Part shown: in pieces, positions 1 to 63,021 of the stretch | Position numbering within the stretch: the stretch's first letter is position 1 | How the letters are laid out: each line of letters opens with the position of its first letter | NCBI GenBank assembly: GCA_014610835.1 | Contig: QQXM01000031.1 | Location: 1-63,021, forward strand | Direction of reading: 5' to 3' | Length of the DNA stretch: 63,021 nt | Origin: Erysipelotrichaceae bacterium 7770_A6 | Lineage (GTDB): Bacteria; Bacillota_I; Bacilli_A; Erysipelotrichales; Erysipelotrichaceae | The notes under the pieces: generated by a model | Told to the model about the DNA's origin: nothing | Database searches by the model: none | The model's input: only the letters and a program-made list of their open reading frames with translations | Made by a program: the position numbers and the translations under genes

Positions 1-60
1 CTCCTTTTATAAGTGCTATTTATCTACTATTATTATACAATATTTTCTATTAAAAATCAA
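1..60 (-). promoter_or_regulatory. Promoter and ribosome-binding site of a gene beyond the left edge
   Basis: On the minus strand TTGATT (60-55) and TATAAT (37-32) are separated by exactly 17 bp, and the window ends in ATAAAAGGAG (10-1), a good Shine-Dalgarno sequence. A gene transcribed leftward should therefore start just outside the window. The -35 box overlaps the last codons of the MATE gene, so the two genes are packed tightly. Confidence 0.7.
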
Positions 61-1078
61 CCATATAATGTGACATAGCCATAATTAAAAAGGACACAGT
101 TCCACCAACGATCCAGCTTTCTATCAAGCTGATCATTAGTGTTTTATGACATCTTTCTGGCTGATTTGCCCCAAAGTTCTGTCCGATAATCGTCGTACAT
201 GCCTGTGAGAAGCTATTGACTACAAAGTATCCAATAATTTCAAGATTTCCTGCTGCTGAGCTTCCCGCAACAACATCTGTTCCAAGGGAGTTAACCGCAG
301 ACTGTATTAGAATATTAGAAATTGAAAACACCATTCCCTGCAAGCCAGCTGGTAAACCGATTTGAAGCATTTCCTTTAATAGATCAGCATGAATACGAAA
401 GCGCTGCTTTTCAATTGTTAAAGGTGTTTTTCCTTTCAAAAGGAAGGCAAACAGCAGCATAGATGAAATACCATTGGAAATCACAGTTGCTAAAGCTACA
501 CCATTGACTGTCATACCAATCACAATAACAAAGAATAAATTTAAAATGACATTGACAATACCTGAAATAATCAGACACATCAAAGGTGTTTTTGTATCCC
601 CTTGTGATTGAAAGATTGCTGCTTCAAAGTTATATAGAAATATAACAGGCATGCCACAAAGATACACACGCAAATACAATACTGCCATATCTAAGCAATC
701 ATCTGGAACAGACATCATCTCTAGTGTTATTCTTGCGATACATTGTCCAAGCACTAAAATAAAGAAACCAGAAATAACTGCGACAAGAATTGCTGTATGT
801 GCTGCATTCTCTGCATTTTCTTTATCTTTTCTGCCTGTATAGCGTGAGATTACAACATTGGCACCTAATGAGATACCCGTAAACATCGTAATCAGAATAT
901 TAACTACTGGAGCATTCGCTCCAACAGCTGCCATTGCTTCTTTTCCAACAAACTGTCCAACTACCGCAACATCAGCCGCATTAAACAACTGTTGAAGAAT
1001 GCCTGATGCTGCTAATGGCAAAGCAATCATTAAAATCTTATCCCATAGTGATCCATGGGTCATATCAATCTTTTTCAT
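50..1078 (-). CDS. MATE family multidrug/sodium antiporter, C-terminally truncated
   Basis: Inner-membrane exporter of the MATE family, which expels cationic drugs or metabolites in exchange for Na+ or H+. The N-terminus (MTHGSLWDKILMIALPLAAS, then LQQLFNAADVAVVGQFVG) and the first nine or so membrane segments match the DinF/NorM-like branch. The protein stops at 342 residues, whereas family members have about 440-460, so roughly the last three helices are missing. The stop is followed at once by a promoter and ribosome-binding site for the next gene, leaving no room for the lost part. Function is doubtful. It lies downstream of deoC, behind a hairpin. No strong ribosome-binding site is seen before the ATG. 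Confidence 0.85.
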   Translation of the reverse strand: MKKIDMTHGSLWDKILMIALPLAASGILQQLFNAADVAVVGQFVGKEAMAAVGANAPVVNILITMFTGISLGANVVISRYTGRKDKENAENAAHTAILVAVISGFFILVLGQCIARITLEMMSVPDDCLDMAVLYLRVYLCGMPVIFLYNFEAAIFQSQGDTKTPLMCLIISGIVNVILNLFFVIVIGMTVNGVALATVISNGISSMLLFAFLLKGKTPLTIEKQRFRIHADLLKEMLQIGLPAGLQGMVFSISNILIQSAVNSLGTDVVAGSSAAGNLEIIGYFVVNSFSQACTTIIGQNFGANQPERCHKTLMISLIESWIVGGTVSFLIMAMSHYMVDF

Positions 1079-1130
1079 AATACACTTGGATCAATCAATC
1101 CTTTACCTCTCGTTCAATTTCACACATACA

Positions 1131-1154
1131 AAAGACATACAGTGATGTATGTCT
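1131..1154 (-). terminator. Hairpin terminator after deoC
   Basis: AGACATAC and GTATGTCT form a perfect 8-bp stem with a 6-nt loop. Read leftward it is followed by only a short T run (TTTT). It probably ends the CNNM-rsmE-mtaB-murE-deoC transcript. Confidence 0.55.
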
Positions 1155-1161
1155 ATGTTGT

Positions 1162-1800
1162 TTACATTAATTTTGTACCTGCAGAAGTACCAATTCTTTC
1201 AGCACCTGCTTTAATCATTGCATCAAAGTCTTCTCTTGTTCTAACACCGCCACTTGCTTTCACTTTCACATGAGTTCCTTCTACAGCTTCCTTCATCAGC
1301 TTCACGTCTGCTAATGTTGCTCCACCTGTAGAGAAGCCAGTAGATGTCTTAACAAAGTCTGCACCTGCAGCTACAACATCTTTACATGCTCTTACCTTTT
1401 CTTCATCTGTAAGCAAGCATGTTTCAATGATGACTTTCAGGCAATGTTCACCACAAGCTTCTTTGACAGCTTTGATTTCATTTGTTACATATTCATCATT
1501 GCCATCTTTGAGCTCTCCAATATTGAGTACCATGTCAATTTCATCTGCACCATTATTTAATGCATCTTTTGTTTCAAATACCTTTACAGCTGTTGTATTT
1601 GCGCCTAAAGGAAATCCAATGACGCAGGCAGCCTTGACATCTGTACCTTCTAATTGTGGTTTTACAAATGGAATCCAGCATGGATTTACCATAACTGTAG
1701 CGAAGTCATATGCTTTTGCTTCATCTACAATTTTCTGAACCTGTGCTTTTGTAGATTCAGGTTTTAATAATGTATGATCAATATATTTACTTTTCTTCAT
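1162..1800 (-). CDS. deoC: Deoxyribose-phosphate aldolase
   Basis: Cleaves 2-deoxyribose 5-phosphate to glyceraldehyde 3-phosphate and acetaldehyde, feeding deoxynucleoside carbon into glycolysis. At 212 residues it is the usual length of the bacterial TIM-barrel enzyme. Lys151 in FVKTSTGF is the Schiff-base lysine, Lys181 in KASGG the second active-site lysine, and Asp89 lies in the conserved DEIDMV segment. The start codon follows the murE stop directly, so it is the last gene of a five-gene operon. Its pairing with murE has no metabolic reason I can see. Confidence 0.95.
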
Positions 1801-3255
1801 TTATTTTTCCTCCTTTGCAAAGTAATATCTTTTCAAGACTTCATGAGCTATTGTGTCATCACCTTCATATGGAACTCTTCCAAATTCACGGTAGATGAAT
1901 TTTTCATCTCCCTTTCCTAAGATAATGATCGTATCATTTACATCTGCCAGTTCAATTGCTTCACGAATCGCAGTAAAACGGTCCAGAATCATGACATAGT
2001 TTGTTTTTTCAATACCAGATGCAATTTCTTCAGCAATCTGATGTGGATCCTCATCACGTGGATCATCTTCTGTAAGAATGATCATATCGCAATACTTATC
2101 AAGGATTTTCCCAAAGATTGGGCGTTTGATCACATCTCTTTTACCAGCAGATCCAGTAATTGCGATAATTCTCTTACCCTTTGGTGTAATTGCCGCAGCG
2201 TATTGACATACTTTTTCAATGCCATCTGGCGTATGTGCAAAGTCAATCAGAATGTTAAATGGCTGTCCATCAGAAATTCTCTGCATTCTGCCTTCAATTT
2301 GAGATAGTTTCCTTAAATGTGGAAGCATATCACTGATTGGTAAACCCTTCATATTCAATGAAGCAATCACAGCTAATAAGTTATAGACATTAAATTTCGC
2401 AACAAGGTTTGTTTCCACTTCATATTCCATATTTGAAACTTTTAAAGTAAACTTTGTACGATCTTTTAACAATTGAATATTAGTTGCACGATAATCAGCA
2501 TCATGATCAATCCCGTACGTTACAACTTTACATGGACAATCTTCTACAATTTTCAAACCATATGGATCATCTACATTTGTAACAGCGATCGCATCTTCTT
2601 TTAAATGATCAAACAGTTTTTTCTTGGCATTGAAGTAGTTTGCCATTGTACCATGATAATCAAGATGATCATGTGTAAGATTTGTAAACATCGCTACATC
2701 AAAATCAATAGAATCAACTCTACCCTGTTCAATACCAATGGAACTAGCTTCAAGAGAACATGCCTTCATTCCAGCATCTATCATATCTCTTAAAATACCA
2801 TGTAGATCATCAATATTAGGTGTTGTTAATAAAGGTGGAAGCTTTACATTTCCATATTCAATGGAAATCGTTCCAATATATCCTGTTGGCTGAAATTCAT
2901 TCAAGATATCTCGGATCATGCAGGAAATGGATGACTTTCCATTTGTACCTGTTACACCGAACATCAGCAGCTTATGACTAGGATAACCATAGAAGGCATC
3001 TGCAACTTTATTAAATGCCTGTACGACATCTTTAACACGGATATATGTAATATCATCTCTCATATGAGAGATTGGATCTGAATAGATAATAACTTTTGCA
3101 CCATTATCAATTGCCTGATCAATGAACTTATGTCCATCAAACATCATTCCCTTGACGCAGAAAAAGATTGCATCCGGTCTTTTCTTTCTGCTGTCTGCCA
3201 TCAGGCTTTTAATTTCAATATCTGGTACGTTTTCAAACAATTCCGTTAACTTCAA
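1801..3255 (-). CDS. murE: UDP-N-acetylmuramoyl-tripeptide synthetase (MurE ligase)
   Basis: Cytoplasmic Mur ligase that adds the third amino acid to UDP-MurNAc-L-Ala-D-Glu. The ATP loop GVTGTNGKSS and the central domain are clear. I chose the TTG start at 3255 because the protein then begins MKLTELFENV, the usual MurE opening; TTG lies one base after the mtaB stop, and AGAAAGG 12 nt upstream can serve as ribosome-binding site. In-frame GTG (3264) and ATG (3279) codons are possible but give atypical N-termini. The specificity loop reads DDPRDEDP: Arg as in diaminopimelate enzymes, but Asp-Asp rather than Asp-Asn, so the third residue (lysine or diaminopimelate) cannot be decided. Confidence 0.92.
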   Translation of the reverse strand: MKLTELFENVPDIEIKSLMADSRKKRPDAIFFCVKGMMFDGHKFIDQAIDNGAKVIIYSDPISHMRDDITYIRVKDVVQAFNKVADAFYGYPSHKLLMFGVTGTNGKSSISCMIRDILNEFQPTGYIGTISIEYGNVKLPPLLTTPNIDDLHGILRDMIDAGMKACSLEASSIGIEQGRVDSIDFDVAMFTNLTHDHLDYHGTMANYFNAKKKLFDHLKEDAIAVTNVDDPYGLKIVEDCPCKVVTYGIDHDADYRATNIQLLKDRTKFTLKVSNMEYEVETNLVAKFNVYNLLAVIASLNMKGLPISDMLPHLRKLSQIEGRMQRISDGQPFNILIDFAHTPDGIEKVCQYAAAITPKGKRIIAITGSAGKRDVIKRPIFGKILDKYCDMIILTEDDPRDEDPHQIAEEIASGIEKTNYVMILDRFTAIREAIELADVNDTIIILGKGDEKFIYREFGRVPYEGDDTIAHEVLKRYYFAKEEK

Positions 3256-3256
3256 A

Positions 3257-4531
3257 TCAATCACTGACCTTTCTAGCATACATTTGATGATCTTCATACC
3301 GTTCCAGTACAACAGTATATTTCTCACCATGTACTAATTCTTCTTCTATTTTTACAGGAATATATTCCGAAGTATGTCCCGTCGTATAACCATCTTTGAC
3401 CCATTCCGCAATGATTTCCGCTCTTTCATTTACTTTTGAAAGCTGATATGTATCATACAGCTGTTCACTTAATGCAATACATTTCTTTGTACGAAGCTTT
3501 TTCACTTGTGGATCAATCTGACCATTCATTTTTGCGGCTGCTGTTCCTTCACGCAACGAATACGGAAATACATGCAAAAATGAAAAGTGACATTTTTTCA
3601 AAAATTCATACGTCTCTAAAAATTCTTGTTCTGATTCCTGTGGAAAGCCGGTAATCAAATCTGTTGAAATCGATACACCTGGAATTTCCTTACGAATCTT
3701 CTCTATTTTAGCATAATATTCTTCTGTATCGTATGGTCGATGCATACGTTTTAATACAGAATCACATCCAGACTGTAAAGGAATATGTAAAAATTTTGTC
3801 ATCCTGTCATTCTCTTTCATCAATTGAATTAAATCATCACTGACTTCCGTTATTTCAATTGATGAAATACGAATACGCACATTTTCTGTTTCTATCAGAA
3901 TACGTCGAATGATATCTGTTAATGTAATATTGTATTCTTTTCCATATCGTCCTGTATGAATGCCTGTTAAAACAATTTCTTTATATTTTTTACTTAATCT
4001 TTTTGCTTCCGCTATAACAAGATCAGGTTCCATGCTTCTTTCTCTTCCTCTTGCATATGGAATGATGCAATAGGAACAGAATTGATTACATCCATCCTGA
4101 ATCTTTAAATCACATCTTGCCTTTGAATCATGTACAGAAGATGTAAAAGAATCAAACGGAACATTTTCTAAAGAAGCAATATCTCTGATTTTTTTATGAT
4201 CCTTTAAATACTGTTCAATGTATTGTGGCAGCTTCTTTTTATTCGCACTTCCCACTAGAATATCTGCTTCTTCCAGCAATCCATCATTTACCTGAACATA
4301 GCATCCAACTAACGCAGTGATTTCGTCTTCTTTGATACGTTTTGCCTGATGCAGAATCTTTCTGGATTTGGCAGCAGCAGTATTTGTTACTGCACACGTA
4401 AATACAATTGTAGCATCTGGCTGTTCATCGAAGGAAACTCTTGTGTGCCCATTGTTTGAAAGCATTTCACTGACTGCTTCTGCTTCAAATGCATTGACTT
4501 TGCACCCTAAATTAACGATTGCATATTTCAT
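3257..4531 (-). CDS. mtaB: tRNA t6A37 methylthiotransferase MtaB
   Basis: Radical-SAM enzyme that converts N6-threonylcarbamoyladenosine at position 37 of some tRNAs to its 2-methylthio form. It has the three domains of the family in 424 residues: an N-terminal UPF0004 domain with Cys10 (NLGCKVNAFEAE) and further cysteines in FTCAVTN and LVGCYVQ for the second Fe-S cluster; the radical-SAM motif CNQFCSYCIIPYARG; and a C-terminal TRAM domain ending in ERYEDHQMYARK. The ATG overlaps the rsmE stop by 4 bp, so translation is coupled. Its Fe-S needs would be met by the Suf system at 24.8-29.5 kb. Confidence 0.93.
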   Translation of the reverse strand: MKYAIVNLGCKVNAFEAEAVSEMLSNNGHTRVSFDEQPDATIVFTCAVTNTAAAKSRKILHQAKRIKEDEITALVGCYVQVNDGLLEEADILVGSANKKKLPQYIEQYLKDHKKIRDIASLENVPFDSFTSSVHDSKARCDLKIQDGCNQFCSYCIIPYARGRERSMEPDLVIAEAKRLSKKYKEIVLTGIHTGRYGKEYNITLTDIIRRILIETENVRIRISSIEITEVSDDLIQLMKENDRMTKFLHIPLQSGCDSVLKRMHRPYDTEEYYAKIEKIRKEIPGVSISTDLITGFPQESEQEFLETYEFLKKCHFSFLHVFPYSLREGTAAAKMNGQIDPQVKKLRTKKCIALSEQLYDTYQLSKVNERAEIIAEWVKDGYTTGHTSEYIPVKIEEELVHGEKYTVVLERYEDHQMYARKVSD

Positions 4532-5250
4532 TTTCTATCCTCATACATTTCACTTAAAATACTGCATGCATACATTGCGGCTGTTTCTGCACGCAAGATA
4601 CGTGAGCCTAGTGTAATGGAAGTAAATCCCATGGATTCCATTTCTTCCACTTCCTGATTAGAAAAACCGCCTTCACATCCAATGACTACCGTAATGGATT
4701 GCTTATCTTTTGCACATTCACTTAAAAAATTTGCTTTTCCATAAGAATTTTCATAACAGGCATAGTTTGCCTGTGAGAGATACTGATTCAGCTGCTTAAA
4801 AGGAACAATATCAGTCACTTCAGGAATGCAGTTTCTTTTACATTGTTCACTTGCTTCCTGTACAATTGCATTCCATCTTGTTTTCAACTTGTCAGCCTTT
4901 TCTTTTTTAGAACGCACAACACATCTGCTGCTTTCAAATGGAACAATTCTTTTTACACCTAATTCTGTTGCTTTCTGTAAAACAAGCTCAAATTTTTCCC
5001 TGCGAATCAAGGCAACAGCTAAAGTAACATCACAAAGAGATTCATGAATGCTATCGTCTTTTTCATAAACATGTGCAATAAATTCTTTGTCTTTTGTATA
5101 TGCTTCCGCAAAATATGCCTGTCCTTGATAGACAAGTCTAACTTTTTCGTGATCAAGACGAACAACAGTTTTTGCATGATGTGCCTGTTCTTTTGTGAAA
5201 ATATAATCTTCACCTACATGTAATGGTGTATCTACAAAATATTGCTGCAT
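4528..5250 (-). CDS. rsmE: 16S rRNA (uracil-1498-N3)-methyltransferase RsmE
   Basis: SPOUT-class methyltransferase that methylates U1498 of 16S rRNA. At 240 residues it has the expected length: an N-terminal PUA-like part (MQQYFVDTPLHVGEDYIF) and a C-terminal knotted SAM-binding part with IGCEGGFSNQEVEEM and LGSRILRAETAAMYA, both hallmarks of the family. It starts 21 nt after the CNNM gene and ends in a 4-bp overlap with mtaB. The segment before the ATG is pyrimidine-rich with no Shine-Dalgarno sequence, so translation may depend on coupling. Confidence 0.93.
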   Translation of the reverse strand: MQQYFVDTPLHVGEDYIFTKEQAHHAKTVVRLDHEKVRLVYQGQAYFAEAYTKDKEFIAHVYEKDDSIHESLCDVTLAVALIRREKFELVLQKATELGVKRIVPFESSRCVVRSKKEKADKLKTRWNAIVQEASEQCKRNCIPEVTDIVPFKQLNQYLSQANYACYENSYGKANFLSECAKDKQSITVVIGCEGGFSNQEVEEMESMGFTSITLGSRILRAETAAMYACSILSEMYEDRK

Positions 5251-5271
5251 AGTTCAAAAAGGAAAACGAGA

Positions 5272-6534
5272 TCAATCGTTTTCCTTATCCTCCTCTTCTT
5301 TTTGAATTTCTACCTTCACTTCAAGTACTTTTCTTTGATCTGCTTTTGTAATTGTAACATGAAGGTTTTTATAATCGAATTCTTCATTCACTTTTGGAAT
5401 GTGATGTAATTCAGCGATTGCCCAGCCAGAAACAGTAATAAAGTCAAATTCTTCATCCTCTTCTTCTACACCAAATCGATCAATCAGATCATCAATTTCG
5501 GCATCGCCTTTTACCATCCAAGTATAGTCATCTACCTTTGTATAAAAATCTTCTACTACATCGTGTTCATCCCAGATTTCACCAACAAGTTCTTCAATGA
5601 TATCTTCCAGTGTAATAATACCTTCTGTTCCACCATATTCATCTAGTACAACTGCCATGTGTAATTTTGCAGCCTGTAATTGTTTCATACATGTAGAAAT
5701 CTGTGTATTTGGAGATGTATAGATCACTGGCTTAATGATTCTACGAATTGGTCCCTTGTTGTTGTGATACATGAGCTCATAGAAATCTTTTTCATGAATG
5801 ACACCAACAATATTATCAACCGTGTTTTCATAAACAGGCAATCTAGAAAAGGAATTAAAGCGGAATGCCTTTTCAATCTGTTCATGAGAGGATGCAATAT
5901 TTACCGCAACGATATCAACACGTGGTGTTAATACGTCTTTCACATCTAAATCATTAAATTCAATCGCTGCAGAAATCAAATCACTTTCATGTTCTTCCAG
6001 GTTTCCGTCTTTTTCTGCTTCATCAACCATTGTAATCAATTCATCAGAAATATCTCCTTCATCCTGTTCAATATGAGCAAAATGATTTACAAGCCATGTC
6101 CAGCCTTTCAAGACAATTGTGAGTGGTGTGAAAACAAATTCAAAGAAATTCACTACACCTACCGTAGCACATGCAAACTTTTCAGGTGCCTGCTTAGCTA
6201 AGGATTTTGGAGCGATTTCACCAAACAGCAGTGTAATGACTGTAATCACAATTGTTGAAACTGTAGGACCTTTGCCACCTTTTAGAATCAATGAAAACAA
6301 CAGCGTACTGATTGTCGCTGAAGCAATATTGACAATGTTATTACCAATCAATACAGAAGTTAAAAATTTATCAAAATCATCTAATATAACAAGAACACTG
6401 CTGGCTTTCGTATTGCCATCATTTGCCATGTTTTTTAAACGAATTTTTGATGAACTAGAATATGCTGTCTCCGTCGCAGAAAACAGACCAGAAAATAAAG
6501 TCAAAATTACAATCGCAATAATATAGGTACTCAT
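5272..6534 (-). CDS. CNNM/CorB-type transport protein (hemolysin family, CBS domains)
   Basis: Membrane protein of the CNNM/CorC-HlyC family, linked in other bacteria to Mg2+ or other cation export. Order in 420 residues: an N-terminal DUF21 domain with three to four membrane segments (about 1-190, including FSGLFSATETAYSS), a CBS pair (about 200-335, with LTPRVDIVAVN and LAVVLDEYGGTEGIITLEDI in the second repeat), and a C-terminal CorC_HlyC domain (about 345-410) followed by a Lys/Glu-rich tail. It is the first gene of its operon, with a clear upstream promoter. The transported ion cannot be told from sequence. Confidence 0.85.
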   Translation of the reverse strand: MSTYIIAIVILTLFSGLFSATETAYSSSSKIRLKNMANDGNTKASSVLVILDDFDKFLTSVLIGNNIVNIASATISTLLFSLILKGGKGPTVSTIVITVITLLFGEIAPKSLAKQAPEKFACATVGVVNFFEFVFTPLTIVLKGWTWLVNHFAHIEQDEGDISDELITMVDEAEKDGNLEEHESDLISAAIEFNDLDVKDVLTPRVDIVAVNIASSHEQIEKAFRFNSFSRLPVYENTVDNIVGVIHEKDFYELMYHNNKGPIRRIIKPVIYTSPNTQISTCMKQLQAAKLHMAVVLDEYGGTEGIITLEDIIEELVGEIWDEHDVVEDFYTKVDDYTWMVKGDAEIDDLIDRFGVEEEDEEFDFITVSGWAIAELHHIPKVNEEFDYKNLHVTITKADQRKVLEVKVEIQKEEEDKEND

Positions 6535-6589
6535 AAGGCAATGACCTCATTTCTTGTATGTATATTAAGCGGTATCGAAGAATCTTCCA

Positions 6590-6649
6590 AAATAATTACC
6601 TCTCTTTAAATATGTCAAGAATTATAGCATCTAACATGCTTTGAGTAAA
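6590..6649 (-). promoter_or_regulatory. Promoters of the CNNM-rsmE-mtaB-murE-deoC operon
   Basis: The main candidate is TTTACT (6649-6644), a 17-bp spacer and a perfect TATAAT (6626-6621) preceded by TGC, an extended -10. A second candidate further downstream has a perfect TTGACA (6618-6613) with TTATTT 17 bp away (6595-6590). Both point at the CNNM gene. Confidence 0.65.
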
Positions 6650-6655
6650 TATCAG

Positions 6656-7525
6656 CTAAAATGCATTTCCATGAACTTGCTGATCATCTACAAAGAATGA
6701 AAATGCAATCTGGATATCTCTTTCCCAGACTCTCCACTCATGATCTCCTTTTCCTAAGGACCACTTTGCTTCCATTCCAATTTCTTTCAAGAATGCCTTG
6801 AATGGTTCAATTTCATTCTTGAAGATAGAATCGTCTGTTCCACATGTAAATAACATCTCAGGAAGTTTTGATACATCAGCTTCCTTCATTTTTCTTCTTA
6901 GATTGTAATAAGAATCAAGATATGCATCTACAGAACCAACATTATGCATACAGTTATACAATCTCTGCTTAGAATGCATTACATCATTATTTGATATAAC
7001 TTCATCTATTGATAAAGCATACAGCTTTTCTAATTCCTGTTTGTCATTTTCCATATCTGATGGCAGATAGGAAAGAATAGCAGCTTTCGCAAATAATTGT
7101 GGGTATTTTAATGCAAAATGCAATGTACCTTTGCCACCCATAGATAAACCTGCAATAAAGTTATCTTCTCTTTTATTAGAAGCAGGCAGCCAGTTGTATA
7201 CAAGTGGCATCAGTTCATCAACAATATACTTTTCAGCATTTAATCCTAAAGTAAATGTTGGCCAGTCTTCATAATCCGCATTTGCAATACCAGGCATCAC
7301 TACAATAAAATTCTTTTCACATGCATATGTCTCAATATTGCTTTTACGGATCCAGTCAGAGTATCCGCCAAAAGTTCCATGTAAAAGCCATAGAACACGA
7401 TACTTAGCCTTGTTTTCATAAAAGTCCTTACATGAAATATCTCTTGGTTTATCCGGAACAATGATATTTACATTCTGATTGCTTCCCATATATTCTGATT
7501 CAAAATCTAAAGTAATTAACGCCAT
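6656..7525 (-). CDS. Alpha/beta-hydrolase esterase (esterase D-like)
   Basis: Putative carboxylic-ester hydrolase of the esterase-D / tributyrin-esterase type, 289 residues, with no signal peptide and so probably cytoplasmic. The nucleophile elbow GLSMGGKG holds the catalytic Ser; YRVLWLLHGTFGGYSDWIRK carries the oxyanion-hole region; GTDDSIFKNE and KGDHEWRVWE supply the likely catalytic Asp and His. S-formylglutathione hydrolases and feruloyl or acetyl-xylan esterases share this fold, so the substrate is open. Its ribosome-binding site AAAAGGAG lies in the end of the preceding gene, so the two are co-transcribed. Confidence 0.8.
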   Translation of the reverse strand: MALITLDFESEYMGSNQNVNIIVPDKPRDISCKDFYENKAKYRVLWLLHGTFGGYSDWIRKSNIETYACEKNFIVVMPGIANADYEDWPTFTLGLNAEKYIVDELMPLVYNWLPASNKREDNFIAGLSMGGKGTLHFALKYPQLFAKAAILSYLPSDMENDKQELEKLYALSIDEVISNNDVMHSKQRLYNCMHNVGSVDAYLDSYYNLRRKMKEADVSKLPEMLFTCGTDDSIFKNEIEPFKAFLKEIGMEAKWSLGKGDHEWRVWERDIQIAFSFFVDDQQVHGNAF

Positions 7526-7527
7526 AC

Positions 7528-7944
7528 TTATTCTCCTTTTTTGTCAAACACCATTTCATCTACAAGTCTACATGCGATACGAACACAGTCTTCACATTCA
7601 CAAAGAACATTTCCTGTTTCAATACCTTTAATATCTCTACAGCGTAATGCACCAACATTCTTTTCAAATGTTTTTAATAAATTTCGTATTTTTGGATATG
7701 TCGATGCCTTAGAATCAGGATGATCTAAATGACATGTTGATGACATAACTGACTGGATCATGCATGCAGCATTTAATGCACCACAGGTACCAAGCGTACA
7801 GCCTAGACCTGAACCAAAGCCTTCTGATAAAGCAAACAGTTGCTTTTCATCCATTCCCAATTCTTCTGCATATGCACATAAAACAGCCTGTGCACAATTG
7901 TATCCATTATTTCTTTTAATTACCGCAATATCTTCATGTTTCAT
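7528..7944 (-). CDS. C_GCAxxG_C_C family protein
   Basis: Small cysteine-rich cytoplasmic protein (138 residues) of the C_GCAxxG_C_C family, thought to be redox- or metal-related but without an established reaction. Visible are YNCAQAVL near the N-terminus, GLGCTLGTCGALNAACM in the middle, and the C-terminal CECEDCVRIACRLVDE; the usual GCA motif is GCTLG here. It starts 15 bp after the ftsZ terminator hairpin, so it is either read through from ftsAZ or served by a promoter inside ftsZ. It forms an operon with the esterase gene. Confidence 0.75.
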   Translation of the reverse strand: MKHEDIAVIKRNNGYNCAQAVLCAYAEELGMDEKQLFALSEGFGSGLGCTLGTCGALNAACMIQSVMSSTCHLDHPDSKASTYPKIRNLLKTFEKNVGALRCRDIKGIETGNVLCECEDCVRIACRLVDEMVFDKKGE

Positions 7945-7959
7945 ACTAACCTCAAATTG

Positions 7960-7984
7960 AAAAAGGCTGTTGATTCAACAGCCT
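7960..7984 (-). terminator. Terminator after ftsZ
   Basis: AGGCTGTT and AACAGCCT form an 8-bp GC-rich stem around a 5-nt loop. Read leftward it is followed by TTTTT. It sits between the ftsZ stop and the ribosome-binding site of the C_GCAxxG_C_C gene, leaving almost no room for a separate promoter. Confidence 0.75.
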
Positions 7985-7990
7985 GTAATA

Positions 7991-9097
7991 TTAGTTTCTT
8001 GTGAAAAAGCTTGGAATGATATTATCATCATCGTCGCTTGATTCTCCACCAAAGGAAATATCATCGCCATCACTGGAAGCAACAACGCCAGATACAGGAG
8101 CGCTGTTAATTACAGGACTCTTTTCTGCTGCTGGTCCATCACTAGGAATAGATTCAGGCTTTGGTAAATCAAAACCAGTAGCGATAACAGATACGATGCA
8201 GGAATCACCAATCTTATCATTGATAGCTACACCGAAGATAATATCAATATCATTACCTGCAGCATTTCTAATGAATTCTACAGCTTCACTGGCATCATAG
8301 GCACTCATTGTTGCACCACCTGTAACGTTGATGATTGCACTCTTAGCACCCTTGATCTGTGCTTCAAGCAATGGAGACTGAATTGCTCTTTCAGCAGCTT
8401 CAGAAGCCTTGTTATCACCTTCAGCCATACCAATTCCGAATAATGCAGAACCCTGACCTTCCATAACAGATTTAATATCTGCGAAGTCGAGGTTGATCAT
8501 TGCTGGAACAGCAATCAAGTCTGTAATTGTCTGTACGCCCTGACGTAAGATATTATCAGCTTCCTTGAATGCATCTTCAAATGGAATATGACCGATAACT
8601 TCAAGAACCTTGTTATTGGAAATAATAATTAATGAGTCAACATATTCTTTTAACTGTTCAAGACCCTGTTCAGCCTGCACCATTCTCTTCTTACCTTCGA
8701 ATGAGAAAGGCTTTGTTACGATACCAACAGTTAAGCATCCAAGTTCCTTGGCAACCTTAGCAAACATAGGAGCTGCACCAGTACCAGTACCGCCTCCCAT
8801 ACCAGCTGTAATGAAAACCATATCTGCGCCTTCCATTGCCTTACGGATATCATCTTCAGATTCAACTGCTGCCTTACGTCCATTATCTGGATTGCCGCCA
8901 GCACCCAAACCTTCTTTACCTAACTGAATTTTATTAGCAACTGGAGATACATCCAAAGCCTGCAAGTCAGTGTTAGCTACATAGAATTCAACACCCTGAA
9001 CACCATCAGCTACCATTCTATTTACTGCATTGCTTCCTGCACCACCAATTCCAAATACTTTAATTTTTGCAATTTGATTATATTCTAAATCTGCCAT
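7991..9097 (-). CDS. ftsZ: Cell division protein FtsZ
   Basis: Tubulin-like GTPase that assembles the Z-ring at midcell. In 368 residues it shows GIGGAGSNAVNRM (17-28), the tubulin signature GGGTGTGAAP (101-110), the T7 region with NLDFADIKSVM, an acidic variable linker and the conserved C-terminal peptide DDDNIIPSFFTRN that binds FtsA and other partners. A good ribosome-binding site (AAGGGAGAGAAG) precedes the ATG, 13 bp after ftsA. It lies about 50 kb from the mraZ-mraY cluster in this window. Confidence 0.98.
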   Translation of the reverse strand: MADLEYNQIAKIKVFGIGGAGSNAVNRMVADGVQGVEFYVANTDLQALDVSPVANKIQLGKEGLGAGGNPDNGRKAAVESEDDIRKAMEGADMVFITAGMGGGTGTGAAPMFAKVAKELGCLTVGIVTKPFSFEGKKRMVQAEQGLEQLKEYVDSLIIISNNKVLEVIGHIPFEDAFKEADNILRQGVQTITDLIAVPAMINLDFADIKSVMEGQGSALFGIGMAEGDNKASEAAERAIQSPLLEAQIKGAKSAIINVTGGATMSAYDASEAVEFIRNAAGNDIDIIFGVAINDKIGDSCIVSVIATGFDLPKPESIPSDGPAAEKSPVINSAPVSGVVASSDGDDISFGGESSDDDDNIIPSFFTRN

Positions 9098-9110
9098 GTT
9101 CTTCTCTCCC

Positions 9111-10379
9111 TTACTTTGCCTTATTCTCGAAGAATAATCCTTTTAATTTACTTGTTAATGTATCTTCCTTAGAATCAATTTCTTTTTTCTTTTCACGATA
9201 GCTGACGGACTTTTTAAATGCGTCCATATCTAAGCTATCATCGATATATCCCGTAATAGGAAGCTTGTCCTGATATGCATATAAAAGGCCAAGAGGTGCT
9301 GTTAAACCAGCATTTCTTCCACCCAGTGTTTCAGGGATATAACACTTTACACTACATCCTAAGCTCTCAGAAAGGAGATCAGAAAGACCTTCTGTTTCTC
9401 CACCTTCACCTGTAATAATAACAGTAGTAGGTCCGGCTTGCAAGATAGGCTCGCAAGTTTTTATGAGATCTTTAACCCATTGTGCTACATTTTTTTGAAT
9501 GCTTTCGACAAATTGTTTTTCGGAAATTGTCTTCGTTTCACCGTCTTTTGACCAGATATGTACAGGATTATCTGTATATACTTTCTGATTGAAACGAATA
9601 CTGTATTTCAATAGTTCAACTGCATCTGATGTTGCAACGCCATATTGATCTACACAGTCACTGACAAGATTTCCAAGACCTGCAGGCAATACACCCGCTG
9701 TTGTTAATCTACCCTTTCTAAATAATCCAAGAACCGTAGACTGTCTTTCAATCTTTAAAACAACAATTTGTTTTTCAACTGCTCTTTCAAATAGAGCTGC
9801 TTCTTTTCCAACTGCATATACTTCAGGGAAAATATCTAATACCTGTAAACCAGCATTTTCAACACATCCCACAAGATCATATGCAAGTTTTCGATCAGCA
9901 CACAATAAATCAACATCAATAGATAATTGAGAACACTTTTCACCGATTGGAATACGACGTGTTGCAATACCATTTACAATATATTTCACACATACTGTCT
10001 GGATCAAAGCATAATCTTTTGAAATATTGACACTCTCTGCCTTCTTGATTGCATTTCTAACATCCTGGATCGTAATGACACCATCAATACCAGAAACATC
10101 TACTGTAGAACGCAAAGAATATTTTTTTGTTTTATAGGACGGAATTGCTAAGATAACTTTCTTGATTTCCGCTCCAATTGTACGCTTCGCACTGCCTGCT
10201 GCCTTACGTAACGCATTTGAGATCTCATCTGGATCAAGTACTTGATCGTATGTAATTCCAAAGCATGGGATCCTTTCAACTTTTATAATATTGAAGCGGG
10301 CATTAAAAAATTCTCCAACAACCAGGCGCACCTCATGGTCTGCTACTTCAACGCTTGCAAATATTTGTTTATCGCTCAT
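9111..10379 (-). CDS. ftsA: Cell division protein FtsA
   Basis: Actin-like ATPase that tethers FtsZ to the membrane. At 422 residues it has the family length; the N-terminal phosphate-binding strand (ASVEVADHEVRLVVGEF), the GVLPAGLGNLVSDC segment and the second phosphate loop VIITGEGGETEGL are visible. The C-terminal KLKGLFFENKAK is an amphipathic membrane-targeting helix. Sequence match to well-studied FtsA is moderate, and its place directly before ftsZ supports the call. AAAGGAG precedes the ATG, and the gene is divergent from rpmB across a 165-bp gap. Confidence 0.92.
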   Translation of the reverse strand: MSDKQIFASVEVADHEVRLVVGEFFNARFNIIKVERIPCFGITYDQVLDPDEISNALRKAAGSAKRTIGAEIKKVILAIPSYKTKKYSLRSTVDVSGIDGVITIQDVRNAIKKAESVNISKDYALIQTVCVKYIVNGIATRRIPIGEKCSQLSIDVDLLCADRKLAYDLVGCVENAGLQVLDIFPEVYAVGKEAALFERAVEKQIVVLKIERQSTVLGLFRKGRLTTAGVLPAGLGNLVSDCVDQYGVATSDAVELLKYSIRFNQKVYTDNPVHIWSKDGETKTISEKQFVESIQKNVAQWVKDLIKTCEPILQAGPTTVIITGEGGETEGLSDLLSESLGCSVKCYIPETLGGRNAGLTAPLGLLYAYQDKLPITGYIDDSLDMDAFKKSVSYREKKKEIDSKEDTLTSKLKGLFFENKAK

Positions 10380-10483
10380 GAAGAACTCCTTTCATCTCAT
10401 AAACATGTTAAATTGTAACATAAATCAAATTTGAAAAATAGATATTAAAAGAAAAATAAGCCAAAATATCTAAAATATTGTTA

Positions 10484-10512
10484 TTGCAAAAAGTCATATT
10501 TCATGTTATTCT
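10484..10512 (+). promoter_or_regulatory. Promoter of rpmB
   Basis: TTGCAA (10484-10489), a 17-bp spacer and TATTCT (10507-10512) lie about 32 bp before the rpmB start. Both boxes match four of six consensus bases, so this is a moderate prediction. Confidence 0.45.
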
Positions 10513-10544
10513 ACTTGAGCAATTGTGAACGAAGGAGGGTATAT

Positions 10545-10748
10545 ATGTCTAGAGTTTGTGCCGTTTCCGGTAAAAAAGCATTAAGTGGTAACAGACGTTC
10601 TCATTCTTTACGCGCTACAAGACGTAAGTGGAATGTAAATTTACAAAAAGTACACATGATTGTTGATGGTAAGCCAATGACAGTCAAAGTTTCTGCTCGT
10701 GCACTTAAGACACTCAAGTCCAAGTCCGCTAAAGCAGTCAATGCTTAA
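10545..10748 (+). CDS. rpmB: 50S ribosomal protein L28
   Basis: Ribosomal protein of 67 residues. It begins [21 protein letters not shown] and carries [14 protein letters not shown], both typical of L28. The ATG at 10545 follows the strong ribosome-binding site GAAGGAGG at 8 nt; an in-frame ATG at 10503 would put that site inside the gene and is rejected. Only Cys5 of the zinc-ribbon positions is visible, so this looks like the zinc-free type. In Bacillus rpmB also lies next to the thiN-rpe-rsgA block, but here it is transcribed convergently to it. Confidence 0.97.
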
Positions 10749-10750
10749 TA

Positions 10751-10780
10751 AAAAAAGATTCCTGATGGAATCTTTTTTTA
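10751..10780. terminator. Bidirectional terminator between rpmB and thiN
   Basis: AAAAAAGATTCC and GGAATCTTTTTT form a 12-bp stem around TGAT. T runs lie on both strands, so it can end rpmB rightward and the priA-thiN operon leftward. Confidence 0.85.
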
Positions 10781-11383
10781 TGCATCTTTTGTCTGCAGTA
10801 CAAGAAGACAGCCCTCTTCTATTGTGAGTATTCCTTCATCATGCAATATTGAATTGGATAAAGTAAAGATCGTATCTTGATTCATTTCATAATGCGTAAT
10901 TGTATATTCAAATCCTTCTAAACTGATTTTTGCATTTGCATTTGTAAAGAAGGAAATAAATGCATACCCATCTTTTTTAATATGATAGACACCTTTTTGT
11001 AATGCATATACTTTATTTGTCTTATCATACAGTGTTAAAACATTTGGATGTTGATATGCCAGACATAGATTGTAGTAAGAATGGTCCATTCTTCCACCAA
11101 ATGCTCCCAGCATGTCAATTTCATCATAACCTCTTTTGATTGCTTCATTGAGAGCACACAAAGAATCAGAGTCATCTTTGATGGGATTCAATTGAATGAT
11201 TTCATCTGCGTATTGTTTAATACATGCAAGATCTTTTTTTTCAATGGAATCAAAATCTCCGATTGCAAGCTTCATAGGAATATGCAGTTTTGCCAATGTC
11301 AAAGCACCCTTGTCTGCTCCAATATAATCACAATCTTCTTTTACAACGTCTTCTATCAGCTTTAAAGCAATCTTTACTCGCAT
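10778..11383 (-). CDS. thiN: Thiamine pyrophosphokinase
   Basis: Transfers pyrophosphate from ATP to thiamine to give thiamine diphosphate, the cofactor needed by the pyruvate:ferredoxin oxidoreductase encoded at 39.9-43.5 kb. In 201 residues it shows GADKGALTLAK, LAIGDFDSIEKKD and GAFGGRMDHSYYNLCLA, the Asp-rich catalytic signatures. The N-terminus looks 10-15 residues shorter than usual, but no better in-frame start is seen upstream. The start overlaps the rpe stop by 10 bp. It is the last gene of the priA-to-thiN operon. Confidence 0.9.
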   Translation of the reverse strand: MRVKIALKLIEDVVKEDCDYIGADKGALTLAKLHIPMKLAIGDFDSIEKKDLACIKQYADEIIQLNPIKDDSDSLCALNEAIKRGYDEIDMLGAFGGRMDHSYYNLCLAYQHPNVLTLYDKTNKVYALQKGVYHIKKDGYAFISFFTNANAKISLEGFEYTITHYEMNQDTIFTLSNSILHDEGILTIEEGCLLVLQTKDA

Positions 11384-12018
11384 AAAGACTGCACTGCTTT
11401 CTTGATATCATTTTTGAAGACATAGCTGCCCGCAACAAGCACATCTACACCAGCTTCTTTACAAAGCTTGCCAGTAACATCATTGATACCGCCATCTACT
11501 TCAACAAGTGCATGAGAATGCATTTCCTCAATCAATGCCTTTGTTTCACGAATCTTCTCTGGTGCGTTTTCTCTGAATTTCTGACCACCAAAACCTGGTT
11601 CTACAGACATAATCAATACAAGATCAAAATCAGCTATGTAAGGTCGCAATACTTCTACTGGTGTATCCGGTTTAATGGAAATTCCAGCTTTTTTATTACG
11701 GGCATGAATCTTATCTGCCAGTACTTTAATATCTTTTTCTTCCACAGCCTCATAGTGGAATGTGACTAGATCTGCACCTGCATCCATAAATACATCTGCA
11801 TAGTACATTGGATCTTTGATCATTAAATGTACATCTTTGTATAATGGAGAAGCTTTGCAGAATGCTTTAAGAATATCCGGTCCAAAGGATAAGTTTGGTA
11901 CAAAATTTCCATCCATCACATCATAATGCATCCATTCAGCACCAGACGCATTCAATTCATCAAGTTGTTTTTTTGTGTCACTGTAATCAAGTGACAATAC
12001 ACTAGGTGCAATAATCAT
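11374..12018 (-). CDS. rpe: Ribulose-phosphate 3-epimerase
   Basis: Interconverts ribulose 5-phosphate and xylulose 5-phosphate in the pentose phosphate pathway. It is a 214-residue TIM barrel with all signatures: PSVLSLDYSD, HYDVMDGNFVPNLSFGPD (metal ligands His and Asp), VHLMIKDPMYY, MSVEPGFGGQKF, and VDGGINDVTG near the phosphate site. Its ATG overlaps the rsgA stop by one base (TAATG). Confidence 0.96.
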   Translation of the reverse strand: MIIAPSVLSLDYSDTKKQLDELNASGAEWMHYDVMDGNFVPNLSFGPDILKAFCKASPLYKDVHLMIKDPMYYADVFMDAGADLVTFHYEAVEEKDIKVLADKIHARNKKAGISIKPDTPVEVLRPYIADFDLVLIMSVEPGFGGQKFRENAPEKIRETKALIEEMHSHALVEVDGGINDVTGKLCKEAGVDVLVAGSYVFKNDIKKAVQSLCE

Positions 12019-12878
12019 TAGAATTTTTCCCTTCTTTCATGAATCATTTGTAATACTTGTAAATAATTTTTATATCTTTCCTTCGGAATCAAACCATCTT
12101 CTACTGCCTGCTTGACAGCACACATTGGTTCATTTTCATGAATGCAGTCATTAAACCTGCACTTTCCGATATACGGAAGGAAATCAGGCACATAATTTCC
12201 CAATTCATTTGCATTCACGTGTGCAAAATCCAGGGATGAAAAACCAGGAGTATCCGCAACAAGCCCACCAGCAACCTTATGCAGTTCATTGTGACGTGTT
12301 GTATGTTTTCCTCTGCCTAACGCTTTTGAAATTTCCTGCGTTGCTAAATGAAATGTAGGATCCAGCTGATTTAATAAAGTACTTTTGCCAGCACCTGACT
12401 GACCTGTCAGTACAGATATCTTTCCTTCTAGAAAAGAAGAAACTTCAGGATTCAAAGAACCTTTGGCAGTACGAATAACTTTCATTGGTCCTCTTTCATA
12501 TTCACGAATTCTTTCTTCCGTTTCTTCACTGATTCCAAGATCAGTTTTTGTAACGATCAGCATTGGTTCAATTCCACTTTTCATGATCAGCATTGATAGA
12601 CGATCTATCAATACTGTTGAAAAATCAGGATCTTTGACAGACATCACAATCAACACCTGATCAACATTGGCAACACTTGGACGAATCATTTCATTTCTTC
12701 TAGGCAATATTTTTTCAATGACATATCTGCCATGGGATTCTTTACATTCAACAATATCACCTGTAACAGGTACACGCTGTTTTCGAATCTTTCCTGTCAG
12801 AATACTGTCAAAAGTATTTCCCTCTTCATCCATTAATGTATATTCTTTTGAAACAATTTTTACTATTCTTGCTTTCAT
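12018..12878 (-). CDS. rsgA: Ribosome biogenesis GTPase RsgA
   Basis: Circularly permuted GTPase that checks late maturation of the 30S subunit. An N-terminal OB fold (about 1-65) is followed by G motifs in permuted order: VTKTDLG (G4), LTGQSGAGKSTLLNQL (G1) and VADTPGFSSLDF (G3). A C-terminal zinc part with CRFNDCIHENEPMC completes the 286 residues. It sits between the kinase and rpe, as in Bacillus, where the PrkC-type kinase phosphorylates this GTPase. Confidence 0.96.
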   Translation of the reverse strand: MKARIVKIVSKEYTLMDEEGNTFDSILTGKIRKQRVPVTGDIVECKESHGRYVIEKILPRRNEMIRPSVANVDQVLIVMSVKDPDFSTVLIDRLSMLIMKSGIEPMLIVTKTDLGISEETEERIREYERGPMKVIRTAKGSLNPEVSSFLEGKISVLTGQSGAGKSTLLNQLDPTFHLATQEISKALGRGKHTTRHNELHKVAGGLVADTPGFSSLDFAHVNANELGNYVPDFLPYIGKCRFNDCIHENEPMCAVKQAVEDGLIPKERYKNYLQVLQMIHERREKF

Positions 12879-12892
12879 TCTTCCTCTTATGA

Positions 12893-14596
12893 TTAGTAAT
12901 AATACAGTGTAATATAGTTATTTTCTTTCTGTGTATAAGATGTGCCATATGCTGGATCACATGAAATAACGACACCAGGCGTAATACTATCTAATTCTTC
13001 CTGACTCATTTGTGTTGTATCACGATTACTTGTCCTCACAACTGCCCCCATATGTTCAAGTTCTCGCTGTGCACTTTGTACATCCATACCGATAATATCA
13101 TCTGGAATCGTAATCGTTGGATATGTTGCGTATACCAATGTAATTTCATTTGGTTTAGAAGGATCAAATAACGTTCCTGCCTGCAGCTTTTCCTGGCGAA
13201 GAATTGTTCCACCAGTTTTCATAGAATCTTCTGAAACTGCATTTACAGTTAGATTTGGATATTGACTGTTCAATTGTTTTTTTACATCTGTAATATTCTG
13301 ACCAACAAAATCATCACATGTAACGCCAATACCACTAGACACAACAAGGGAAATAGAGGTATCGCCGCCAACTTCACTGCCTTCTTCAGGAGAAGATGAA
13401 ATGACAATTCCCTGTTCAATATCTTCTGTCAATTCATAAGATATGTTGGATTCATCAATATTTAAATTTGCTTTATGTAATGCTTTTTCAGCATCCTGCA
13501 GACTCATTCCCTGAATAGAAGGAACTTTTGTATTGCGCGGGAGGAAATTGAATATCAGTGCTGCAATGATTCCAACAGCAACGACAATTCCAAATATTGT
13601 CGCAACAGTTTTTGTATAGTTTTTTCCCTTTTCGTGAGAAGAAGTCTCATATGTATGAGAAGATGAGAAATTTGTATGTTTTCCTCTAGCTGGTTCTGCC
13701 TTTACATTTGTCTGTTCTTTTTTCTGCTTCTGAATATCTTCATGCAATACAAGTTTTCTTTCATTCAAACGTTCTGGTCTTAAACAAGTTGAAATATCCT
13801 GCAGCATTTCTCGACATGAACCATAACGATTGTTTGGATCTTTTGCGGTTGCACGTGTAATTACATTTGCGATGCTTTGTGGAACAGATGCATTGATCAA
13901 ACGTACATCCGGCATTGGCTCTCGCATATGCTTTAAAGCAATCTGTACTGCCTGATCCGCCTTGAAAGGAACATCTCCTGCAAGCATTTCATATAGCACA
14001 ATTCCTAAAGCATAGATATCTGACTGTGGAGAAGCAGCTTCTCCTTTAGCAAGTTCAGGTGCAAGATAATGCACACTTCCCATAACATTATTTGCCTGCG
14101 TCAATTGCATCGATCCTTTCGCTGTCGCAATACCAAAGTCAAGAATCTTGATAGAGCCATCTGCTTTGACAATAACATTCTGAGGTTTGATATCACGATG
14201 AATGATGCCTCTACTGTGTGCTTCAGAAATCGCGGAACACAATTGCTTCATAATATCTACAGCTTCTTCATTTACGAGTGGTCCACGAGATCGAATAACT
14301 TGTTTCAGCGTCTTTCCCGTAACATATTCCATGACAATATAGTGATGTCCCTTATAATCACCAACGTCATAGATTTCAACAATATTTGGATGCGCTAAAG
14401 CTGCAGCTGCCTGTGCTTCTCTTTCAAAACGTAAAATACTGACTGCATCTGTAGATAAGTCAGCCCTTAAGATTTTAATTGCAACCTGACGATTCAGAAT
14501 CGTATCGACCGCAAGAAAAACATCGGCCATACCACCCTGTCCGATATGAGAAACAACTTCATAACGATCTGCAATAACATTCTTACGATTTGTCAT
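12893..14596 (-). CDS. PASTA-domain Ser/Thr protein kinase (PrkC/StkP type)
   Basis: Membrane kinase that senses peptidoglycan fragments and tunes growth and division. The cytoplasmic kinase domain (about 11-270) has GQGGMADVF, Lys41, HRDIKPQN (133-140) and DFG (153-155), all intact. A charged juxtamembrane linker leads to one membrane helix (about 330-352), then three extracellular PASTA repeats (357-567) starting VPSIQGMSLQDAE. The start overlaps the phosphatase stop by one base, coupling the two opposing enzymes. Likely targets in this window include RsgA and division proteins, by analogy only. Confidence 0.96.
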   Translation of the reverse strand: MTNRKNVIADRYEVVSHIGQGGMADVFLAVDTILNRQVAIKILRADLSTDAVSILRFEREAQAAAALAHPNIVEIYDVGDYKGHHYIVMEYVTGKTLKQVIRSRGPLVNEEAVDIMKQLCSAISEAHSRGIIHRDIKPQNVIVKADGSIKILDFGIATAKGSMQLTQANNVMGSVHYLAPELAKGEAASPQSDIYALGIVLYEMLAGDVPFKADQAVQIALKHMREPMPDVRLINASVPQSIANVITRATAKDPNNRYGSCREMLQDISTCLRPERLNERKLVLHEDIQKQKKEQTNVKAEPARGKHTNFSSSHTYETSSHEKGKNYTKTVATIFGIVVAVGIIAALIFNFLPRNTKVPSIQGMSLQDAEKALHKANLNIDESNISYELTEDIEQGIVISSSPEEGSEVGGDTSISLVVSSGIGVTCDDFVGQNITDVKKQLNSQYPNLTVNAVSEDSMKTGGTILRQEKLQAGTLFDPSKPNEITLVYATYPTITIPDDIIGMDVQSAQRELEHMGAVVRTSNRDTTQMSQEELDSITPGVVISCDPAYGTSYTQKENNYITLYYY

Positions 14597-15339
14597 TACG
14601 CTTCACCATCCAAATCAATAAATATGACTGTTACATTATCATATCCACCTGCATCCAATGCGCTCTTCATCAGTTTACGAGCACTCAATGATGGATCCAT
14701 ATCTGTATCCAGTAAAATGGATTTCATTTTTTCTTCTTCAACATATCCATGCAGCCCGTCAGAACATAATAAAATTCCATCCATATGTTCCTTATGCAGA
14801 TCAATATCCGCATGTACACTTTCCCATACACCAAGTGCATTTGTGAGTATATTTTTCTTTGGGTATGTTTTTGCTTCTTCTGGCGTCAATTCTCCATGAA
14901 TCAGCATATCATTTACAAGGGAATGGTCCGTTGTCAATTGTGTCAATCTAGAATGATCATATAATGCATATGCACGAGAATCTCCAATATTTACAATCAT
15001 CTTTCCAAAAGAAGTAATCATGACACCACAGAATGTTGTACCCATGCCTTTTAGATTCTCATGTGTCTGTCCATATTCAAATATTTGTAAATTACATGCG
15101 TTGATAGCTGAAGTGATCCACTTTCTAGCTTCTTCTTCACTTGTGAATTGTTCCGTTTCAGAAAATACTTTTGAAAAGAAACGTACTGTCATTCTAGAAG
15201 CAATATCTCCTCCAAAATTACCGCCGATTCCATCTGCAACAATCGCAAAAATGTCATTAGCTTCATTTGTCGCAATGACATAAGAATCCTGATTATTTTT
15301 TCTCACAAGTCCTTTATCTGTAATTCCATAATATTTCAT
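14596..15339 (-). CDS. PP2C-type Ser/Thr protein phosphatase (Stp/PrpC)
   Basis: Mn2+/Mg2+-dependent phosphatase that reverses the PASTA kinase encoded next to it. Its 247 residues show the PP2C metal-site motifs: VRKNNQDSYV, VADGIGGNFGGD, VNIGDSRAYALYD, LCSDGLHGYVEEE and GGYDNVTVIFIDL. There is no membrane segment. The start overlaps the rlmN stop by 4 bp (ATGA), and the stop overlaps the kinase start by one base. Confidence 0.96.
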   Translation of the reverse strand: MKYYGITDKGLVRKNNQDSYVIATNEANDIFAIVADGIGGNFGGDIASRMTVRFFSKVFSETEQFTSEEEARKWITSAINACNLQIFEYGQTHENLKGMGTTFCGVMITSFGKMIVNIGDSRAYALYDHSRLTQLTTDHSLVNDMLIHGELTPEEAKTYPKKNILTNALGVWESVHADIDLHKEHMDGILLCSDGLHGYVEEEKMKSILLDTDMDPSLSARKLMKSALDAGGYDNVTVIFIDLDGEA

Positions 15340-16382
15340 GAAGATTGTTTATTCCTCTCATGTTTTGCACGTAATTGACCACATGCAGCATCAATATCAT
15401 CACCATGCTTCTGACGAAGTGTAGCCTTTACACCATGCTTCATCAATATGTCATAGAAATGCAATGCTTTTTTATCATCCACACCAATATATCCATTTTC
15501 ATCTACCTGATTGTATGGAATCAAATTGATATATGCATTCATTCCACGAACTAGATTTGCTAATGTGATTGCCATTTCATCAGAATCATTTACACCATGC
15601 AGAAGAATATATTCAAATGTCAGACGTCTATGATTGTCTTCACTGTATTCTCTTAATGCCTGCATCAGTTCATCCAATGGATAAGGCTTGGCAATTGGCA
15701 TTAATTTTCTACGCAGTTCATTTGTAGGTGCATGTAAAGAGATTGCAAGATTGTATTGATAATGTCCTTGTGCAAATTCTCTGATTTTTGGAACAATTCC
15801 ACAAGTTGAAATTGTGATATGTCTAGATCCGATTGCTAAGCCAAGATCTGAATTTACAATAGAACAGAAATTCATGACATTCGTATAGTTATCAAAAGGT
15901 TCTCCTGTACCCATCACAACGATGTTATCAACCCTTCTACCTTCTTTGTCTAACTGTTTTTGAACAAACATGACTTCTCCAACGATTTCCCCCGCTGTTA
16001 AATCACGTTGCTTCTTTAATAGACCAGAGGCACAGAATGAACATCCCATATTACATCCAACCTGAGATGTTACGCATAAAGAATCACCATACTGAAAGTG
16101 CATTAAAACAAGTTCTACACTAGAACCATCTTGTAATTCTGCTAGAAACTTAATTGTTCCATCATGAGAAACCTGTCTTTGAATTTCCTTTAATGGTTCA
16201 ATAGAGTATTCTTGTTTTAACTGTTCAATAAAAGATTTCGGAAGATCACTCATTTCATCAAATGAGGATACTCTTTTCCGATATAGCCAAGAAAAAATCT
16301 GTTTTGCACGATAGGCTTTCTGTCCATGTGCTTCCAGCATTTCTTGCATTTGTTTCAATGTTAAATCATATATTGTTTGCAT
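15336..16382 (-). CDS. rlmN: 23S rRNA (adenine-2503-C2)-methyltransferase RlmN
   Basis: Radical-SAM enzyme that methylates A2503 of 23S rRNA and A37 of some tRNAs. The cluster motif CNMGCSFCASG is intact, and the catalytic cysteines that carry the protein methyl and resolve the intermediate are expected in TCGIVPKI and near the C-terminal DIDAACGQLRAK. I chose the ATG at 16382 (MQTIYDLTLKQM) because AGG lies 5 nt before it; a GTG two codons upstream would overlap that site. The protein has 348 residues, the normal length. Confidence 0.96.
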   Translation of the reverse strand: MQTIYDLTLKQMQEMLEAHGQKAYRAKQIFSWLYRKRVSSFDEMSDLPKSFIEQLKQEYSIEPLKEIQRQVSHDGTIKFLAELQDGSSVELVLMHFQYGDSLCVTSQVGCNMGCSFCASGLLKKQRDLTAGEIVGEVMFVQKQLDKEGRRVDNIVVMGTGEPFDNYTNVMNFCSIVNSDLGLAIGSRHITISTCGIVPKIREFAQGHYQYNLAISLHAPTNELRRKLMPIAKPYPLDELMQALREYSEDNHRRLTFEYILLHGVNDSDEMAITLANLVRGMNAYINLIPYNQVDENGYIGVDDKKALHFYDILMKHGVKATLRQKHGDDIDAACGQLRAKHERNKQSS

Positions 16383-16396
16383 ACACACCTATTCTA

Positions 16397-17602
16397 TCAT
16401 ATTATTCTTGATTTTTTTGTCAGCTTTGCGATATAAAAGCCATCATAATGCTCTTCAAACGGGAAGACTGTTCTTTCTTCGATACATGTAAATTCTGGAT
16501 GTTCTTTCAAAAAGTTTTTAATTTGTCCTGAATTCTCTTTTTTATTTAATGTACATGTAGAATATACAAGAATTCCACCCTTTTTCAGATACGAAGAAGA
16601 AACTTCTAGAATCTTCTTCTGTGTATGAATAATTTCATCAATATTTTCTGGTTTTAAATGATAGCGGATTTCTGGCTTATGAGAAAGATCTCCCAGCCCT
16701 GAGCAAGGTACATCGCATAAGATGCGATCAAAACTCTCTTCTTCAAAAGAAACTTTTGTTGCATCATTCACTTTTGTTTCTACATTTGTATTTCCACACT
16801 TTTTCATCAACTGGTCAATCAGTTGACAACGATGTTCATAAAGATCACAGGCAATGACTTTTCCTGTATTCTGCATATAGCTGGATATGAGCTGTGTCTT
16901 TCCCCCTGGTGCAGCACAAATATCTAAAACCTGCATGTCTTCTTTCACATCAAGATATTTAACTGGCAGGATCGAAGCTGGATTTTGAATCAGTACCTGT
17001 CCATTTTTAAAATAGTCACTTGCAAGAATGGATTGATGCATCGTGAATGATTCTTCATTGATAAAATGAATTGATGGATCATTCATGAGCTGTTCCTTCG
17101 TTATCTTTAATGGATTGATTCTTCCATAGACCTTTGGAATCTTTTGATCTGCTTCAAGAATTTTAAGCGTTGTTTCTTCACCATAATGTGCATTCCACAT
17201 ATCGATGATCCATTTTGGATGTGAATAAAGAATTTCCTTTACTTCCGTTGTCTGTAAACCATTCGCCTGCACTTTTCTAAGGATTGCATTCACAAAGCTT
17301 TGATCATGTGTATTCACAAGATCATGTACTTCATTCAAGATTGCATATTCTTTTTCATTTGTAAAAAACATCTCAAATACCGCAATATCGATTGCAAGTG
17401 CTGTTTTCAGTTTTGTTCTTTTTGCGTATTTTCTCCATTGATATTCAAGATACGTATAGTTTCTTAATACACCATATACAATATTTGTTACAGATGCCAT
17501 TTCTTCTTTTTTGATTTTACTTTCACGCATGATTAAAGATGCATATCCGTCATCATGCATTATTCTATATAAAATATTCAATGCTTCACTTCTCGCACTC
17601 AT
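16397..17602 (-). CDS. rsmB: 16S rRNA (cytosine-967-C5)-methyltransferase RsmB
   Basis: SAM-dependent RNA methyltransferase. An N-terminal NusB-like RNA-binding domain (about 1-130) is followed by the Rossmann methyltransferase with LDICAAPGGKTQL (SAM site), CDVPCSGLGDLSHKPEIRY (first catalytic Cys) and YSTCTLNKKENSGQI (second catalytic Cys). At 401 residues it is somewhat shorter than the typical 430-450, with a compact C-terminus. GGAGTTTT before the ATG gives the ribosome-binding site. In Bacillus def and fmt lie between priA and this gene; here they are absent. Confidence 0.94.
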   Translation of the reverse strand: MSARSEALNILYRIMHDDGYASLIMRESKIKKEEMASVTNIVYGVLRNYTYLEYQWRKYAKRTKLKTALAIDIAVFEMFFTNEKEYAILNEVHDLVNTHDQSFVNAILRKVQANGLQTTEVKEILYSHPKWIIDMWNAHYGEETTLKILEADQKIPKVYGRINPLKITKEQLMNDPSIHFINEESFTMHQSILASDYFKNGQVLIQNPASILPVKYLDVKEDMQVLDICAAPGGKTQLISSYMQNTGKVIACDLYEHRCQLIDQLMKKCGNTNVETKVNDATKVSFEEESFDRILCDVPCSGLGDLSHKPEIRYHLKPENIDEIIHTQKKILEVSSSYLKKGGILVYSTCTLNKKENSGQIKNFLKEHPEFTCIEERTVFPFEEHYDGFYIAKLTKKSRII

Positions 17603-17611
17603 AAAACTCCT

Positions 17612-19774
17612 TTAATCCAATGTCAATGGATTGACATCAATACGTATTGTATTGATATCCATTTCTGTATCTGTTAATACATTTTTAACCTGTTTTCTCA
17701 TCTCGTCTAGATTTTTCCCTTTTAATAAGATTCTTTGACGATATAGATCTTTTTTCTTTAATAGAGAAATAATACCAATGACTTTAAAATTTCCTTGTAA
17801 ATGTTGCATCAGCAACAGTGATGTATGATCCACTTTATTCTGTTGGGTGGATGATACTGTAATTGCGATGAGATATGTATATGGAGGATATTGTCCAGCT
17901 TTACGAAACTGCATCTCATGCATAAAGAACTTCTCATAGTTCTGCTCTTTCGTACACTGAACAACATAATGGGACGGATCAAATACCTGTATGACAACTT
18001 CGCCATTTGTATCTTTTCTTCCACTTCTGCCACTTGCCTGCATCAGTAAATCAAATGTTGCTTCTGCACTTCTAAAATCAGTACGATTCAATCCTTCATC
18101 TCCGTTGATGATTCCAACAAGCGTTACATTTGGAAAATCCAGACCTTTCGCAATCATCTGTGTCCCTAATAGTATTTCAGCTTCTTGATTTTCAAAAGCT
18201 TTTAATATTTTTGCATGTGCATTTTTTCGACTTGTTGTATCAGCATCCATACGTAGTGTTTTAACACCTGGAAACATCTGATGCACTTCTTCTTCCAGTC
18301 GTTCTGTTCCAAAGCCAAACGTTGTAAAACCATCTCCACTTCCGCAATGTGGACAGATTCTAGGTACATACATTTCATATCCGCATGTATGACATTTCAT
18401 TTTCCCAATATCTCTATGATAGCTCATTGCGATATCGCAATGTGGACAGCGAATAACTTCCTGACATGATTTGCATCGTAATTGAGAATGAAACCCTCTG
18501 CGATTCAAAAGCAGGATAATCTGCTTATGCGATGCTAACTGCTTCTGCATTTTCTCTTTCAGGGTATCAGAAAGAATAAAAGATTCTCCATGCATCATTG
18601 CTCGTTTCATATCTACTAATGTAATATCCGCAAAACAATGATTGATTCTTTCTTTGATTTCAACAAGATGATATACATGACGCAATGCTCTTGCATAGGA
18701 ATCTAGCGAAGGCGTTGCAGAACCTAGAATGACTTTACAGTGATGGTATTTTCCTCTTTGTATCACAATGTCACGTGCATGATAACAAGGCTGTACATCT
18801 TGTTTATAGGATGCATCATGTTCTTCATCCATCACAATCAGACCTAATTGATCAAACGGTAAAAATACAGCACTTCTTGTTCCTACCACAATACGTGCCT
18901 GATTATTTTTTACAAGCTTCCACTGTTCATATTTCTCCTGTGCATTTAAACCAGAATGATAAATCGCCAGTGCATTGTGAAAGCGTGAAGAAACTCGTTC
19001 AATCATCTGTGGTGTCAATGCAATTTCTGGCACAAGAATCAACACTTGTTTGCCTTGCTTTAAGCATTCCATCGCAAGCTGCAGATAAACTTCAGTTTTG
19101 CCTGAGCCTGTTACTCCATGTAAAAGATACACCGCATCCTCTGTATCCGTAATTTCATGCATAGCCTTGTTTTGACTATCTAGCAAGGCAAATGGTGCAG
19201 CCATCACTTCATTTTCAATGGGTTTTGCATCTCTTTCTTCTTCAAATAAAATGAATGCATTCTTTTCTACCAGTGTATGCGGAATTGTTTTAAACATTTC
19301 ACGCAGCGTAGAATATTTCACTTTTCCATTCTGTTGAACATAAAGATATGCCTGCAATTGTTTTGGTGTCAAATTCACTTCTTCATCCGATAATTTCACC
19401 CATTTTTCTTTTACGCGATGTTTATCTTTTCCAAGTGGTTTCACAATGGATGGAAGCATTGCCTGAAAACACGAAATCGTTGTAGATAATGTCTGATCTT
19501 TCATCCATAAGGCAAGATCATGCAGCTCTTCATTGATCAATGGCTGTTCATCAATGATATTTGAAATAAATTTAAGAGAAAATCCAAATCTCTGTTTGAT
19601 TTGTTCTTCTGTTTCTTCTGTATACGTACAGCTTTCACTAAAGCCTGTTAACTGCTTCACGCCAAAAGGAACAGAAACTCTGCATCCTTGTAGAATTTCA
19701 ACATTTGAAAGATAGGAATATGTCTGATCTAACGAACGAACGGGATGTTCGATCCACACTTCAACAATATACAT
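17612..19774 (-). CDS. priA: Primosomal protein N' (PriA helicase)
   Basis: Restarts stalled replication forks by reloading the replicative helicase. I place the start at the ATG of MYIVEVWIEHPVRSLDQTYS (19774), the standard PriA opening; a longer in-frame extension upstream reads through the intergenic region and is rejected. In 720 residues are the N-terminal DNA-binding domain, Walker A GVTGSGKTEVYL, the DEEHD box, a zinc region with CRSCQEVIRCPHCD and CHTCGYEMYVPRICPHCG inside the helicase core, and GRSGRKD. It heads the operon that runs to thiN. Confidence 0.96.
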   Translation of the reverse strand: MYIVEVWIEHPVRSLDQTYSYLSNVEILQGCRVSVPFGVKQLTGFSESCTYTEETEEQIKQRFGFSLKFISNIIDEQPLINEELHDLALWMKDQTLSTTISCFQAMLPSIVKPLGKDKHRVKEKWVKLSDEEVNLTPKQLQAYLYVQQNGKVKYSTLREMFKTIPHTLVEKNAFILFEEERDAKPIENEVMAAPFALLDSQNKAMHEITDTEDAVYLLHGVTGSGKTEVYLQLAMECLKQGKQVLILVPEIALTPQMIERVSSRFHNALAIYHSGLNAQEKYEQWKLVKNNQARIVVGTRSAVFLPFDQLGLIVMDEEHDASYKQDVQPCYHARDIVIQRGKYHHCKVILGSATPSLDSYARALRHVYHLVEIKERINHCFADITLVDMKRAMMHGESFILSDTLKEKMQKQLASHKQIILLLNRRGFHSQLRCKSCQEVIRCPHCDIAMSYHRDIGKMKCHTCGYEMYVPRICPHCGSGDGFTTFGFGTERLEEEVHQMFPGVKTLRMDADTTSRKNAHAKILKAFENQEAEILLGTQMIAKGLDFPNVTLVGIINGDEGLNRTDFRSAEATFDLLMQASGRSGRKDTNGEVVIQVFDPSHYVVQCTKEQNYEKFFMHEMQFRKAGQYPPYTYLIAITVSSTQQNKVDHTSLLLMQHLQGNFKVIGIISLLKKKDLYRQRILLKGKNLDEMRKQVKNVLTDTEMDINTIRIDVNPLTLD

Positions 19775-19865
19775 ACCTATTATTTTACATGGAGTTGTCA
19801 TATTCGCATAGAATAAAGCGAAAGAAGAAGGTAAAATAGATGCTAGATAAGTGAGGAAGGCTTTT

Positions 19866-20675
19866 ATGAAAATCACAAGAAAATATACACTTGGTATCAT
19901 TGGACTCGGACACATGGGAACAGCCATTGCACGTGGTGCAGTTAGAAAAGAATATATTGAACGCTATAAGATTGCAGTATATGACCATAGCGAACATGCG
20001 AAAAATGACTGTCGTATTGAAGGTTTTGACAATCTTTCTTCATTGAAGGAACTTGTTGAAAATTCTCATATCGTTTTACTTGCGGTAAGACCTCAACAGG
20101 TTGAAGAAGTATTAGATGAAATCAAAGATTATGATATTCATACATTACTATCCATCGTCACAGGTGTTTCCATTCAGCATTTGCAGTCCAGACTCAACAA
20201 TGCTCCAATCATTCGTTCTATGCCAAATACACCATTACAGATCAATGAAGGTGCAACTGCATTATGTAAATCAGAAAACTGCAAGGCAGACGACTATGAC
20301 TTTGTATTCCAGCTGTTCGCTACGATGGGTGTAACAAAAACTGTCAAAGAAGAACAGATGGAAGATATCGTTGCCGTTCATGGTTCTACACCTGCCTATA
20401 TTTATTACTTTGTACAATGTATTTTAGAAGATGCGAAAAAAAGAGGCATCGACGAAGATGTTGCACGATCTTTACTTGTACAGACGGTCATCGGTTCTGG
20501 CAAACTGTTACAGAAATATGCGGATAAACCACTAGACGACTTCATTGATGAAGTATGCTCTGAAGGCGGCACAACGATTGAAGCTGTCAAACAGTTCAAG
20601 AAAGATAATCTAGAAACAATTGTACATGATGCAAATGAGAAATGTATTGCACGTGCAAAACAGCTTGGAAAATAA
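19866..20675 (+). CDS. proC: Pyrroline-5-carboxylate reductase
   Basis: NAD(P)H-dependent last step of proline synthesis. Its 269 residues begin with a Rossmann GIIGLGHMGTAIARG, contain LAVRPQQVEEVL and RSMPNTPLQINEGATAL, and end with the helical dimer domain carrying SEGGTTIEAVKQF. The ATG at 19866 has AGGAAGG 5 nt upstream; an in-frame GTG at 19851 would place the ribosome-binding site inside the gene. It is transcribed alone, divergent from priA. Confidence 0.96.
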   Translation: MKITRKYTLGIIGLGHMGTAIARGAVRKEYIERYKIAVYDHSEHAKNDCRIEGFDNLSSLKELVENSHIVLLAVRPQQVEEVLDEIKDYDIHTLLSIVTGVSIQHLQSRLNNAPIIRSMPNTPLQINEGATALCKSENCKADDYDFVFQLFATMGVTKTVKEEQMEDIVAVHGSTPAYIYYFVQCILEDAKKRGIDEDVARSLLVQTVIGSGKLLQKYADKPLDDFIDEVCSEGGTTIEAVKQFKKDNLETIVHDANEKCIARAKQLGK

Positions 20676-20679
20676 ATGA

Positions 20680-20708
20680 CAGGGAGTTCAATAAACTCCC
20701 TGCTTTTA
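20680..20708. terminator. Bidirectional terminator between proC and the Na/Pi gene
   Basis: CAGGGAGTT and AACTCCCTG form a perfect 9-bp stem around CAATA, followed rightward by CTTTTATT. It ends proC and can also serve the convergent Na/Pi cotransporter gene. Confidence 0.8.
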
Positions 20709-20709
20709 T

Positions 20710-22428
20710 TCATGCGGTTTGTGTCTGTACATCTTCTGTATATGTTTCTGGATTCAGCTGTAGAAGCTGGATATGATCCTTTGCTTCTTCTGCAATGCAG
20801 GCACATGCATCCGCGATTCTTTCTAGATTATCAAGTAAAGTAGAATAACTGACATGTAAAGATGGATCACACTCTTTACTCTTGACTCGCTCTAGATGTG
20901 ATTTATGGTATTTCCTTTCTTCATTTCTCAGTACATTGCGAATCAGGATGGCTTCCTGTGCACATTCTTTATCACCAGTCTGAATAGCATTCATCGATTT
21001 TCTTAACAGATCTGTCACTCGATCAATACTATGATCCATCTGTTCACTTGCCATCATAGAAAATGATTTATTCATTGCACTTGTTTCTTTCAAGATATGA
21101 TCAATATCTCTGCAGCGATCTGAAATTCTTTCCAGGTTATTGGATACATATAAGTAACCCGCAAGCTGTTCTGCCTGTTGTTCTGTAATAGATGCATTGG
21201 AGAACATTTTAGTGATATAGTCTGCAATCTCTTCCTGTAAGTCATGTACCTGTTTTCGCATATCATGGAATGCGGCAAACTGCTTTGAATCTTTGCCATG
21301 ATGTAATGCAGATTTTAATTTCTGTAATACTTCTACTGTACTGCTGCCTAATCTAGAAGTTTCTTCAGAAACAAGGTACATTGCGACAAGTGGCTGATCA
21401 ATCACATGTTCATCCAGATATTGTGGCTGTGAAGTTGATTTTACAGTTTCATTTCCATCTGGAATGATTGTTGTAACGATCTTTACCATCAACTGAATCA
21501 GCGGCAGCCATGCCAGTGTACATACAACATTGAACAATGTGTGTGCGTTTGCAATCTGTCTGGCAATAATATCCACTTCATTTCCCTGTGGAGAAATCAT
21601 TGTTACTACCTTAGCGAATAAAGGAATAATCATTAGAAATACGATACTGCCTGTGATATTGAAGATACTATGTGAGATTGCTGTTCTTTTAGCATTCTTG
21701 CTTTGAGCGATGGATGCTAATAAAGCTGTAATCGTTGTACCGATGTTATCTCCTAATAAGATAGGAATTGCACCTGTCAAGCCGATAACACTATGCACGC
21801 CATCAGCTCCTGCTTGAGAAGCAAAGTTCTGTAATACCGCAATGGTTGCGGAAGATGACTGTACAACAAGTGTCATACCTGCACCTAAGATAACACCTAG
21901 AACTGGAATATCTTTTACTTTATCCATCATTTCCAAGAAGAACGGTGCTGTTGCTAATGGTTTCATGACTGTACCCATGATTTCAATGCCTTCAAACAAC
22001 AATCCAAATGAGAATATTGCTAAACCGATATTTTTCATCTTTTCATTTTTACAGATGAAATTCATCATAAATCCAGCAAATATAATTGGGTAAATATAGT
22101 CTGTGATTTTAAAAGCCATGAGCTGTGCTGTCATTGTTGTACCAATATTGGCACCAAAAATAACAGAAATAGCCTGTGGCAGTGTCATCAGATTTGCAGA
22201 AACAAATCCAATTGTCATAACTGTTGTAGCACTAGATGACTGTAATACAGCAGTAACCAAAGCACCTGCAAGTGCACCCATAACAGGATTCTTTGTTAAA
22301 AAACCAAGAATCTTTTTCATCTTCTCACCTGCAGCTTTTTGTAAAGCATCAGACATGCTATTCATTCCATATAAGAATAATGCAAGTCCACCTATCAATC
22401 CAAACAAGATTTTTACACTTTCGTTCAT
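20710..22428 (-). CDS. Na+/phosphate cotransporter with PhoU-like domain (NptA family)
   Basis: Integral membrane phosphate transporter. In 572 residues there are two internally repeated Na/Pi domains with the family's QSSSATT and QSSSATIAVL motifs, about eight to nine membrane segments up to residue 320, then a helical PhoU-like cytoplasmic domain (about 345-560). The ribosome-binding site GAGGGAAGG precedes the ATG. Paired TTTACA/TTAACA repeats upstream suggest phosphate-dependent control. Confidence 0.92.
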   Translation of the reverse strand: MNESVKILFGLIGGLALFLYGMNSMSDALQKAAGEKMKKILGFLTKNPVMGALAGALVTAVLQSSSATTVMTIGFVSANLMTLPQAISVIFGANIGTTMTAQLMAFKITDYIYPIIFAGFMMNFICKNEKMKNIGLAIFSFGLLFEGIEIMGTVMKPLATAPFFLEMMDKVKDIPVLGVILGAGMTLVVQSSSATIAVLQNFASQAGADGVHSVIGLTGAIPILLGDNIGTTITALLASIAQSKNAKRTAISHSIFNITGSIVFLMIIPLFAKVVTMISPQGNEVDIIARQIANAHTLFNVVCTLAWLPLIQLMVKIVTTIIPDGNETVKSTSQPQYLDEHVIDQPLVAMYLVSEETSRLGSSTVEVLQKLKSALHHGKDSKQFAAFHDMRKQVHDLQEEIADYITKMFSNASITEQQAEQLAGYLYVSNNLERISDRCRDIDHILKETSAMNKSFSMMASEQMDHSIDRVTDLLRKSMNAIQTGDKECAQEAILIRNVLRNEERKYHKSHLERVKSKECDPSLHVSYSTLLDNLERIADACACIAEEAKDHIQLLQLNPETYTEDVQTQTA

Positions 22429-22441
22429 AACCTTCCCTCTT

Positions 22442-22517
22442 TGTTAAGATCATGTTAAGTGTAAAATTCATCTCTATCTATCTTCTCACTCGAAAGTTTT
22501 TGTAAAATATTTGTAAA
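22442..22517 (-). promoter_or_regulatory. Possible Pho-box repeats upstream of the Na/Pi cotransporter
   Basis: On the minus strand two pairs of hexamers are each spaced by 5 bp (11-bp period): TTTACA at 22517-22512 and 22506-22501, and TTAACA at 22458-22453 and 22447-22442. A further TTTACA is at 22465-22460. This is the architecture of the Gram-positive PhoP box. The near pair lies just before the ribosome-binding site. AT-rich chance matches cannot be excluded. Confidence 0.4.
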
Positions 22518-22523
22518 ATGGCT

Positions 22524-23246
22524 TTACTTGCAGGAAGTAACAGTACCATCTTCATTGACTTGACATTGTAATGGGGAATCCGCTGGCAGTATAAGATCTA
22601 CAACCGGTGTATTTTCACAGGAAATAAATGTTAATTTAGTATTGTTTGTTAGATCTGCAGAAGTTACTCCAGTATTGGAGAATGTAAGTGTCTGCAGTTC
22701 TGTAAAATATTCGATACCTTGTAGACTTGTTAAAGAAGAATCTTCTGGTGCAATAATCGCAATCACACTAGAAAGCTCTTCTCCACTGAGCTCTCCATTG
22801 CCATCTTTATCAAAATTCTTTTGAATATATGTACGAAATAACGCATCTGGAAATGTTGTTTCATCTAAAGCAATCGCATCCTTGGCAGGCTGTTGATTCG
22901 AAGTATCTTTGACTGCTTTCAACTGTTTCTGATGACTTTTCAGATAGATACCACCAAACGCTACAACAACACCAGCTAACATGAAGCAAACAATGATGGA
23001 TACAATTCTTCTTATTCTTTTTTCATTCTGCTTCTGTAAGGAAATGACATGCATTGCCTGTGTTTCTGCAGGCATGTCACGATCAATATGAATAATCCCT
23101 GTATCTTCAAAAATATCACGGTCGGTCTTGCTCATCTGATCCATAGCGCGTGTAAATTCTTCTTCACTAGGTCCATCATTCATTTCTTCTTTGATTGTAG
23201 AAAAATCTAGAAAATCATCATTCTGTTCGTTCTTTTTTTCACTCAT
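22524..23246 (-). CDS. Membrane protein with EF-hand and leucine-rich-type ectodomain
   Basis: Unnamed protein of 240 residues. An acidic, hydrophilic N-terminal part (1-78) is followed by a basic stop and one membrane helix (about 81-101), then an outside domain. The outside domain carries FPDALFRTYIQKNF and an EF-hand loop at 146-157 with all calcium positions filled (D146, D148, N150, E152, E157). After it come LQGIEYFTELQTLTFSN and LTNNTKLTFISC, short leucine-rich-repeat-like strands. Such EF-hand/LRR units occur in secreted proteins of gut Bacillota. It starts 16 bp after the hairpin of the secreted SH3 gene. Function unknown; a calcium-dependent surface role is inference. Confidence 0.6.
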   Translation of the reverse strand: MSEKKNEQNDDFLDFSTIKEEMNDGPSEEEFTRAMDQMSKTDRDIFEDTGIIHIDRDMPAETQAMHVISLQKQNEKRIRRIVSIIVCFMLAGVVVAFGGIYLKSHQKQLKAVKDTSNQQPAKDAIALDETTFPDALFRTYIQKNFDKDGNGELSGEELSSVIAIIAPEDSSLTSLQGIEYFTELQTLTFSNTGVTSADLTNNTKLTFISCENTPVVDLILPADSPLQCQVNEDGTVTSCK

Positions 23247-23257
23247 ACTTATTTCCT

Positions 23258-23284
23258 TAAAAATGGACTGTTTTACCAGTCCAT
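23258..23284 (-). terminator. Hairpin between the SH3 gene and the EF-hand gene
   Basis: ATGGACTG and CAGTCCAT form an 8-bp stem with a 6-nt loop, followed leftward by TTTTT. It lies directly before the ribosome-binding site of the EF-hand gene, so that gene is probably read through from the SH3 gene. Confidence 0.7.
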
Positions 23285-23288
23285 ACGT

Positions 23289-24164
23289 TTACCATGCTAC
23301 ATAATAATCTGTTGTTCCTGCAGGACAGCCTGTATCCAGAACAATACATGTTCCCTTAGAACATGGGAATGTTGTGCCCTGCGGCATATCACTTGCGGCA
23401 ACAACGTAATTATCACCATCTCGATAGAAACCTTCAGAATCCAATGTCCATGTAGGTGTCAGATAATGATATAAAACATTGGAAGAATAATATGTTTCTC
23501 TTCTTCCACCATAATAATTCACACCAGATGCCTTTGTTAAGGATCCACTAGAACCCATAGAAGCAAATAAAGCAGAATAATCTACAGAAGCTACAACAGG
23601 AACAGGTGTCTTTTCATCTTTCACTTGATCCTTTAATACATAGCCCTTAACACCATCAAAATCAACCTCATAATATGCATAGTCATTTGTACCAACAACA
23701 TGTAATTCATCATCCGTTGTTTTCGTGAAGATTGTTGTAGATTCTTCCTGTGGTAATTGCTTGACTTCAATATCACTATCCGCATATTTGATTTCATCTA
23801 CTGGATTAAAGATATCTTCATGACTGCTCGTCAGCTTATTGACATTTACATAGCCAACTTTTCCACTAGGTGTAATGATCTTGCAGAGCTCACCTTCCGC
23901 ACTTAACAGCTGCACTTGTGTTCCTTTTCCATCTGTTTCAATTGTGGAAGAAACATTTGTGCCATCTTTTAGAATATTTGCTTCACTTGTCAGATACATT
24001 GTCTGTTTATCCGTATCTACAAGCTGCGTAAAGTCAGCAGATACTGCATTTGTATATGACTGGGAATTTGAAAATTTGAAGTTCCCACTTGCATCAACAT
24101 TTAAACCACTTAAAAAGAGAACAGCAGCAGCTACAGGCAACATTGTAATAAATCTTTTCTTCAT
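23289..24164 (-). CDS. Secreted SH3-domain protein with C-terminal double-psi-barrel-like domain
   Basis: Exported protein of 291 residues. It has a signal peptide (MKKRFITMLPVAAAVLFLSG, cleavage near VDASG), two bacterial SH3-like segments (about 50-110 with ANILKDGTNVSSTIETDGKG, and about 125-180), and a C-terminal domain with ETYYSSNVLYHYLTPTWTLD, GDNYVVAASDMPQGTTF and LDTGCPAGTTDYYVAW. The last part resembles RlpA/3D-type double-psi barrels, often peptidoglycan-linked. The family is not named as far as I know. It has its own promoter and the ribosome-binding site AAGGAGG. Confidence 0.65.
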   Translation of the reverse strand: MKKRFITMLPVAAAVLFLSGLNVDASGNFKFSNSQSYTNAVSADFTQLVDTDKQTMYLTSEANILKDGTNVSSTIETDGKGTQVQLLSAEGELCKIITPSGKVGYVNVNKLTSSHEDIFNPVDEIKYADSDIEVKQLPQEESTTIFTKTTDDELHVVGTNDYAYYEVDFDGVKGYVLKDQVKDEKTPVPVVASVDYSALFASMGSSGSLTKASGVNYYGGRRETYYSSNVLYHYLTPTWTLDSEGFYRDGDNYVVAASDMPQGTTFPCSKGTCIVLDTGCPAGTTDYYVAW

Positions 24165-24195
24165 ATTTGTCCTCCTTTTTTATGCGCTAGAAATT

Positions 24196-24224
24196 ATTCT
24201 ACACAATTTATTAAGATTAATCAA
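24196..24224 (-). promoter_or_regulatory. Promoter of the secreted SH3 protein gene
   Basis: TTGATT (24224-24219), a 17-bp spacer and TAGAAT (24201-24196) lie about 32 bp before the start codon. Confidence 0.65.
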
Positions 24225-24236
24225 ACTTTCGCATCA

Positions 24237-24758
24237 TTAACACGAAATCACATAATCTAAAGAAACATCAAATGGTTCTACTTCAATTCCGTCTACACAT
24301 TGTTCATGAAATGCGATACCAGCTTTATATCTGCATTCTCTTAAGATAGAATCATAATACCCCTTTCCATATCCACAACGATGAAAAGAAAGATCATAGC
24401 TGGATAATGGAACAATCATGAAATCAATGTCTTTTAAATCTGCCTTGTTTTGGCTGCATGGCTCTAATACATGAAATGCACCTTCCTGTAATTCAGAAAA
24501 TGATGAAATGTAGTAAAACACTAATGTATTTCCAGTCACTTTTGGAACACAAACATGTTTATGATTTTCAAAACACCATGCAAGAATCTCAAATGTATCT
24601 ACTTCATCTTTCATTGATACATAGCATCCAATCACATTTGCCTTCTCCATGTATGGTACCAATTTTAGAAATAACGCATGTGATCTTTGCTTTCGTTGTA
24701 AAGAAGGAATTAAAGATCTCTGTTTCTGTCCATATTTTCTAGCATCCATTTTTTTCAT
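24237..24758 (-). CDS. 5-formyltetrahydrofolate cyclo-ligase
   Basis: ATP-dependent conversion of 5-formyl-THF to 5,10-methenyl-THF, recovering folate. The C-terminal signature RCGYGKGYYDSIL and IVPLSSYDLSF identify the family; an N-terminal basic helix with QKQRSLIPSL and CYVSMKDEVDTFEI follow the normal order. The start at 24758 (MKKMDARKYGQK) gives 173 residues; the ATG at 24749 is an alternative. No Shine-Dalgarno sequence precedes either, and a promoter ends 6 nt before 24758, which would make a leaderless mRNA. Confidence 0.9.
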   Translation of the reverse strand: MKKMDARKYGQKQRSLIPSLQRKQRSHALFLKLVPYMEKANVIGCYVSMKDEVDTFEILAWCFENHKHVCVPKVTGNTLVFYYISSFSELQEGAFHVLEPCSQNKADLKDIDFMIVPLSSYDLSFHRCGYGKGYYDSILRECRYKAGIAFHEQCVDGIEVEPFDVSLDYVISC

Positions 24759-24764
24759 GCAACC

Positions 24765-24793
24765 ATCATAAAAGCATTGTAGAAAAACTACAA
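24765..24793 (-). promoter_or_regulatory. Promoter of the cyclo-ligase gene, inside the sufB hairpin
   Basis: TTGTAG (24793-24788), a 17-bp spacer and TATGAT (24770-24765). The last base of the -10 box is separated by six bases from the ATG at 24758, so the predicted +1 is the A of the start codon. The -35 box is the descending arm of the hairpin. Confidence 0.5.
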
Positions 24794-24798
24794 TGCTT
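24772..24798 (-). terminator. Hairpin terminator after sufB
   Basis: AAGCATTGTAG and CTACAATGCTT form a perfect 11-bp stem around five bases. The T run that follows leftward is short (TTTT), so termination may be partial. Confidence 0.6.
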
Positions 24799-24804
24799 AA
24801 CAAC

Positions 24805-26220
24805 TTAACCGATAGAATTTGTAAAATCGATTTTCATCAGCTGATTCAACTCAACTGCATATTCCATTGGAAGTTCTCGTGTAAATGGTTCTAAGAAGCC
24901 CATAACGATCATTTCTGTTGCCTGTGCTTCTGATAAACCTCTACTCATGAGATAGAACAATTCATCTTCAGAAATCTTAGAAACCTTAGCTTCATGTTCA
25001 ATGGTTGCAGAATCACAATCATTGATATTCAGTGGAATTGTATCAGATCTGGATTTGTTATCAAGAATCAAAGTATCACATTCAATCTTTGTACGAGAAT
25101 TTTCTGCCTTTGGTGTGAAATGGATCCAGTCTCTGAAATTCGTTACACCGCCATTACGTGAAACTGATTTTGAAACAATAGAAGAAGTTGTATGTGGTGC
25201 TAAATGGATCATCTTTGCACCTGTATCCTGGAATTGATTTTTAGAACCTACCGCAATGGAAATACATAAACCATGTGCATATTCTCCAGCAAGAATACAA
25301 GCTGGATATTTCATGGAAATACGAGAACCGATATTTCCATCAATCCATTCCATTGTTCCATGTTCTTCAACCTTTGCACGCTTTGTAACAAGGTTCAATA
25401 TATTGCCACTCCAGTTCTGTACAGAAGAATATCTGCATTTTGCACCTTTTCCAACAAATACTTCTACAACAGCCGCATGCATGGAATCTTTTGAATATTG
25501 CGGTGCAGTACATCCTTCTACATAAGAACATTCAGCACCATCATCAACAATGATAATAGATCTTTCAAACTGTCCCATAGATTCAGAGTTGATTCTAAAA
25601 TATGACTGCAGTGGTTTTTCAAGTTTGACACCCTTTGGTACATAAATGAAAGATCCGCCAGACCATACTGCACTGTTTAATGCTGCAAGCTTATTATCAC
25701 TTGCTGGTACGATTGTAGCAAAATACTTTTTAAAGATATCTGGATATTCTTTTAATGCAGAGTCAATATCAAGGAATAGAACACCCTTTTCACGTACTTC
25801 ATCCAGCATATTGTGATATACCGCTTCAGATTCATATTGTGTTGTTACACCTGCAAGGTATTTTTTTTCTGCTTCTGGAATACCTAATTTTTCAAATGTA
25901 TTTTTTACTTCTTCCGGTACATCTTCCCAGCTTCTTTCTGCTTCATTACTTACTTTCTTATAATATGTAAAATCCTGGAAATCAATTTCAGATAAATCTG
26001 GTCCCCAATTTGGCATTTCCATCTTTTCAAATTGATGAAATGCTTTAACTCTGAACTCACACATCCATTCTGGTTCATTTTTCCACGCGGAAATCTGACG
26101 AACGATTTCTTCTGTCAGTCCTTTTCCTGTTTCAAGAACCGTCTTGACATTATCATCATGAAATCCATATTTATAATCATCCTGTGAGGCAATCACATCT
26201 GTGTTCTTTTCTTCGCTCAT
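24805..26220 (-). CDS. sufB: Fe-S cluster assembly protein SufB
   Basis: Scaffold subunit of the SufBC2D complex on which Fe-S clusters are built. The 471 residues include the early [15 protein letters not shown] segment, the beta-helix core with [23 protein letters not shown], and the C-terminal [22 protein letters not shown] shared with SufD. The length is normal. The start overlaps the sufU stop by 4 bp. It is the last gene of sufC-sufD-sufS-sufU-sufB, the usual Gram-positive order, and would supply NifJ, MtaB and RlmN. Confidence 0.97.
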
Positions 26221-26672
26221 TCTTTTTCCTCACTTTCATGAATCATCTGATCGATTGCTTTCCAGCCAATCGTTGCACATTTGATACGATTTGCCTGCCT
26301 ATAGACATTCTTTAATGCTACTGCTTCTTCCAGCACATCAGGATCATATTCTTTTGCATCAATCATATTAAAATATTGATGAATGATAGCTTCTGCTTCA
26401 TCAACAGATTTTCCTTTTAAAAGATCTGTCATCATAGAAGTAGATGCTGTGGAAATCGTACAGGCAACCCCATCAAAACGAATATCTTCAATTTTTCCAT
26501 CTTTGATCTTTGACTGCACTGTAATATCATCAATACAGCTGTCAGAAGCCATATGTACACTTTTATAATCAGCTTCTTCTGTCAATTTATGATTATGTGG
26601 ATACTGGTAATGATCCATGATCAGCTCTCTTAGAATTTCAGGATCATTTAACATATCATTTGTATTACTCAT
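26217..26672 (-). CDS. sufU: Sulfur-transfer/scaffold protein SufU
   Basis: Zinc-dependent partner that accepts persulfide from SufS and passes it to SufB. Its 151 residues hold the three cysteines of the family: [16 protein letters not shown] and IKCATIGW. The 18-20 residue insertion before the last Cys that separates SufU from IscU fits the sequence from [13 protein letters not shown] onward. I chose the ATG at 26672, with GGAG 8 nt upstream; the codon before it is TTG. Confidence 0.94.
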
Positions 26673-26684
26673 CAATATAACTCC

Positions 26685-27902
26685 TTAAAAGAAAATTCCA
26701 ACACAATTTTCTAATGTAATTTCTTTACATGCTTCAACAAAACGATCAATTTCTTCTTTTGTATTGTAGAAATATAAAGAAGCACGAATTGACTGATCTG
26801 TATGAATAATGTTATGCAGAATCTTAGCACAATGGTTGCCTGATCTAACCGCAATATTTTTACTTGCGAGGAATCCAGCTGCATCTTGTGCAAATACACC
26901 TTTTGCATTGAAATCAATTGGTCCATACAGATTATCTGGATTAATGATTTCAATATTGTCTAGCTGCGACAGTTTATCAATTGCATATGCACGCAATTCT
27001 TTTTCATATTCATGAATATTATCCAAACCAATGGAAAGAAGATATTGAATTGCAGCACCTGTACCAATCACACCTTCAATATTTGGTGTACCAGCCTCAA
27101 ACTTCACAGGAGTATCTTTCAAAAGCATTTCTCCATCTTTATTGAATCTAGCATTCATATCTCCACCATAGAATACTGGTTCCATCGCATCCAGCAGTTT
27201 CTTTTTTCCATAGAGAATTCCTACACCAGAAGGACCACACATCTTATGTGCGGAAAATCCTAAGAAATCAACATCCAGATCTTTTACATCAACTTTCATA
27301 TGTGGAACAGACTGTGCACCATCAACAATCATATATGCGCCATAGGAATGTGCAATTTCACACATCTCTTTCACTGGCTGAATCGAACCTAGTACATTTG
27401 TTACTTCTGCAACAGAAACAACTTTGACACCTTCGTGCATTGCTTTTTTAAAAGTATCAATTGTAATATTTGCTTCATTATCTGTTTCGATGTATTCAAT
27501 ATTGATACCAATTTCTTTTTGTAAAGCAAACCATGGCAATACATTACTTGCATGTTCTGCATACGTAATCAATACTGTATCACCTTTCTTCAGCATTGGC
27601 TTTAAGCCAAATGCAATCTGGTTCAGAGAATGAGATACATTATGTGTATAGACAACTTCATCTTTATCACAATGAATCAATTCAGCAACAAGATTTCTTG
27701 TTCCGTCATAAAGTTTGTCATTTATTTCAGCAACACGATAATCTCCACGATGAACGTTGGATGTATGTCTGGCATAAAAATCAACCACAGCATCAATCAC
27801 ACATTGTGGCTTCAGGCTTGTTGCGGCAGAATCTAGATAAACAAGATCTGGATTATTCTCGATCATTGGAAAGTCTTTTCTGATTTTGTCTACATCTAAC
27901 AT
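26685..27902 (-). CDS. sufS: Cysteine desulfurase SufS
   Basis: PLP enzyme that takes sulfur from cysteine as an enzyme-bound persulfide. Its 405 residues have YLDSAATSLKPQCVIDAV at the N-terminus, IVDGAQSVPH (PLP Asp), FSAHKMCGPSGVG (Schiff-base Lys) and the catalytic Cys in VRSGNHCAKI. The start overlaps the sufD stop by 7 bp. Confidence 0.97.
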   Translation of the reverse strand: MLDVDKIRKDFPMIENNPDLVYLDSAATSLKPQCVIDAVVDFYARHTSNVHRGDYRVAEINDKLYDGTRNLVAELIHCDKDEVVYTHNVSHSLNQIAFGLKPMLKKGDTVLITYAEHASNVLPWFALQKEIGINIEYIETDNEANITIDTFKKAMHEGVKVVSVAEVTNVLGSIQPVKEMCEIAHSYGAYMIVDGAQSVPHMKVDVKDLDVDFLGFSAHKMCGPSGVGILYGKKKLLDAMEPVFYGGDMNARFNKDGEMLLKDTPVKFEAGTPNIEGVIGTGAAIQYLLSIGLDNIHEYEKELRAYAIDKLSQLDNIEIINPDNLYGPIDFNAKGVFAQDAAGFLASKNIAVRSGNHCAKILHNIIHTDQSIRASLYFYNTKEEIDRFVEACKEITLENCVGIFF

Positions 27903-28696
27903 AATTCATTCAACTTCCTTTCCATTTCTTCTTGCAGTTTTTCTTTGAGAACTTCATTATTCAATGTATCTGTAATAGGCATTAAATATCCTGTAGAAAT
28001 CAATGAAGTACATTGCTTTACAGATAATCCACGACTCATCAGATAATACAGCTGATCATCGTCTACTCTGCCAATACTCATTGCATGAGAAGCATTGACA
28101 TCATTTTCATCAATGAGTAATTCCGGAAGAATTGTTGCATGTACACCTTTTTCAAATGACAATGCACGAGAAGTCTGATGAGATTGTGAACGACGTGCAC
28201 CTTTCACAACTTTACCGATTGCATCAATCATTAATTCCCCTGTCTTTAATACAACAGAATAATTCTTCATATCACCATATGTATGTGGTGCATAGTTAAC
28301 AACCTGCATACGATAGTTCTTCTTACAGTCAACTAAAGAAGCACTTGTAACAAGTGCAGAAGCACCTTCCTGTCTTAATGCAACAAATGTATTTCTCATT
28401 GTTGCAGCACCATTACATTCACCATATGCAACGGTTACATGTGCGTTAGCTAATACTTCATGAGATTCATCTACATGAATTTCACTCTTCGCAGCATTCC
28501 AGAACAGATACGCTACATTTGTATTGCTTTCCGCAAATGTACGAATATTTATTTTTTTAGCATTTATAATGCGGATGTATACATCACTATCTTCTTTCGC
28601 AAAGAATGTCAGTTCAATATCACGCTGCGTATCAATGACATATTCACTGTATCCTGCAGGAAGAAGTACATCCATATTTACATGGATCTGTTCCAT
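27896..28696 (-). CDS. sufD: Fe-S cluster assembly protein SufD
   Basis: Paralog of SufB that completes the SufBC2D scaffold. It is short at 266 residues, against 350-430 in most bacteria; the variable N-terminal helical region is reduced, but the beta-helix core and C-terminal [26 protein letters not shown] are present. The ATG at 28696 (MEQIHVNMDVLLPAG) overlaps the sufC stop by one base (TAATG). An upstream in-frame Met would place a Cys-rich extension in the sufC end and is rejected. Confidence 0.88.
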   Translation of the reverse strand: MEQIHVNMDVLLPAGYSEYVIDTQRDIELTFFAKEDSDVYIRIINAKKINIRTFAESNTNVAYLFWNAAKSEIHVDESHEVLANAHVTVAYGECNGAATMRNTFVALRQEGASALVTSASLVDCKKNYRMQVVNYAPHTYGDMKNYSVVLKTGELMIDAIGKVVKGARRSQSHQTSRALSFEKGVHATILPELLIDENDVNASHAMSIGRVDDDQLYYLMSRGLSVKQCTSLISTGYLMPITDTLNNEVLKEKLQEEMERKLNELC

Positions 28697-29541
28697 TATT
28701 TCTTTCCTGCACTTTCTGCAGCAGTACGAACTGCACATGTACCAATACCAGTAGAAACTGTTCTTACATTGTTCTGTGCTTCTGAAGCAGGCTGAACGTT
28801 ATATTCCTGATAGATCCAGTCATAACCTTCCTGATCAATCTTTTCAGCTAATTCTTCTCCACCTTCCACAACGATTTTTCCATTAACCAGTACGTGTGTA
28901 AATTGTGGCTTGATTAACTGGTAGAATCTTTCATAGTGAGATACAACGATCATACTCATATTTGTTTCATTCTTCATCTTATTCAAAGCATCTGCAACAA
29001 TACGTAATGCATCAACATCAAGTCCAGAGTCAATTTCATCCAGCATACTCAAAGTTGGCTTTAACATTTCCATCTGTACGATTTCGTTTCTCTTCTTTTC
29101 ACCGCCAGAAAAGCCTTCATTCAAGAAACGGTGTGCAAGATCTTCTTTCATTTCCAGATCTTTAATTGTAGATTCCATTTCTTTAATGAACTTGAATAAA
29201 GAAATTGGCTGTTCTCTTCTTACATTCATAGCTGCACGCAAGAAATCAGAGTTTGTAACGCCTGGAATTTCCTGTGGATACTGCATTGCAAGAAACAATC
29301 CAGCAACGCTTCTTTCATTGACTGGCATTTCAAGAATGTTCTTTCCATCATATGTAATAGACCCTTCTGTAACGATATATTTAGGATTCCCCATAATTGC
29401 GGCAAGCAGTGTTGATTTGCCATTTCCATTAGGACCCATTAAAGCATGGACTTCATTTTCATTTACAGTCAGATCCACACCTTTCAGTATTTCTTTTCCT
29501 TCAACTTCTACATGAAGATTTTTAATTTCCAAAGTTTTCAT
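28696..29541 (-). CDS. sufC: Fe-S cluster assembly ATPase SufC
   Basis: ABC-type ATPase that drives the SufB-SufD scaffold. It shows Walker A GPNGNGKSTLL (37-46), the signature FSGGEKKRNE (144-153), Walker B LSMLDEIDSGLD (164-175) and the switch His in SHYERF. The normal family end is near residue 248 (YDWIYQEYNV); a tail of 33 residues rich in Ala, Thr and Val with one Cys (269) follows. It is the first gene of the suf operon, 164 bp from the divergent foldase gene. Confidence 0.96.
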   Translation of the reverse strand: MKTLEIKNLHVEVEGKEILKGVDLTVNENEVHALMGPNGNGKSTLLAAIMGNPKYIVTEGSITYDGKNILEMPVNERSVAGLFLAMQYPQEIPGVTNSDFLRAAMNVRREQPISLFKFIKEMESTIKDLEMKEDLAHRFLNEGFSGGEKKRNEIVQMEMLKPTLSMLDEIDSGLDVDALRIVADALNKMKNETNMSMIVVSHYERFYQLIKPQFTHVLVNGKIVVEGGEELAEKIDQEGYDWIYQEYNVQPASEAQNNVRTVSTGIGTCAVRTAAESAGKK

Positions 29542-29648
29542 AAATACACTTCCTCTATTCGTTTCCGTTCGTTATTTTATCATTTTTGGAATTAGATGTC
29601 TTGTAATGTGTTCACTTTCTTGTTCATATAACCTTCACATTGTTAAAA

Positions 29649-29677
29649 TTGCTTTTCAAGAGTGCTTGCAATATAAT
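29649..29677 (+). promoter_or_regulatory. Promoter of the foldase pair
   Basis: TTGCTT (29649-29654), a 17-bp spacer and a perfect TATAAT (29672-29677) lie 28 bp before the start codon. Confidence 0.65.
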
Positions 29678-29705
29678 TAATAAGCTTATTTTAATAGGAG
29701 GATTT

Positions 29706-30776
29706 ATGGGTAAATTCTTGAAAAAGAACTGGTTTGTAGTCCTTGTCGCTACATTGTTTATCGGTGTAGTTGGATATTACATCTATGATACAAACAAAGG
29801 AAAGCTCAAAGGCAAGAAAGCAAATGGAGAAGATGTTGTATATGAAATCAATGGCAATGATACAACTGCTTCTGCATTCTATGATGAATTATATTCATCT
29901 AACGGAACTAGCAGTGCTGTTGCTTTATTCAAACAGGCAGTTGCTGATGCAGACGTTAACACAACAAGTGAAATGAAAGACAATGCTAAAAAACAGGCAG
30001 AATCAATCAAATCCAATTACCAGTCTAACTATGGTTCCAGCTATGAATCATATTTAGCAAAAGACTTGGCTTCTACAGGTTTCTCTGATTTAGAAGAATA
30101 CTTGATTGAAGCTCAGAAGATCAATTCTATTACTGCTGATTATGCTAAGAAGAATTTTGATGACCTCAACATCAGACAGGTATCTTACATTCTGATCAAG
30201 TATGAAGATACTTCTAATCCAAGTGCTGAAACAACAGACGATGAAAAGAAGAGAATGGCTGCTGTTGATGAAGAATTAAAGAATGGTACTGATTTCGCTA
30301 CAGTTGCACAAGATCATTCTGAAGACTCTTCTACAGCAAGCAAAGGCGGTAATTTAGGTGTCATTGATAAAAATACAACTTCTATTGACTCAACATTCTT
30401 ATCTACTTCCCTTGCATTAAAAGAAGGTGAAGTATCAGACTGGGTAAGAAGTGATTCCTTTGGATACTTCAAAATCATGTGTACAGCTTCTACGCAGAAA
30501 ACACTAGAAAGCAATAACACAGACACTGATCCATATTTATCCCTTGTTCAGCAATACGATACAACTTTGGAAAATACAGCTATTTGGAAAAAGGCTCAGG
30601 AATTAGGTATTGATTTCAAAGGAAATGATGACATTGAAAAGGCAATCAAATCTGCATTCAATGTAACAGATGATACAGACAAGAAATCAACAGAAGCTAC
30701 AACTACTCCAGAAGCTACAACTACTCCAGAAACAACTGCAACTCCAGAATCAAGTGCAGAAAGTGAGGCTAACTAA
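29706..30776 (+). CDS. Membrane-anchored PrsA/PpiD-like peptidyl-prolyl isomerase
   Basis: Foldase for exported proteins, anchored by one N-terminal helix (about 8-28, FVVLVATLFIGVVGYYIY) rather than a lipid. A SurA-N-like helical region (about 55-155) is followed by a parvulin domain (about 158-265) with NIRQVSYILIKYED, DFATVAQDHSEDSSTASKGG and LALKEGEVSDWVRSDSFGYF, all expected PPIase features. The C-terminus is a Thr/Pro/Glu-rich spacer encoded by an 18-bp tandem repeat. The ATG at 29706 has AGGAGG 6 nt before it, so an earlier in-frame ATG is rejected. Together with the next gene it forms a two-gene unit. Confidence 0.88.
   Translation: MGKFLKKNWFVVLVATLFIGVVGYYIYDTNKGKLKGKKANGEDVVYEINGNDTTASAFYDELYSSNGTSSAVALFKQAVADADVNTTSEMKDNAKKQAESIKSNYQSNYGSSYESYLAKDLASTGFSDLEEYLIEAQKINSITADYAKKNFDDLNIRQVSYILIKYEDTSNPSAETTDDEKKRMAAVDEELKNGTDFATVAQDHSEDSSTASKGGNLGVIDKNTTSIDSTFLSTSLALKEGEVSDWVRSDSFGYFKIMCTASTQKTLESNNTDTDPYLSLVQQYDTTLENTAIWKKAQELGIDFKGNDDIEKAIKSAFNVTDDTDKKSTEATTTPEATTTPETTATPESSAESEAN
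30693..30746 (+). repeat. 18-bp tandem repeat in the foldase C-terminal coding region
   Basis: GAAGCTACAACTACTCCA occurs twice in perfect copies (30693-30710, 30711-30728) and a third time in degenerate form (30729-30746). It encodes EATTTP EATTTP ETTATP, a flexible spacer. The unit is a multiple of three, so copy changes would keep the frame. Confidence 0.85.
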
Positions 30777-30777
30777 C

Positions 30778-31695
30778 ATGAAAAACACAAGAAATCTATT
30801 ATTAGCATCCCTTCTATCTTTCTCTGTTTTAGCAGGATGTTCTGATGCACATGCAAAATTAAAGGATTCTTCCACAGCTCTATTCTCTGTAGGAAAGAAG
30901 ACAGTGACAAAAGGTGATCTGTATTCCAAGATGAATTCTACTTCTGGTGCATCTGTTGTTACAAATAACGCTACAAAGCAGATCAGTGCTGCTGAAATTG
31001 AAGTTACAGATGATATGAAAGAAAGTGCTGAAAAGACACTGAAATCATATAAGAGCATGTATGGTGATACATTTGCTTCTTATCTAGAAAATGTCAATAT
31101 GACTGAAGATGAATATCTAAACAACTTTTTGATTCCATCTTTACAGGCAGAACAGTTACCAAAGGCATATCTCGAACAAAACTGGGATAACGTTGCTAAA
31201 CTATATACACCACGTAAAGCTACGGTATTGGAATTCACAACAAGTGATGATGCCAAGGCTGCATTGAGTGAATTAAATGACGGTTCTAAGACTGCTGCAG
31301 AAGCAGCAAGTGGTCATAACTCTTCTTCTACTGGTGAAAGCAAGATCTACACAATTGAAGATACTGATCTTGATTCTATTGTTAGAAGCTGCATCAATTC
31401 AAATACTCCAGATGATGGATGGTCACAGGTTCCAGCAAGTGATGGAAGCAAGTTCTATGTTGTTAAGGTAGATGACAATAATCCTGATAACTTCAAGGAT
31501 GAATGTATTGCTTCTCTTGTATCTGTTTCTCAGATCAAGTCAGATTCAACAACATATTTCTTCAAGAAATATAACTTCCATGTTTATGACAAAGTCATCT
31601 ATGATGCTCTTGAAAAAGACTATCCTGATTACCTTGTACAAGATATGAAAGATACAAGTACATCATCTTCTAAAGATTCATCAACAAACGAATAA
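30778..31695 (+). CDS. PrsA-like foldase lipoprotein with degenerate PPIase region
   Basis: Surface lipoprotein of 305 residues. The lipobox LAGC (Cys19) ends a signal peptide (MKNTRNLLLASLLSFSVLAG). The helical region (about 30-135) resembles SurA-N and the preceding gene. In place of the parvulin domain is a short segment (ATVLEFTTSDDAKAALSELN to GSKFYVVKVDD) that keeps the strand order but lacks the QVSYI-type start and GGxLG loop, so isomerase activity is unlikely. The Ser/Thr-rich end may reach the wall. The start lies one base after the previous stop. Confidence 0.75.
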   Translation: MKNTRNLLLASLLSFSVLAGCSDAHAKLKDSSTALFSVGKKTVTKGDLYSKMNSTSGASVVTNNATKQISAAEIEVTDDMKESAEKTLKSYKSMYGDTFASYLENVNMTEDEYLNNFLIPSLQAEQLPKAYLEQNWDNVAKLYTPRKATVLEFTTSDDAKAALSELNDGSKTAAEAASGHNSSSTGESKIYTIEDTDLDSIVRSCINSNTPDDGWSQVPASDGSKFYVVKVDDNNPDNFKDECIASLVSVSQIKSDSTTYFFKKYNFHVYDKVIYDALEKDYPDYLVQDMKDTSTSSSKDSSTNE

Positions 31696-31703
31696 TGCAT
31701 TCA

Positions 31704-31731
31704 AAAAGAGAGATTCATTCTCTCTTTTTTT
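31704..31731 (+). terminator. Terminator after the foldase pair
   Basis: AAAAGAGAGA and TCTCTCTTTT form a 10-bp stem around TTCAT, with a T tail. Confidence 0.85.
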
Positions 31732-31738
31732 ATTGTAA

Positions 31739-31747
31739 TGCTATAAT
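31739..31747 (+). promoter_or_regulatory. Extended -10 promoter of the HIT gene
   Basis: TGCTATAAT, a perfect extended -10 element, lies 26 bp before the start codon. No clear -35 box is seen; the usual place is taken by the terminator stem. Confidence 0.6.
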
Positions 31748-31773
31748 TATTTTATTCATTGGAGGATTTTATC

Positions 31774-32169
31774 ATGTGTATTTTTTGCGATATTATTTCT
31801 GGAAAAATTCCATCATCTAAGGTGTATGAAGATGACGATGTACTGGCAATTTTAGATGTTTCTCAGGTTACATTTGGACATACACTCGTCATGCCTAAAA
31901 AACATGTTGCGGACATTCTAGAAGCGGATGAAGAAACAGTTGTTAAATGTGCAAAAGTCATTTCTAAATTATCTAAGCAGATCGTTCATAATACAGGTGC
32001 TGCTGGATGTAATGTATTAAACAATTGTGGTGAAGTTGCTGGACAGACAGTTCATCACCTCCACTTCCATATCATTCCTAGATATTCTGAATCTGATGCA
32101 GTATGTTTTCAATTTAATGAAAGTGAAAAGCAGAATTTAGCGAAAGTATTAGAAAAGGTCAAAGGTTGA
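31774..32169 (+). CDS. HIT family protein (HinT-like nucleotide hydrolase)
   Basis: Cytoplasmic histidine-triad hydrolase, likely acting on adenosine phosphoramidates or aminoacyl-AMP. Its 131 residues show MCIFCDIISGKIPSSKVYED at the N-terminus (the CxxC of the zinc-bearing Hit branch) and the triad HLHFH (His95, 97, 99). The ATG at 31774 has GGAGG 8 nt before it; an in-frame TTG at 31759 is rejected. It is followed at 3 bp by a Nudix gene. Confidence 0.93.
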   Translation: MCIFCDIISGKIPSSKVYEDDDVLAILDVSQVTFGHTLVMPKKHVADILEADEETVVKCAKVISKLSKQIVHNTGAAGCNVLNNCGEVAGQTVHHLHFHIIPRYSESDAVCFQFNESEKQNLAKVLEKVKG

Positions 32170-32172
32170 TGT

Positions 32173-32676
32173 ATGCCTACCGCTTTATATTATCGACATG
32201 ATCCATTTGCCCCAAAGCCAAATCAGCCAACACGTTTTGGAAGTGCTGTTGTTGTTTCATGCAAAGGACAGATTTTACTGGAGCATCGAAAAGATAATTT
32301 TCGCTGGGGTGTAATTTCTGGTGATATCCATGATACGGAATCCTTTCTGGATTGTGCGATACGTAGAACAATTGAAGAAACAGGAATTCATTTAAAGAGC
32401 AGTCATGTACATGTTCTTCAATTATTTGATGATCCCAGCAGAATTGTTTCTTTTCTGGATGGCAATATCTATCGTGTTGTACATATGGCATATGATTCGC
32501 AAATCGATGAATTTCCTGATACAAAAGTATCAAAACAGTCGATTGAACTGAAATGGGTCGATCCTATGGAACTGGAAGACTATGATATTGTTGTGACACA
32601 CCAGGAAATTCTGGAACAATACTTTATCAAATATAATATTCCAAATACATTAAAGAAAAGCATACGAGAGCAGTGA
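32173..32676 (+). CDS. Nudix hydrolase with altered Nudix box
   Basis: Predicted pyrophosphohydrolase of 167 residues. The Nudix box spans 50-72: Gly50, Glu56, then RRTIEETGI where REUxEExGU is expected. The two adjacent metal-binding glutamates (68, 69) and Gly71 are kept, but the first Glu of the RE pair is Arg65. The N-terminal HDPFAPKPNQPTRFGSAVVV resembles ADP-ribose-type Nudix proteins. It is probably active, but the substrate is unknown. Confidence 0.8.
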   Translation: MPTALYYRHDPFAPKPNQPTRFGSAVVVSCKGQILLEHRKDNFRWGVISGDIHDTESFLDCAIRRTIEETGIHLKSSHVHVLQLFDDPSRIVSFLDGNIYRVVHMAYDSQIDEFPDTKVSKQSIELKWVDPMELEDYDIVVTHQEILEQYFIKYNIPNTLKKSIREQ

Positions 32677-32692
32677 AAAACTGTTCTTTTTT
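32668..32692 (+). terminator. Terminator after the Nudix gene
   Basis: GAGCAGT and ACTGTTC form a 7-bp stem with one G-T pair around GAAAA, followed by TTTTTT. The stem includes the stop codon region. Confidence 0.7.
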
Positions 32693-32696
32693 CATC

Positions 32697-32720
32697 AAAA
32701 AAAGACTCATTTCGAGTCTT
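32697..32720 (-). terminator. Terminator after gatD
   Basis: AAGACTC and GAGTCTT form a 7-bp stem around ATTTC. Read leftward it is followed by a run of T. It ends the operon that includes murT and gatD. Confidence 0.75.
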
Positions 32721-33450
32721 ATTTACACTGCAGTCTTTCAAGCATGACATTCTGTGCCTGATATTCAATGGTGTCATCCAATGGTTCTAAAGTAACTTCA
32801 CCATAACGTTTCTTTAAAGCACGCTTTAGAATCGCATCCGCAATATCTGGATTTTTAGGAAGTAAAGGACCATGCATATATGTAGCCAGTACCTGCTCAT
32901 TCATAAATCCTTCAAATCCAGAATGCATTTCATTACCATGTCCAGATAATACTTTCGCAAATGGTGTGGATACATTCTTTGTCTGCCCGCCATGATTTTC
33001 AAATCCAACGGCTTTGAATGTTTTACCATCCATTGTCGTTTCCACCGCAATATTTCCGATACATCTTTCATCACGATTTCCCGCAACTGTATAGTAATCA
33101 AAGAATTTCAATCCTTCAATCACATTTCCATCCTGGTCTTTATAATACTGACCAAATAACTGATATCCACCACATATCAAAAGAAAAGCTGTTTTATGAT
33201 CCATTGCGGTCTGAATCGATTGTTTTCTTTGAAGGAGATCCGCAAATATGAGATTCTGTTCTTTATCTGCCCCTCCACCAAGGAAGAACAGATCATATTC
33301 ATCTATATTCTTTTCTTCACCAATCGTACATGTATCCAACTGTACTTCAATACCTCTTTTTTCTGCTCTTCTTCTAAGAACTTCTGCATTTCCTTTATCT
33401 CCATACAGATCCATCAGATCATGATACATCCAAAGTATTTTTAGATTCAT
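32719..33450 (-). CDS. gatD: Lipid II isoglutaminyl synthase, glutaminase subunit GatD
   Basis: Class I glutamine amidotransferase subunit that frees ammonia from glutamine for MurT, which amidates the D-Glu of lipid II. The 243 residues hold the nucleophile Cys93 in LLICGGYQLFGQ and the catalytic His in ATYMHGPLLPKN. Start and murT stop overlap by 4 bp, as in staphylococci and streptococci. The result is isoglutamine at position 2 of the stem peptide, which helps cross-linking. Confidence 0.95.
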   Translation of the reverse strand: MNLKILWMYHDLMDLYGDKGNAEVLRRRAEKRGIEVQLDTCTIGEEKNIDEYDLFFLGGGADKEQNLIFADLLQRKQSIQTAMDHKTAFLLICGGYQLFGQYYKDQDGNVIEGLKFFDYYTVAGNRDERCIGNIAVETTMDGKTFKAVGFENHGGQTKNVSTPFAKVLSGHGNEMHSGFEGFMNEQVLATYMHGPLLPKNPDIADAILKRALKKRYGEVTLEPLDDTIEYQAQNVMLERLQCK

Positions 33451-34760
33451 TTTCCTTCACTCACCTTTCTTAAAATGGCACGTGTAGAATGGAGTGCTGT
33501 ATATGTTGCGATAACATATGATTCTAGATTGGCATCATTCAGCCATTCAATTGCCTTTGTTGCATTCTCAATCACAATGATACGATCTTCTAGTCCTTCG
33601 TATTTTAAACGCAAAGCCATATCATATGCACGTAATCCAGAACAGACGATACGTTTGACTTCAGGAACGTTTAACCTCTCAAAATGCGCATCCCAGATCC
33701 AGGAAACGTCATGTCCATCCTGATCATTATCATTTAGAAAGATACAGATATTTTTATCTCCAGGGCGCGCAATGATATATTTCATTACTTCATTTGCACC
33801 AGTAGGATTTTTTACAAGATTGATAACAGATGGCTTCTTTAACTGATATACTTCATTTCTGCCTTCTTTCATGACAAATGATTGAAATACTTCATTTGCG
33901 GCATTAAAATCAAGCTCCAACGTTTTCATAACAGTTAACGTACATGCACAGTTATAAATTGCATAGATACTGTTGATAAAATTATGATACTTCTTGTTTT
34001 CAACAGTAAATGTTTCATTCTTATAGTCAATTGCAGTCACTTCAATATCTGGATGGATTGTTCCAAAACCATCACTCTCACATATGAATCTGCCAATATG
34101 AGAATATTGATAGTAAGAATATTTCAATGGTTTCCCACATCTAGGACAGAATTTACCTTCACTCGCTTCATCTGTTTTATCCTTACTGACTTCATTACGA
34201 TCAACACTGAACGTATGGATACGTGCCTTTAAAGCAGTATCCTGAATACGCAATGTATTTGGATCATCTCCATTTAAAATAATATCTCCTGTGAAATCTT
34301 TTGTGACTTCCTGGATCTTACGAATGATTGTTTCCATTTCTCCAGCACGATCCAGCTGATCTCGGAAAAAGTTATTCACAACAAGAATCGTTGGATGCAG
34401 GTTTTTAAATTGACGATACAATGTCAATTCATCTACCTCAATCACTGCTGCATCTCCCTGAACTTCATAATTAGAATTTGCATTTGATGCAAGCAATGTT
34501 GCAATTCCAACATTTAAATTATCACCTCTACGATTGTTAATAACTTTTAGACCAGCTTTCCTTAAAGATTCCGCAATTAAGTTGGAAGTTGTTGTTTTTC
34601 CATTTGTTCCAGTCACAAGCACAACGATTTCTGGCATTTTAAACTTCTGAATAAAGTCTGGATCCATTTTCAGTGCTAGTTCGCCTGGAAAGCTGCCACC
34701 TCTGCCTGCTTTTTGAAGTAAAGCATGTGTGATTTGAACAAGCTTTAATCGAATATCCAT
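33447..34760 (-). CDS. murT: Lipid II isoglutaminyl synthase, ligase subunit MurT
   Basis: Mur-ligase-like ATPase that activates the alpha-carboxylate of D-Glu in lipid II for amidation with ammonia from GatD. In 437 residues it shows the ATP loop VLVTGTNGKTTTSN (48-60), the Mur central domain with a zinc-ribbon insertion, and the C-terminal DUF1727 domain. The ribbon reads CPRC (205-208) and then CESD (227-230), so the fourth zinc ligand is Asp rather than Cys. It starts 9 bp after yhaM. Confidence 0.95.
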   Translation of the reverse strand: MDIRLKLVQITHALLQKAGRGGSFPGELALKMDPDFIQKFKMPEIVVLVTGTNGKTTTSNLIAESLRKAGLKVINNRRGDNLNVGIATLLASNANSNYEVQGDAAVIEVDELTLYRQFKNLHPTILVVNNFFRDQLDRAGEMETIIRKIQEVTKDFTGDIILNGDDPNTLRIQDTALKARIHTFSVDRNEVSKDKTDEASEGKFCPRCGKPLKYSYYQYSHIGRFICESDGFGTIHPDIEVTAIDYKNETFTVENKKYHNFINSIYAIYNCACTLTVMKTLELDFNAANEVFQSFVMKEGRNEVYQLKKPSVINLVKNPTGANEVMKYIIARPGDKNICIFLNDNDQDGHDVSWIWDAHFERLNVPEVKRIVCSGLRAYDMALRLKYEGLEDRIIVIENATKAIEWLNDANLESYVIATYTALHSTRAILRKVSEGK

Positions 34761-34769
34761 ACTGCCCTC

Positions 34770-35702
34770 CTATTTGTGTTTATAAAACTGACGGTTTTCA
34801 AACTGAAACATACGAGATGTCCATGTTCCTGGTTTGATTGCATCTAATGCCATCTTTAAGGATGTTAATCTTGCATCCATGTTATCAATCAGATACAAAG
34901 CTTCTGCTTCAATGATCATTGGAGCTACAGGTGAACCATATTCCATCTTTCCATGATGTGAAAGAATCATATGATGCATCAATACTGTTTCTTCACGCTC
35001 CTGTACGCCAAGCTTTTCACTCACTTCACTCAGCCATGCATTGGCAAGTGAAATATGTCCTTCCAGCTTTCCTTCCAGTGTATATTCTGTTGTAACAGGA
35101 CCAGATAGTTCTGCTGTTTTACCTACATCATGAATCAATGCTGCAGATACAAGCAAATCACGATCTAATTGAGGATAATGCTTGCATAATTCATCCGCAA
35201 GTATTGCCATGGATAAGGAATGATCTGACAATCCACCCTTCCATCCATGATGGATCTTACTTGCGGCAGGAAATGTAAAGAACTTGTCTCCAACATAGGA
35301 CAACATGCCAATGACAAGTTTTCTATAGACATCATTTTGAATGGAATCAATCAATGACTGTGTTAAACTTCTTCTTTCAACTTCAGAATGATCTGAAGAA
35401 ATGACAAAATCTTCTAGATTATATTCATCTTCACTGATTTCTTCTACGTGATTCATACGTAACTGTAATTTATCTTTATAAAGCAACACTTCAAAACTGA
35501 ATTTCAAAATCTTTCCAGCTTGTATAAGTGCCTGTTCATTTTCTTTTACATCCCAGAATTTTCCATCAATTGTTCCTGTTTTATCTTGTAATGTTAAAGA
35601 TAAATATGGGGAACCTTTTGATGTTGTACCATTCTTGACATCTTTTACAAGCAATGGCTGCTGTAACTTCATATGTTCTTCAAATTCATTGATTTTGACC
35701 AT
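34770..35702 (-). CDS. yhaM: YhaM-type 3'-5' exoribonuclease (OB fold and HD domain)
   Basis: Metal-dependent 3'-5' exonuclease that trims RNA 3' ends in Bacillota. An N-terminal OB fold (about 10-90: KGSPYLSLTLQDKTGTIDGKFW) precedes an HD domain (about 150-280) with HHGWKGGLSDHSLSM, ALIHDVGKTAEL and MHHMILSHHGKMEYGSP, all metal-site motifs. The ATG at 35702 has GGAG 8 nt upstream; a GTG at 35711 overlaps the preceding gene. It ends at 310 residues, the usual length. Confidence 0.92.
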   Translation of the reverse strand: MVKINEFEEHMKLQQPLLVKDVKNGTTSKGSPYLSLTLQDKTGTIDGKFWDVKENEQALIQAGKILKFSFEVLLYKDKLQLRMNHVEEISEDEYNLEDFVISSDHSEVERRSLTQSLIDSIQNDVYRKLVIGMLSYVGDKFFTFPAASKIHHGWKGGLSDHSLSMAILADELCKHYPQLDRDLLVSAALIHDVGKTAELSGPVTTEYTLEGKLEGHISLANAWLSEVSEKLGVQEREETVLMHHMILSHHGKMEYGSPVAPMIIEAEALYLIDNMDARLTSLKMALDAIKPGTWTSRMFQFENRQFYKHK

Positions 35703-35704
35703 TC

Positions 35705-37687
35705 TTACCACTCCATTTCATCTATGACTACATATATATCTTCTATTGCATATCCTTGTGCCATGCAATAACGGAATACGCGATTTTTCAATTCTGTACC
35801 CTGATATTTCTTTTCATATCTCTTTTTTGCTTTCACACAGCATTTAGATAGATTATCAAGTTCTTTATTTTCAATTCTTGTATAATCCATTTTTTCAGAT
35901 ACACTTCTAGCAATCTGCGATGAATATCCTTTCATCACTAAATGATTATATACGTAATTCTTACTTTTTTTAACAGAATCATTCTTGCAGGAATTCAATA
36001 ATTTTTCAGCATATGCAATCGCATTCTCTTCTTCATCGTCTTTTCTTGCGTTTAATGTATCTACGATCATTTCATATGGAATGCCTTTTTTTACTAGTGT
36101 TTTAATGATTTTGTCATTTCCATTAAACGCCGCTTTTAAAGAAGATATCTGATCTTCACAATATCTTGCGTCATTGATGTAGCCTTTATTTTCCAGCTTT
36201 TCAATGATGCGATTGATCATATAGATATCACATTCTGTATTTTGTGTCAGCCAGTCATAAATTTCTTTTCTGCTGCGATCTTTATAGGCAAGTTTTCTTA
36301 AACAGCTCTGATACGCAAGTGCACCACATTGACGTTCTACTAAATCATCTACCTGCTTCTTTGTCAGTAATCCATTCTTGCGCATTCCCAGGTTGTAGTA
36401 ATCATCTAAAGATACCTGGATTCTTCTTTCATCGTGTTTATCTGAAATTAAATATAGCTGTACAATGCTTTCTTTCACTTGAACATCCACGATTGTATAT
36501 TGGTTGTGATACTGCTTGATTGTATTTGTATACACATCCATGACTCTTTCATAGAAAGTTTCAGAAGAATATGGCTGCACACACGCAATACAGTTCTTCT
36601 GCATCTGTTCATATTCTTCTTTTGTTAAATGCATAAAACGTTCAATATATTCTACAAGATCGTTTTCATCCTTAAAAAACCATCCTGTCTTATCTGGAAG
36701 TAATAAATCATCCAGTACTTCATCATATCGTGCAAATAAAGGCAAAGAAGACGCAAGAGCTTCAATAAATGTCATTCCCTGTGTTTCAGATAAGGAAGCT
36801 GAAATAAATGCATCTGCACAATGATATAAAGCTGGGATATCTTCTCTGTTTTTCGCACCTGTCATCACACAGCTGTCTTCAATACCAAATTCCTTGATCA
36901 TTGCAGATAAACGATCAAAATCTGGCCCGTCACCAACAATCATCATTTTAATATTGATCCCTTTTTGAATTGTATTCGCAATTCCTTTTACAACAATATC
37001 CAATGCTTTCTCTTCCGCAAGTCTACCAACATATATGATAATTTTATCTTCATCTGTAAAACCATACTGTTCACGAAGTGCATGACGGCTAGATGGATCA
37101 GCATTTTCACTGGAAAACTTATCCAGTTCCAGCCCCGTTGGAATGACTTTGATTTCTCTTCTGACATGATAGCTTTCAAGCATTTCTTTTGTCTTCATAC
37201 TTGGGGCAATCACTTCAATAGAAGAATCTCCATAAAGACGAGAAAGTTTCGCAACACCAACTTTTGCAATTTCATCAACTTTACGAGAATTAATGAAGTT
37301 AACATAATGTGTATAGTCTTCATATGTCGTATGATACGTAGATACAAGTGGAATCTGCAACTGCTTTGCACAGATTCTCGCAAATAAACCAACACCGAAT
37401 TCTGTCTGTGCATGAATCACATCCAGATTCAACTTTCTAATTTCTTCCAGTGCGGAAACATGAAAAGGAGATGTCATAACATATCCATATAAAAACTTGA
37501 GCTGAACACCTGCAAGTCTTAATACTTTATGATCATCATCCCATTTGTGTTTTCCACTGCCTTTATATGTTGTCACAACAACGACATCATGTCCATGCTT
37601 TTCAAGCTCATTTCTTAAGATGGAAGTAGAAGCGGCAACGCCATTGATCTGTGGTGGATATGTATCTGTAAATAACGCAATACGCAT
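35705..37687 (-). CDS. GT4 glycosyltransferase fused to full-length RecX
   Basis: A single 660-residue reading frame with two complete proteins. Residues 1-396 are a GT-B, GT4-family glycosyltransferase (MRIALFTDTYPPQINGVAAS, IIYVGRLAEEKALDIVV, SETQGMTFIEALASSLP), close to diacylglycerol glucosyltransferases. Residues 397-660 look like a whole RecX, including the N-terminal beta part (YTIVDVQVKESIVQLYLI), LRKLAYKDRSRKEIYDWL, KGYINDARYCEDQI and KTLVKKGIPYEMI; RecX binds RecA filaments and inhibits them. The join, near 36500, shows no stop or frame change. It starts one base into the flippase-like gene's stop and ends next to yhaM. Glucolipid synthesis fits the neighbours; the RecX part does not. 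Confidence 0.88.
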   Translation of the reverse strand: MRIALFTDTYPPQINGVAASTSILRNELEKHGHDVVVVTTYKGSGKHKWDDDHKVLRLAGVQLKFLYGYVMTSPFHVSALEEIRKLNLDVIHAQTEFGVGLFARICAKQLQIPLVSTYHTTYEDYTHYVNFINSRKVDEIAKVGVAKLSRLYGDSSIEVIAPSMKTKEMLESYHVRREIKVIPTGLELDKFSSENADPSSRHALREQYGFTDEDKIIIYVGRLAEEKALDIVVKGIANTIQKGINIKMMIVGDGPDFDRLSAMIKEFGIEDSCVMTGAKNREDIPALYHCADAFISASLSETQGMTFIEALASSLPLFARYDEVLDDLLLPDKTGWFFKDENDLVEYIERFMHLTKEEYEQMQKNCIACVQPYSSETFYERVMDVYTNTIKQYHNQYTIVDVQVKESIVQLYLISDKHDERRIQVSLDDYYNLGMRKNGLLTKKQVDDLVERQCGALAYQSCLRKLAYKDRSRKEIYDWLTQNTECDIYMINRIIEKLENKGYINDARYCEDQISSLKAAFNGNDKIIKTLVKKGIPYEMIVDTLNARKDDEEENAIAYAEKLLNSCKNDSVKKSKNYVYNHLVMKGYSSQIARSVSEKMDYTRIENKELDNLSKCCVKAKKRYEKKYQGTELKNRVFRYCMAQGYAIEDIYVVIDEMEW

Positions 37688-38793
37688 TATTCATCACCTT
37701 CTTTCTCATACTCTTCTAGTGCCTGTTTTGTATAGGTCACTGGCACACCTTTTGCAAGCGGAATGTCTTTTCTTGTTCTAGCATACAAGAAGACAAAACT
37801 GCCGATAATCAATACCTGATAAAACGTAATCATTCTCCATAGAAGCATGATTGATGCAGATTGTGTCTTTGTAAAAATTGTTGAAAACATCAAAATGAAA
37901 GTTGCTTCCGTTCCTCCAGAAGAACCAGGCATTGGTAAAAAAGCATTGACCATCGCTACAAACGAAGACAAAGCAACCATATTAAAGTACATGTCCATTG
38001 TAACTGGAATTTTCAAGACACATGCACAAAGGAAAGGAACACTGTAATAAATCAATAATCTGACAAGATCTTCCACTGCTAAAAATGCAATCAGTTTTTT
38101 ATGCGTTCGTAATACAACAATTTCTTTTGAAAACTGTTCTAATTGCGTGTTCAATTGTGCAAGTGTTTTTTCCTTATCTTTTAAAATATGTAATTTACAT
38201 CCAATCTCTATTCCAGAAGTCGTCAGCCATTGGTAGAATCTTGGAGAAATTGCCAATATCCATAAAAACACTATAATCGCAGCACCTACTAAAAATCCCG
38301 CAATAACAATCAAAAAATATTGTGAATAATTGGAATAGAAATATGGAAATTTCACTAAAATCAGAAATAGTACAAAAGAACACATTGTCGTCTGGTACAC
38401 AATAAAATCAAGCCATAATACACCAATTGAATTACTGATGGGAATTCCCTGTTTTCGAAAGATATACCCTTGTGCTACCTGACCACCAGAAGCACCTGGT
38501 GTGATATTATTGAACAATCCCGCAACATAGGAGTTCACAAATCCTTGTTTATATGTGTAATGGGGATGCGTTAATTTGCATTCTTCTGCTAGACCAACCC
38601 CCAAAAGAAAACGTTCAAAAACCATCAATAAAACAATCAATATCAATCCTGTAATATTGACAGATTTCAATGTATCTAATACTTTTCCACCATCATCTTT
38701 CAACGTAAAAAACAATACACCACCAGCTAAGGCAAATATCAAAAAAATATTAAATATTGTATTACTAAGCAAGCTTTTGATCTTTTTCCACAT
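37687..38793 (-). CDS. Flippase-like membrane protein (lysylphosphatidylglycerol synthase TM family)
   Basis: Integral membrane protein of 368 residues with about eight helices, of the UPF0104/LPG_synthase_TM family. Visible are FNNITPGASGGQVAQGYIF (about 95-113) and NAFLPMPGSSGGTEATFILM (about 285-305), the two glycine-rich conserved loops. It lacks the C-terminal synthetase domain of MprF, so it is not an aminoacyl-lipid synthase. Between two glycolipid glycosyltransferases, a role in moving or handling glycolipids is a reasonable inference. A -10 box ends 6 nt before the ATG. Confidence 0.8.
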   Translation of the reverse strand: MWKKIKSLLSNTIFNIFLIFALAGGVLFFTLKDDGGKVLDTLKSVNITGLILIVLLMVFERFLLGVGLAEECKLTHPHYTYKQGFVNSYVAGLFNNITPGASGGQVAQGYIFRKQGIPISNSIGVLWLDFIVYQTTMCSFVLFLILVKFPYFYSNYSQYFLIVIAGFLVGAAIIVFLWILAISPRFYQWLTTSGIEIGCKLHILKDKEKTLAQLNTQLEQFSKEIVVLRTHKKLIAFLAVEDLVRLLIYYSVPFLCACVLKIPVTMDMYFNMVALSSFVAMVNAFLPMPGSSGGTEATFILMFSTIFTKTQSASIMLLWRMITFYQVLIIGSFVFLYARTRKDIPLAKGVPVTYTKQALEEYEKEGDE

Positions 38794-38799
38794 ATGAAT

Positions 38800-38829
38800 A
38801 TTATACCTTTTGATAACTTATCTAAGCAA
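38800..38829 (-). promoter_or_regulatory. Promoter of the flippase-like gene (predicted leaderless)
   Basis: TTGCTT (38829-38824), an 18-bp spacer and a perfect TATAAT (38805-38800). The A of the start codon (38793) falls exactly where +1 is expected. AAAAGG lies 12 nt before the ATG, a poor distance for a ribosome-binding site. Confidence 0.5.
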
Positions 38830-38838
38830 CTTAGATAA
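38818..38838 (-). terminator. Hairpin between the second glycosyltransferase and the flippase-like gene
   Basis: TTATCTAAG and CTTAGATAA form a perfect 9-bp AT-rich stem around three bases, just after the glycosyltransferase stop. No T run follows leftward, so it may act as an mRNA 3' end stabiliser or processing site rather than a terminator. Confidence 0.35.
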
Positions 38839-38840
38839 AA

Positions 38841-39863
38841 CTACTTCATCATATCTTCATGATTCATTACAAATTCATAAACTTCTTTTAACTGTTGTCC
38901 AACAGATTCAATTGATCTTTCTTCTGCAGTCTGATAGCCTGCATTTGTTAGATCCTTCAAATCTCTTTCTACAACACCACGAATTTTTCCAACAAATTCA
39001 TCATTATTGCTACCCATATAACAATTCTTTCCATCTTGCAGCCATGGATGAAATGCACCAATGTCTCTAACAACCGTTGGACATTTACCAGCTAGAGCTT
39101 CTAATACCACAATTCCTTCTGTTTCTTCATAGCTTGGGAAAAAGAAACAGTCTGCATCACTATATGCGCCTTCAATAATGCCGCCTTTCACGTATCCTGG
39201 GAAAATCAGATTTGGAATTTCATTGTTATCTACAAGATCACTCATTTCCTTAGGAATGATCAAACGACTTGTATCACCAAACCAGATGAATTTATAGTCA
39301 GGAAGTCTTTTTGCAACCTCTACAAAATCTGGCAGTCCTTTTCTTTGAAATAACAAGCCAACACCAATCACAACCTTATCATTTGGCTTTAAAGAAAAGT
39401 ATTTACGGAATGCTTCAATCTTATCAGGATTTCTTTGATATCGCTTTAAATCAATCCCATTGCTCACCGCAAAAATAGGAAGCTGAATACCATACCCTTC
39501 TAATATCTTTTTGGAATACGGTGTTGGCGTAATCAAAGCATCTGCCTGTGTATATAAATGCATCAGCCATTTTTTTACTGCTGGTGAAATCGTATTGGAC
39601 AACGTAAAACTGTTTCTGAAGTCTTCTTCTGTAGAATGTGCATGATAAATGACTTTCTTGCCATGTTCTCTTGCATTTTTTACGATTGCTTCAGAATTCA
39701 TATAGTATGTATTGATATGTAGAATGTCATAATCAGGACACCAAGGGTCCGTTGTAAATTCAATTCCAGCCGATTCTAAAGCTCTTTGTTGATGCTTAAA
39801 AGCTCTACCAATACCAGATTTAGAAATTACACTTTCTCCTTCAAAATATAAAAGTATTTTCAT
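38841..39863 (-). CDS. GT4 glycosyltransferase, CpoA-like glycolipid synthase
   Basis: GT-B glycosyltransferase of 340 residues resembling CpoA-type enzymes that add a second sugar to monoglucosyldiacylglycerol. Motifs: SGIGRAFKHQQRAL near the N-terminus, YHAHSTEEDFRNSF, VSNGIDLKRYQ, GVGLLFQRKGLPDFVEVA and the EX7E region SYEETEGIVVLEALAGKCP. It has no membrane helix but would bind the inner membrane surface. The GT4 part of the RecX fusion could make the first glycolipid and this enzyme the second. No Shine-Dalgarno sequence precedes the ATG. Confidence 0.82.
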   Translation of the reverse strand: MKILLYFEGESVISKSGIGRAFKHQQRALESAGIEFTTDPWCPDYDILHINTYYMNSEAIVKNAREHGKKVIYHAHSTEEDFRNSFTLSNTISPAVKKWLMHLYTQADALITPTPYSKKILEGYGIQLPIFAVSNGIDLKRYQRNPDKIEAFRKYFSLKPNDKVVIGVGLLFQRKGLPDFVEVAKRLPDYKFIWFGDTSRLIIPKEMSDLVDNNEIPNLIFPGYVKGGIIEGAYSDADCFFFPSYEETEGIVVLEALAGKCPTVVRDIGAFHPWLQDGKNCYMGSNNDEFVGKIRGVVERDLKDLTNAGYQTAEERSIESVGQQLKEVYEFVMNHEDMMK

Positions 39864-39870
39864 CTAAATA

Positions 39871-39876
39871 ATTATA
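39871..39876 (-). promoter_or_regulatory. -10 box of the CpoA-like gene (predicted leaderless)
   Basis: A perfect TATAAT ends 7 nt before the ATG, placing +1 at or one base before the start codon. No convincing -35 box is seen; its place is taken by the nifJ terminator tail. Confidence 0.4.
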
Positions 39877-39890
39877 ATTCAAACAGGCAT

Positions 39891-39923
39891 AAAAAAACAG
39901 ATACTCACTAGTGTGAGTACCTG
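39891..39923 (-). terminator. Terminator after nifJ
   Basis: CAGGTACTCAC and GTGAGTATCTG (minus strand) form an 11-bp stem with one G-T pair around ACTA, followed by TTTTTTT. Confidence 0.85.
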
Positions 39924-39944
39924 TTCTTCAGGATATCTTAAGAA

Positions 39945-42900
39945 TTATTCTTCTTCCTGCATCTTAGCCTTAACAATCAACTTGTTGAGACGAGTCTGTG
40001 CATCCTTCTTTGTCTTTTCAAACATTTCGTGAGCAGCTTCCTGTCCCTTGAGTCTTGGCAAGTTGAAGTAACGAGCTTCTGCCATCAAGAAGGATTCAAA
40101 CTTAGACCAGTCAGGTGTCTTAGTAGAGTCAATCTGTAATGGTTTTTCAAGTCTTGGGTCGAATCTGTAAAGTGATGTATAACCACAAGCAACTGCATCC
40201 TTCTGTCTAGTTGGAGCACTGATGAGACCACCCTTGATACCGTGTTCTGCACATGGGCAGTAAGCGATAATGATAGATGGACCATTGTAGCTTTCAGCTT
40301 CCTTGAATGCCTTGATTGTCTGCATCTGGTTTGCACCCATAGATACGGAAGCAACATAAGCTGTTCCATATTCCATGAAGATCTGACCAAGATCCTTCTT
40401 AGCTGTTGGCTTACCACCTGCAGCGAACTTAGCAATTGCAGAGTAGTTTGTAGACTTAGAAGCCTGACCACCAGTATTAGAATATGTTTCTGTATCAAGA
40501 ACAAGAACGTTAACGTTCAGGTTGTTAGCCATAACGTGGTCTAATCCACCGTAACCGATATCATATGACCATCCGTCACCACCGACGATCCATACAGACT
40601 TACCAACAAGGTCTCTTTCCATTTCAAGTAATGGCTTAACTGCTTCAACACTAGAAGCCTTAACAGCAGCAACTAATTCATCCTTAACAGCACGCTGAGC
40701 GTTTCTGTCTTCCTTAGCATCAAGATACTTAGTGAATGCTTCCTTGCAAGCTGGTTCAACCTTATCGATGTTTTCTTCGATGATACGTAAGATTCTAGCA
40801 GACTTTGTAGCCTGTGCTACAGCCATACCAAATCCATATTCAGCGTTATCTTCGAATAATGAGTTAGCCCATGCAACACCATTTCCATCAGCATCTGTTG
40901 TGAATGGGTTAGATGGAGTAGCAGAGCAGTAAATCATAGAACATCCAGTAGCGTTAGCTACGATCATATCTTTACCAAATAACTGAGATACTAATCTGTA
41001 GTAAGGAGCTTCACCACATCCTGGGCAGCATCCAGATACTTCAAAGTATGGCTTTTCAAGAGATACACCAGCAACTGTGTTGCCATTGCCATATTGTGGC
41101 TTTTCAGGTGTCTTCTTGTAGAGGTAATCAGCTACAGGTTCCTGCTTTGTCTGTGTTGCAATTGGCTTAGCAACAAGAGCCTTTGGATTTTCCTTAGTTC
41201 CATCACCAACTGGACAAACTGTAATACATACACCACAACCTACACAGTTTTCAGTAGCAAGCTGGATTCTGAACTTTAAGCCTTCTTCCTTAGCCTTACC
41301 ATATAGTGGAGATGGATCCTTATATGTTAATTCAAATCCGTTTTCGTTAGCAATCTTGCTAGCTTCAGCACATTCTTCTGGAGTCATTAAGAATGGACGG
41401 ATTGTTGCATGTGGACATGCGAATGCACACTGACCACACTGGATGCACTTGTCAGCATTCCATTCAGGAACATACGCAGCAATGTTACGTACTTCTCTGA
41501 ATGATACGTCTTCCTTCATAGTACCATCAAGTAATTCAGGATCCATGAATTCAGAAACCTTCATATCATAGCCTTCAAGAGCATTGATCTTCTGAACATA
41601 GCCATCATAGTAAGCATCTCCTGTTTCAGCATAGAGAGCACCCTTACTAGATAGATTGCTCCATTCTGGCTTAACTGTTACTTCAACTAAACCAGAAGCA
41701 CCCTTGTTAATAGCAGCAATGTTGTTATTAACTACATCTTCACCCTTACGAGCATATGTTGTACGAGCGGAGTCTTCCATGAGCTGTAAGCTCTTAGAAT
41801 ATGGCATGATCTGTTCATTTAATTTGAAGAATGCAGACTGAAGAATTGTATTTGTGTGAGTACCCATGTGAGTTTCACGAGCAATTGCGTTTGCATTGAT
41901 AATATAGAACTTTGCATGCTTGTCAGCTAAGCCTTTTAACATTCTGTTAGGAAGCTTATCTTCTACTTCATCAGCAGACATTGTTGTGTTCAATAAGAAT
42001 GTACCGCCATCCTTCAAATCACGAACCATGTCAAACTTGAATGCATAAGATTCCTGAGATGAAGAAATGAAGTCAGCCTTGTTGATATAGTATGGAGAAT
42101 GAATTGGAGTAGGACCAAATCTTAAGTGAGATCTAGTTACACCACCAGCCTTCTTTGAGTCATAAGCAAAGTATGCCTGTGAATAAAGATCTGTGTTGTT
42201 ACCAATGATCTTAACTGTGGACTTGTTAGCACCTACAGTACCATCAGCACCTAAACCATAGAATAAGCATGTAGAATAGTCAGCATCTACATGAATATCA
42301 ACTGGTTCAAGGGATAGATTTGTAACATCATCTTCAATACCGATTGTGAACTCTTCCTTAGGAGCATCCTTCTTGAGTTCTTCATATACAGCGTTGATAT
42401 CAGATGGGTTAGTATCCTTAGAAGATAGACCATAACGGCCACCAATGAATGTGATATCCTTATGATTTCTTAATGCATAGCATACATCTAAGAATAATGG
42501 TTCTCTTGTACCAACTTCCTTAGCACGGTCAAGAACAGCAATCTTCTTAACTGTTGCTGGTAATACATCTTCAAGATAGTTCTGAGCGAATGGTCTGTAG
42601 AGGTAAAACTTGATCAAACCAACTTTTTCGCCTCTAGCTACTAAAGTGTTTACTGTTTCTGTAATTGTATCTGTTACAGAGCCCATAGCTACGATAACTC
42701 TTTCAGCATCTGGAGCACCAACATATACGAATGGAGCATAGTTACGTCCTGTATGTTCAGAAACAGCCTTCATGTATTTAGCAACGATTTCTGGAACAGC
42801 AGCAAAATGCTTATTCTGTGCTTCTTCAGCCTGGAAGAAGATATCATCATTCTGGTTTGTACCACGTACAACTGGATTTGTATGTGGGTTAAGAGCCTTC

Positions 42901-43526
42901 TTACGGAATGCTTCCAGCTTATCCTGTGGAAGTAAGCTCTTCAAGAAGTCATAATCCATAACTTCGATCTTATCGTATTCATGAGAAGTACGGAAACCAT
43001 CAAAGAAATGCATTACTGGTACACTGCCATCAATAGCAACCAAGTGTGCAACACCAGCAAGATCCATACAATCCTGTACGGAGTGGGAGCACATCATAAC
43101 GATACCTGTCTGGCGGCAAGCATAAACGTCAGAATGATCACCAAAAATAGATAATGTGTGTGTAGCTAAAGAACGAGCTGCTACATGGATTACACCTGGT
43201 AAAAGTTCACCCTTTAACTTGTAAATATTAGGAATCATTAATAATAGACCCTGTGATGCAGTGAATGTTGTTGAAAGTGATCCAGCCTGTAATGCACCGT
43301 GGATTGCACCTGCAGCACCTCCTTCTGCCTGCATTTCGACGACTTTTACCTTATCGCCGAAGATGTTTGTACGACCAGCTGTTGCCCAGTCGTCAACATG
43401 TTCTGCCATCGGAGAAGATGGCGTAATTGGATAGATACCGGCAACTTCCGTAAAAGCGTATGCGGAATGGGCTGTCGCAGTATTACCATCCATGGCTTCG
43501 AAAACCTTTTTGTTCTCTGTACTCAT
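39945..43526 (-). CDS. nifJ: Pyruvate:ferredoxin (flavodoxin) oxidoreductase
   Basis: Oxidatively decarboxylates pyruvate to acetyl-CoA and CO2, reducing ferredoxin or flavodoxin; the key fermentation enzyme of anaerobes. The 1193-residue single-chain form has the N-terminal pyrimidine-binding domain (DGNTATAHSAYAFTEVAGIY), two 4Fe-4S motifs (CIQCGQCAFACPHATIRP and CVGCGVCITVCPVGD), a third cluster site (CCPGCGEAPYYRL) and the thiamine diphosphate loop GGDGWSYDIGYGGLDHV. It is transcribed alone behind a strong promoter and AGGAGG. It links to thiN (cofactor) and suf (clusters). Confidence 0.98.
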   Translation of the reverse strand: MSTENKKVFEAMDGNTATAHSAYAFTEVAGIYPITPSSPMAEHVDDWATAGRTNIFGDKVKVVEMQAEGGAAGAIHGALQAGSLSTTFTASQGLLLMIPNIYKLKGELLPGVIHVAARSLATHTLSIFGDHSDVYACRQTGIVMMCSHSVQDCMDLAGVAHLVAIDGSVPVMHFFDGFRTSHEYDKIEVMDYDFLKSLLPQDKLEAFRKKALNPHTNPVVRGTNQNDDIFFQAEEAQNKHFAAVPEIVAKYMKAVSEHTGRNYAPFVYVGAPDAERVIVAMGSVTDTITETVNTLVARGEKVGLIKFYLYRPFAQNYLEDVLPATVKKIAVLDRAKEVGTREPLFLDVCYALRNHKDITFIGGRYGLSSKDTNPSDINAVYEELKKDAPKEEFTIGIEDDVTNLSLEPVDIHVDADYSTCLFYGLGADGTVGANKSTVKIIGNNTDLYSQAYFAYDSKKAGGVTRSHLRFGPTPIHSPYYINKADFISSSQESYAFKFDMVRDLKDGGTFLLNTTMSADEVEDKLPNRMLKGLADKHAKFYIINANAIARETHMGTHTNTILQSAFFKLNEQIMPYSKSLQLMEDSARTTYARKGEDVVNNNIAAINKGASGLVEVTVKPEWSNLSSKGALYAETGDAYYDGYVQKINALEGYDMKVSEFMDPELLDGTMKEDVSFREVRNIAAYVPEWNADKCIQCGQCAFACPHATIRPFLMTPEECAEASKIANENGFELTYKDPSPLYGKAKEEGLKFRIQLATENCVGCGVCITVCPVGDGTKENPKALVAKPIATQTKQEPVADYLYKKTPEKPQYGNGNTVAGVSLEKPYFEVSGCCPGCGEAPYYRLVSQLFGKDMIVANATGCSMIYCSATPSNPFTTDADGNGVAWANSLFEDNAEYGFGMAVAQATKSARILRIIEENIDKVEPACKEAFTKYLDAKEDRNAQRAVKDELVAAVKASSVEAVKPLLEMERDLVGKSVWIVGGDGWSYDIGYGGLDHVMANNLNVNVLVLDTETYSNTGGQASKSTNYSAIAKFAAGGKPTAKKDLGQIFMEYGTAYVASVSMGANQMQTIKAFKEAESYNGPSIIIAYCPCAEHGIKGGLISAPTRQKDAVACGYTSLYRFDPRLEKPLQIDSTKTPDWSKFESFLMAEARYFNLPRLKGQEAAHEMFEKTKKDAQTRLNKLIVKAKMQEEE

Positions 43527-43553
43527 ATGTCCTCCTATTTTTTTGCCATATAA

Positions 43554-43615
43554 ATTATACTCTCTTTTGAAAACGTTTTACAAAAATTTTTATAATTTTG
43601 TACATATATTCACAA
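43554..43615 (-). promoter_or_regulatory. nifJ promoter with Rex-like and cre-like sites
   Basis: TTGTAA (43583-43578), an 18-bp spacer and a perfect TATAAT (43559-43554). Upstream, plus-strand TTGTACATATATTCACAA (43598-43615) is an imperfect 18-bp palindrome resembling the NADH-sensing Rex operator TTGTGAAN4TTCACAA. Inside the spacer and -35 box, GTAAAACGTTTTCA keeps the right half of a CcpA cre site only. Both operator calls are weak; the promoter is good. Confidence 0.55.
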
Positions 43616-43711
43616 ATATTATTTTAGTGAAATTACATTTTTCTCGTTCAAATAAAGCTTTTCTTCGTATTCTTTCTTTTTTCTAGAAATATTATTCTTT
43701 TTCCATAACCA

Positions 43712-43742
43712 AAATAAAACATCCAGATTTTCATCTGGATGT
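43712..43742 (-). terminator. Terminator after yneF
   Basis: ACATCCAGAT and ATCTGGATGT form a perfect 10-bp stem around four bases, followed leftward by TTTATTTT. The 165 bp between it and the nifJ promoter region are very AT-rich, and I see no gene there. Confidence 0.8.
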
Positions 43743-43749
43743 ATTTATT

Positions 43750-44001
43750 TTACTTCTTTTTCTTTTCGTCTTTTGCTTCCTTAGGTTTAACGCCCATGGA
43801 TTTCATAACCTGACGAACCTGTGCTTCACTTGGTTTTCTTCCCATCTGCATGAACATTGCACGAATCATCTTTTCGTTGATTGGCGGATTTTCTTCAATC
43901 TGCTTCTGGAAATAGTTTCTAGAAACAAAGAATGTAATCACTGCTGCAACAGCTGCACCAGCTACAAACCATAAAACACTTGACCAAAATGTACTCATCA
44001 T
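43750..44001 (-). CDS. YneF family (UPF0154) small membrane protein
   Basis: 83-residue protein with one N-terminal helix (SSVLWFVAGAAVAAVITFFV), then NYFQKQIEENPPINEKMIRAMFMQMGRKPSEAQVRQVM, the conserved UPF0154 core, and a Lys-rich tail. The family is widespread in Bacillota and Mollicutes; its function is not known to me. It follows aspS at 65 bp and is probably the last gene of the hisS-aspS transcript. Confidence 0.9.
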   Translation of the reverse strand: MMSTFWSSVLWFVAGAAVAAVITFFVSRNYFQKQIEENPPINEKMIRAMFMQMGRKPSEAQVRQVMKSMGVKPKEAKDEKKKK

Positions 44002-44066
44002 TAATACCTACCTTTTTAAACGTCACTAAGCATTATATCAAATAAGAATGAGATTTCCTATATGAT

Positions 44067-45830
44067 TCATTCAGAATCTTTTTTAGAAACTTCAATTCCT
44101 AATACAGACAACTGTTCAGGATCAACATTCCCAGGTGCATCAGACATGAGATCTAATGAAGAGTTTGTTGTTGGGAATGCTACAACATCACGAATATTGT
44201 CTGTTCCAGCAAGTACCATTGTTAATCTTTCTAGACCAATACCAACACCGCCATGTGGAGGAGTACCAAACTTGAATGCATCTAAGAAGAAGCCAAATCT
44301 TTCCTTTGCCTTTTCCATAGATAATCCAATTGCTTCAAATACCTTCTCCTGAAGATCCTGATCATGAATACGAATTGAACCAGATAATAATTCATATCCG
44401 TTTAATACTAAGTCATATGCTCTAGAAGATACATGCTCTGGATCAGAGAATAGCTTATCAATATCTTCTTCCTTAGGTGCAGTAAATGGATGATGTGCAG
44501 CTACCCATCTGTTTTCTTCTTCAGAATATTCAAACATTGGAAAGTCTGTTACCCACAAGAACTTATAGCATTCACCAGTTGGAATGAGATCTAATTCATG
44601 TGCAAGCTTGACTCTTAAAGCACCAAGAGAAGATTCAACGATACGATTGTTATCTGCAATGATAAGAACAAGATCACCATCTTTCATGTCTAATCTTTCA
44701 ACAACTGCATTCTTTTCTTCTTCACTTAATGGCTTCACAATAGAACCTGACAGTTCTCCATTTGCCATCTTCAGATATGCAAGTGCTTTTGCCTTGAATC
44801 CGTGTTTTACAAATTCCTGCAGCTTGTCTAATCCCTTACGAGAATACTTATCCTGTGCATTCTCAAACTTTAATGCACCAATCATTCCTCTTGTATCTTC
44901 TACAACATTTTTAAATACAGCAAATTCTGTATTCTTGAACAAATCTGTAATATCCTGAATTTCATTTCCAAATCTTAAATCTGGTTTATCAGAACCATAT
45001 CTCCTCATACATTCTTCCCAAGGAAGACGTACAAAATGATCTTCTAAGTCATAGTTCTTTGTTTCTTTGAAGATATTCTTCATTAGATTTTCAACAATAC
45101 CGAAAATTGTATCTTCATCACCAAAACTCATTTCAATATCAATCTGTGTAAATTCTGGCTGACGGTCTGCTCTTAAATCTTCATCTCTAAAGCATCTTGC
45201 AATCTGGAAATACTTCTCCATACCGCCAATCATACATAGCTGCTTGTAGATCTGTGGAGATTGAGGAAGTGCCCAGAAATGACCATTGTAGATTCTTGAT
45301 GGTACAAGGTAGTCTCTTGCACCTTCTGGTGTACTCTTTGCCAGAATTGGTGTTTCAATTTCAATGAAACCTTCCTGATCAAGAACTCTTCTAGCAACCA
45401 TACAGATCTTATGTCTTAAGATCAGATTCTTTTGAATTGTTGCTCTTCTAAGATCAAGATAACGATACTTCAATCTTGTGTCTTCATTTGTTGTGGAATT
45501 TTCAGATAGATCAATTGGAAGAACATCAGAGCTGTTAACAATTACAACATCTTCTGCATGCACTTCAATTTCACCAGTTGCCATCTTAGGGTTTGCATCC
45601 TTACGTAACTGTACTGTACCTGTTACCTGTAAAATATATTCATTACGAACATCTTTTACCTTTTCAGCCATTGTTTCATCAAATGTTACCTGTACAATGC
45701 CGCTGCGATCTCTTAGATCAATAAATACTAATGATCCAAGATTTCTTCTTTTTGCTACCCATCCAATCAAAGTTACTTTTTCGCCAGCATTTGCTGCACG
45801 TAAAGTTCCATTTTCATGTGTTCTTTTCAT
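44067..45830 (-). CDS. aspS: Aspartyl-tRNA synthetase
   Basis: Class II synthetase charging tRNA-Asp. The 587-residue bacterial-type enzyme has an N-terminal OB anticodon domain (VTLIGWVAKRRNLGSLVFIDLRDRSGIVQ), motif 2 around FRDEDLRADRQPEFTQIDIE, the bacterial GAD insertion (about 280-410) and motif 3 GGVGIGLERLTM. The start overlaps the hisS stop by one base. It is controlled through the upstream T-box leader. Confidence 0.98.
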   Translation of the reverse strand: MKRTHENGTLRAANAGEKVTLIGWVAKRRNLGSLVFIDLRDRSGIVQVTFDETMAEKVKDVRNEYILQVTGTVQLRKDANPKMATGEIEVHAEDVVIVNSSDVLPIDLSENSTTNEDTRLKYRYLDLRRATIQKNLILRHKICMVARRVLDQEGFIEIETPILAKSTPEGARDYLVPSRIYNGHFWALPQSPQIYKQLCMIGGMEKYFQIARCFRDEDLRADRQPEFTQIDIEMSFGDEDTIFGIVENLMKNIFKETKNYDLEDHFVRLPWEECMRRYGSDKPDLRFGNEIQDITDLFKNTEFAVFKNVVEDTRGMIGALKFENAQDKYSRKGLDKLQEFVKHGFKAKALAYLKMANGELSGSIVKPLSEEEKNAVVERLDMKDGDLVLIIADNNRIVESSLGALRVKLAHELDLIPTGECYKFLWVTDFPMFEYSEEENRWVAAHHPFTAPKEEDIDKLFSDPEHVSSRAYDLVLNGYELLSGSIRIHDQDLQEKVFEAIGLSMEKAKERFGFFLDAFKFGTPPHGGVGIGLERLTMVLAGTDNIRDVVAFPTTNSSLDLMSDAPGNVDPEQLSVLGIEVSKKDSE

Positions 45831-47095
45831 TACTTGTTACCTTCCCATTTTCCAATCGTTTCAATCAATTCTTCTTTCTTGATTGTGATTTGTTCTTCGC
45901 CACTCTTCTTGACATTACATGTTCCATTAGCAACTTCTTCTTCACCAATGATGACAATGTATTTTGCCTTCTTTCGATCTGCAGATTTAAACTGTGCTTT
46001 TAAGCCACGTTTTACAAGGTTTCCTTCTGCAACGTATCCTTCATGTCTTAACATCTGTGTATATGTTAGAACAGCATCATTCACATCACCAAGGCCAATG
46101 ACATAGGCATCTAGATCATCTGTATGACCAAAATCATGTCCTTCTTCTCTTGCTAAGGAAATCAATCTTTCCAGGCCAATCGCAAAGCCAATACCACTCA
46201 TCTGTGGTCCACCATAGTATTCAACAAAGTGATCATATCTGCCACCTGCGAAAATTGTTGCCTGTGATCCTGATTCTGGACGTGTTGATACAACTTCAAA
46301 TACTGTATGTGTATAGTAGTCTAGACCTCTGACAAGTCTTTCATCGATTTCATATGGAATACCTAGTGCATCCAATGCTTTCAGTACACGTGCAAAATAT
46401 TCTTTACTTTCATCATTGAGGTATTCACTTAATGATGGTGCCTGTTTCATACAGTCAAGATCATGGTCAACTTTACAGTCAAGAATTCTTAATGGATTCT
46501 GTTCAAATCTTCTATGGCAGTCAGAGCACAATTCATCTAAATGCGGTTCAAAATGCTTCTTTAAAGCTTCTCTATATGCACTTCTAGAATCATCATCTCC
46601 CAATGTGTTGATCAATACCTTAACAGAAGAAATACCCATCTTCTTAACAATGTCATAGCCTAGTGCAATTGTTTCCGCATCTAATTCAGGAGACTTCGCA
46701 CCAATATTTTCTACACCAAACTGTGTGAATTGACGCTGTCTTCCCTTCTGTGGACGTTCATGTCTGAACATTGCTCCACAATAATAGAATCTAGCAGGAA
46801 GTTCCATAGATCCATATAGCTTATGCTGATCAAATGCACGAATGACACCAGCTGTTCCTTCTGGTCTCAATGTATAGGAATCACTTCCCATCTGAAATGT
46901 ATACATTTCCTTATTTACCATATCAGAGGAATCGTTTTCTCTTTTGAATACATTTGTACTTTCAAAATATGGTGTACGGATTTCCTGATAACGGTATACT
47001 CTTGTTACTTCTTTGATGACATCTTCAACATCATGCCAGGCATTCATCTCTTCTGGTAAAATGTCGTATGTTCCTCTAGGTGTCTGATAGTTCAT
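45830..47095 (-). CDS. hisS: Histidyl-tRNA synthetase
   Basis: Class II synthetase charging tRNA-His, 421 residues. Visible are TPRGTYDILPEE at the start, TLRPEGTAGVIRA (motif 2 side), MFRHERPQKGRQRQFTQFGVE, the histidine-binding LVRGLDYYTHTVFEV and motif 3 SGIGFAIGLERLI. AAAGGAGG lies 6 nt before the ATG, directly after the T-box terminator. hisS and aspS form the regulated operon. Confidence 0.98.
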   Translation of the reverse strand: MNYQTPRGTYDILPEEMNAWHDVEDVIKEVTRVYRYQEIRTPYFESTNVFKRENDSSDMVNKEMYTFQMGSDSYTLRPEGTAGVIRAFDQHKLYGSMELPARFYYCGAMFRHERPQKGRQRQFTQFGVENIGAKSPELDAETIALGYDIVKKMGISSVKVLINTLGDDDSRSAYREALKKHFEPHLDELCSDCHRRFEQNPLRILDCKVDHDLDCMKQAPSLSEYLNDESKEYFARVLKALDALGIPYEIDERLVRGLDYYTHTVFEVVSTRPESGSQATIFAGGRYDHFVEYYGGPQMSGIGFAIGLERLISLAREEGHDFGHTDDLDAYVIGLGDVNDAVLTYTQMLRHEGYVAEGNLVKRGLKAQFKSADRKKAKYIVIIGEEEVANGTCNVKKSGEEQITIKKEELIETIGKWEGNK

Positions 47096-47100
47096 ATTAA

Positions 47101-47351
47101 CCTCCTTTATATAAACAAAAAACGCCCTTTACACAAAAGGACGCTCATAGCGCGGTACCACCTTTATTCACATCTAACTCATTAGATGCACACTTCATTA
47201 CCTTAACGCGGTTAACGAATATTCCTACTCATCTTTCAGAATATCTTCTCCAGAGTGTCTTTTCTTATTGATTTCATTCAATGCTTTCACCTGATCATTG
47301 TCTCTAAAAATGAATCTTTAAGAATTTCTCTTTCATCGAAATTGCATTAGC
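47101..47351 (-). ncRNA. T-box leader (tRNA-sensing riboswitch) of hisS-aspS
   Basis: The minus-strand leader of about 245 nt contains the conserved T-box AAAGGTGGTACCGCG (47165-47151), whose bases pair with the free 3' end of uncharged tRNA. A terminator follows: CGTCCTTT and AAAGGGCG (47143-47123) with TTTTTT. Upstream are the stem I 5' element CGATGAAAGAGAAA, the stem I 3' side GAAAAGACACTCTGGAG, and a stem III hairpin CATCTAA/TTAGATG just before the T-box. The specifier region reads GACAC (47259-47255): Asp GAC and His CAC overlap. GAC is followed by A and then CTCT pairing with AGAG, the usual geometry, so GAC is favoured. Confidence 0.92.
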
Positions 47352-47380
47352 ATTATAAACTTCTTTTCTATAATAAACAA
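47352..47380 (-). promoter_or_regulatory. Promoter of the T-box leader
   Basis: TTGTTT (47380-47375), a 17-bp spacer and a perfect TATAAT (47357-47352) lie just after the rel stop codon. Transcription should start near 47345. Confidence 0.7.
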
Positions 47381-47385
47381 GTGAA

Positions 47386-49602
47386 TTAGTGGAAGCCTCG
47401 ATCAACATCCACAACAGATTCCACTTTTCTAATATTTGCAATCAATGTATTTAAATGTTCCACATCATGCACACGTACAGTCAGCTTTAATGTTGAAATC
47501 AACAGCTCATGATTGACATCAGCATTGATTTTATCAATTGGTGCTTTAAATTGAGAAATGACTGTTAGTATATCTGTTACAAGAAATGCACGGTCTCGTG
47601 CAGTAATCACAATTTCAGAGTCATATGTACGTGTTGGATCTCCTGCATCCCACATGACATCAATCAATCTTGCATTTGCAGAATGAATATTCGGACACAT
47701 TGCACGATGCACTTTAACACCTTCTCCTTTGGTAATAAAGCCTTTGATTTCATCTCCATATACAGGTAGACAACATTGTGCAATACTCATTCTCATGGAT
47801 TCAATGCCTGGAACAATAATACCTGTTTTTGTATTTGCTTTTTTACTTATATCACGATTTGTAATACGAGAAATTGCCTGTTCTTCAAAGTCTGTAACGC
47901 GTGCTTTCTGACGTGTCAGTTTTTCAGTAACGACTGTTGGGTTAATGGATTTCACTGCGATTCCATACATGAAATCAACGTAAGTGCCAACCTGGAAATC
48001 ATGATAAATTGCTTCCAGGTGTTTTTTATCCATGTATTCTTTTGCATCAAATCCACGTTTTATTAACTCTTCTCTTAACAGTTTTTCACCAAGATCAACA
48101 AGTTCAGATCGTTTTTCCGTTTCTTTTTTCTGCAGGAAATTACGGATCTTATTTCTTGCCTGATTTGTTTTAACAAACTGCAGCCAGTCTTCACTTGGTT
48201 CTGTTCCTTTTCTTGTCTTGATTTCAATGACATCCCCTGTATGTAATTCTGTATTTAAAGGAACCATGACACCATTGACAACTGCACCAACACAAGTATG
48301 TCCAACATCTGTATGAACACGGTATGCAAAGTCAATTGGTGTAGCTCCACTAGGAAGATCAATGACTCTACCCATTGGCGTCATCACATAGACATTTGCT
48401 TCAAATACATCGTGCTGTAATGTTGCCATGTATTCACTTGCAGATTCAGAAGCACTTTCTTCTTCTGAATACAATGCAAAGTTTTTAAACCAGCCAAGTT
48501 TTTCTTCAATCTGCTTCTGTTCAATCTTTGGATTATAATTTGACCCTTCTTTATATCTCCAGTGTGCCGCAACACCGTTTTCAGCAATGCTGTCCATTTC
48601 TTCTGTACGAATCTGTACTTCAAAGATTTTCCCATCATCACCAATAATTGTTGTATGCAATGACTGATACATGTTTGGTTTAGGCATTGCAATATAATCT
48701 TTGAGTCTTCCTGGAATTGGCTTGTATTTTGCGTGAATGTAGCCAAGAATTTCATAACAGTTTAGTTCCGACTGTGTAACGATACGAATCGCAAGAAGAT
48801 CCAGAATCTGATCAAAACGCTTATGTTTTTTGATCATTTTATTGTAAATAGAATATAGATGCTTGCTTCTGCCAAAAATTCTAAACTGCAGATGGTTCTC
48901 ATTCAACATTTCAGTGATTTCAGAAATCATATGAGAAACCGCAGCATCTCTTTCTGTCTTTTTCGCTTCTACTAAACTTGCGATATGATGATACTCTTCA
49001 CGATTCAAATAATAAAAGCAAAGATCTTCTAATTCATTTTTGATTGCACTGATACCTAAACGATGGGCAATAGGTGCATAGACATCTAATGTTTCTGCCG
49101 CAATACGTTTCTGACTTGCTTCTGGCTGATACTGTAATGTTCTCATGTTATGAAGTCGGTCACACAGCTTTACAAGAATGACACGTACGTCCTTTGCCAT
49201 CGCAATAAAGATTTTTCTATGATTGGCTGCCTGATATTCAGGATCATCTTTTCCTTTAAAGCGTAATGTACCAATTTTAGTAACTGCTTCTACGATATCT
49301 GCAATTTCTTCATCAAATTCTTCACAAAGTTCATCTCTTGAAATACCACAGTCTTCAATGACATCATGCAGAAAGCCAGCTGCTACTGTTTTAGGGCCAC
49401 ACTTCAAAGTAGCAAGGATATAGGCAACATTAATTAAATGAACAAGATATGGTTCTCCAGAACGACGAAACTGCCCAGCATGTTTTTCACTGGCATAATT
49501 CGCTGCATGTTCAACGATTTGAATGTTTTCTTCATTATGAATATATGTTCTGACTTCTTTTAGAACATCATTAATTCCAATATCTTTGTTCTTTTCTTTC
49601 AT
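47386..49602 (-). CDS. Bifunctional (p)ppGpp synthetase/hydrolase Rel
   Basis: Makes and degrades the stringent-response alarmones. In 738 residues come the HD hydrolase domain (about 25-180: HLINVAYILATLK, FLHDVIEDCG, CDRLHNMRTL), the synthetase domain (about 220-340: FDQILDLLAIRI, GRLKDYIAMPKPNMYQSLHT), a TGS domain (VYVMTPMGRVIDLPSGATPIDFAY) and C-terminal zinc-finger and ACT domains. Both active sites appear intact. The ATG at 49602 has GGGGAGG 6 nt before it; an earlier in-frame Met would read through the apt terminator. Bacillus has the same apt-rel order. Confidence 0.96.
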   Translation of the reverse strand: MKEKNKDIGINDVLKEVRTYIHNEENIQIVEHAANYASEKHAGQFRRSGEPYLVHLINVAYILATLKCGPKTVAAGFLHDVIEDCGISRDELCEEFDEEIADIVEAVTKIGTLRFKGKDDPEYQAANHRKIFIAMAKDVRVILVKLCDRLHNMRTLQYQPEASQKRIAAETLDVYAPIAHRLGISAIKNELEDLCFYYLNREEYHHIASLVEAKKTERDAAVSHMISEITEMLNENHLQFRIFGRSKHLYSIYNKMIKKHKRFDQILDLLAIRIVTQSELNCYEILGYIHAKYKPIPGRLKDYIAMPKPNMYQSLHTTIIGDDGKIFEVQIRTEEMDSIAENGVAAHWRYKEGSNYNPKIEQKQIEEKLGWFKNFALYSEEESASESASEYMATLQHDVFEANVYVMTPMGRVIDLPSGATPIDFAYRVHTDVGHTCVGAVVNGVMVPLNTELHTGDVIEIKTRKGTEPSEDWLQFVKTNQARNKIRNFLQKKETEKRSELVDLGEKLLREELIKRGFDAKEYMDKKHLEAIYHDFQVGTYVDFMYGIAVKSINPTVVTEKLTRQKARVTDFEEQAISRITNRDISKKANTKTGIIVPGIESMRMSIAQCCLPVYGDEIKGFITKGEGVKVHRAMCPNIHSANARLIDVMWDAGDPTRTYDSEIVITARDRAFLVTDILTVISQFKAPIDKINADVNHELLISTLKLTVRVHDVEHLNTLIANIRKVESVVDVDRGFH

Positions 49603-49621
49603 GTTAACCTCCCCTCTTGAT

Positions 49622-49650
49622 AAAAATCGAAGAATCACTCTTCGATTTTT
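49622..49650. terminator. Bidirectional hairpin between apt and rel
   Basis: AAAAATCGAAGA and TCTTCGATTTTT form a perfect 12-bp stem around five bases, with T runs on both strands. It lies 20 bp before the rel start codon, so rel must use read-through or a promoter further up. Confidence 0.75.
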
Positions 49651-49670
49651 ACTTATTAAGCATGATAAAA

Positions 49671-50204
49671 TCAATTGTCACTAAGATTTAAAATACTATA
49701 GACATCGTAGTCTTTTAAAGTACCACGGCCATCCATGCCATTGCCATATAATTCAATGACAAATGCACATCCAACTACTTTCCCACCAAGTTTTTCAACC
49801 ATTTTTGCACTTGCTTCTGCAGTACCGCCTGTAGCAAGCAAATCATCAATGATCAATACTTTATCGCCTGCTTCAATTGCATCCTTATGCATGCAAACTT
49901 CATTGGAACCATATTCAAGATCATATTTTTCACTGACTGTTTCGCGAGGAAGTTTACCAGGTTTTCTAACTGGAACAAATCCAAGAGAAAGTTCAGCAGC
50001 TACTGGACATCCAAACCAGAATCCTCTTGCTTCTGGTCCAGCAATCTTTGTTGCGCCAACTTTTTTAGCATAGTCACAGAATAAACGAATTGTTTCTTTG
50101 TATGCTTCTGGGTTAGATAGAATTGGTGTAACATCTCTAAACAAAATTCCTTCTTTTGGAAATCCTGGAATGGATGCAATATAGTTTTCTAGATTTAATG
50201 ACAT
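49671..50204 (-). CDS. apt: Adenine phosphoribosyltransferase
   Basis: Salvages adenine to AMP with PRPP. The 177 residues begin MSLNLENYIASIPGFPKEGILFRDVTP and contain the PRPP motif VLIIDDLLATGGTAEAS and GPEARGFWFGCPVA, all typical. The ATG at 50204 follows TTTGGAGG at 7 nt; an in-frame Met at 50249 would read into recJ. It is the last gene of the HAD-murL-murD-recJ-apt operon. Confidence 0.97.
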   Translation of the reverse strand: MSLNLENYIASIPGFPKEGILFRDVTPILSNPEAYKETIRLFCDYAKKVGATKIAGPEARGFWFGCPVAAELSLGFVPVRKPGKLPRETVSEKYDLEYGSNEVCMHKDAIEAGDKVLIIDDLLATGGTAEASAKMVEKLGGKVVGCAFVIELYGNGMDGRGTLKDYDVYSILNLSDN

Positions 50205-50245
50205 ATTTTTCCTCCAAATTTGTAAAATAATATAGATATTATATC

Positions 50246-51848
50246 TCAATGTAATATTTCTTCCACTATCATCTGTAAAGAAATTTTTCCACGGAAACGA
50301 TTTATTTGTAGTTTTCCGATAAATCCATTTACATTTTCTGGTGTCGAAATACCTTTTCGCTTATATACAATTGCATCTAATACATTATTTTTTAACTGTA
50401 TTTCATAGCGAATTGTTTTTGGTGTTTCTTTTTGAGAAATCACAGAAACATCTTTCAATGCAAATAATGGTTCTATCATCGTTCTTGGATATGGTGAGAG
50501 TTTTGATAAATCAACAACGGTATCAAAACTCACATCGTCTTCTGAAAGAAGAATGGCTTTTTTCTTTTCTTGTGTAAAGTGGATTTGCTGATGCTGCAGC
50601 TTATAGCTGATGTTCTTTCAATACAGTCAAGTCTTCTTCCTTAATAGAAATTCCAACTGCCTGCTCATGACCGCCAAACGCAACCTTCTGATCAAAGTCA
50701 GAAAGAAAATCAAAAAGATTAAATCCTGGAACACTTCTGCCGCTGCCTTTGATCAATGTATTGCTTTTGGATAGAACAAGAAATGGTTTATGGTACGTAT
50801 TCGCAAGTCTTCCCGCAACCAGTCCACAAATACCTTCATGAAATGTTGGACTGTAAATAATCTGAATCAAAGAATCATCAATCATTTTTTCAGCACTTCT
50901 ATTTTCAATTTCTGATAATTCTTTTCTTTTTTCGTTGACAGTATTCAACTGTGCAGAGTAGGAAGCAATCACATTATCATCTTTGGATAAGAGAAATGGA
51001 ACCAATGTATTCACATTTGAAATATCATTCATTCTTCCTACCGCATTCAATTTTGGAACAATATTAAATGCAATTGCAGTTTCATCAACAGAAGAATAAT
51101 ACGGCAGTAAAGAACGTAAAGACTTTACTCTGCCTTGTTTCATAATAGAAATACCTTTTTTGATCAGCTTGCGTGTTTCTTTCCACTCAGGCATCACATC
51201 TCCAATCAAAGCAACACTGCATAAGGCAACAAGCTCATCAAATTCACTGCCTGTACCAATCAGATTTCTGCTGATTTCCAATGCAACCCCAGCGCCAGAA
51301 AGATATGAAAATTCACTTTCCATATAGTCAGGATGTACAACAATATCTGCTTCAACTTCTTCTTCAATTTCATGATGATCAGTTACAATCACAAACATCC
51401 CAAGCTGTTTAGCTTTCTGTAAAGCATCATGTGCCTTGACACCATTATCTACGGTCAAGATAACAGAATATCCTTTCTGGTATGCAAGTTCTACTGTTTT
51501 CGCATTTAAGCCATAGCCTTCTTTAAAACGATCTGGAATATAGTATCCATTTTCTATTCCAAATACATCTAATGTGCGTTTCATAATTGCTGTTGAACAT
51601 ATGCCATCTGCATCATAGTCCCCACCAACAAACACTTTTTCATGATTATTTTTTGCTTCTATCAGTCGTGCACAAGCTTTTAATACGCAATCTGCTTTAG
51701 ATACAGAAAGATGATCATCTGAAGAAAGAAGATCATAGATCAATGCATCATCCATATTGGATGCGGCAATCAGCTTTCCACTCAATTTACCTACATTCCA
51801 TTTTTCTACAATTTCTTTTTCATCGACGGTAATGAGTTCATGATCCAT
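50246..51848 (-). pseudogene. recJ: Single-stranded-DNA exonuclease RecJ, frameshifted
   Basis: 5'-3' ssDNA exonuclease of recombination and mismatch repair. The first frame (51848-50601) covers the DHH part (VGGDYDADGICS, LTVDNGVKAHD, VTDHHEI), the DHHA1 part and KVAFGGHEQAVGISI, then stops after KEEDLTVLKEHQL. The C-terminal OB-like part continues one base later in another frame down to 50246 (SYKLQHQQIHFTQEKKKAIL onward). The frame change must lie between 50617 and 50601; one extra base, for example in GAAAG, explains it. Joined, the product is about 533 residues. The ATG at 51848 overlaps the murD end by 11 bp. It may be a sequencing error. Confidence 0.85.
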
Positions 51849-53148
51849 GCAATGCCAGCTCCTCAAATATACGGCCTCTTTCTTCAAAATTTTTAAAGTG
51901 ATCATAGGAACTTGCCGCTGGAGATAATACAACGCTGTGTCCTTGACGACAAATCTGTTTTGCTAAAGAAACGGCTTCTTCAAGATTTTCTACTTCAAAA
52001 AGACCTTCTCTATCGAATCCTTTTTCTTTCATTTCATGATGGATTCTTTTTCCTGTTGCATACATAAAGATGACTTTGATGTCTTTTTTCTCATTAAAGT
52101 AAGCTTCCAGCTCATTATATTCAATCCCACGATCCATTCCACCGACAAGTACAACATCTGCATCATCAATCGACTGCAGTGCCTGAATACATGCCTGACC
52201 AATTGTGGAAATAGAATCGTTGATATAGCGAATACCATCCTTTGTACCAATATTTTCTAGACGATGATGTAAAGGATGGAATTTATTACAGGCATCTAAA
52301 ACCTGCTGTTCACTGATTCCGAGTACATCCGCAATATACCATGCGACTGCTAAATTCTGATAGTTATGCTGACCAATCAATGAGCAGTGATCTACAGTGA
52401 GTATTTTTTGTGGAATATGCAGTTCTTTTCCATCTGCATAGATATCTTTTCCAATCAATACTGGTTTTACAGGTGCTTTTTCAATATAGCCATATTGATC
52501 CAGCATTGTATGCATGATTGCAATATCTCCTGCATGCATATTTTTGATGTTATTAAACTTTGCATCTCCATATTTCTTGAAAGATCCATAGTGATCTAAA
52601 TGTTCTTCAAAGAGATTTAAATATACACCGATATGAGGAGAATATGGACAATACTCTAGCTGGTGACAAGATATTTCAAAAGCTGCATATGCACCTTTTT
52701 CCATTTCTTCAATTGCATCAAAACATGCAACACCAATGTTGCCAACAAGTACAGTTGGATACTTTTCACGCAGTAATTCCGCAACAAGAGATGTTGTTGT
52801 GGATTTTCCTTTTGTTCCTGTTACGCCAATTGTTTTTGAAGCATAATGCTTTAAAAACAATTGTGCTTCTCCACTGATATTGTCTAAAGACTGTCCTTCA
52901 GGCACAACAATTCCAGGTGCTTTCATCACTAGATTAAACTTAGAAAAATCACAATCTTTGTCACTCAAACAAATAGTATGTTCCGTTGTTTCTTTCGCAG
53001 TAGCCAATCCTTTTCCACCATCCGCAATTGTAATTTCCATATCTGGAAATAAAGAACGAATCAAACGGTACGTTGCTTTCCCTTCAATTCCATATCCCCA
53101 GATACATATATTTTTTCCTTCAAATTCTTGTTTCCATGTTTCTAACAT
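51838..53148 (-). CDS. murD: UDP-N-acetylmuramoyl-L-alanine:glutamate ligase MurD
   Basis: Mur ligase that adds glutamate to UDP-MurNAc-L-Ala. In 436 residues it shows an N-terminal Rossmann domain (ICIWGYGIEGKATYRLI), the ATP loop IGVTGTKGKSTTTSLV, the FEISCHQLE and LNLFEEHLDHYG metal region and the C-terminal domain with INDSISTIGQACIQAL and VLVGGMDRG. The start overlaps the stop of the MurL-like gene by one base (TAATG). That coupling suggests this MurD may accept L-Glu, as MurD2 of Xanthomonas does, with the epimerase then inverting it. Substrate choice is inference. Confidence 0.93.
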   Translation of the reverse strand: MLETWKQEFEGKNICIWGYGIEGKATYRLIRSLFPDMEITIADGGKGLATAKETTEHTICLSDKDCDFSKFNLVMKAPGIVVPEGQSLDNISGEAQLFLKHYASKTIGVTGTKGKSTTTSLVAELLREKYPTVLVGNIGVACFDAIEEMEKGAYAAFEISCHQLEYCPYSPHIGVYLNLFEEHLDHYGSFKKYGDAKFNNIKNMHAGDIAIMHTMLDQYGYIEKAPVKPVLIGKDIYADGKELHIPQKILTVDHCSLIGQHNYQNLAVAWYIADVLGISEQQVLDACNKFHPLHHRLENIGTKDGIRYINDSISTIGQACIQALQSIDDADVVLVGGMDRGIEYNELEAYFNEKKDIKVIFMYATGKRIHHEMKEKGFDREGLFEVENLEEAVSLAKQICRQGHSVVLSPAASSYDHFKNFEERGRIFEELALHGS

Positions 53149-54512
53149 TAAAATTCACGCAGCTTTCTTTTCAAGATTTCAGCATATTCTAAAGGTAGAT
53201 TATTCTCTTCATTAAATGCAAGCATATCTACACTCTTATCTTTGTATGCTTCATAATATGTACTTGTTTTATACCAGGATAGTAATTCTGGTAATGGTTC
53301 ATGATTGTTCTCATGATGACGAATGGACATGCATAAAGCAATATTCACTTCATCTCTTGTGCCAACACATTCAAATGGCTTGTCATCTAGAATTCCTGTT
53401 AATTGTTCAAACAGTTCTTTCATAGATGGATCATTTAACATATCTGTATGGAAGATATTGACAATCGTTTTATCATCCAGATATGCACAAAGCATGCAGC
53501 AGACAAACAGACACTTTGCACAATGACCACACCACTCACCCTTTTTAGAGCCAACATTACAGCTTCTAAATACTGGAAGATACGAAGTTAATCGAGAAAA
53601 CAATCCAGCAATCTGTAATTCGGAAAGTGGTCTTAACAAAGAAAAATATTGGATGTCCAATGTCAGATATCGTTTACAGTATTCATGGAAATCTTTCTCA
53701 AACTCAAATGTTTTTGAATATTGATGATTCACTGTACTGCCTTTGATCGTTGATTCATTTGCACTTGATTCATTGGATAAAGTAATATACTTTCTTTCAT
53801 AAATCAAAGCAGTTAAATAAGAAGCAAATGCTGCCATGGCAGAGAACGGTGTATGACCATTGAGATACCCCTGCTTGTTGAGTGCAAGCATTCTTGGATC
53901 CAGTGTTCTTTGATTGATAATCAGATCTTTTCCTTCTTTGTACCCAGCCGCATGTGCAGAGTTGACTGCAGAAATAACCGGGTTAATGATAAATGCACAA
54001 TTATCTTTCTTGTATGGTGCAAGTACATCCAGCGTAACAAAACTATCTTTTCCTCCACCAACAGGAATCAGATTTCCTTTCACTTCTGCATCATATGAAT
54101 CACCACTGATTTGTTCTCCACAGGAAGATAAATGCATAAATCCATCAGAATCTAATGGAATATTGTTAATGTAGAAAAATTCACCAAGACCATGGAAATA
54201 CAGCTTCTTCCACCAGGCAATCTGATAGTCATCCAGTTTTCCACATTCCACAATAACATTTTCAGGACAGGCGATTTTCCAGTAGGAAATGAGTTCCACC
54301 ATACCTAGAGAAAATGCTGCTTCCTTGACATATTTTGTATTTAAGTGAGAAGGAATATCTTTTGGCTTTGGAATTGTCATTGTAGGCGCAAATTCAGAAA
54401 GGCCTTTTGCTTCAAAATGAAATGTGAATCGATATGCATCCTGCAAATCTTCAATATCAAAGGAATGATAATAAAACTCCGTATATTGTTTTCTTAATTC
54501 TTCATATTTCAT
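53148..54512 (-). CDS. murL: MurL-type UDP-MurNAc-L-Ala-L-Glu epimerase
   Basis: Predicted ATP-dependent epimerase that inverts the terminal L-Glu of UDP-MurNAc-L-Ala-L-Glu to D-Glu, replacing glutamate racemase. The 454-residue cytoplasmic protein has the PP-loop-like ATP motif IPVGGGKDSFVTLDVL (149-164), RTLDPRMLALNKQGYLNGHTP (202-222), LSNESSANES (245-254) with VNHQYSKTFEFE, SLLRPLSELQIAGLF, and a Cys set C318, C328, C331, C334 (WCGHCAKC). These match the MurL family as I remember it. It is coupled to murD by a one-base overlap and to the HAD gene by 4 bp. No racemase gene is in the window. An uncharacterised relative of the same fold is the alternative. Confidence 0.83.
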   Translation of the reverse strand: MKYEELRKQYTEFYYHSFDIEDLQDAYRFTFHFEAKGLSEFAPTMTIPKPKDIPSHLNTKYVKEAAFSLGMVELISYWKIACPENVIVECGKLDDYQIAWWKKLYFHGLGEFFYINNIPLDSDGFMHLSSCGEQISGDSYDAEVKGNLIPVGGGKDSFVTLDVLAPYKKDNCAFIINPVISAVNSAHAAGYKEGKDLIINQRTLDPRMLALNKQGYLNGHTPFSAMAAFASYLTALIYERKYITLSNESSANESTIKGSTVNHQYSKTFEFEKDFHEYCKRYLTLDIQYFSLLRPLSELQIAGLFSRLTSYLPVFRSCNVGSKKGEWCGHCAKCLFVCCMLCAYLDDKTIVNIFHTDMLNDPSMKELFEQLTGILDDKPFECVGTRDEVNIALCMSIRHHENNHEPLPELLSWYKTSTYYEAYKDKSVDMLAFNEENNLPLEYAEILKRKLREF

Positions 54513-55168
54513 TGCAGTTCCTCCAATAGATCAATTACCTGTGAAAGATCTTCTTTTTCAAATTCAATATTTTCTTTCATTTCATCATCTGGCTTGATTG
54601 TATCCTGAATAAAGCAGGAATGCATACCTGCACGTTTTGCCGCAAGAATACCCATCTTAGAATCTTCCAGAACTAGACAGTTTTCAGCCTCTACACCTAA
54701 AATAGATGCACCAAGCAAGAAAATATCTGGATCCGGTTTTCCATGTTCTACCATATCTCCGCCAACAATGGAGTCAAAATGTAAAGGAACACTGACAGTA
54801 TGAAGTAATGTTTCTACATATTCTTTCTTTGATGATGAACATACACAACAAGGAATATGATTCTCATTTAAATATTGATTTAAAGCAACCAAGCCTTTTT
54901 TATTCAAACCGTCTGGATAAAAAGATGCCCAGAATTCTAAGTCAAATCTCTTTTTTCTAGATGCATCTAAAATATCCTGCAAATGTGGAACAGTTTCAAA
55001 ATATGGTGTTAAAGCTCTTGTATCTTTTACACCAGTAATTGCCACAAATAGATCATCCGGAATTTCAACGCCATAGCTTCTTCCAATTTCTCTCCACATA
55101 TCCTGTGCGACTCTTTCAGTATCAAACATCAATCCATCGCAATCAAATAAAACAGCTTTCATCTTCAT
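54509..55168 (-). CDS. HAD-superfamily phosphatase (beta-phosphoglucomutase-like)
   Basis: Cytoplasmic HAD hydrolase of 219 residues with a helical cap. Motif I is LFDCDGLMFDTE, motif II CCVCSSSKKEY, and motif III/IV HGKPDPDIFLLGASIL followed by CLVLEDSKMGI. The nucleophile-Asp plus Asp-two-later pattern is intact. Substrates of such proteins range from sugar phosphates to nucleotides. It heads the murL-murD-recJ-apt operon and overlaps murL by 4 bp, so it may remove a by-product of that pathway, but nothing in the sequence shows this. GAGG lies 6 nt before the ATG. Confidence 0.85.
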   Translation of the reverse strand: MKMKAVLFDCDGLMFDTERVAQDMWREIGRSYGVEIPDDLFVAITGVKDTRALTPYFETVPHLQDILDASRKKRFDLEFWASFYPDGLNKKGLVALNQYLNENHIPCCVCSSSKKEYVETLLHTVSVPLHFDSIVGGDMVEHGKPDPDIFLLGASILGVEAENCLVLEDSKMGILAAKRAGMHSCFIQDTIKPDDEMKENIEFEKEDLSQVIDLLEELQ

Positions 55169-55178
55169 ATAAAACCTC

Positions 55179-55208
55179 AAAAAAATAGACAGCACATTGT
55201 GCTGTCTA
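55179..55208 (-). terminator. Hairpin between secDF and the HAD gene
   Basis: AGACAGCAC and GTGCTGTCT form a perfect 9-bp stem around three bases; TATTTTTTT follows leftward. It terminates secDF transcripts. A -10 box just upstream (55219-55211) would instead place it at the very 5' end of the next operon's mRNA. Confidence 0.8.
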
Positions 55209-55210
55209 CT

Positions 55211-55219
55211 ATTATAGCA
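55211..55219 (-). promoter_or_regulatory. Extended -10 promoter of the HAD-murL-murD-recJ-apt operon
   Basis: TGCTATAAT, identical to the extended -10 elements before the CNNM and HIT genes, lies directly after the secDF stop. No -35 box is visible. Predicted +1 is near 55204, at the foot of the hairpin. Confidence 0.55.
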
Positions 55220-57520
55220 TTAAGCGTTGATTCCTTTGAATGTATATTCATCAAGCTCTTCTTTATTCTGCTTCTTTTTCTTCTTTGGCTTATCCTTATG
55301 CTTTGTATGAGTTCTGAGATAAATCCATACACTTGGTGCAATAAACAAGGATGAGAATGTACCAGCAACTAAACCAATAAGCATAGCGAAGTTAAATGTA
55401 AAGATTGCATTACTTCCCATAGCAAGCAAGAAGATAACTGGGAACAGAGTTGTAATAGAGCCATAGAATGACATCTTGATTGTCTTATCTAATGAACTGT
55501 TTACAACTTCAGCATACTGTTCCTTGCTTAAGTTGCCCTTCTTGGATTCCATTGTTTCTCTAATTCTATCGAATACGATAATAGAGTTATTGATAGAATA
55601 ACCAATGATTGTTAACAATACAGAAATTAATTCAGTATTAATTTCAAATCTAGCAATCATAAACAGTGCCAATACCATGAATACGTCATGGAACAATGCA
55701 ACAAGACATCCAACTGCATAATCCCATTGATAACGGAATGTAATATATGCAAGCATTGCAACCCAGGCAACAACTGTTAAGATAATTGCATTTCTAACAA
55801 GATCTTTACCAACAACTGGAGTTACAACGTTATCGTTTGGTTCCTGTCCATAGACATCCTTCAATGCAGCCTTTAGCTTTGTCAATTCTTCTGTAGAGAA
55901 TGTCTGTGTTGTTGTAGCGTATACAGAATTTTCTCCAGCTGCCTGATAAGCAAAACCCTTATAGCCAAGTGTTTCCATTTCGTTCTTAACTTCATCTGTT
56001 GTCAATGCGTTATCAGATGTAATTGTCAGCTTTGTACCAGAAGCAAAGTCAATACCTAGTTTTACAAAACCATCACCCTTTGTCATATTGAAAATACCAA
56101 GACATAGTGCAAGAGCAAAGACAGCTAAAGCTGCACGAATGACAAGCTTAGATTTCTGAACATAGTCAAACTGATGTGTTCCTGTATAGAATTGAGACTG
56201 TCCTTTAGATACATCTGGAATCTGTTCTTTCTTCACAGCAAACCATTCAGGATGATTATCCGCAATATGAGAATTTACAATGAGCTTTAACATGATTCTA
56301 CTTAAAGCGACGTTCAACAGCATTGTCATAATAACTGTAATGATCAACATTGTTGCAAATCCCTTAACAGATCCATTACCCCAGATATACATAATCAAAG
56401 CTGTAAGGAATGTTGTAAACTGTGAGTCAAAGATTGCGGAGAATGATACTGTCTGTCCCTCTCTAACTGCGTTTGGAACACTTCTACCCTTATATAGTTC
56501 TTGTCTGATTCTTTCAAAATCAATGATATTAACGTCTACTGTCATACCAACACCAAGAACAAGAGCACCGATACCTGATAATGTAAATACTGCACCCATA
56601 AGTGAATATAAACCAAATACGCCCCAGATATATGCAACAAGCATAATTGCAGATACAATACCAGGAAGTCTATACTTAACAATCATGAACAGCATGACAA
56701 GTGCTACACCGATACCACCAGCCAAAGCTGTTTTTGCTAAAGCATCCTGACCAAACTGTGCAGAAACTACATTGGATGATAATTCGGTCATCTTGACTGG
56801 TAAAGAACCAGAATTGATCAGGTTAGCCAGTTCACGTGCTTCTTCTTCTGTGAAGTTGCCAGAAATCTGACAGTCACCAGAAATTTCAGAATTTACACTT
56901 GCTGCAGAAATATATTTAGGTTCTTCTCCCTTTGCAGCTTTTGCTGCTTCTGTTTTATAGGAGTAACCTTCTTCATAATCAAGCCAGATGACCATAATGT
57001 TGCTTCCTTTTGTTTTCTTGGAAACTTCTTTTGTCATTTCAGCAAATTTTTTCTGATCTTTGATTTTTAATGAAACGATTGGCTGCCCATTTTCGTTATA
57101 TGCTAAAGATGCACCGCCTTCCGTTAAGATAGATGAATCAGCTAGTTCATTATCATCAACATCTCTGAATGTAAGATTAGCAGTTGTACCAATCATTTCA
57201 CGTGCTGCATCTTGATCTGTAACACCAGCCAGCTGAACTCTGACTCTGTCATTTCCTTCAACAGAAATACTTGGTTCAGATACACCTAATACATTGATAC
57301 GTTTTGAAATTGAATTCACAACCGCATCCATGTCAATGGAACTGTCTCCATTCAAAGGTTTCACTTGATACAAGATTTCGAATCCACCTTGCAGATCAAG
57401 TCCAAGGTTCAAATTTGATTTCACTGTACTATAAGTTGTTGTTACTAAAGCAAACAGAATAGCAACAATACCTATGAATACCGCAATTGAACTCTTTTTT
57501 GTTTTTGATTGCTTTGCCAT
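55220..57520 (-). CDS. secDF: Protein translocase subunit SecDF (fused)
   Basis: Membrane protein using proton motive force to pull proteins out after SecA-driven export; SecD and SecF are fused, as in most Bacillota. The 766 residues include a first membrane helix, LGLDLQGGFEILYQV (SecD), a large outside domain, five helices with GVGMTVDVNIIDFERI, then the SecF half starting LGIDFASGTKLTI and a second set of helices with TIIGYSINNSIIVFDRIRE. A basic tail ends the protein. The ATG at 57520 has GGAGG 8 nt upstream. It assists export of the foldases and SH3 protein. Confidence 0.97.
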   Translation of the reverse strand: MAKQSKTKKSSIAVFIGIVAILFALVTTTYSTVKSNLNLGLDLQGGFEILYQVKPLNGDSSIDMDAVVNSISKRINVLGVSEPSISVEGNDRVRVQLAGVTDQDAAREMIGTTANLTFRDVDDNELADSSILTEGGASLAYNENGQPIVSLKIKDQKKFAEMTKEVSKKTKGSNIMVIWLDYEEGYSYKTEAAKAAKGEEPKYISAASVNSEISGDCQISGNFTEEEARELANLINSGSLPVKMTELSSNVVSAQFGQDALAKTALAGGIGVALVMLFMIVKYRLPGIVSAIMLVAYIWGVFGLYSLMGAVFTLSGIGALVLGVGMTVDVNIIDFERIRQELYKGRSVPNAVREGQTVSFSAIFDSQFTTFLTALIMYIWGNGSVKGFATMLIITVIMTMLLNVALSRIMLKLIVNSHIADNHPEWFAVKKEQIPDVSKGQSQFYTGTHQFDYVQKSKLVIRAALAVFALALCLGIFNMTKGDGFVKLGIDFASGTKLTITSDNALTTDEVKNEMETLGYKGFAYQAAGENSVYATTTQTFSTEELTKLKAALKDVYGQEPNDNVVTPVVGKDLVRNAIILTVVAWVAMLAYITFRYQWDYAVGCLVALFHDVFMVLALFMIARFEINTELISVLLTIIGYSINNSIIVFDRIRETMESKKGNLSKEQYAEVVNSSLDKTIKMSFYGSITTLFPVIFLLAMGSNAIFTFNFAMLIGLVAGTFSSLFIAPSVWIYLRTHTKHKDKPKKKKKQNKEELDEYTFKGINA

Positions 57521-57521
57521 T

Positions 57522-57806
57522 TTATTTTCCTCCAAAAAGATCTGCAAATTCACTTAAGTCTTGTGATGAACCTTTCACAATTGCATTACGCGCTAAAAAA
57601 CGTACAATATCTTGTGCTTTTACAGATAGAACTTGATTGATTGCCGTATGAAGCGACCTAGGACAATCATTTTTCCAAAGACGATCTCTCAGATAGTCTT
57701 CCAGGTTTTCATATTGAAGCGAGGGAATTTCTTTGCTTTTCAGTTGCTGCATTTTCAATACCATCACAAGCTGAACACAGGTATTATTTACATCAAACAC
57801 TTCCAA
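57522..57806 (-). CDS. ComN-like post-transcriptional regulator
   Basis: Small protein of about 94 residues with LEDYLRDRLWKNDCPRSLHTAINQVLSVKAQDIVRFLARNAIVKG, matching the post-transcriptional regulator family of Bacillus ComN, which acts on late-competence mRNA. ComN also lies directly before secDF in Bacillus, supporting the call. The Shine-Dalgarno sequence GGAGGAGG (57821-57814) lies inside the longest reading frame, 8 nt before a TTG at 57806, so TTG is the likely start; an ATG at 57824 is the alternative. The stop is one base before the secDF start. Confidence 0.72.
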   Translation of the reverse strand: MEVFDVNNTCVQLVMVLKMQQLKSKEIPSLQYENLEDYLRDRLWKNDCPRSLHTAINQVLSVKAQDIVRFLARNAIVKGSSQDLSEFADLFGGK

Positions 57807-57873
57807 ATCGATTTCCTCCTCCATTGATAACTAACCCATTATATCAAATTATTTGTTGATTTTTATACTGATT

Positions 57874-57901
57874 TAAAAAAAGGAATCAAATAATTGATCC
57901 C
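57874..57901 (-). terminator. Terminator after mraY
   Basis: GGGATCAA and TTGATTCC (minus strand) form a stem with one mismatch around four bases, followed by TTTTTTT. It ends the mraZ-mraY operon. Confidence 0.75.
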
Positions 57902-57903
57902 AA

Positions 57904-58866
57904 TTAATATAAAGCAATCCATAGTCCAATACAAGCAAATATTGCTTCTACAACCCAGAACATTTTTACAATATTCACTTCTCTCATGCCCTTAATTCTA
58001 AAGGCATAATGAATTGGCGTATACACGAATACTCTTTTATGAACTGTTCTAACAGATACCTGCTGAATGATGACACAAAGTGTTTCAATGACTGGAACGC
58101 CTGCGATAAAAATCAAAGGCAGTTCTGTTTTTGTTACCATTGCTAAAGCTGCTAATACGCCACCTAAAGCTAATGCACCTGTATCTCCCATAAATACCTT
58201 TGCTGGTTTTTTATTGTAATATAAGTATCCAAGCAAAGCACCAATCAAACATAGAACAAACATCAATACTGTATATTTCTGCTGAACATATGTAATGATT
58301 GCATATGGTACTAAAGCAATGATTGTAACGCCACTGCTCAATCCATCCATACCATCTGTCAGATTCACCGCATTTGAGCTTCCAGCAAACATAAATAATA
58401 CAAGCAGGAAATACAGCCATCCTAAAGAAAGCGTTGTTTTAGAGAATGGAAGAATAATAGAAAGATCTCCATGCATACGATAGAGAAAGAAGAAAGCAGC
58501 TGCTAAAACAACCTGCATTGTAAATTTCTGCTTTGGTGTTAAACCATCATTATTCTTTTTTACCGCAATGAGAAAGTCATCAATAAATCCAATCAGTCCA
58601 TATCCAACAAATGCTAAAATAATGATCCAGACATTTAGATCTTTCATTGAAGAAGGAAAAGCAACAAGTGTCACTAAAATTGGAACAAGGATAAACAGTA
58701 CCCCTCCCATAATTGGTGTACCTGCCTTCTTCTGATCATCTTCAAGTGCATATTCACTGACTGATTGTTTGAATGACAATTTTTTTAAATATGTGATAAA
58801 CGGCGGCATCAGCACTAGAACAACTGCCAGGCTGACAATAAAACCGATCATAAGTTTCAAAACCAT
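57904..58866 (-). CDS. mraY: Phospho-N-acetylmuramoyl-pentapeptide transferase
   Basis: Polytopic membrane enzyme that joins phospho-MurNAc-pentapeptide to undecaprenyl phosphate, giving lipid I. In 320 residues with about ten helices are the catalytic Asp pair (96, 97) in GFIDDFLIA, NLTDGMDGLSSG (168-179) and MGDTGAL with Asp228. The family's HHH motif reads IHYAF: the first, catalytically important His (286) remains but the next two are Tyr and Ala. AGGCGTTTT stands before the ATG. It is the last gene of the operon. Confidence 0.96.
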   Translation of the reverse strand: MVLKLMIGFIVSLAVVLVLMPPFITYLKKLSFKQSVSEYALEDDQKKAGTPIMGGVLFILVPILVTLVAFPSSMKDLNVWIIILAFVGYGLIGFIDDFLIAVKKNNDGLTPKQKFTMQVVLAAAFFFLYRMHGDLSIILPFSKTTLSLGWLYFLLVLFMFAGSSNAVNLTDGMDGLSSGVTIIALVPYAIITYVQQKYTVLMFVLCLIGALLGYLYYNKKPAKVFMGDTGALALGGVLAALAMVTKTELPLIFIAGVPVIETLCVIIQQVSVRTVHKRVFVYTPIHYAFRIKGMREVNIVKMFWVVEAIFACIGLWIALY

Positions 58867-58904
58867 AAAACGCCTCCATAGCCGTATAATTATATTACAA
58901 TCTC

Positions 58905-61097
58905 TTAACCAAATTCAACTTTGATCGTTGTTCCCTTTTCAACAACAGTTCCAGGAGCAACCGATTGTGAAATGACATTTCCACTTCCACTTAATTCAAA
59001 TCCAAATCCACTGACAGCCCACAATGATGACACATCTTTTCTAGTCCAACCAGACAAGTCTGGCATCGTAAACGCATTTGTATCTGTTAACAGGAATACT
59101 TTTTCTCCACTGACAACGGAACTGTCTGTTTTTGGAAATTGATCAATCACTGTATTTCCATTTCCTAATATAATTGTCTGACATCCTGTGGATGCTAATT
59201 TGCTATCTGCGTATTGAAGTGAATGATTCAACAAGTCAGGCATTGTACCTGTTGTAATTGTCTGTTGTGGTGTTTCTTGGGAAGATATTGTTGCATTATC
59301 TCCATTAGAAAATCCATATGTCTGTGCAACTTTTCTTAGAAGAGCTGTCGTTGCATCTGTCTGCGCATGTGCATTCGGGTTATAGTCCCCTTCAAATGCG
59401 TAATATACAAGAACCTGTGGATTATCTGCAGGAAGTGCAGCCATCAAAGATATAATAGTTGTATTACTTGTTTCATATGCATTCCCATCACTGCCACTGT
59501 CAGCAACCTGTGTTGTACCGGTTTTTGCAAGAATCTTGCATTCTGGAATCTGATAGAATCTTGCAGATCCATCTTCATCATTAGCAACACGATACATGAT
59601 GGATTGTACCTGTTTAGCGGTATCAGAAGTAATTGGATTGCCAACAGCTGTTTTTTCTGCTTTATAGATGACTTTACTTTCATCATATGGATCAACAATG
59701 GAATCAACAAAATAGGGTTTTACCATTGTCCCGTCTGAGAAAATAGATGAATATGCCTGAAATAACTGCAGCATTGTAACAGTACTACCCTGCCCATAAG
59801 ATAAAGACAATTTATCTGCTGGCCATGTGAAGTTCAATAGACCAGAACTTTCAGGCAATCCATCTGTATTGACATTAGAAAAGAAACCAAATTTCTTTAA
59901 ATATTCTAGATGTGTTTCAGGCGTAATGTATTGCGTTTGAATTGTTGCCGCAATTGTATTTAACGAATAGATTAAACCATGATCCAAATCAATTTGTCCA
60001 TATTTTTTCTTTCTCGCATTATAGATACATCCATAGTTATCTTCTGAATATGTCTGTACAGGATCATTCTTACTGTCAGATGTAAAACAGAATTCATTTC
60101 CATCTCCTAAAGCATTTCCATCATACTTGCCTTCATTGATTGCGGCAGCCCATGTAAATGTCTTTAATGTAGATCCTGGTTCATATGGTGTCTGTGCGCC
60201 AATGTTCGTATAGTCTTCAATATTTTCCAAAGTATTTGGATTAAAGGAAGGTGTCTGTCCCCAGGCAATGACTTTTCCAGTATTGATTTCCATTGCACCA
60301 CCCCAGGCACGTGATGCGTTGAACATTTCTTTTGTTGTCTGAAAGGATTGTTCCAGTGTGGATTGAATCCCGGAATCTAATGTTAAATACACATTATCTC
60401 CATTCACTGCCGATACTTTTTCTTCTTTCATTCCTGGAAGAACATATCCATCTTTATCAACCTGATATGTTCTAGAACCATCTGTTCCTCTTAAATAGGA
60501 ATCCAGATATAATTCCAGCCCCATTTTACCAATAGTATTGCCACTCTCATCCGATTGTGCGTAGCCAATCAAGTTTGATGCATATACATTATTTGGGTAG
60601 ACACGCTGAATCGAATCTGTAAATTCAATTCCTGTTAAATCAGATGCTTCAATTTCATCTTTCACACTTTTAGATAGGTTTCTACCAGCAAGTCCTAATT
60701 CTGTCTGGTATTTATCTTGTGATAGATAATCCAGAATTTTTTCTCGATCCATACGGAGAATCTTTGATAAAACATCAGCCGTATGTTCTTTGTCTTTGAC
60801 ATATGCAACGCTTTTTCCTACGGATGGTCTAGAAGAATCCAAGATACATACAATGTTATATGTTTTATTATCCTGTGCGATAATATTTCCATTACGATCT
60901 TTGATTTCTCCACGTAATGCCTGTTCTTTTTTTGTTACGATATTTTGATTATCTGCATATACACTTAGATCTGTACCGGAAAGGAAATGCACTTTACCAA
61001 TAGATACAACAAAAACATTGGCTGTAATGAGTATCATTATCCCCAATGTTACGCAAATAATATTTCGAATCGCATGATTGCGTCTTCTTTTTTTCAT
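58905..61097 (-). CDS. PASTA-domain penicillin-binding protein (FtsI/PBP2x type)
   Basis: Division transpeptidase anchored by one N-terminal helix (about 13-33). It has a dimerisation domain, then the transpeptidase with SxxK at Ser309-Lys312 (EPGSTLKTFTW), SLN at 378-380 and KTG at 525-527 (LAKTGTTQ). Two C-terminal PASTA domains (about 617-672 and 673-730) resemble pneumococcal PBP2x and would bring it to nascent peptidoglycan. At 730 residues the length fits. The ribosome-binding site GGGGAGTGAG lies in the end of ftsL. Confidence 0.95.
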   Translation of the reverse strand: MKKRRRNHAIRNIICVTLGIMILITANVFVVSIGKVHFLSGTDLSVYADNQNIVTKKEQALRGEIKDRNGNIIAQDNKTYNIVCILDSSRPSVGKSVAYVKDKEHTADVLSKILRMDREKILDYLSQDKYQTELGLAGRNLSKSVKDEIEASDLTGIEFTDSIQRVYPNNVYASNLIGYAQSDESGNTIGKMGLELYLDSYLRGTDGSRTYQVDKDGYVLPGMKEEKVSAVNGDNVYLTLDSGIQSTLEQSFQTTKEMFNASRAWGGAMEINTGKVIAWGQTPSFNPNTLENIEDYTNIGAQTPYEPGSTLKTFTWAAAINEGKYDGNALGDGNEFCFTSDSKNDPVQTYSEDNYGCIYNARKKKYGQIDLDHGLIYSLNTIAATIQTQYITPETHLEYLKKFGFFSNVNTDGLPESSGLLNFTWPADKLSLSYGQGSTVTMLQLFQAYSSIFSDGTMVKPYFVDSIVDPYDESKVIYKAEKTAVGNPITSDTAKQVQSIMYRVANDEDGSARFYQIPECKILAKTGTTQVADSGSDGNAYETSNTTIISLMAALPADNPQVLVYYAFEGDYNPNAHAQTDATTALLRKVAQTYGFSNGDNATISSQETPQQTITTGTMPDLLNHSLQYADSKLASTGCQTIILGNGNTVIDQFPKTDSSVVSGEKVFLLTDTNAFTMPDLSGWTRKDVSSLWAVSGFGFELSGSGNVISQSVAPGTVVEKGTTIKVEFG

Positions 61098-61104
61098 TTA
61101 TTTC

Positions 61105-61425
61105 TCACTCCCCATCTTGTGAGCCATCTGTGATTGTGATGACATTATTCTGGTTACGGCTCATGCCACTGCCAGCAGCGATTTCATCAACACGATCAGA
61201 GGAAGATAGAGTTTGAATTTCTACTTTTACAGCATCGTTCTGTGTTTGTATTGTAGCAATTTGAGAGTCAATAGATTGCTTCTGTGTACTTAAAGAATTG
61301 TTATAGGATCTTAAAAATAAAGATGAAAAAAGCGCAGCTGCAGCAGAAATGAAGAAAAGTCCGATAGATAATCGGAATAAATTGATTCTTCTTTTTTTCT
61401 TTTTTACAGTTACGATTTTTGCCAT
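61105..61425 (-). CDS. ftsL: Cell division protein FtsL
   Basis: Bitopic division protein of 106 residues. A basic cytoplasmic segment (VTVKKKKRRIN) leads to one membrane helix (about 19-38), then a short coiled coil (STQKQSIDSQIATIQTQNDAVKVEIQTL). Sequence conservation is low in this family, so the call rests on layout and on its position between rsmH and the penicillin-binding protein, as in Bacillus. It would link the divisome to FtsI. Confidence 0.85.
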   Translation of the reverse strand: MAKIVTVKKKKRRINLFRLSIGLFFISAAAALFSSLFLRSYNNSLSTQKQSIDSQIATIQTQNDAVKVEIQTLSSSDRVDEIAAGSGMSRNQNNVITITDGSQDGE

Positions 61426-61429
61426 GATC

Positions 61430-62365
61430 TTATCCTTTTATTCTTTCGATCACACGTAGCTTTGCGCTATGTGAACGATGATTTTCATCTAGTTCTTCTT
61501 GTGTTGCTAATATAGGCTTCCGATTTATTAATTGGAAGGAGGCCTGCTCCATCTGTTCAACCTTCAATGGAATTCTAGGCTCAACAAATGGAGCAGAGGA
61601 ATAGTCTTTAAATGTATTTTTTACAATACGGTCTTCTAATGAATGGAATGTGATGATTGCACATCTGCCATTTACATCCAATAGATCCAGTGCTTCTTCA
61701 ATTCCTTTCTGCAATGCACCAAGTTCATTGTTTACCTCAATGCGGATTGCCTGGAAGGTCTGTTTTGCTGGGTGACCCTTTTTACGCAGTTCCTTTGCAG
61801 GAAGTGCAGATTTAATCACATCTACCAATTCAAAAGTTGTTTTGATTGGCTGGATAGTTCTCTTTTTTACGATTGCTTTTGCGATTGCATACGCATATCT
61901 TTCTTCACCATATTCTTTCAAGATTCTTGTCAGTTCCTGCTCAGAATATGTATTGACAACTTTCTCTGCATCTAAATCTTGCTCCTGATTCATACGCATA
62001 TCAAGTCTTGCATCAAAACGATAAGAAAAACCTCTTTGGGAATCGTCAAACTGTGGTGAAGATACACCAAGGTCCATCATGATTCCATCTACTTTTTCAA
62101 CGCCTCTTGCATGCAGTTCTTCTTTCATTCTAGAAAAATCAGCATGAATCAGTGTTGCTTTATCAAGTACGTCTTTTAGATTTTCTCTGGATTCTTTTAA
62201 TGCCTGTTCATCTTTATCAAATGCATAGAGATGACCTGTTGTTAATTTCGAGATCAAATACTTTGCGTGCCCTGCTCTGCCAAGTGTTCCATCAACATAA
62301 ATACCGTCTGGTTTTACATTCAAGGAATCTACAGTTTCATGTAATAGTACTGATACGTGTTTCAT
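61430..62365 (-). CDS. rsmH: 16S rRNA (cytosine-1402-N4)-methyltransferase RsmH
   Basis: SAM-dependent methyltransferase for C1402 in the ribosomal P site. The 311 residues start with HVSVLLHETVDSLNVKPDG and contain VDGTLGRAGHAKYLI (SAM loop), GIMMDLGVSSPQFDDSQRGFSYRFDARLDMRMN and the C-terminal AIITFHSLEDRIVKNTF, all signatures of MraW/RsmH. The start overlaps the mraZ stop by 3 bases within ATGA. Confidence 0.97.
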   Translation of the reverse strand: MKHVSVLLHETVDSLNVKPDGIYVDGTLGRAGHAKYLISKLTTGHLYAFDKDEQALKESRENLKDVLDKATLIHADFSRMKEELHARGVEKVDGIMMDLGVSSPQFDDSQRGFSYRFDARLDMRMNQEQDLDAEKVVNTYSEQELTRILKEYGEERYAYAIAKAIVKKRTIQPIKTTFELVDVIKSALPAKELRKKGHPAKQTFQAIRIEVNNELGALQKGIEEALDLLDVNGRCAIITFHSLEDRIVKNTFKDYSSAPFVEPRIPLKVEQMEQASFQLINRKPILATQEELDENHRSHSAKLRVIERIKG

Positions 62366-62799
62366 TGTAATAAATCCGTCAATCCTTCTGCTAAGTTCTC
62401 AAAGCTTTCACATGATTCATCATCATAGACATCATATTTTTCAGCTGGCCAGATCTCGAAATGGTCGCTGACACCTACAATGACACAATTCTTGATGATT
62501 TTTGTATCATCAATTTGAAACTGAGGCAATAAAATTCTTCCCTGACTGTCAATACCGCATTCATCTGCTTTACCTGTAATATGTCTTACAAATGCTCTTG
62601 CAGCGGCATTGGTCTTAGGAAGCTTGTTCAGTTTCATTACCATCTCACCCCATTTTTCTTCTGTATATGCGGCAAGACATCCGTCCATCCATTCAGTTAC
62701 ATAGACAGACGTAGAAAGTTGGTCACGAAATTTGGCAGGAATAATGAGTCTGTTTTTTGAATCCAGATTATGTCTGTACTCGCCCATGAACATAACCAT
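62362..62799 (-). CDS. mraZ: Transcriptional regulator MraZ
   Basis: DNA-binding regulator of the division and cell wall operon, acting as a ring oligomer. The 145 residues have two SpoVT-AbrB-like folds: MFMGEYRHNLDSKNRLIIPAKFRDQL and CGIDSQGRILLPQFQ (each with the DxxGR/DSKNR turn that contacts DNA). I chose the ATG at 62799 (MVMFMGEYRH), 7 nt after GGAGG; ATGs at 62793 and 62787 are less well spaced and an upstream GTG (62823) precedes the ribosome-binding site. The C-terminal EIWPAEKYDVYDDE is typical. Confidence 0.96.
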   Translation of the reverse strand: MVMFMGEYRHNLDSKNRLIIPAKFRDQLSTSVYVTEWMDGCLAAYTEEKWGEMVMKLNKLPKTNAAARAFVRHITGKADECGIDSQGRILLPQFQIDDTKIIKNCVIVGVSDHFEIWPAEKYDVYDDESCESFENLAEGLTDLLQ

Positions 62800-62845
62800 C
62801 ACTTTTCCTCCACTTTCTACCACTCCATGACACTATTCTACCACT
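62800..62845 (-). promoter_or_regulatory. Array of five AGTG repeats before mraZ (predicted MraZ operator)
   Basis: On the coding strand AGTG occurs at 62845, 62834, 62824, 62814 and 62803 (5' ends), with steps of 11, 10, 10 and 11 bp, one helical turn each. Three of the five are AGTGG and the two nearest the gene are AAAGTG. Mollicute MraZ is known to bind AAAGTG-type direct repeats before its operon. The array ends at the start codon and includes the ribosome-binding site, so bound MraZ would block both transcription and translation. Confidence 0.7.
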
Positions 62846-62868
62846 TCTGTTGTTGTATGCAAGAAAAA

Positions 62869-62897
62869 ACTATACATTTCGTTCAATTTTACAAAAA
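62869..62897 (-). promoter_or_regulatory. Candidate promoter of the mraZ operon
   Basis: TTTTTG (62897-62892), a 17-bp spacer and TATAGT (62874-62869). +1 would be near 62862, so all five AGTG repeats lie downstream of the start point. The -35 match is weak. Confidence 0.4.
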
Positions 62898-62908
62898 TAG
62901 AGTAGAGT

Positions 62909-62932
62909 GAAGTAAATCAAATAATTTACTTC
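62909..62932. repeat. Perfect 9-bp palindrome upstream of mraZ
   Basis: GAAGTAAAT (62909-62917) and ATTTACTTC (62924-62932) around CAAATA. No T run follows on either strand, so it is more like an operator or an mRNA element of the gene to the right than a terminator. Confidence 0.6.
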
Positions 62933-62948
62933 GACCCTCTCATTGCAC

Positions 62949-63021
62949 TTATCCCGAATTATGTATTATCCCGAAAAAACAGGTTTTCTCTATAGAAAAT
63001 CAAGTAAAATTCGGGATAATA
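62949..63021. repeat. Three copies of TTATCCCGAA at the right edge
   Basis: TTATCCCGAA lies at 62949-62958 and 62966-62975 in the same direction, 17 bp apart, and inverted (TTCGGGATAA) at 63010-63019. The second and third copies extend to a perfect 12-bp inverted repeat (TATTATCCCGAA / TTCGGGATAATA) with a 34-bp loop ending at the last base of the window. This is likely a regulator binding site cluster or part of a larger repeat. Confidence 0.65.

Follow-up and report, generated by a model that had tools for sequence, protein, structure and literature searches.

What does it mean that a glycosyltransferase resembling enzymes of lipid synthesis and a RecX protein are encoded by one open reading frame: an error, two proteins made from one frame, or a single bifunctional protein? 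The question was addressed in the window (the whole stretch of 63,021 nucleotides analyzed here) and in genomes of the same order, Erysipelotrichales, and of the same class; families, genomes and loci carry f, G and L numbers. According to the open reading frame list of the window and its translation, the 660-amino-acid frame starts with ATG and contains no internal stop codon. The one-frame claim of the sequence-only reading was thus borne out, with the addition of the strand (minus), which had been left unstated. The features of the gene are as follows.

35705..37687, minus strand: fusion gene GT4 glycosyltransferase::RecX, 660 amino acids, stop codon at 35705-35707 (domain matches, same frame in relatives)
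36506..37687, minus strand: GT4 domain, residues 1-394 (Pfam and NCBIfam matches, fold comparison)
35708..36505, minus strand: RecX domain, residues 395-660, comprising the N-terminal beta part and the helical repeats (NCBIfam and fold matches)
36473..36565, minus strand: joint, residues 375-405 (AlphaFold2 model, Shine-Dalgarno start test)

The AlphaFold2 model of the full chain had a mean pLDDT of 90.1 and a pTM of 0.69. At the joint, the final helix of the glycosyltransferase (residues 375-394) is followed by the first RecX strand (residues 397-405), and a disordered linker is absent; the boundary previously placed at 396/397 agrees with this helix end at 394 and strand start at 397. Because the two domains form one chain, they are made in equal amounts, and in this sense the amount of RecX is tied to that of the glycosyltransferase, as had been proposed.

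The GT4 half matched Glycos_transf_1 (E 1.3e-32, 113.2 bits; cut-off 26.4) and Glyco_transf_4 (E 1.6e-24, 87.2 bits; cut-off 28.5) of Pfam. The best of 47 NCBIfam models was MGlcDAGSynMgs (E 5.9e-80, 269.5 bits), and the score fell short of the equivalog cut-off of 400 bits. Like the alpha-monoglucosyldiacylglycerol synthase Mgs (GT4, NF049988), the window protein matches nearly the whole model (residues 1-394 against positions 1-392 of 398), and its operon context includes a flippase and a GT4 enzyme of the IagA/BgsA family; unlike Mgs, it carries a C-terminal RecX and reaches only 269.5 of 400 bits. Judging from these matches, the GT4 half would work like Mgs, and membership of Mgs is not claimed. 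E301 and E309, which form the EX7E catalytic motif of GT4, were invariant across 77 fused sequences. The half has the two-lobed GT4 fold, with MshA and BshA as the nearest structures (MshA 3c4q: Z 37.3, 371 residues aligned, 3.7 Å). Enzymes of GT4 that glycosylate lipids bind to the surface of the membrane. Most likely, the GT4 half would add the first glucose onto diacylglycerol for the glycolipid anchor of lipoteichoic acid.

Residues 398-658 matched the NCBIfam RecX model PRK14135 at positions 3-263 of 267 (E 2.5e-35, 122.4 bits), which supports the earlier statement that the RecX is whole, with its N-terminal beta part. RecX of Bacillus subtilis is given as 264 residues in a passage of PMC3527212. 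The comparison of the whole model with known folds returned matches of the glycosyltransferase half only, and the RecX half was therefore folded separately; its six best fold matches in the PDB were all RecX, with 3d5l at the top (E 3.2e-10), and the match to 3e3v had an E value of 1.6e-26. The window domain resembles Firmicutes-type RecX (NF010733) in its whole length, beta part included, and in the fold of 3d5l and 3e3v, whereas it differs in being fused behind a glycosyltransferase and in reaching 122 of the 240 bits of the equivalog cut-off. Two separate recX genes that were scored, from families f8 and f19, also fell below this value (145 and 93 bits); therefore, the cut-off is strict for the class. 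On these scores, the half is classed with the RecX Pfam families as a RecX-like domain, outside the NCBIfam equivalog. The two families are clear, yet the substrate and the exact role are unproven, since both halves score below their equivalog cut-offs.

Two Pfam repeats of RecX exceeded the cut-off of 26 (RecX_HTH3, 38.0 bits; RecX_HTH1, 31.3 bits), and the second three-helix repeat, RecX_HTH2, was unrecognized by Pfam in the window protein. As a search probe RecX_HTH2 misses the fusion, and a RecX-half profile took its place. Among fused sequences, the second repeat was recognized in 23 of 36; the numbers were 12 of 21 for unfused sequences of the order and 18 of 23 for those from outside it. 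It was unrecognized in 13 fused and 9 unfused order sequences. Decay of RecX peculiar to the fusion was rejected, as the second repeat is about equally frequent in unfused RecX of the order. Searching the window genome (G000) with the RecX-half profile gave a single RecX match, the fused one, and another search returned the fusion and the neighboring glycosyltransferase only. The fused copy is therefore the sole RecX detected in this genome, which has one copy of the RecA gene. Most likely, the RecX half would function as RecX of Firmicutes ordinarily does and limit RecA filaments.

The genes surrounding the fusion gene are as follows.

37687..38793, minus strand: upstream gene, flippase-like membrane protein (LPG_synthase_TM; TIGR00374, 63.6 bits, cut-off 43.2)
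38841..39863, minus strand: GT4 enzyme of the IagA/BgsA family (NF053513, 505.7 bits, passing the cut-off of 460)
34770..35711, minus strand: downstream gene, YhaM-like 3'-5' exoribonuclease with an HD domain (YhaM the best NCBIfam model, E 8.4e-88, below cut-off)

The stop codon of the flippase-like gene overlaps the ATG of the fusion gene. For the YhaM-like gene, the ATG at 35702 is a likelier start than that of the listed frame. The model NF053513 is named for an enzyme of the lipoteichoic-acid glycolipid anchor, and the family names suggest that the neighborhood is a glycolipid operon serving this anchor. What is retained of the sequence-only reading of the pair is a single chain made up of a GT4 enzyme like those acting on lipids and a complete RecX; its gene lies within such an operon. 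Elsewhere in the window, two plus-strand frames (29640-30776 and 30670-31695) form a tandem pair that we take to resemble PrsA. As listed, these frames overlap by 107 nucleotides in a Thr/Pro-rich repeat tail, and the second gene probably begins later, at its lipoprotein signal.

The architecture, for which a search of related genomes had been suggested, recurs widely. A frame of 600 amino acids or longer with a RecX match was found in at least 189 of 315 genomes of the order and in at least 71 of its 79 genera, with 93 genomes not checked singly. The number 189 comprises 143 genomes with the fusion in a listed frame, 45 of 78 genomes examined singly, and G089; the remainder of the 78 had a shorter frame (28 genomes) or no RecX match (5 genomes). 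In the 45 genomes, the glycosyltransferase is implied by the frame length and the full-protein match, and both profiles were read directly in one frame at all 41 fused loci chosen for this. In the fully listed sample, 34 of 35 order genomes with RecX had such a frame, versus none of 80 RecX-bearing genomes from elsewhere in the class. The longest RecX frame outside the order was 317 amino acids in these 80 and 349 among the matches listed in the larger set; this comparison concerns genomes of the same class and says nothing on Bacillales or Lactobacillales. The fused proteins share 34-58% identity with the window protein. Named holders are Bulleidia extructa, Lactimicrobium massiliense, Longicatena caecimuris, Traorella massiliensis, Dielma fastidiosa, Amedibacillus dolichus, Merdibacter massiliensis, Erysipelothrix tonsillarum, Erysipelothrix inopinata, Faecalicoccus pleomorphus and an uncultured Thomasclavelia. 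A single frame was present in 75 of 80 named records, isolates included; the five exceptions were a frame with a stop (L062), a separate gene pair (L103) and cuts at contig ends (L065, L100 and L109). L128 ends within RecX. The same single frame in these records rules out chance or an assembly error, and the fusion is a real and old architecture in this order of gut bacteria.

In order to examine whether the frame yields one protein or two, translation starts were compared in 83 fused genes (five of 88 loci, L062, L065, L100, L103 and L109, were left out). A Shine-Dalgarno signal of −6 kcal/mol or lower preceded 95% of the true starts, 9% of 253 in-frame starts at the joint and 10% of 2742 located elsewhere inside the genes. 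The best candidate at the joint of the window gene reached −5.1 kcal/mol. An internal translation start at the joint was rejected, there being no enrichment of the signal at this site, and no signal for separate synthesis of RecX was found at the joint, the window gene included. The full-length protein is the expected product.

Outside the order, two families of the class (f8 and f19) have the same operon order, flippase-GT4-recX-yhaM, with separate genes. The gene directly upstream of recX was surveyed at 60 stand-alone recX loci of the class, taken from the better-scoring of 192 outside genomes among the matches listed. It encoded a window-like GT4 in 15 loci (f8 and f19), a lipid glycosyltransferase of family GT28 in 11 (f9, f13 and f18), YitT, S41 or PrfB in 19, a flippase in 4 and a weakly Mgs-like glycosyltransferase in 1, and was unlabeled in 10. 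The f8/f19 pairs resemble the fusion in operon order and domains, and differ in giving two proteins, with recX in the +1 frame (15 of 15) and a short overlap. By Shine-Dalgarno strength, the best recX start lies 20 nucleotides inside the glycosyltransferase gene in 12 of the 15 pairs and 26 nucleotides inside in two (L203 and L211), so that a start 20-26 nucleotides inside is available by best score in 14; in L178, the ATG at −20 ranks second, behind a start at +67. Loss of one base in such an overlap would give the fusion. Because the f8/f19 pairs overlap, have recX in the +1 frame and lie in the same operon, the fusion of the order is most simply explained as the joining, by a small frame-changing indel, of two overlapping and probably translationally coupled operon genes. 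Relatives with separate glycosyltransferase and recX genes, which had been named beforehand as one part of a case against the fusion, do exist, but they point to its origin rather than to an error.

In families f9, f13 and f18, the gene directly upstream of recX was GT28 MGDG_synth in 11 of 11 loci. These loci (L153, L154, L155, L157, L176, L180, L182, L184, L185, L188 and L190), of the MGDG-synthase/UgtP type, resemble the fusion in having a lipid glycosyltransferase directly upstream of recX; on the other hand, the enzyme family is unrelated to GT4 and the genes are unfused.

The concatenated tree joined all sequences of the order; it contains one outgroup clade, so it says little on the two families of the order, f1 and f2, relative to each other. 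RecX trees left f2 unplaced. In the AU test, f1 and f2 together gave p 0.469 and f2 with the f8/f19 pairs p 0.169 (L103, a copy of L117, was omitted from the trees). A single origin fits the fact that f1 and f2 belong to one order, though it is unproven; grouping the two is neither rejected nor shown by the AU test.

Within the order, the fusion has also come apart. Separate glycosyltransferase and RecX frames, overlapping or abutting, were found at five sampled loci (L116, L117, L118, L132 and L138); on the tree, these loci occupy three separate positions within the fused group. G136 has a further split, its RecX match being without the N-terminal part, and in G272 of f2 the fusion frame is in pieces. 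RecX without an adjoining glycosyltransferase was found at 16 sampled loci; a decayed glycosyltransferase stretch is still in frame with RecX in L115 and G223. When six genomes having RecX without the glycosyltransferase were searched whole, an enzyme of this type was found elsewhere in two, G073 and G220 (one stop in the match). G167 has kept the glycosyltransferase, and RecX was undetected. Gene content indicates that RecX is kept for its own sake in the order, because it persists where the glycosyltransferase has been lost or moved. Of 30 loci examined in the order, 29 have YhaM following RecX, and yhaM also lies downstream of recX in 21 of 21 f8/f19 loci. In 13 close pairs, dN/dS was 0.026-0.093 for the glycosyltransferase and 0.011-0.127 for RecX (12 pairs with a value), as estimated by a simple method with many dS values saturated. 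Both halves are thus under purifying selection, and neither is a passive tail, within the precision that saturation allows.

Some further arrangements were observed. In G073, whose RecX locus has lost its glycosyltransferase, the frame at L221:850-2688 (minus strand) encodes an Mgs-like GT4 that continues at its C-terminus into a VTT membrane domain (Pfam), a further case of a lipid-type glycosyltransferase in a fusion. On one contig of G141, two RecX matches that have the same score and the same frame length lie 114 kb from each other (C1:2816121-2816903 and 2929752-2930534), owing to duplication either of the gene or in the assembly. In G380, G365, G398 and G542 (genus g120, family f8), each RecX match contains one TAG, possibly a recoded codon or else a stop lying just beyond the gene that the match has run past.

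We consider it likely that the gene encodes a genuine bifunctional protein that arose from joined overlapping operon genes, the glycosyltransferase adding the first glucose and RecX limiting RecA filaments. The most likely reading is also the plainest, namely that one chain combines two ordinary activities. The GT4 half would glucosylate diacylglycerol for the lipoteichoic-acid anchor, and the RecX half would restrain RecA as the only RecX detected in the cell. A neutral fusion might split more often, and persistence in at least 71 of 79 genera counts against this plain reading. Some benefit of the join is favored because it has been retained for long and because recX repeatedly follows a lipid glycosyltransferase gene from one or the other of two unrelated families. 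A need for the link is disfavored because of the repeated splitting and loss. The join would give at most a mild benefit, namely a fixed stoichiometry and some RecX near the membrane.

It is rather unlikely that the halves are functionally coupled along the lines suggested by the sequence-only reading, i.e. that the membrane-associated glycosyltransferase holds RecX at the membrane, or that glycolipid synthesis sets RecX activity and links envelope growth to the control of RecA. Retention across deep divergence, the occurrence of recX behind the unrelated GT28, so that two enzyme families catalyzing a similar step are involved, and the absence of a disordered linker argue for such coupling. 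Against it stand the three independent splits into separate genes, the many genomes having RecX without the glycosyltransferase and the converse case of G167, the position of recX after YitT, S41 or PrfB in 19 of 60 class loci, and the pTM of 0.69, which leaves a fixed arrangement of the domains unsure. A broader proposal is that RecX and lipid glycosyltransferases work as one functional unit in the class, with recX placed behind either of two unrelated enzymes of this sort, and that the link became covalent in the order; the state of the membrane or of sugars would then position or gate the cell's sole RecA inhibitor of this kind. This proposal is unlikely.

The RecX half could instead have been put to a new use, such as that of a tail through which the glycosyltransferase binds protein or RNA, with its action on RecA lost. 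The unrecognized second repeat of the window protein would suit this idea, but such loss is not peculiar to the fusion, stand-alone RecX is retained where the glycosyltransferase is gone, and no other RecX was found in a genome that has RecA; we regard re-use as very doubtful. An assembly or sequencing error, or two separate proteins from one frame, might be suspected from the order genomes with two genes and from the broken frame of G272, but is highly improbable in view of the single frame in the named records, the lack of a start-site signal at the joint and the lack of a linker to invite cleavage.

No description of a glycosyltransferase-RecX fusion was found in the portions of the open literature consulted, subscription journals and database domain lists lying outside this scope; the RecX passages of PMC8865564 and PMC11676981 are unrelated to such a fusion. 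The architecture is apparently undescribed in print. With the genuine bifunctional protein as the preferred reading, the locus is a clean case in which two proteins without shared chemistry have merged and have stayed merged through most of an order, with both the precursor step (overlapping genes) and the aftermath (splits and loss of one half) visible in living genomes. It also carries a warning for annotation, as a protein named glycosyltransferase in this order is also the RecX of its genome. The fusion lets one ask whether an unrelated membrane enzyme alters the place and working of RecX.
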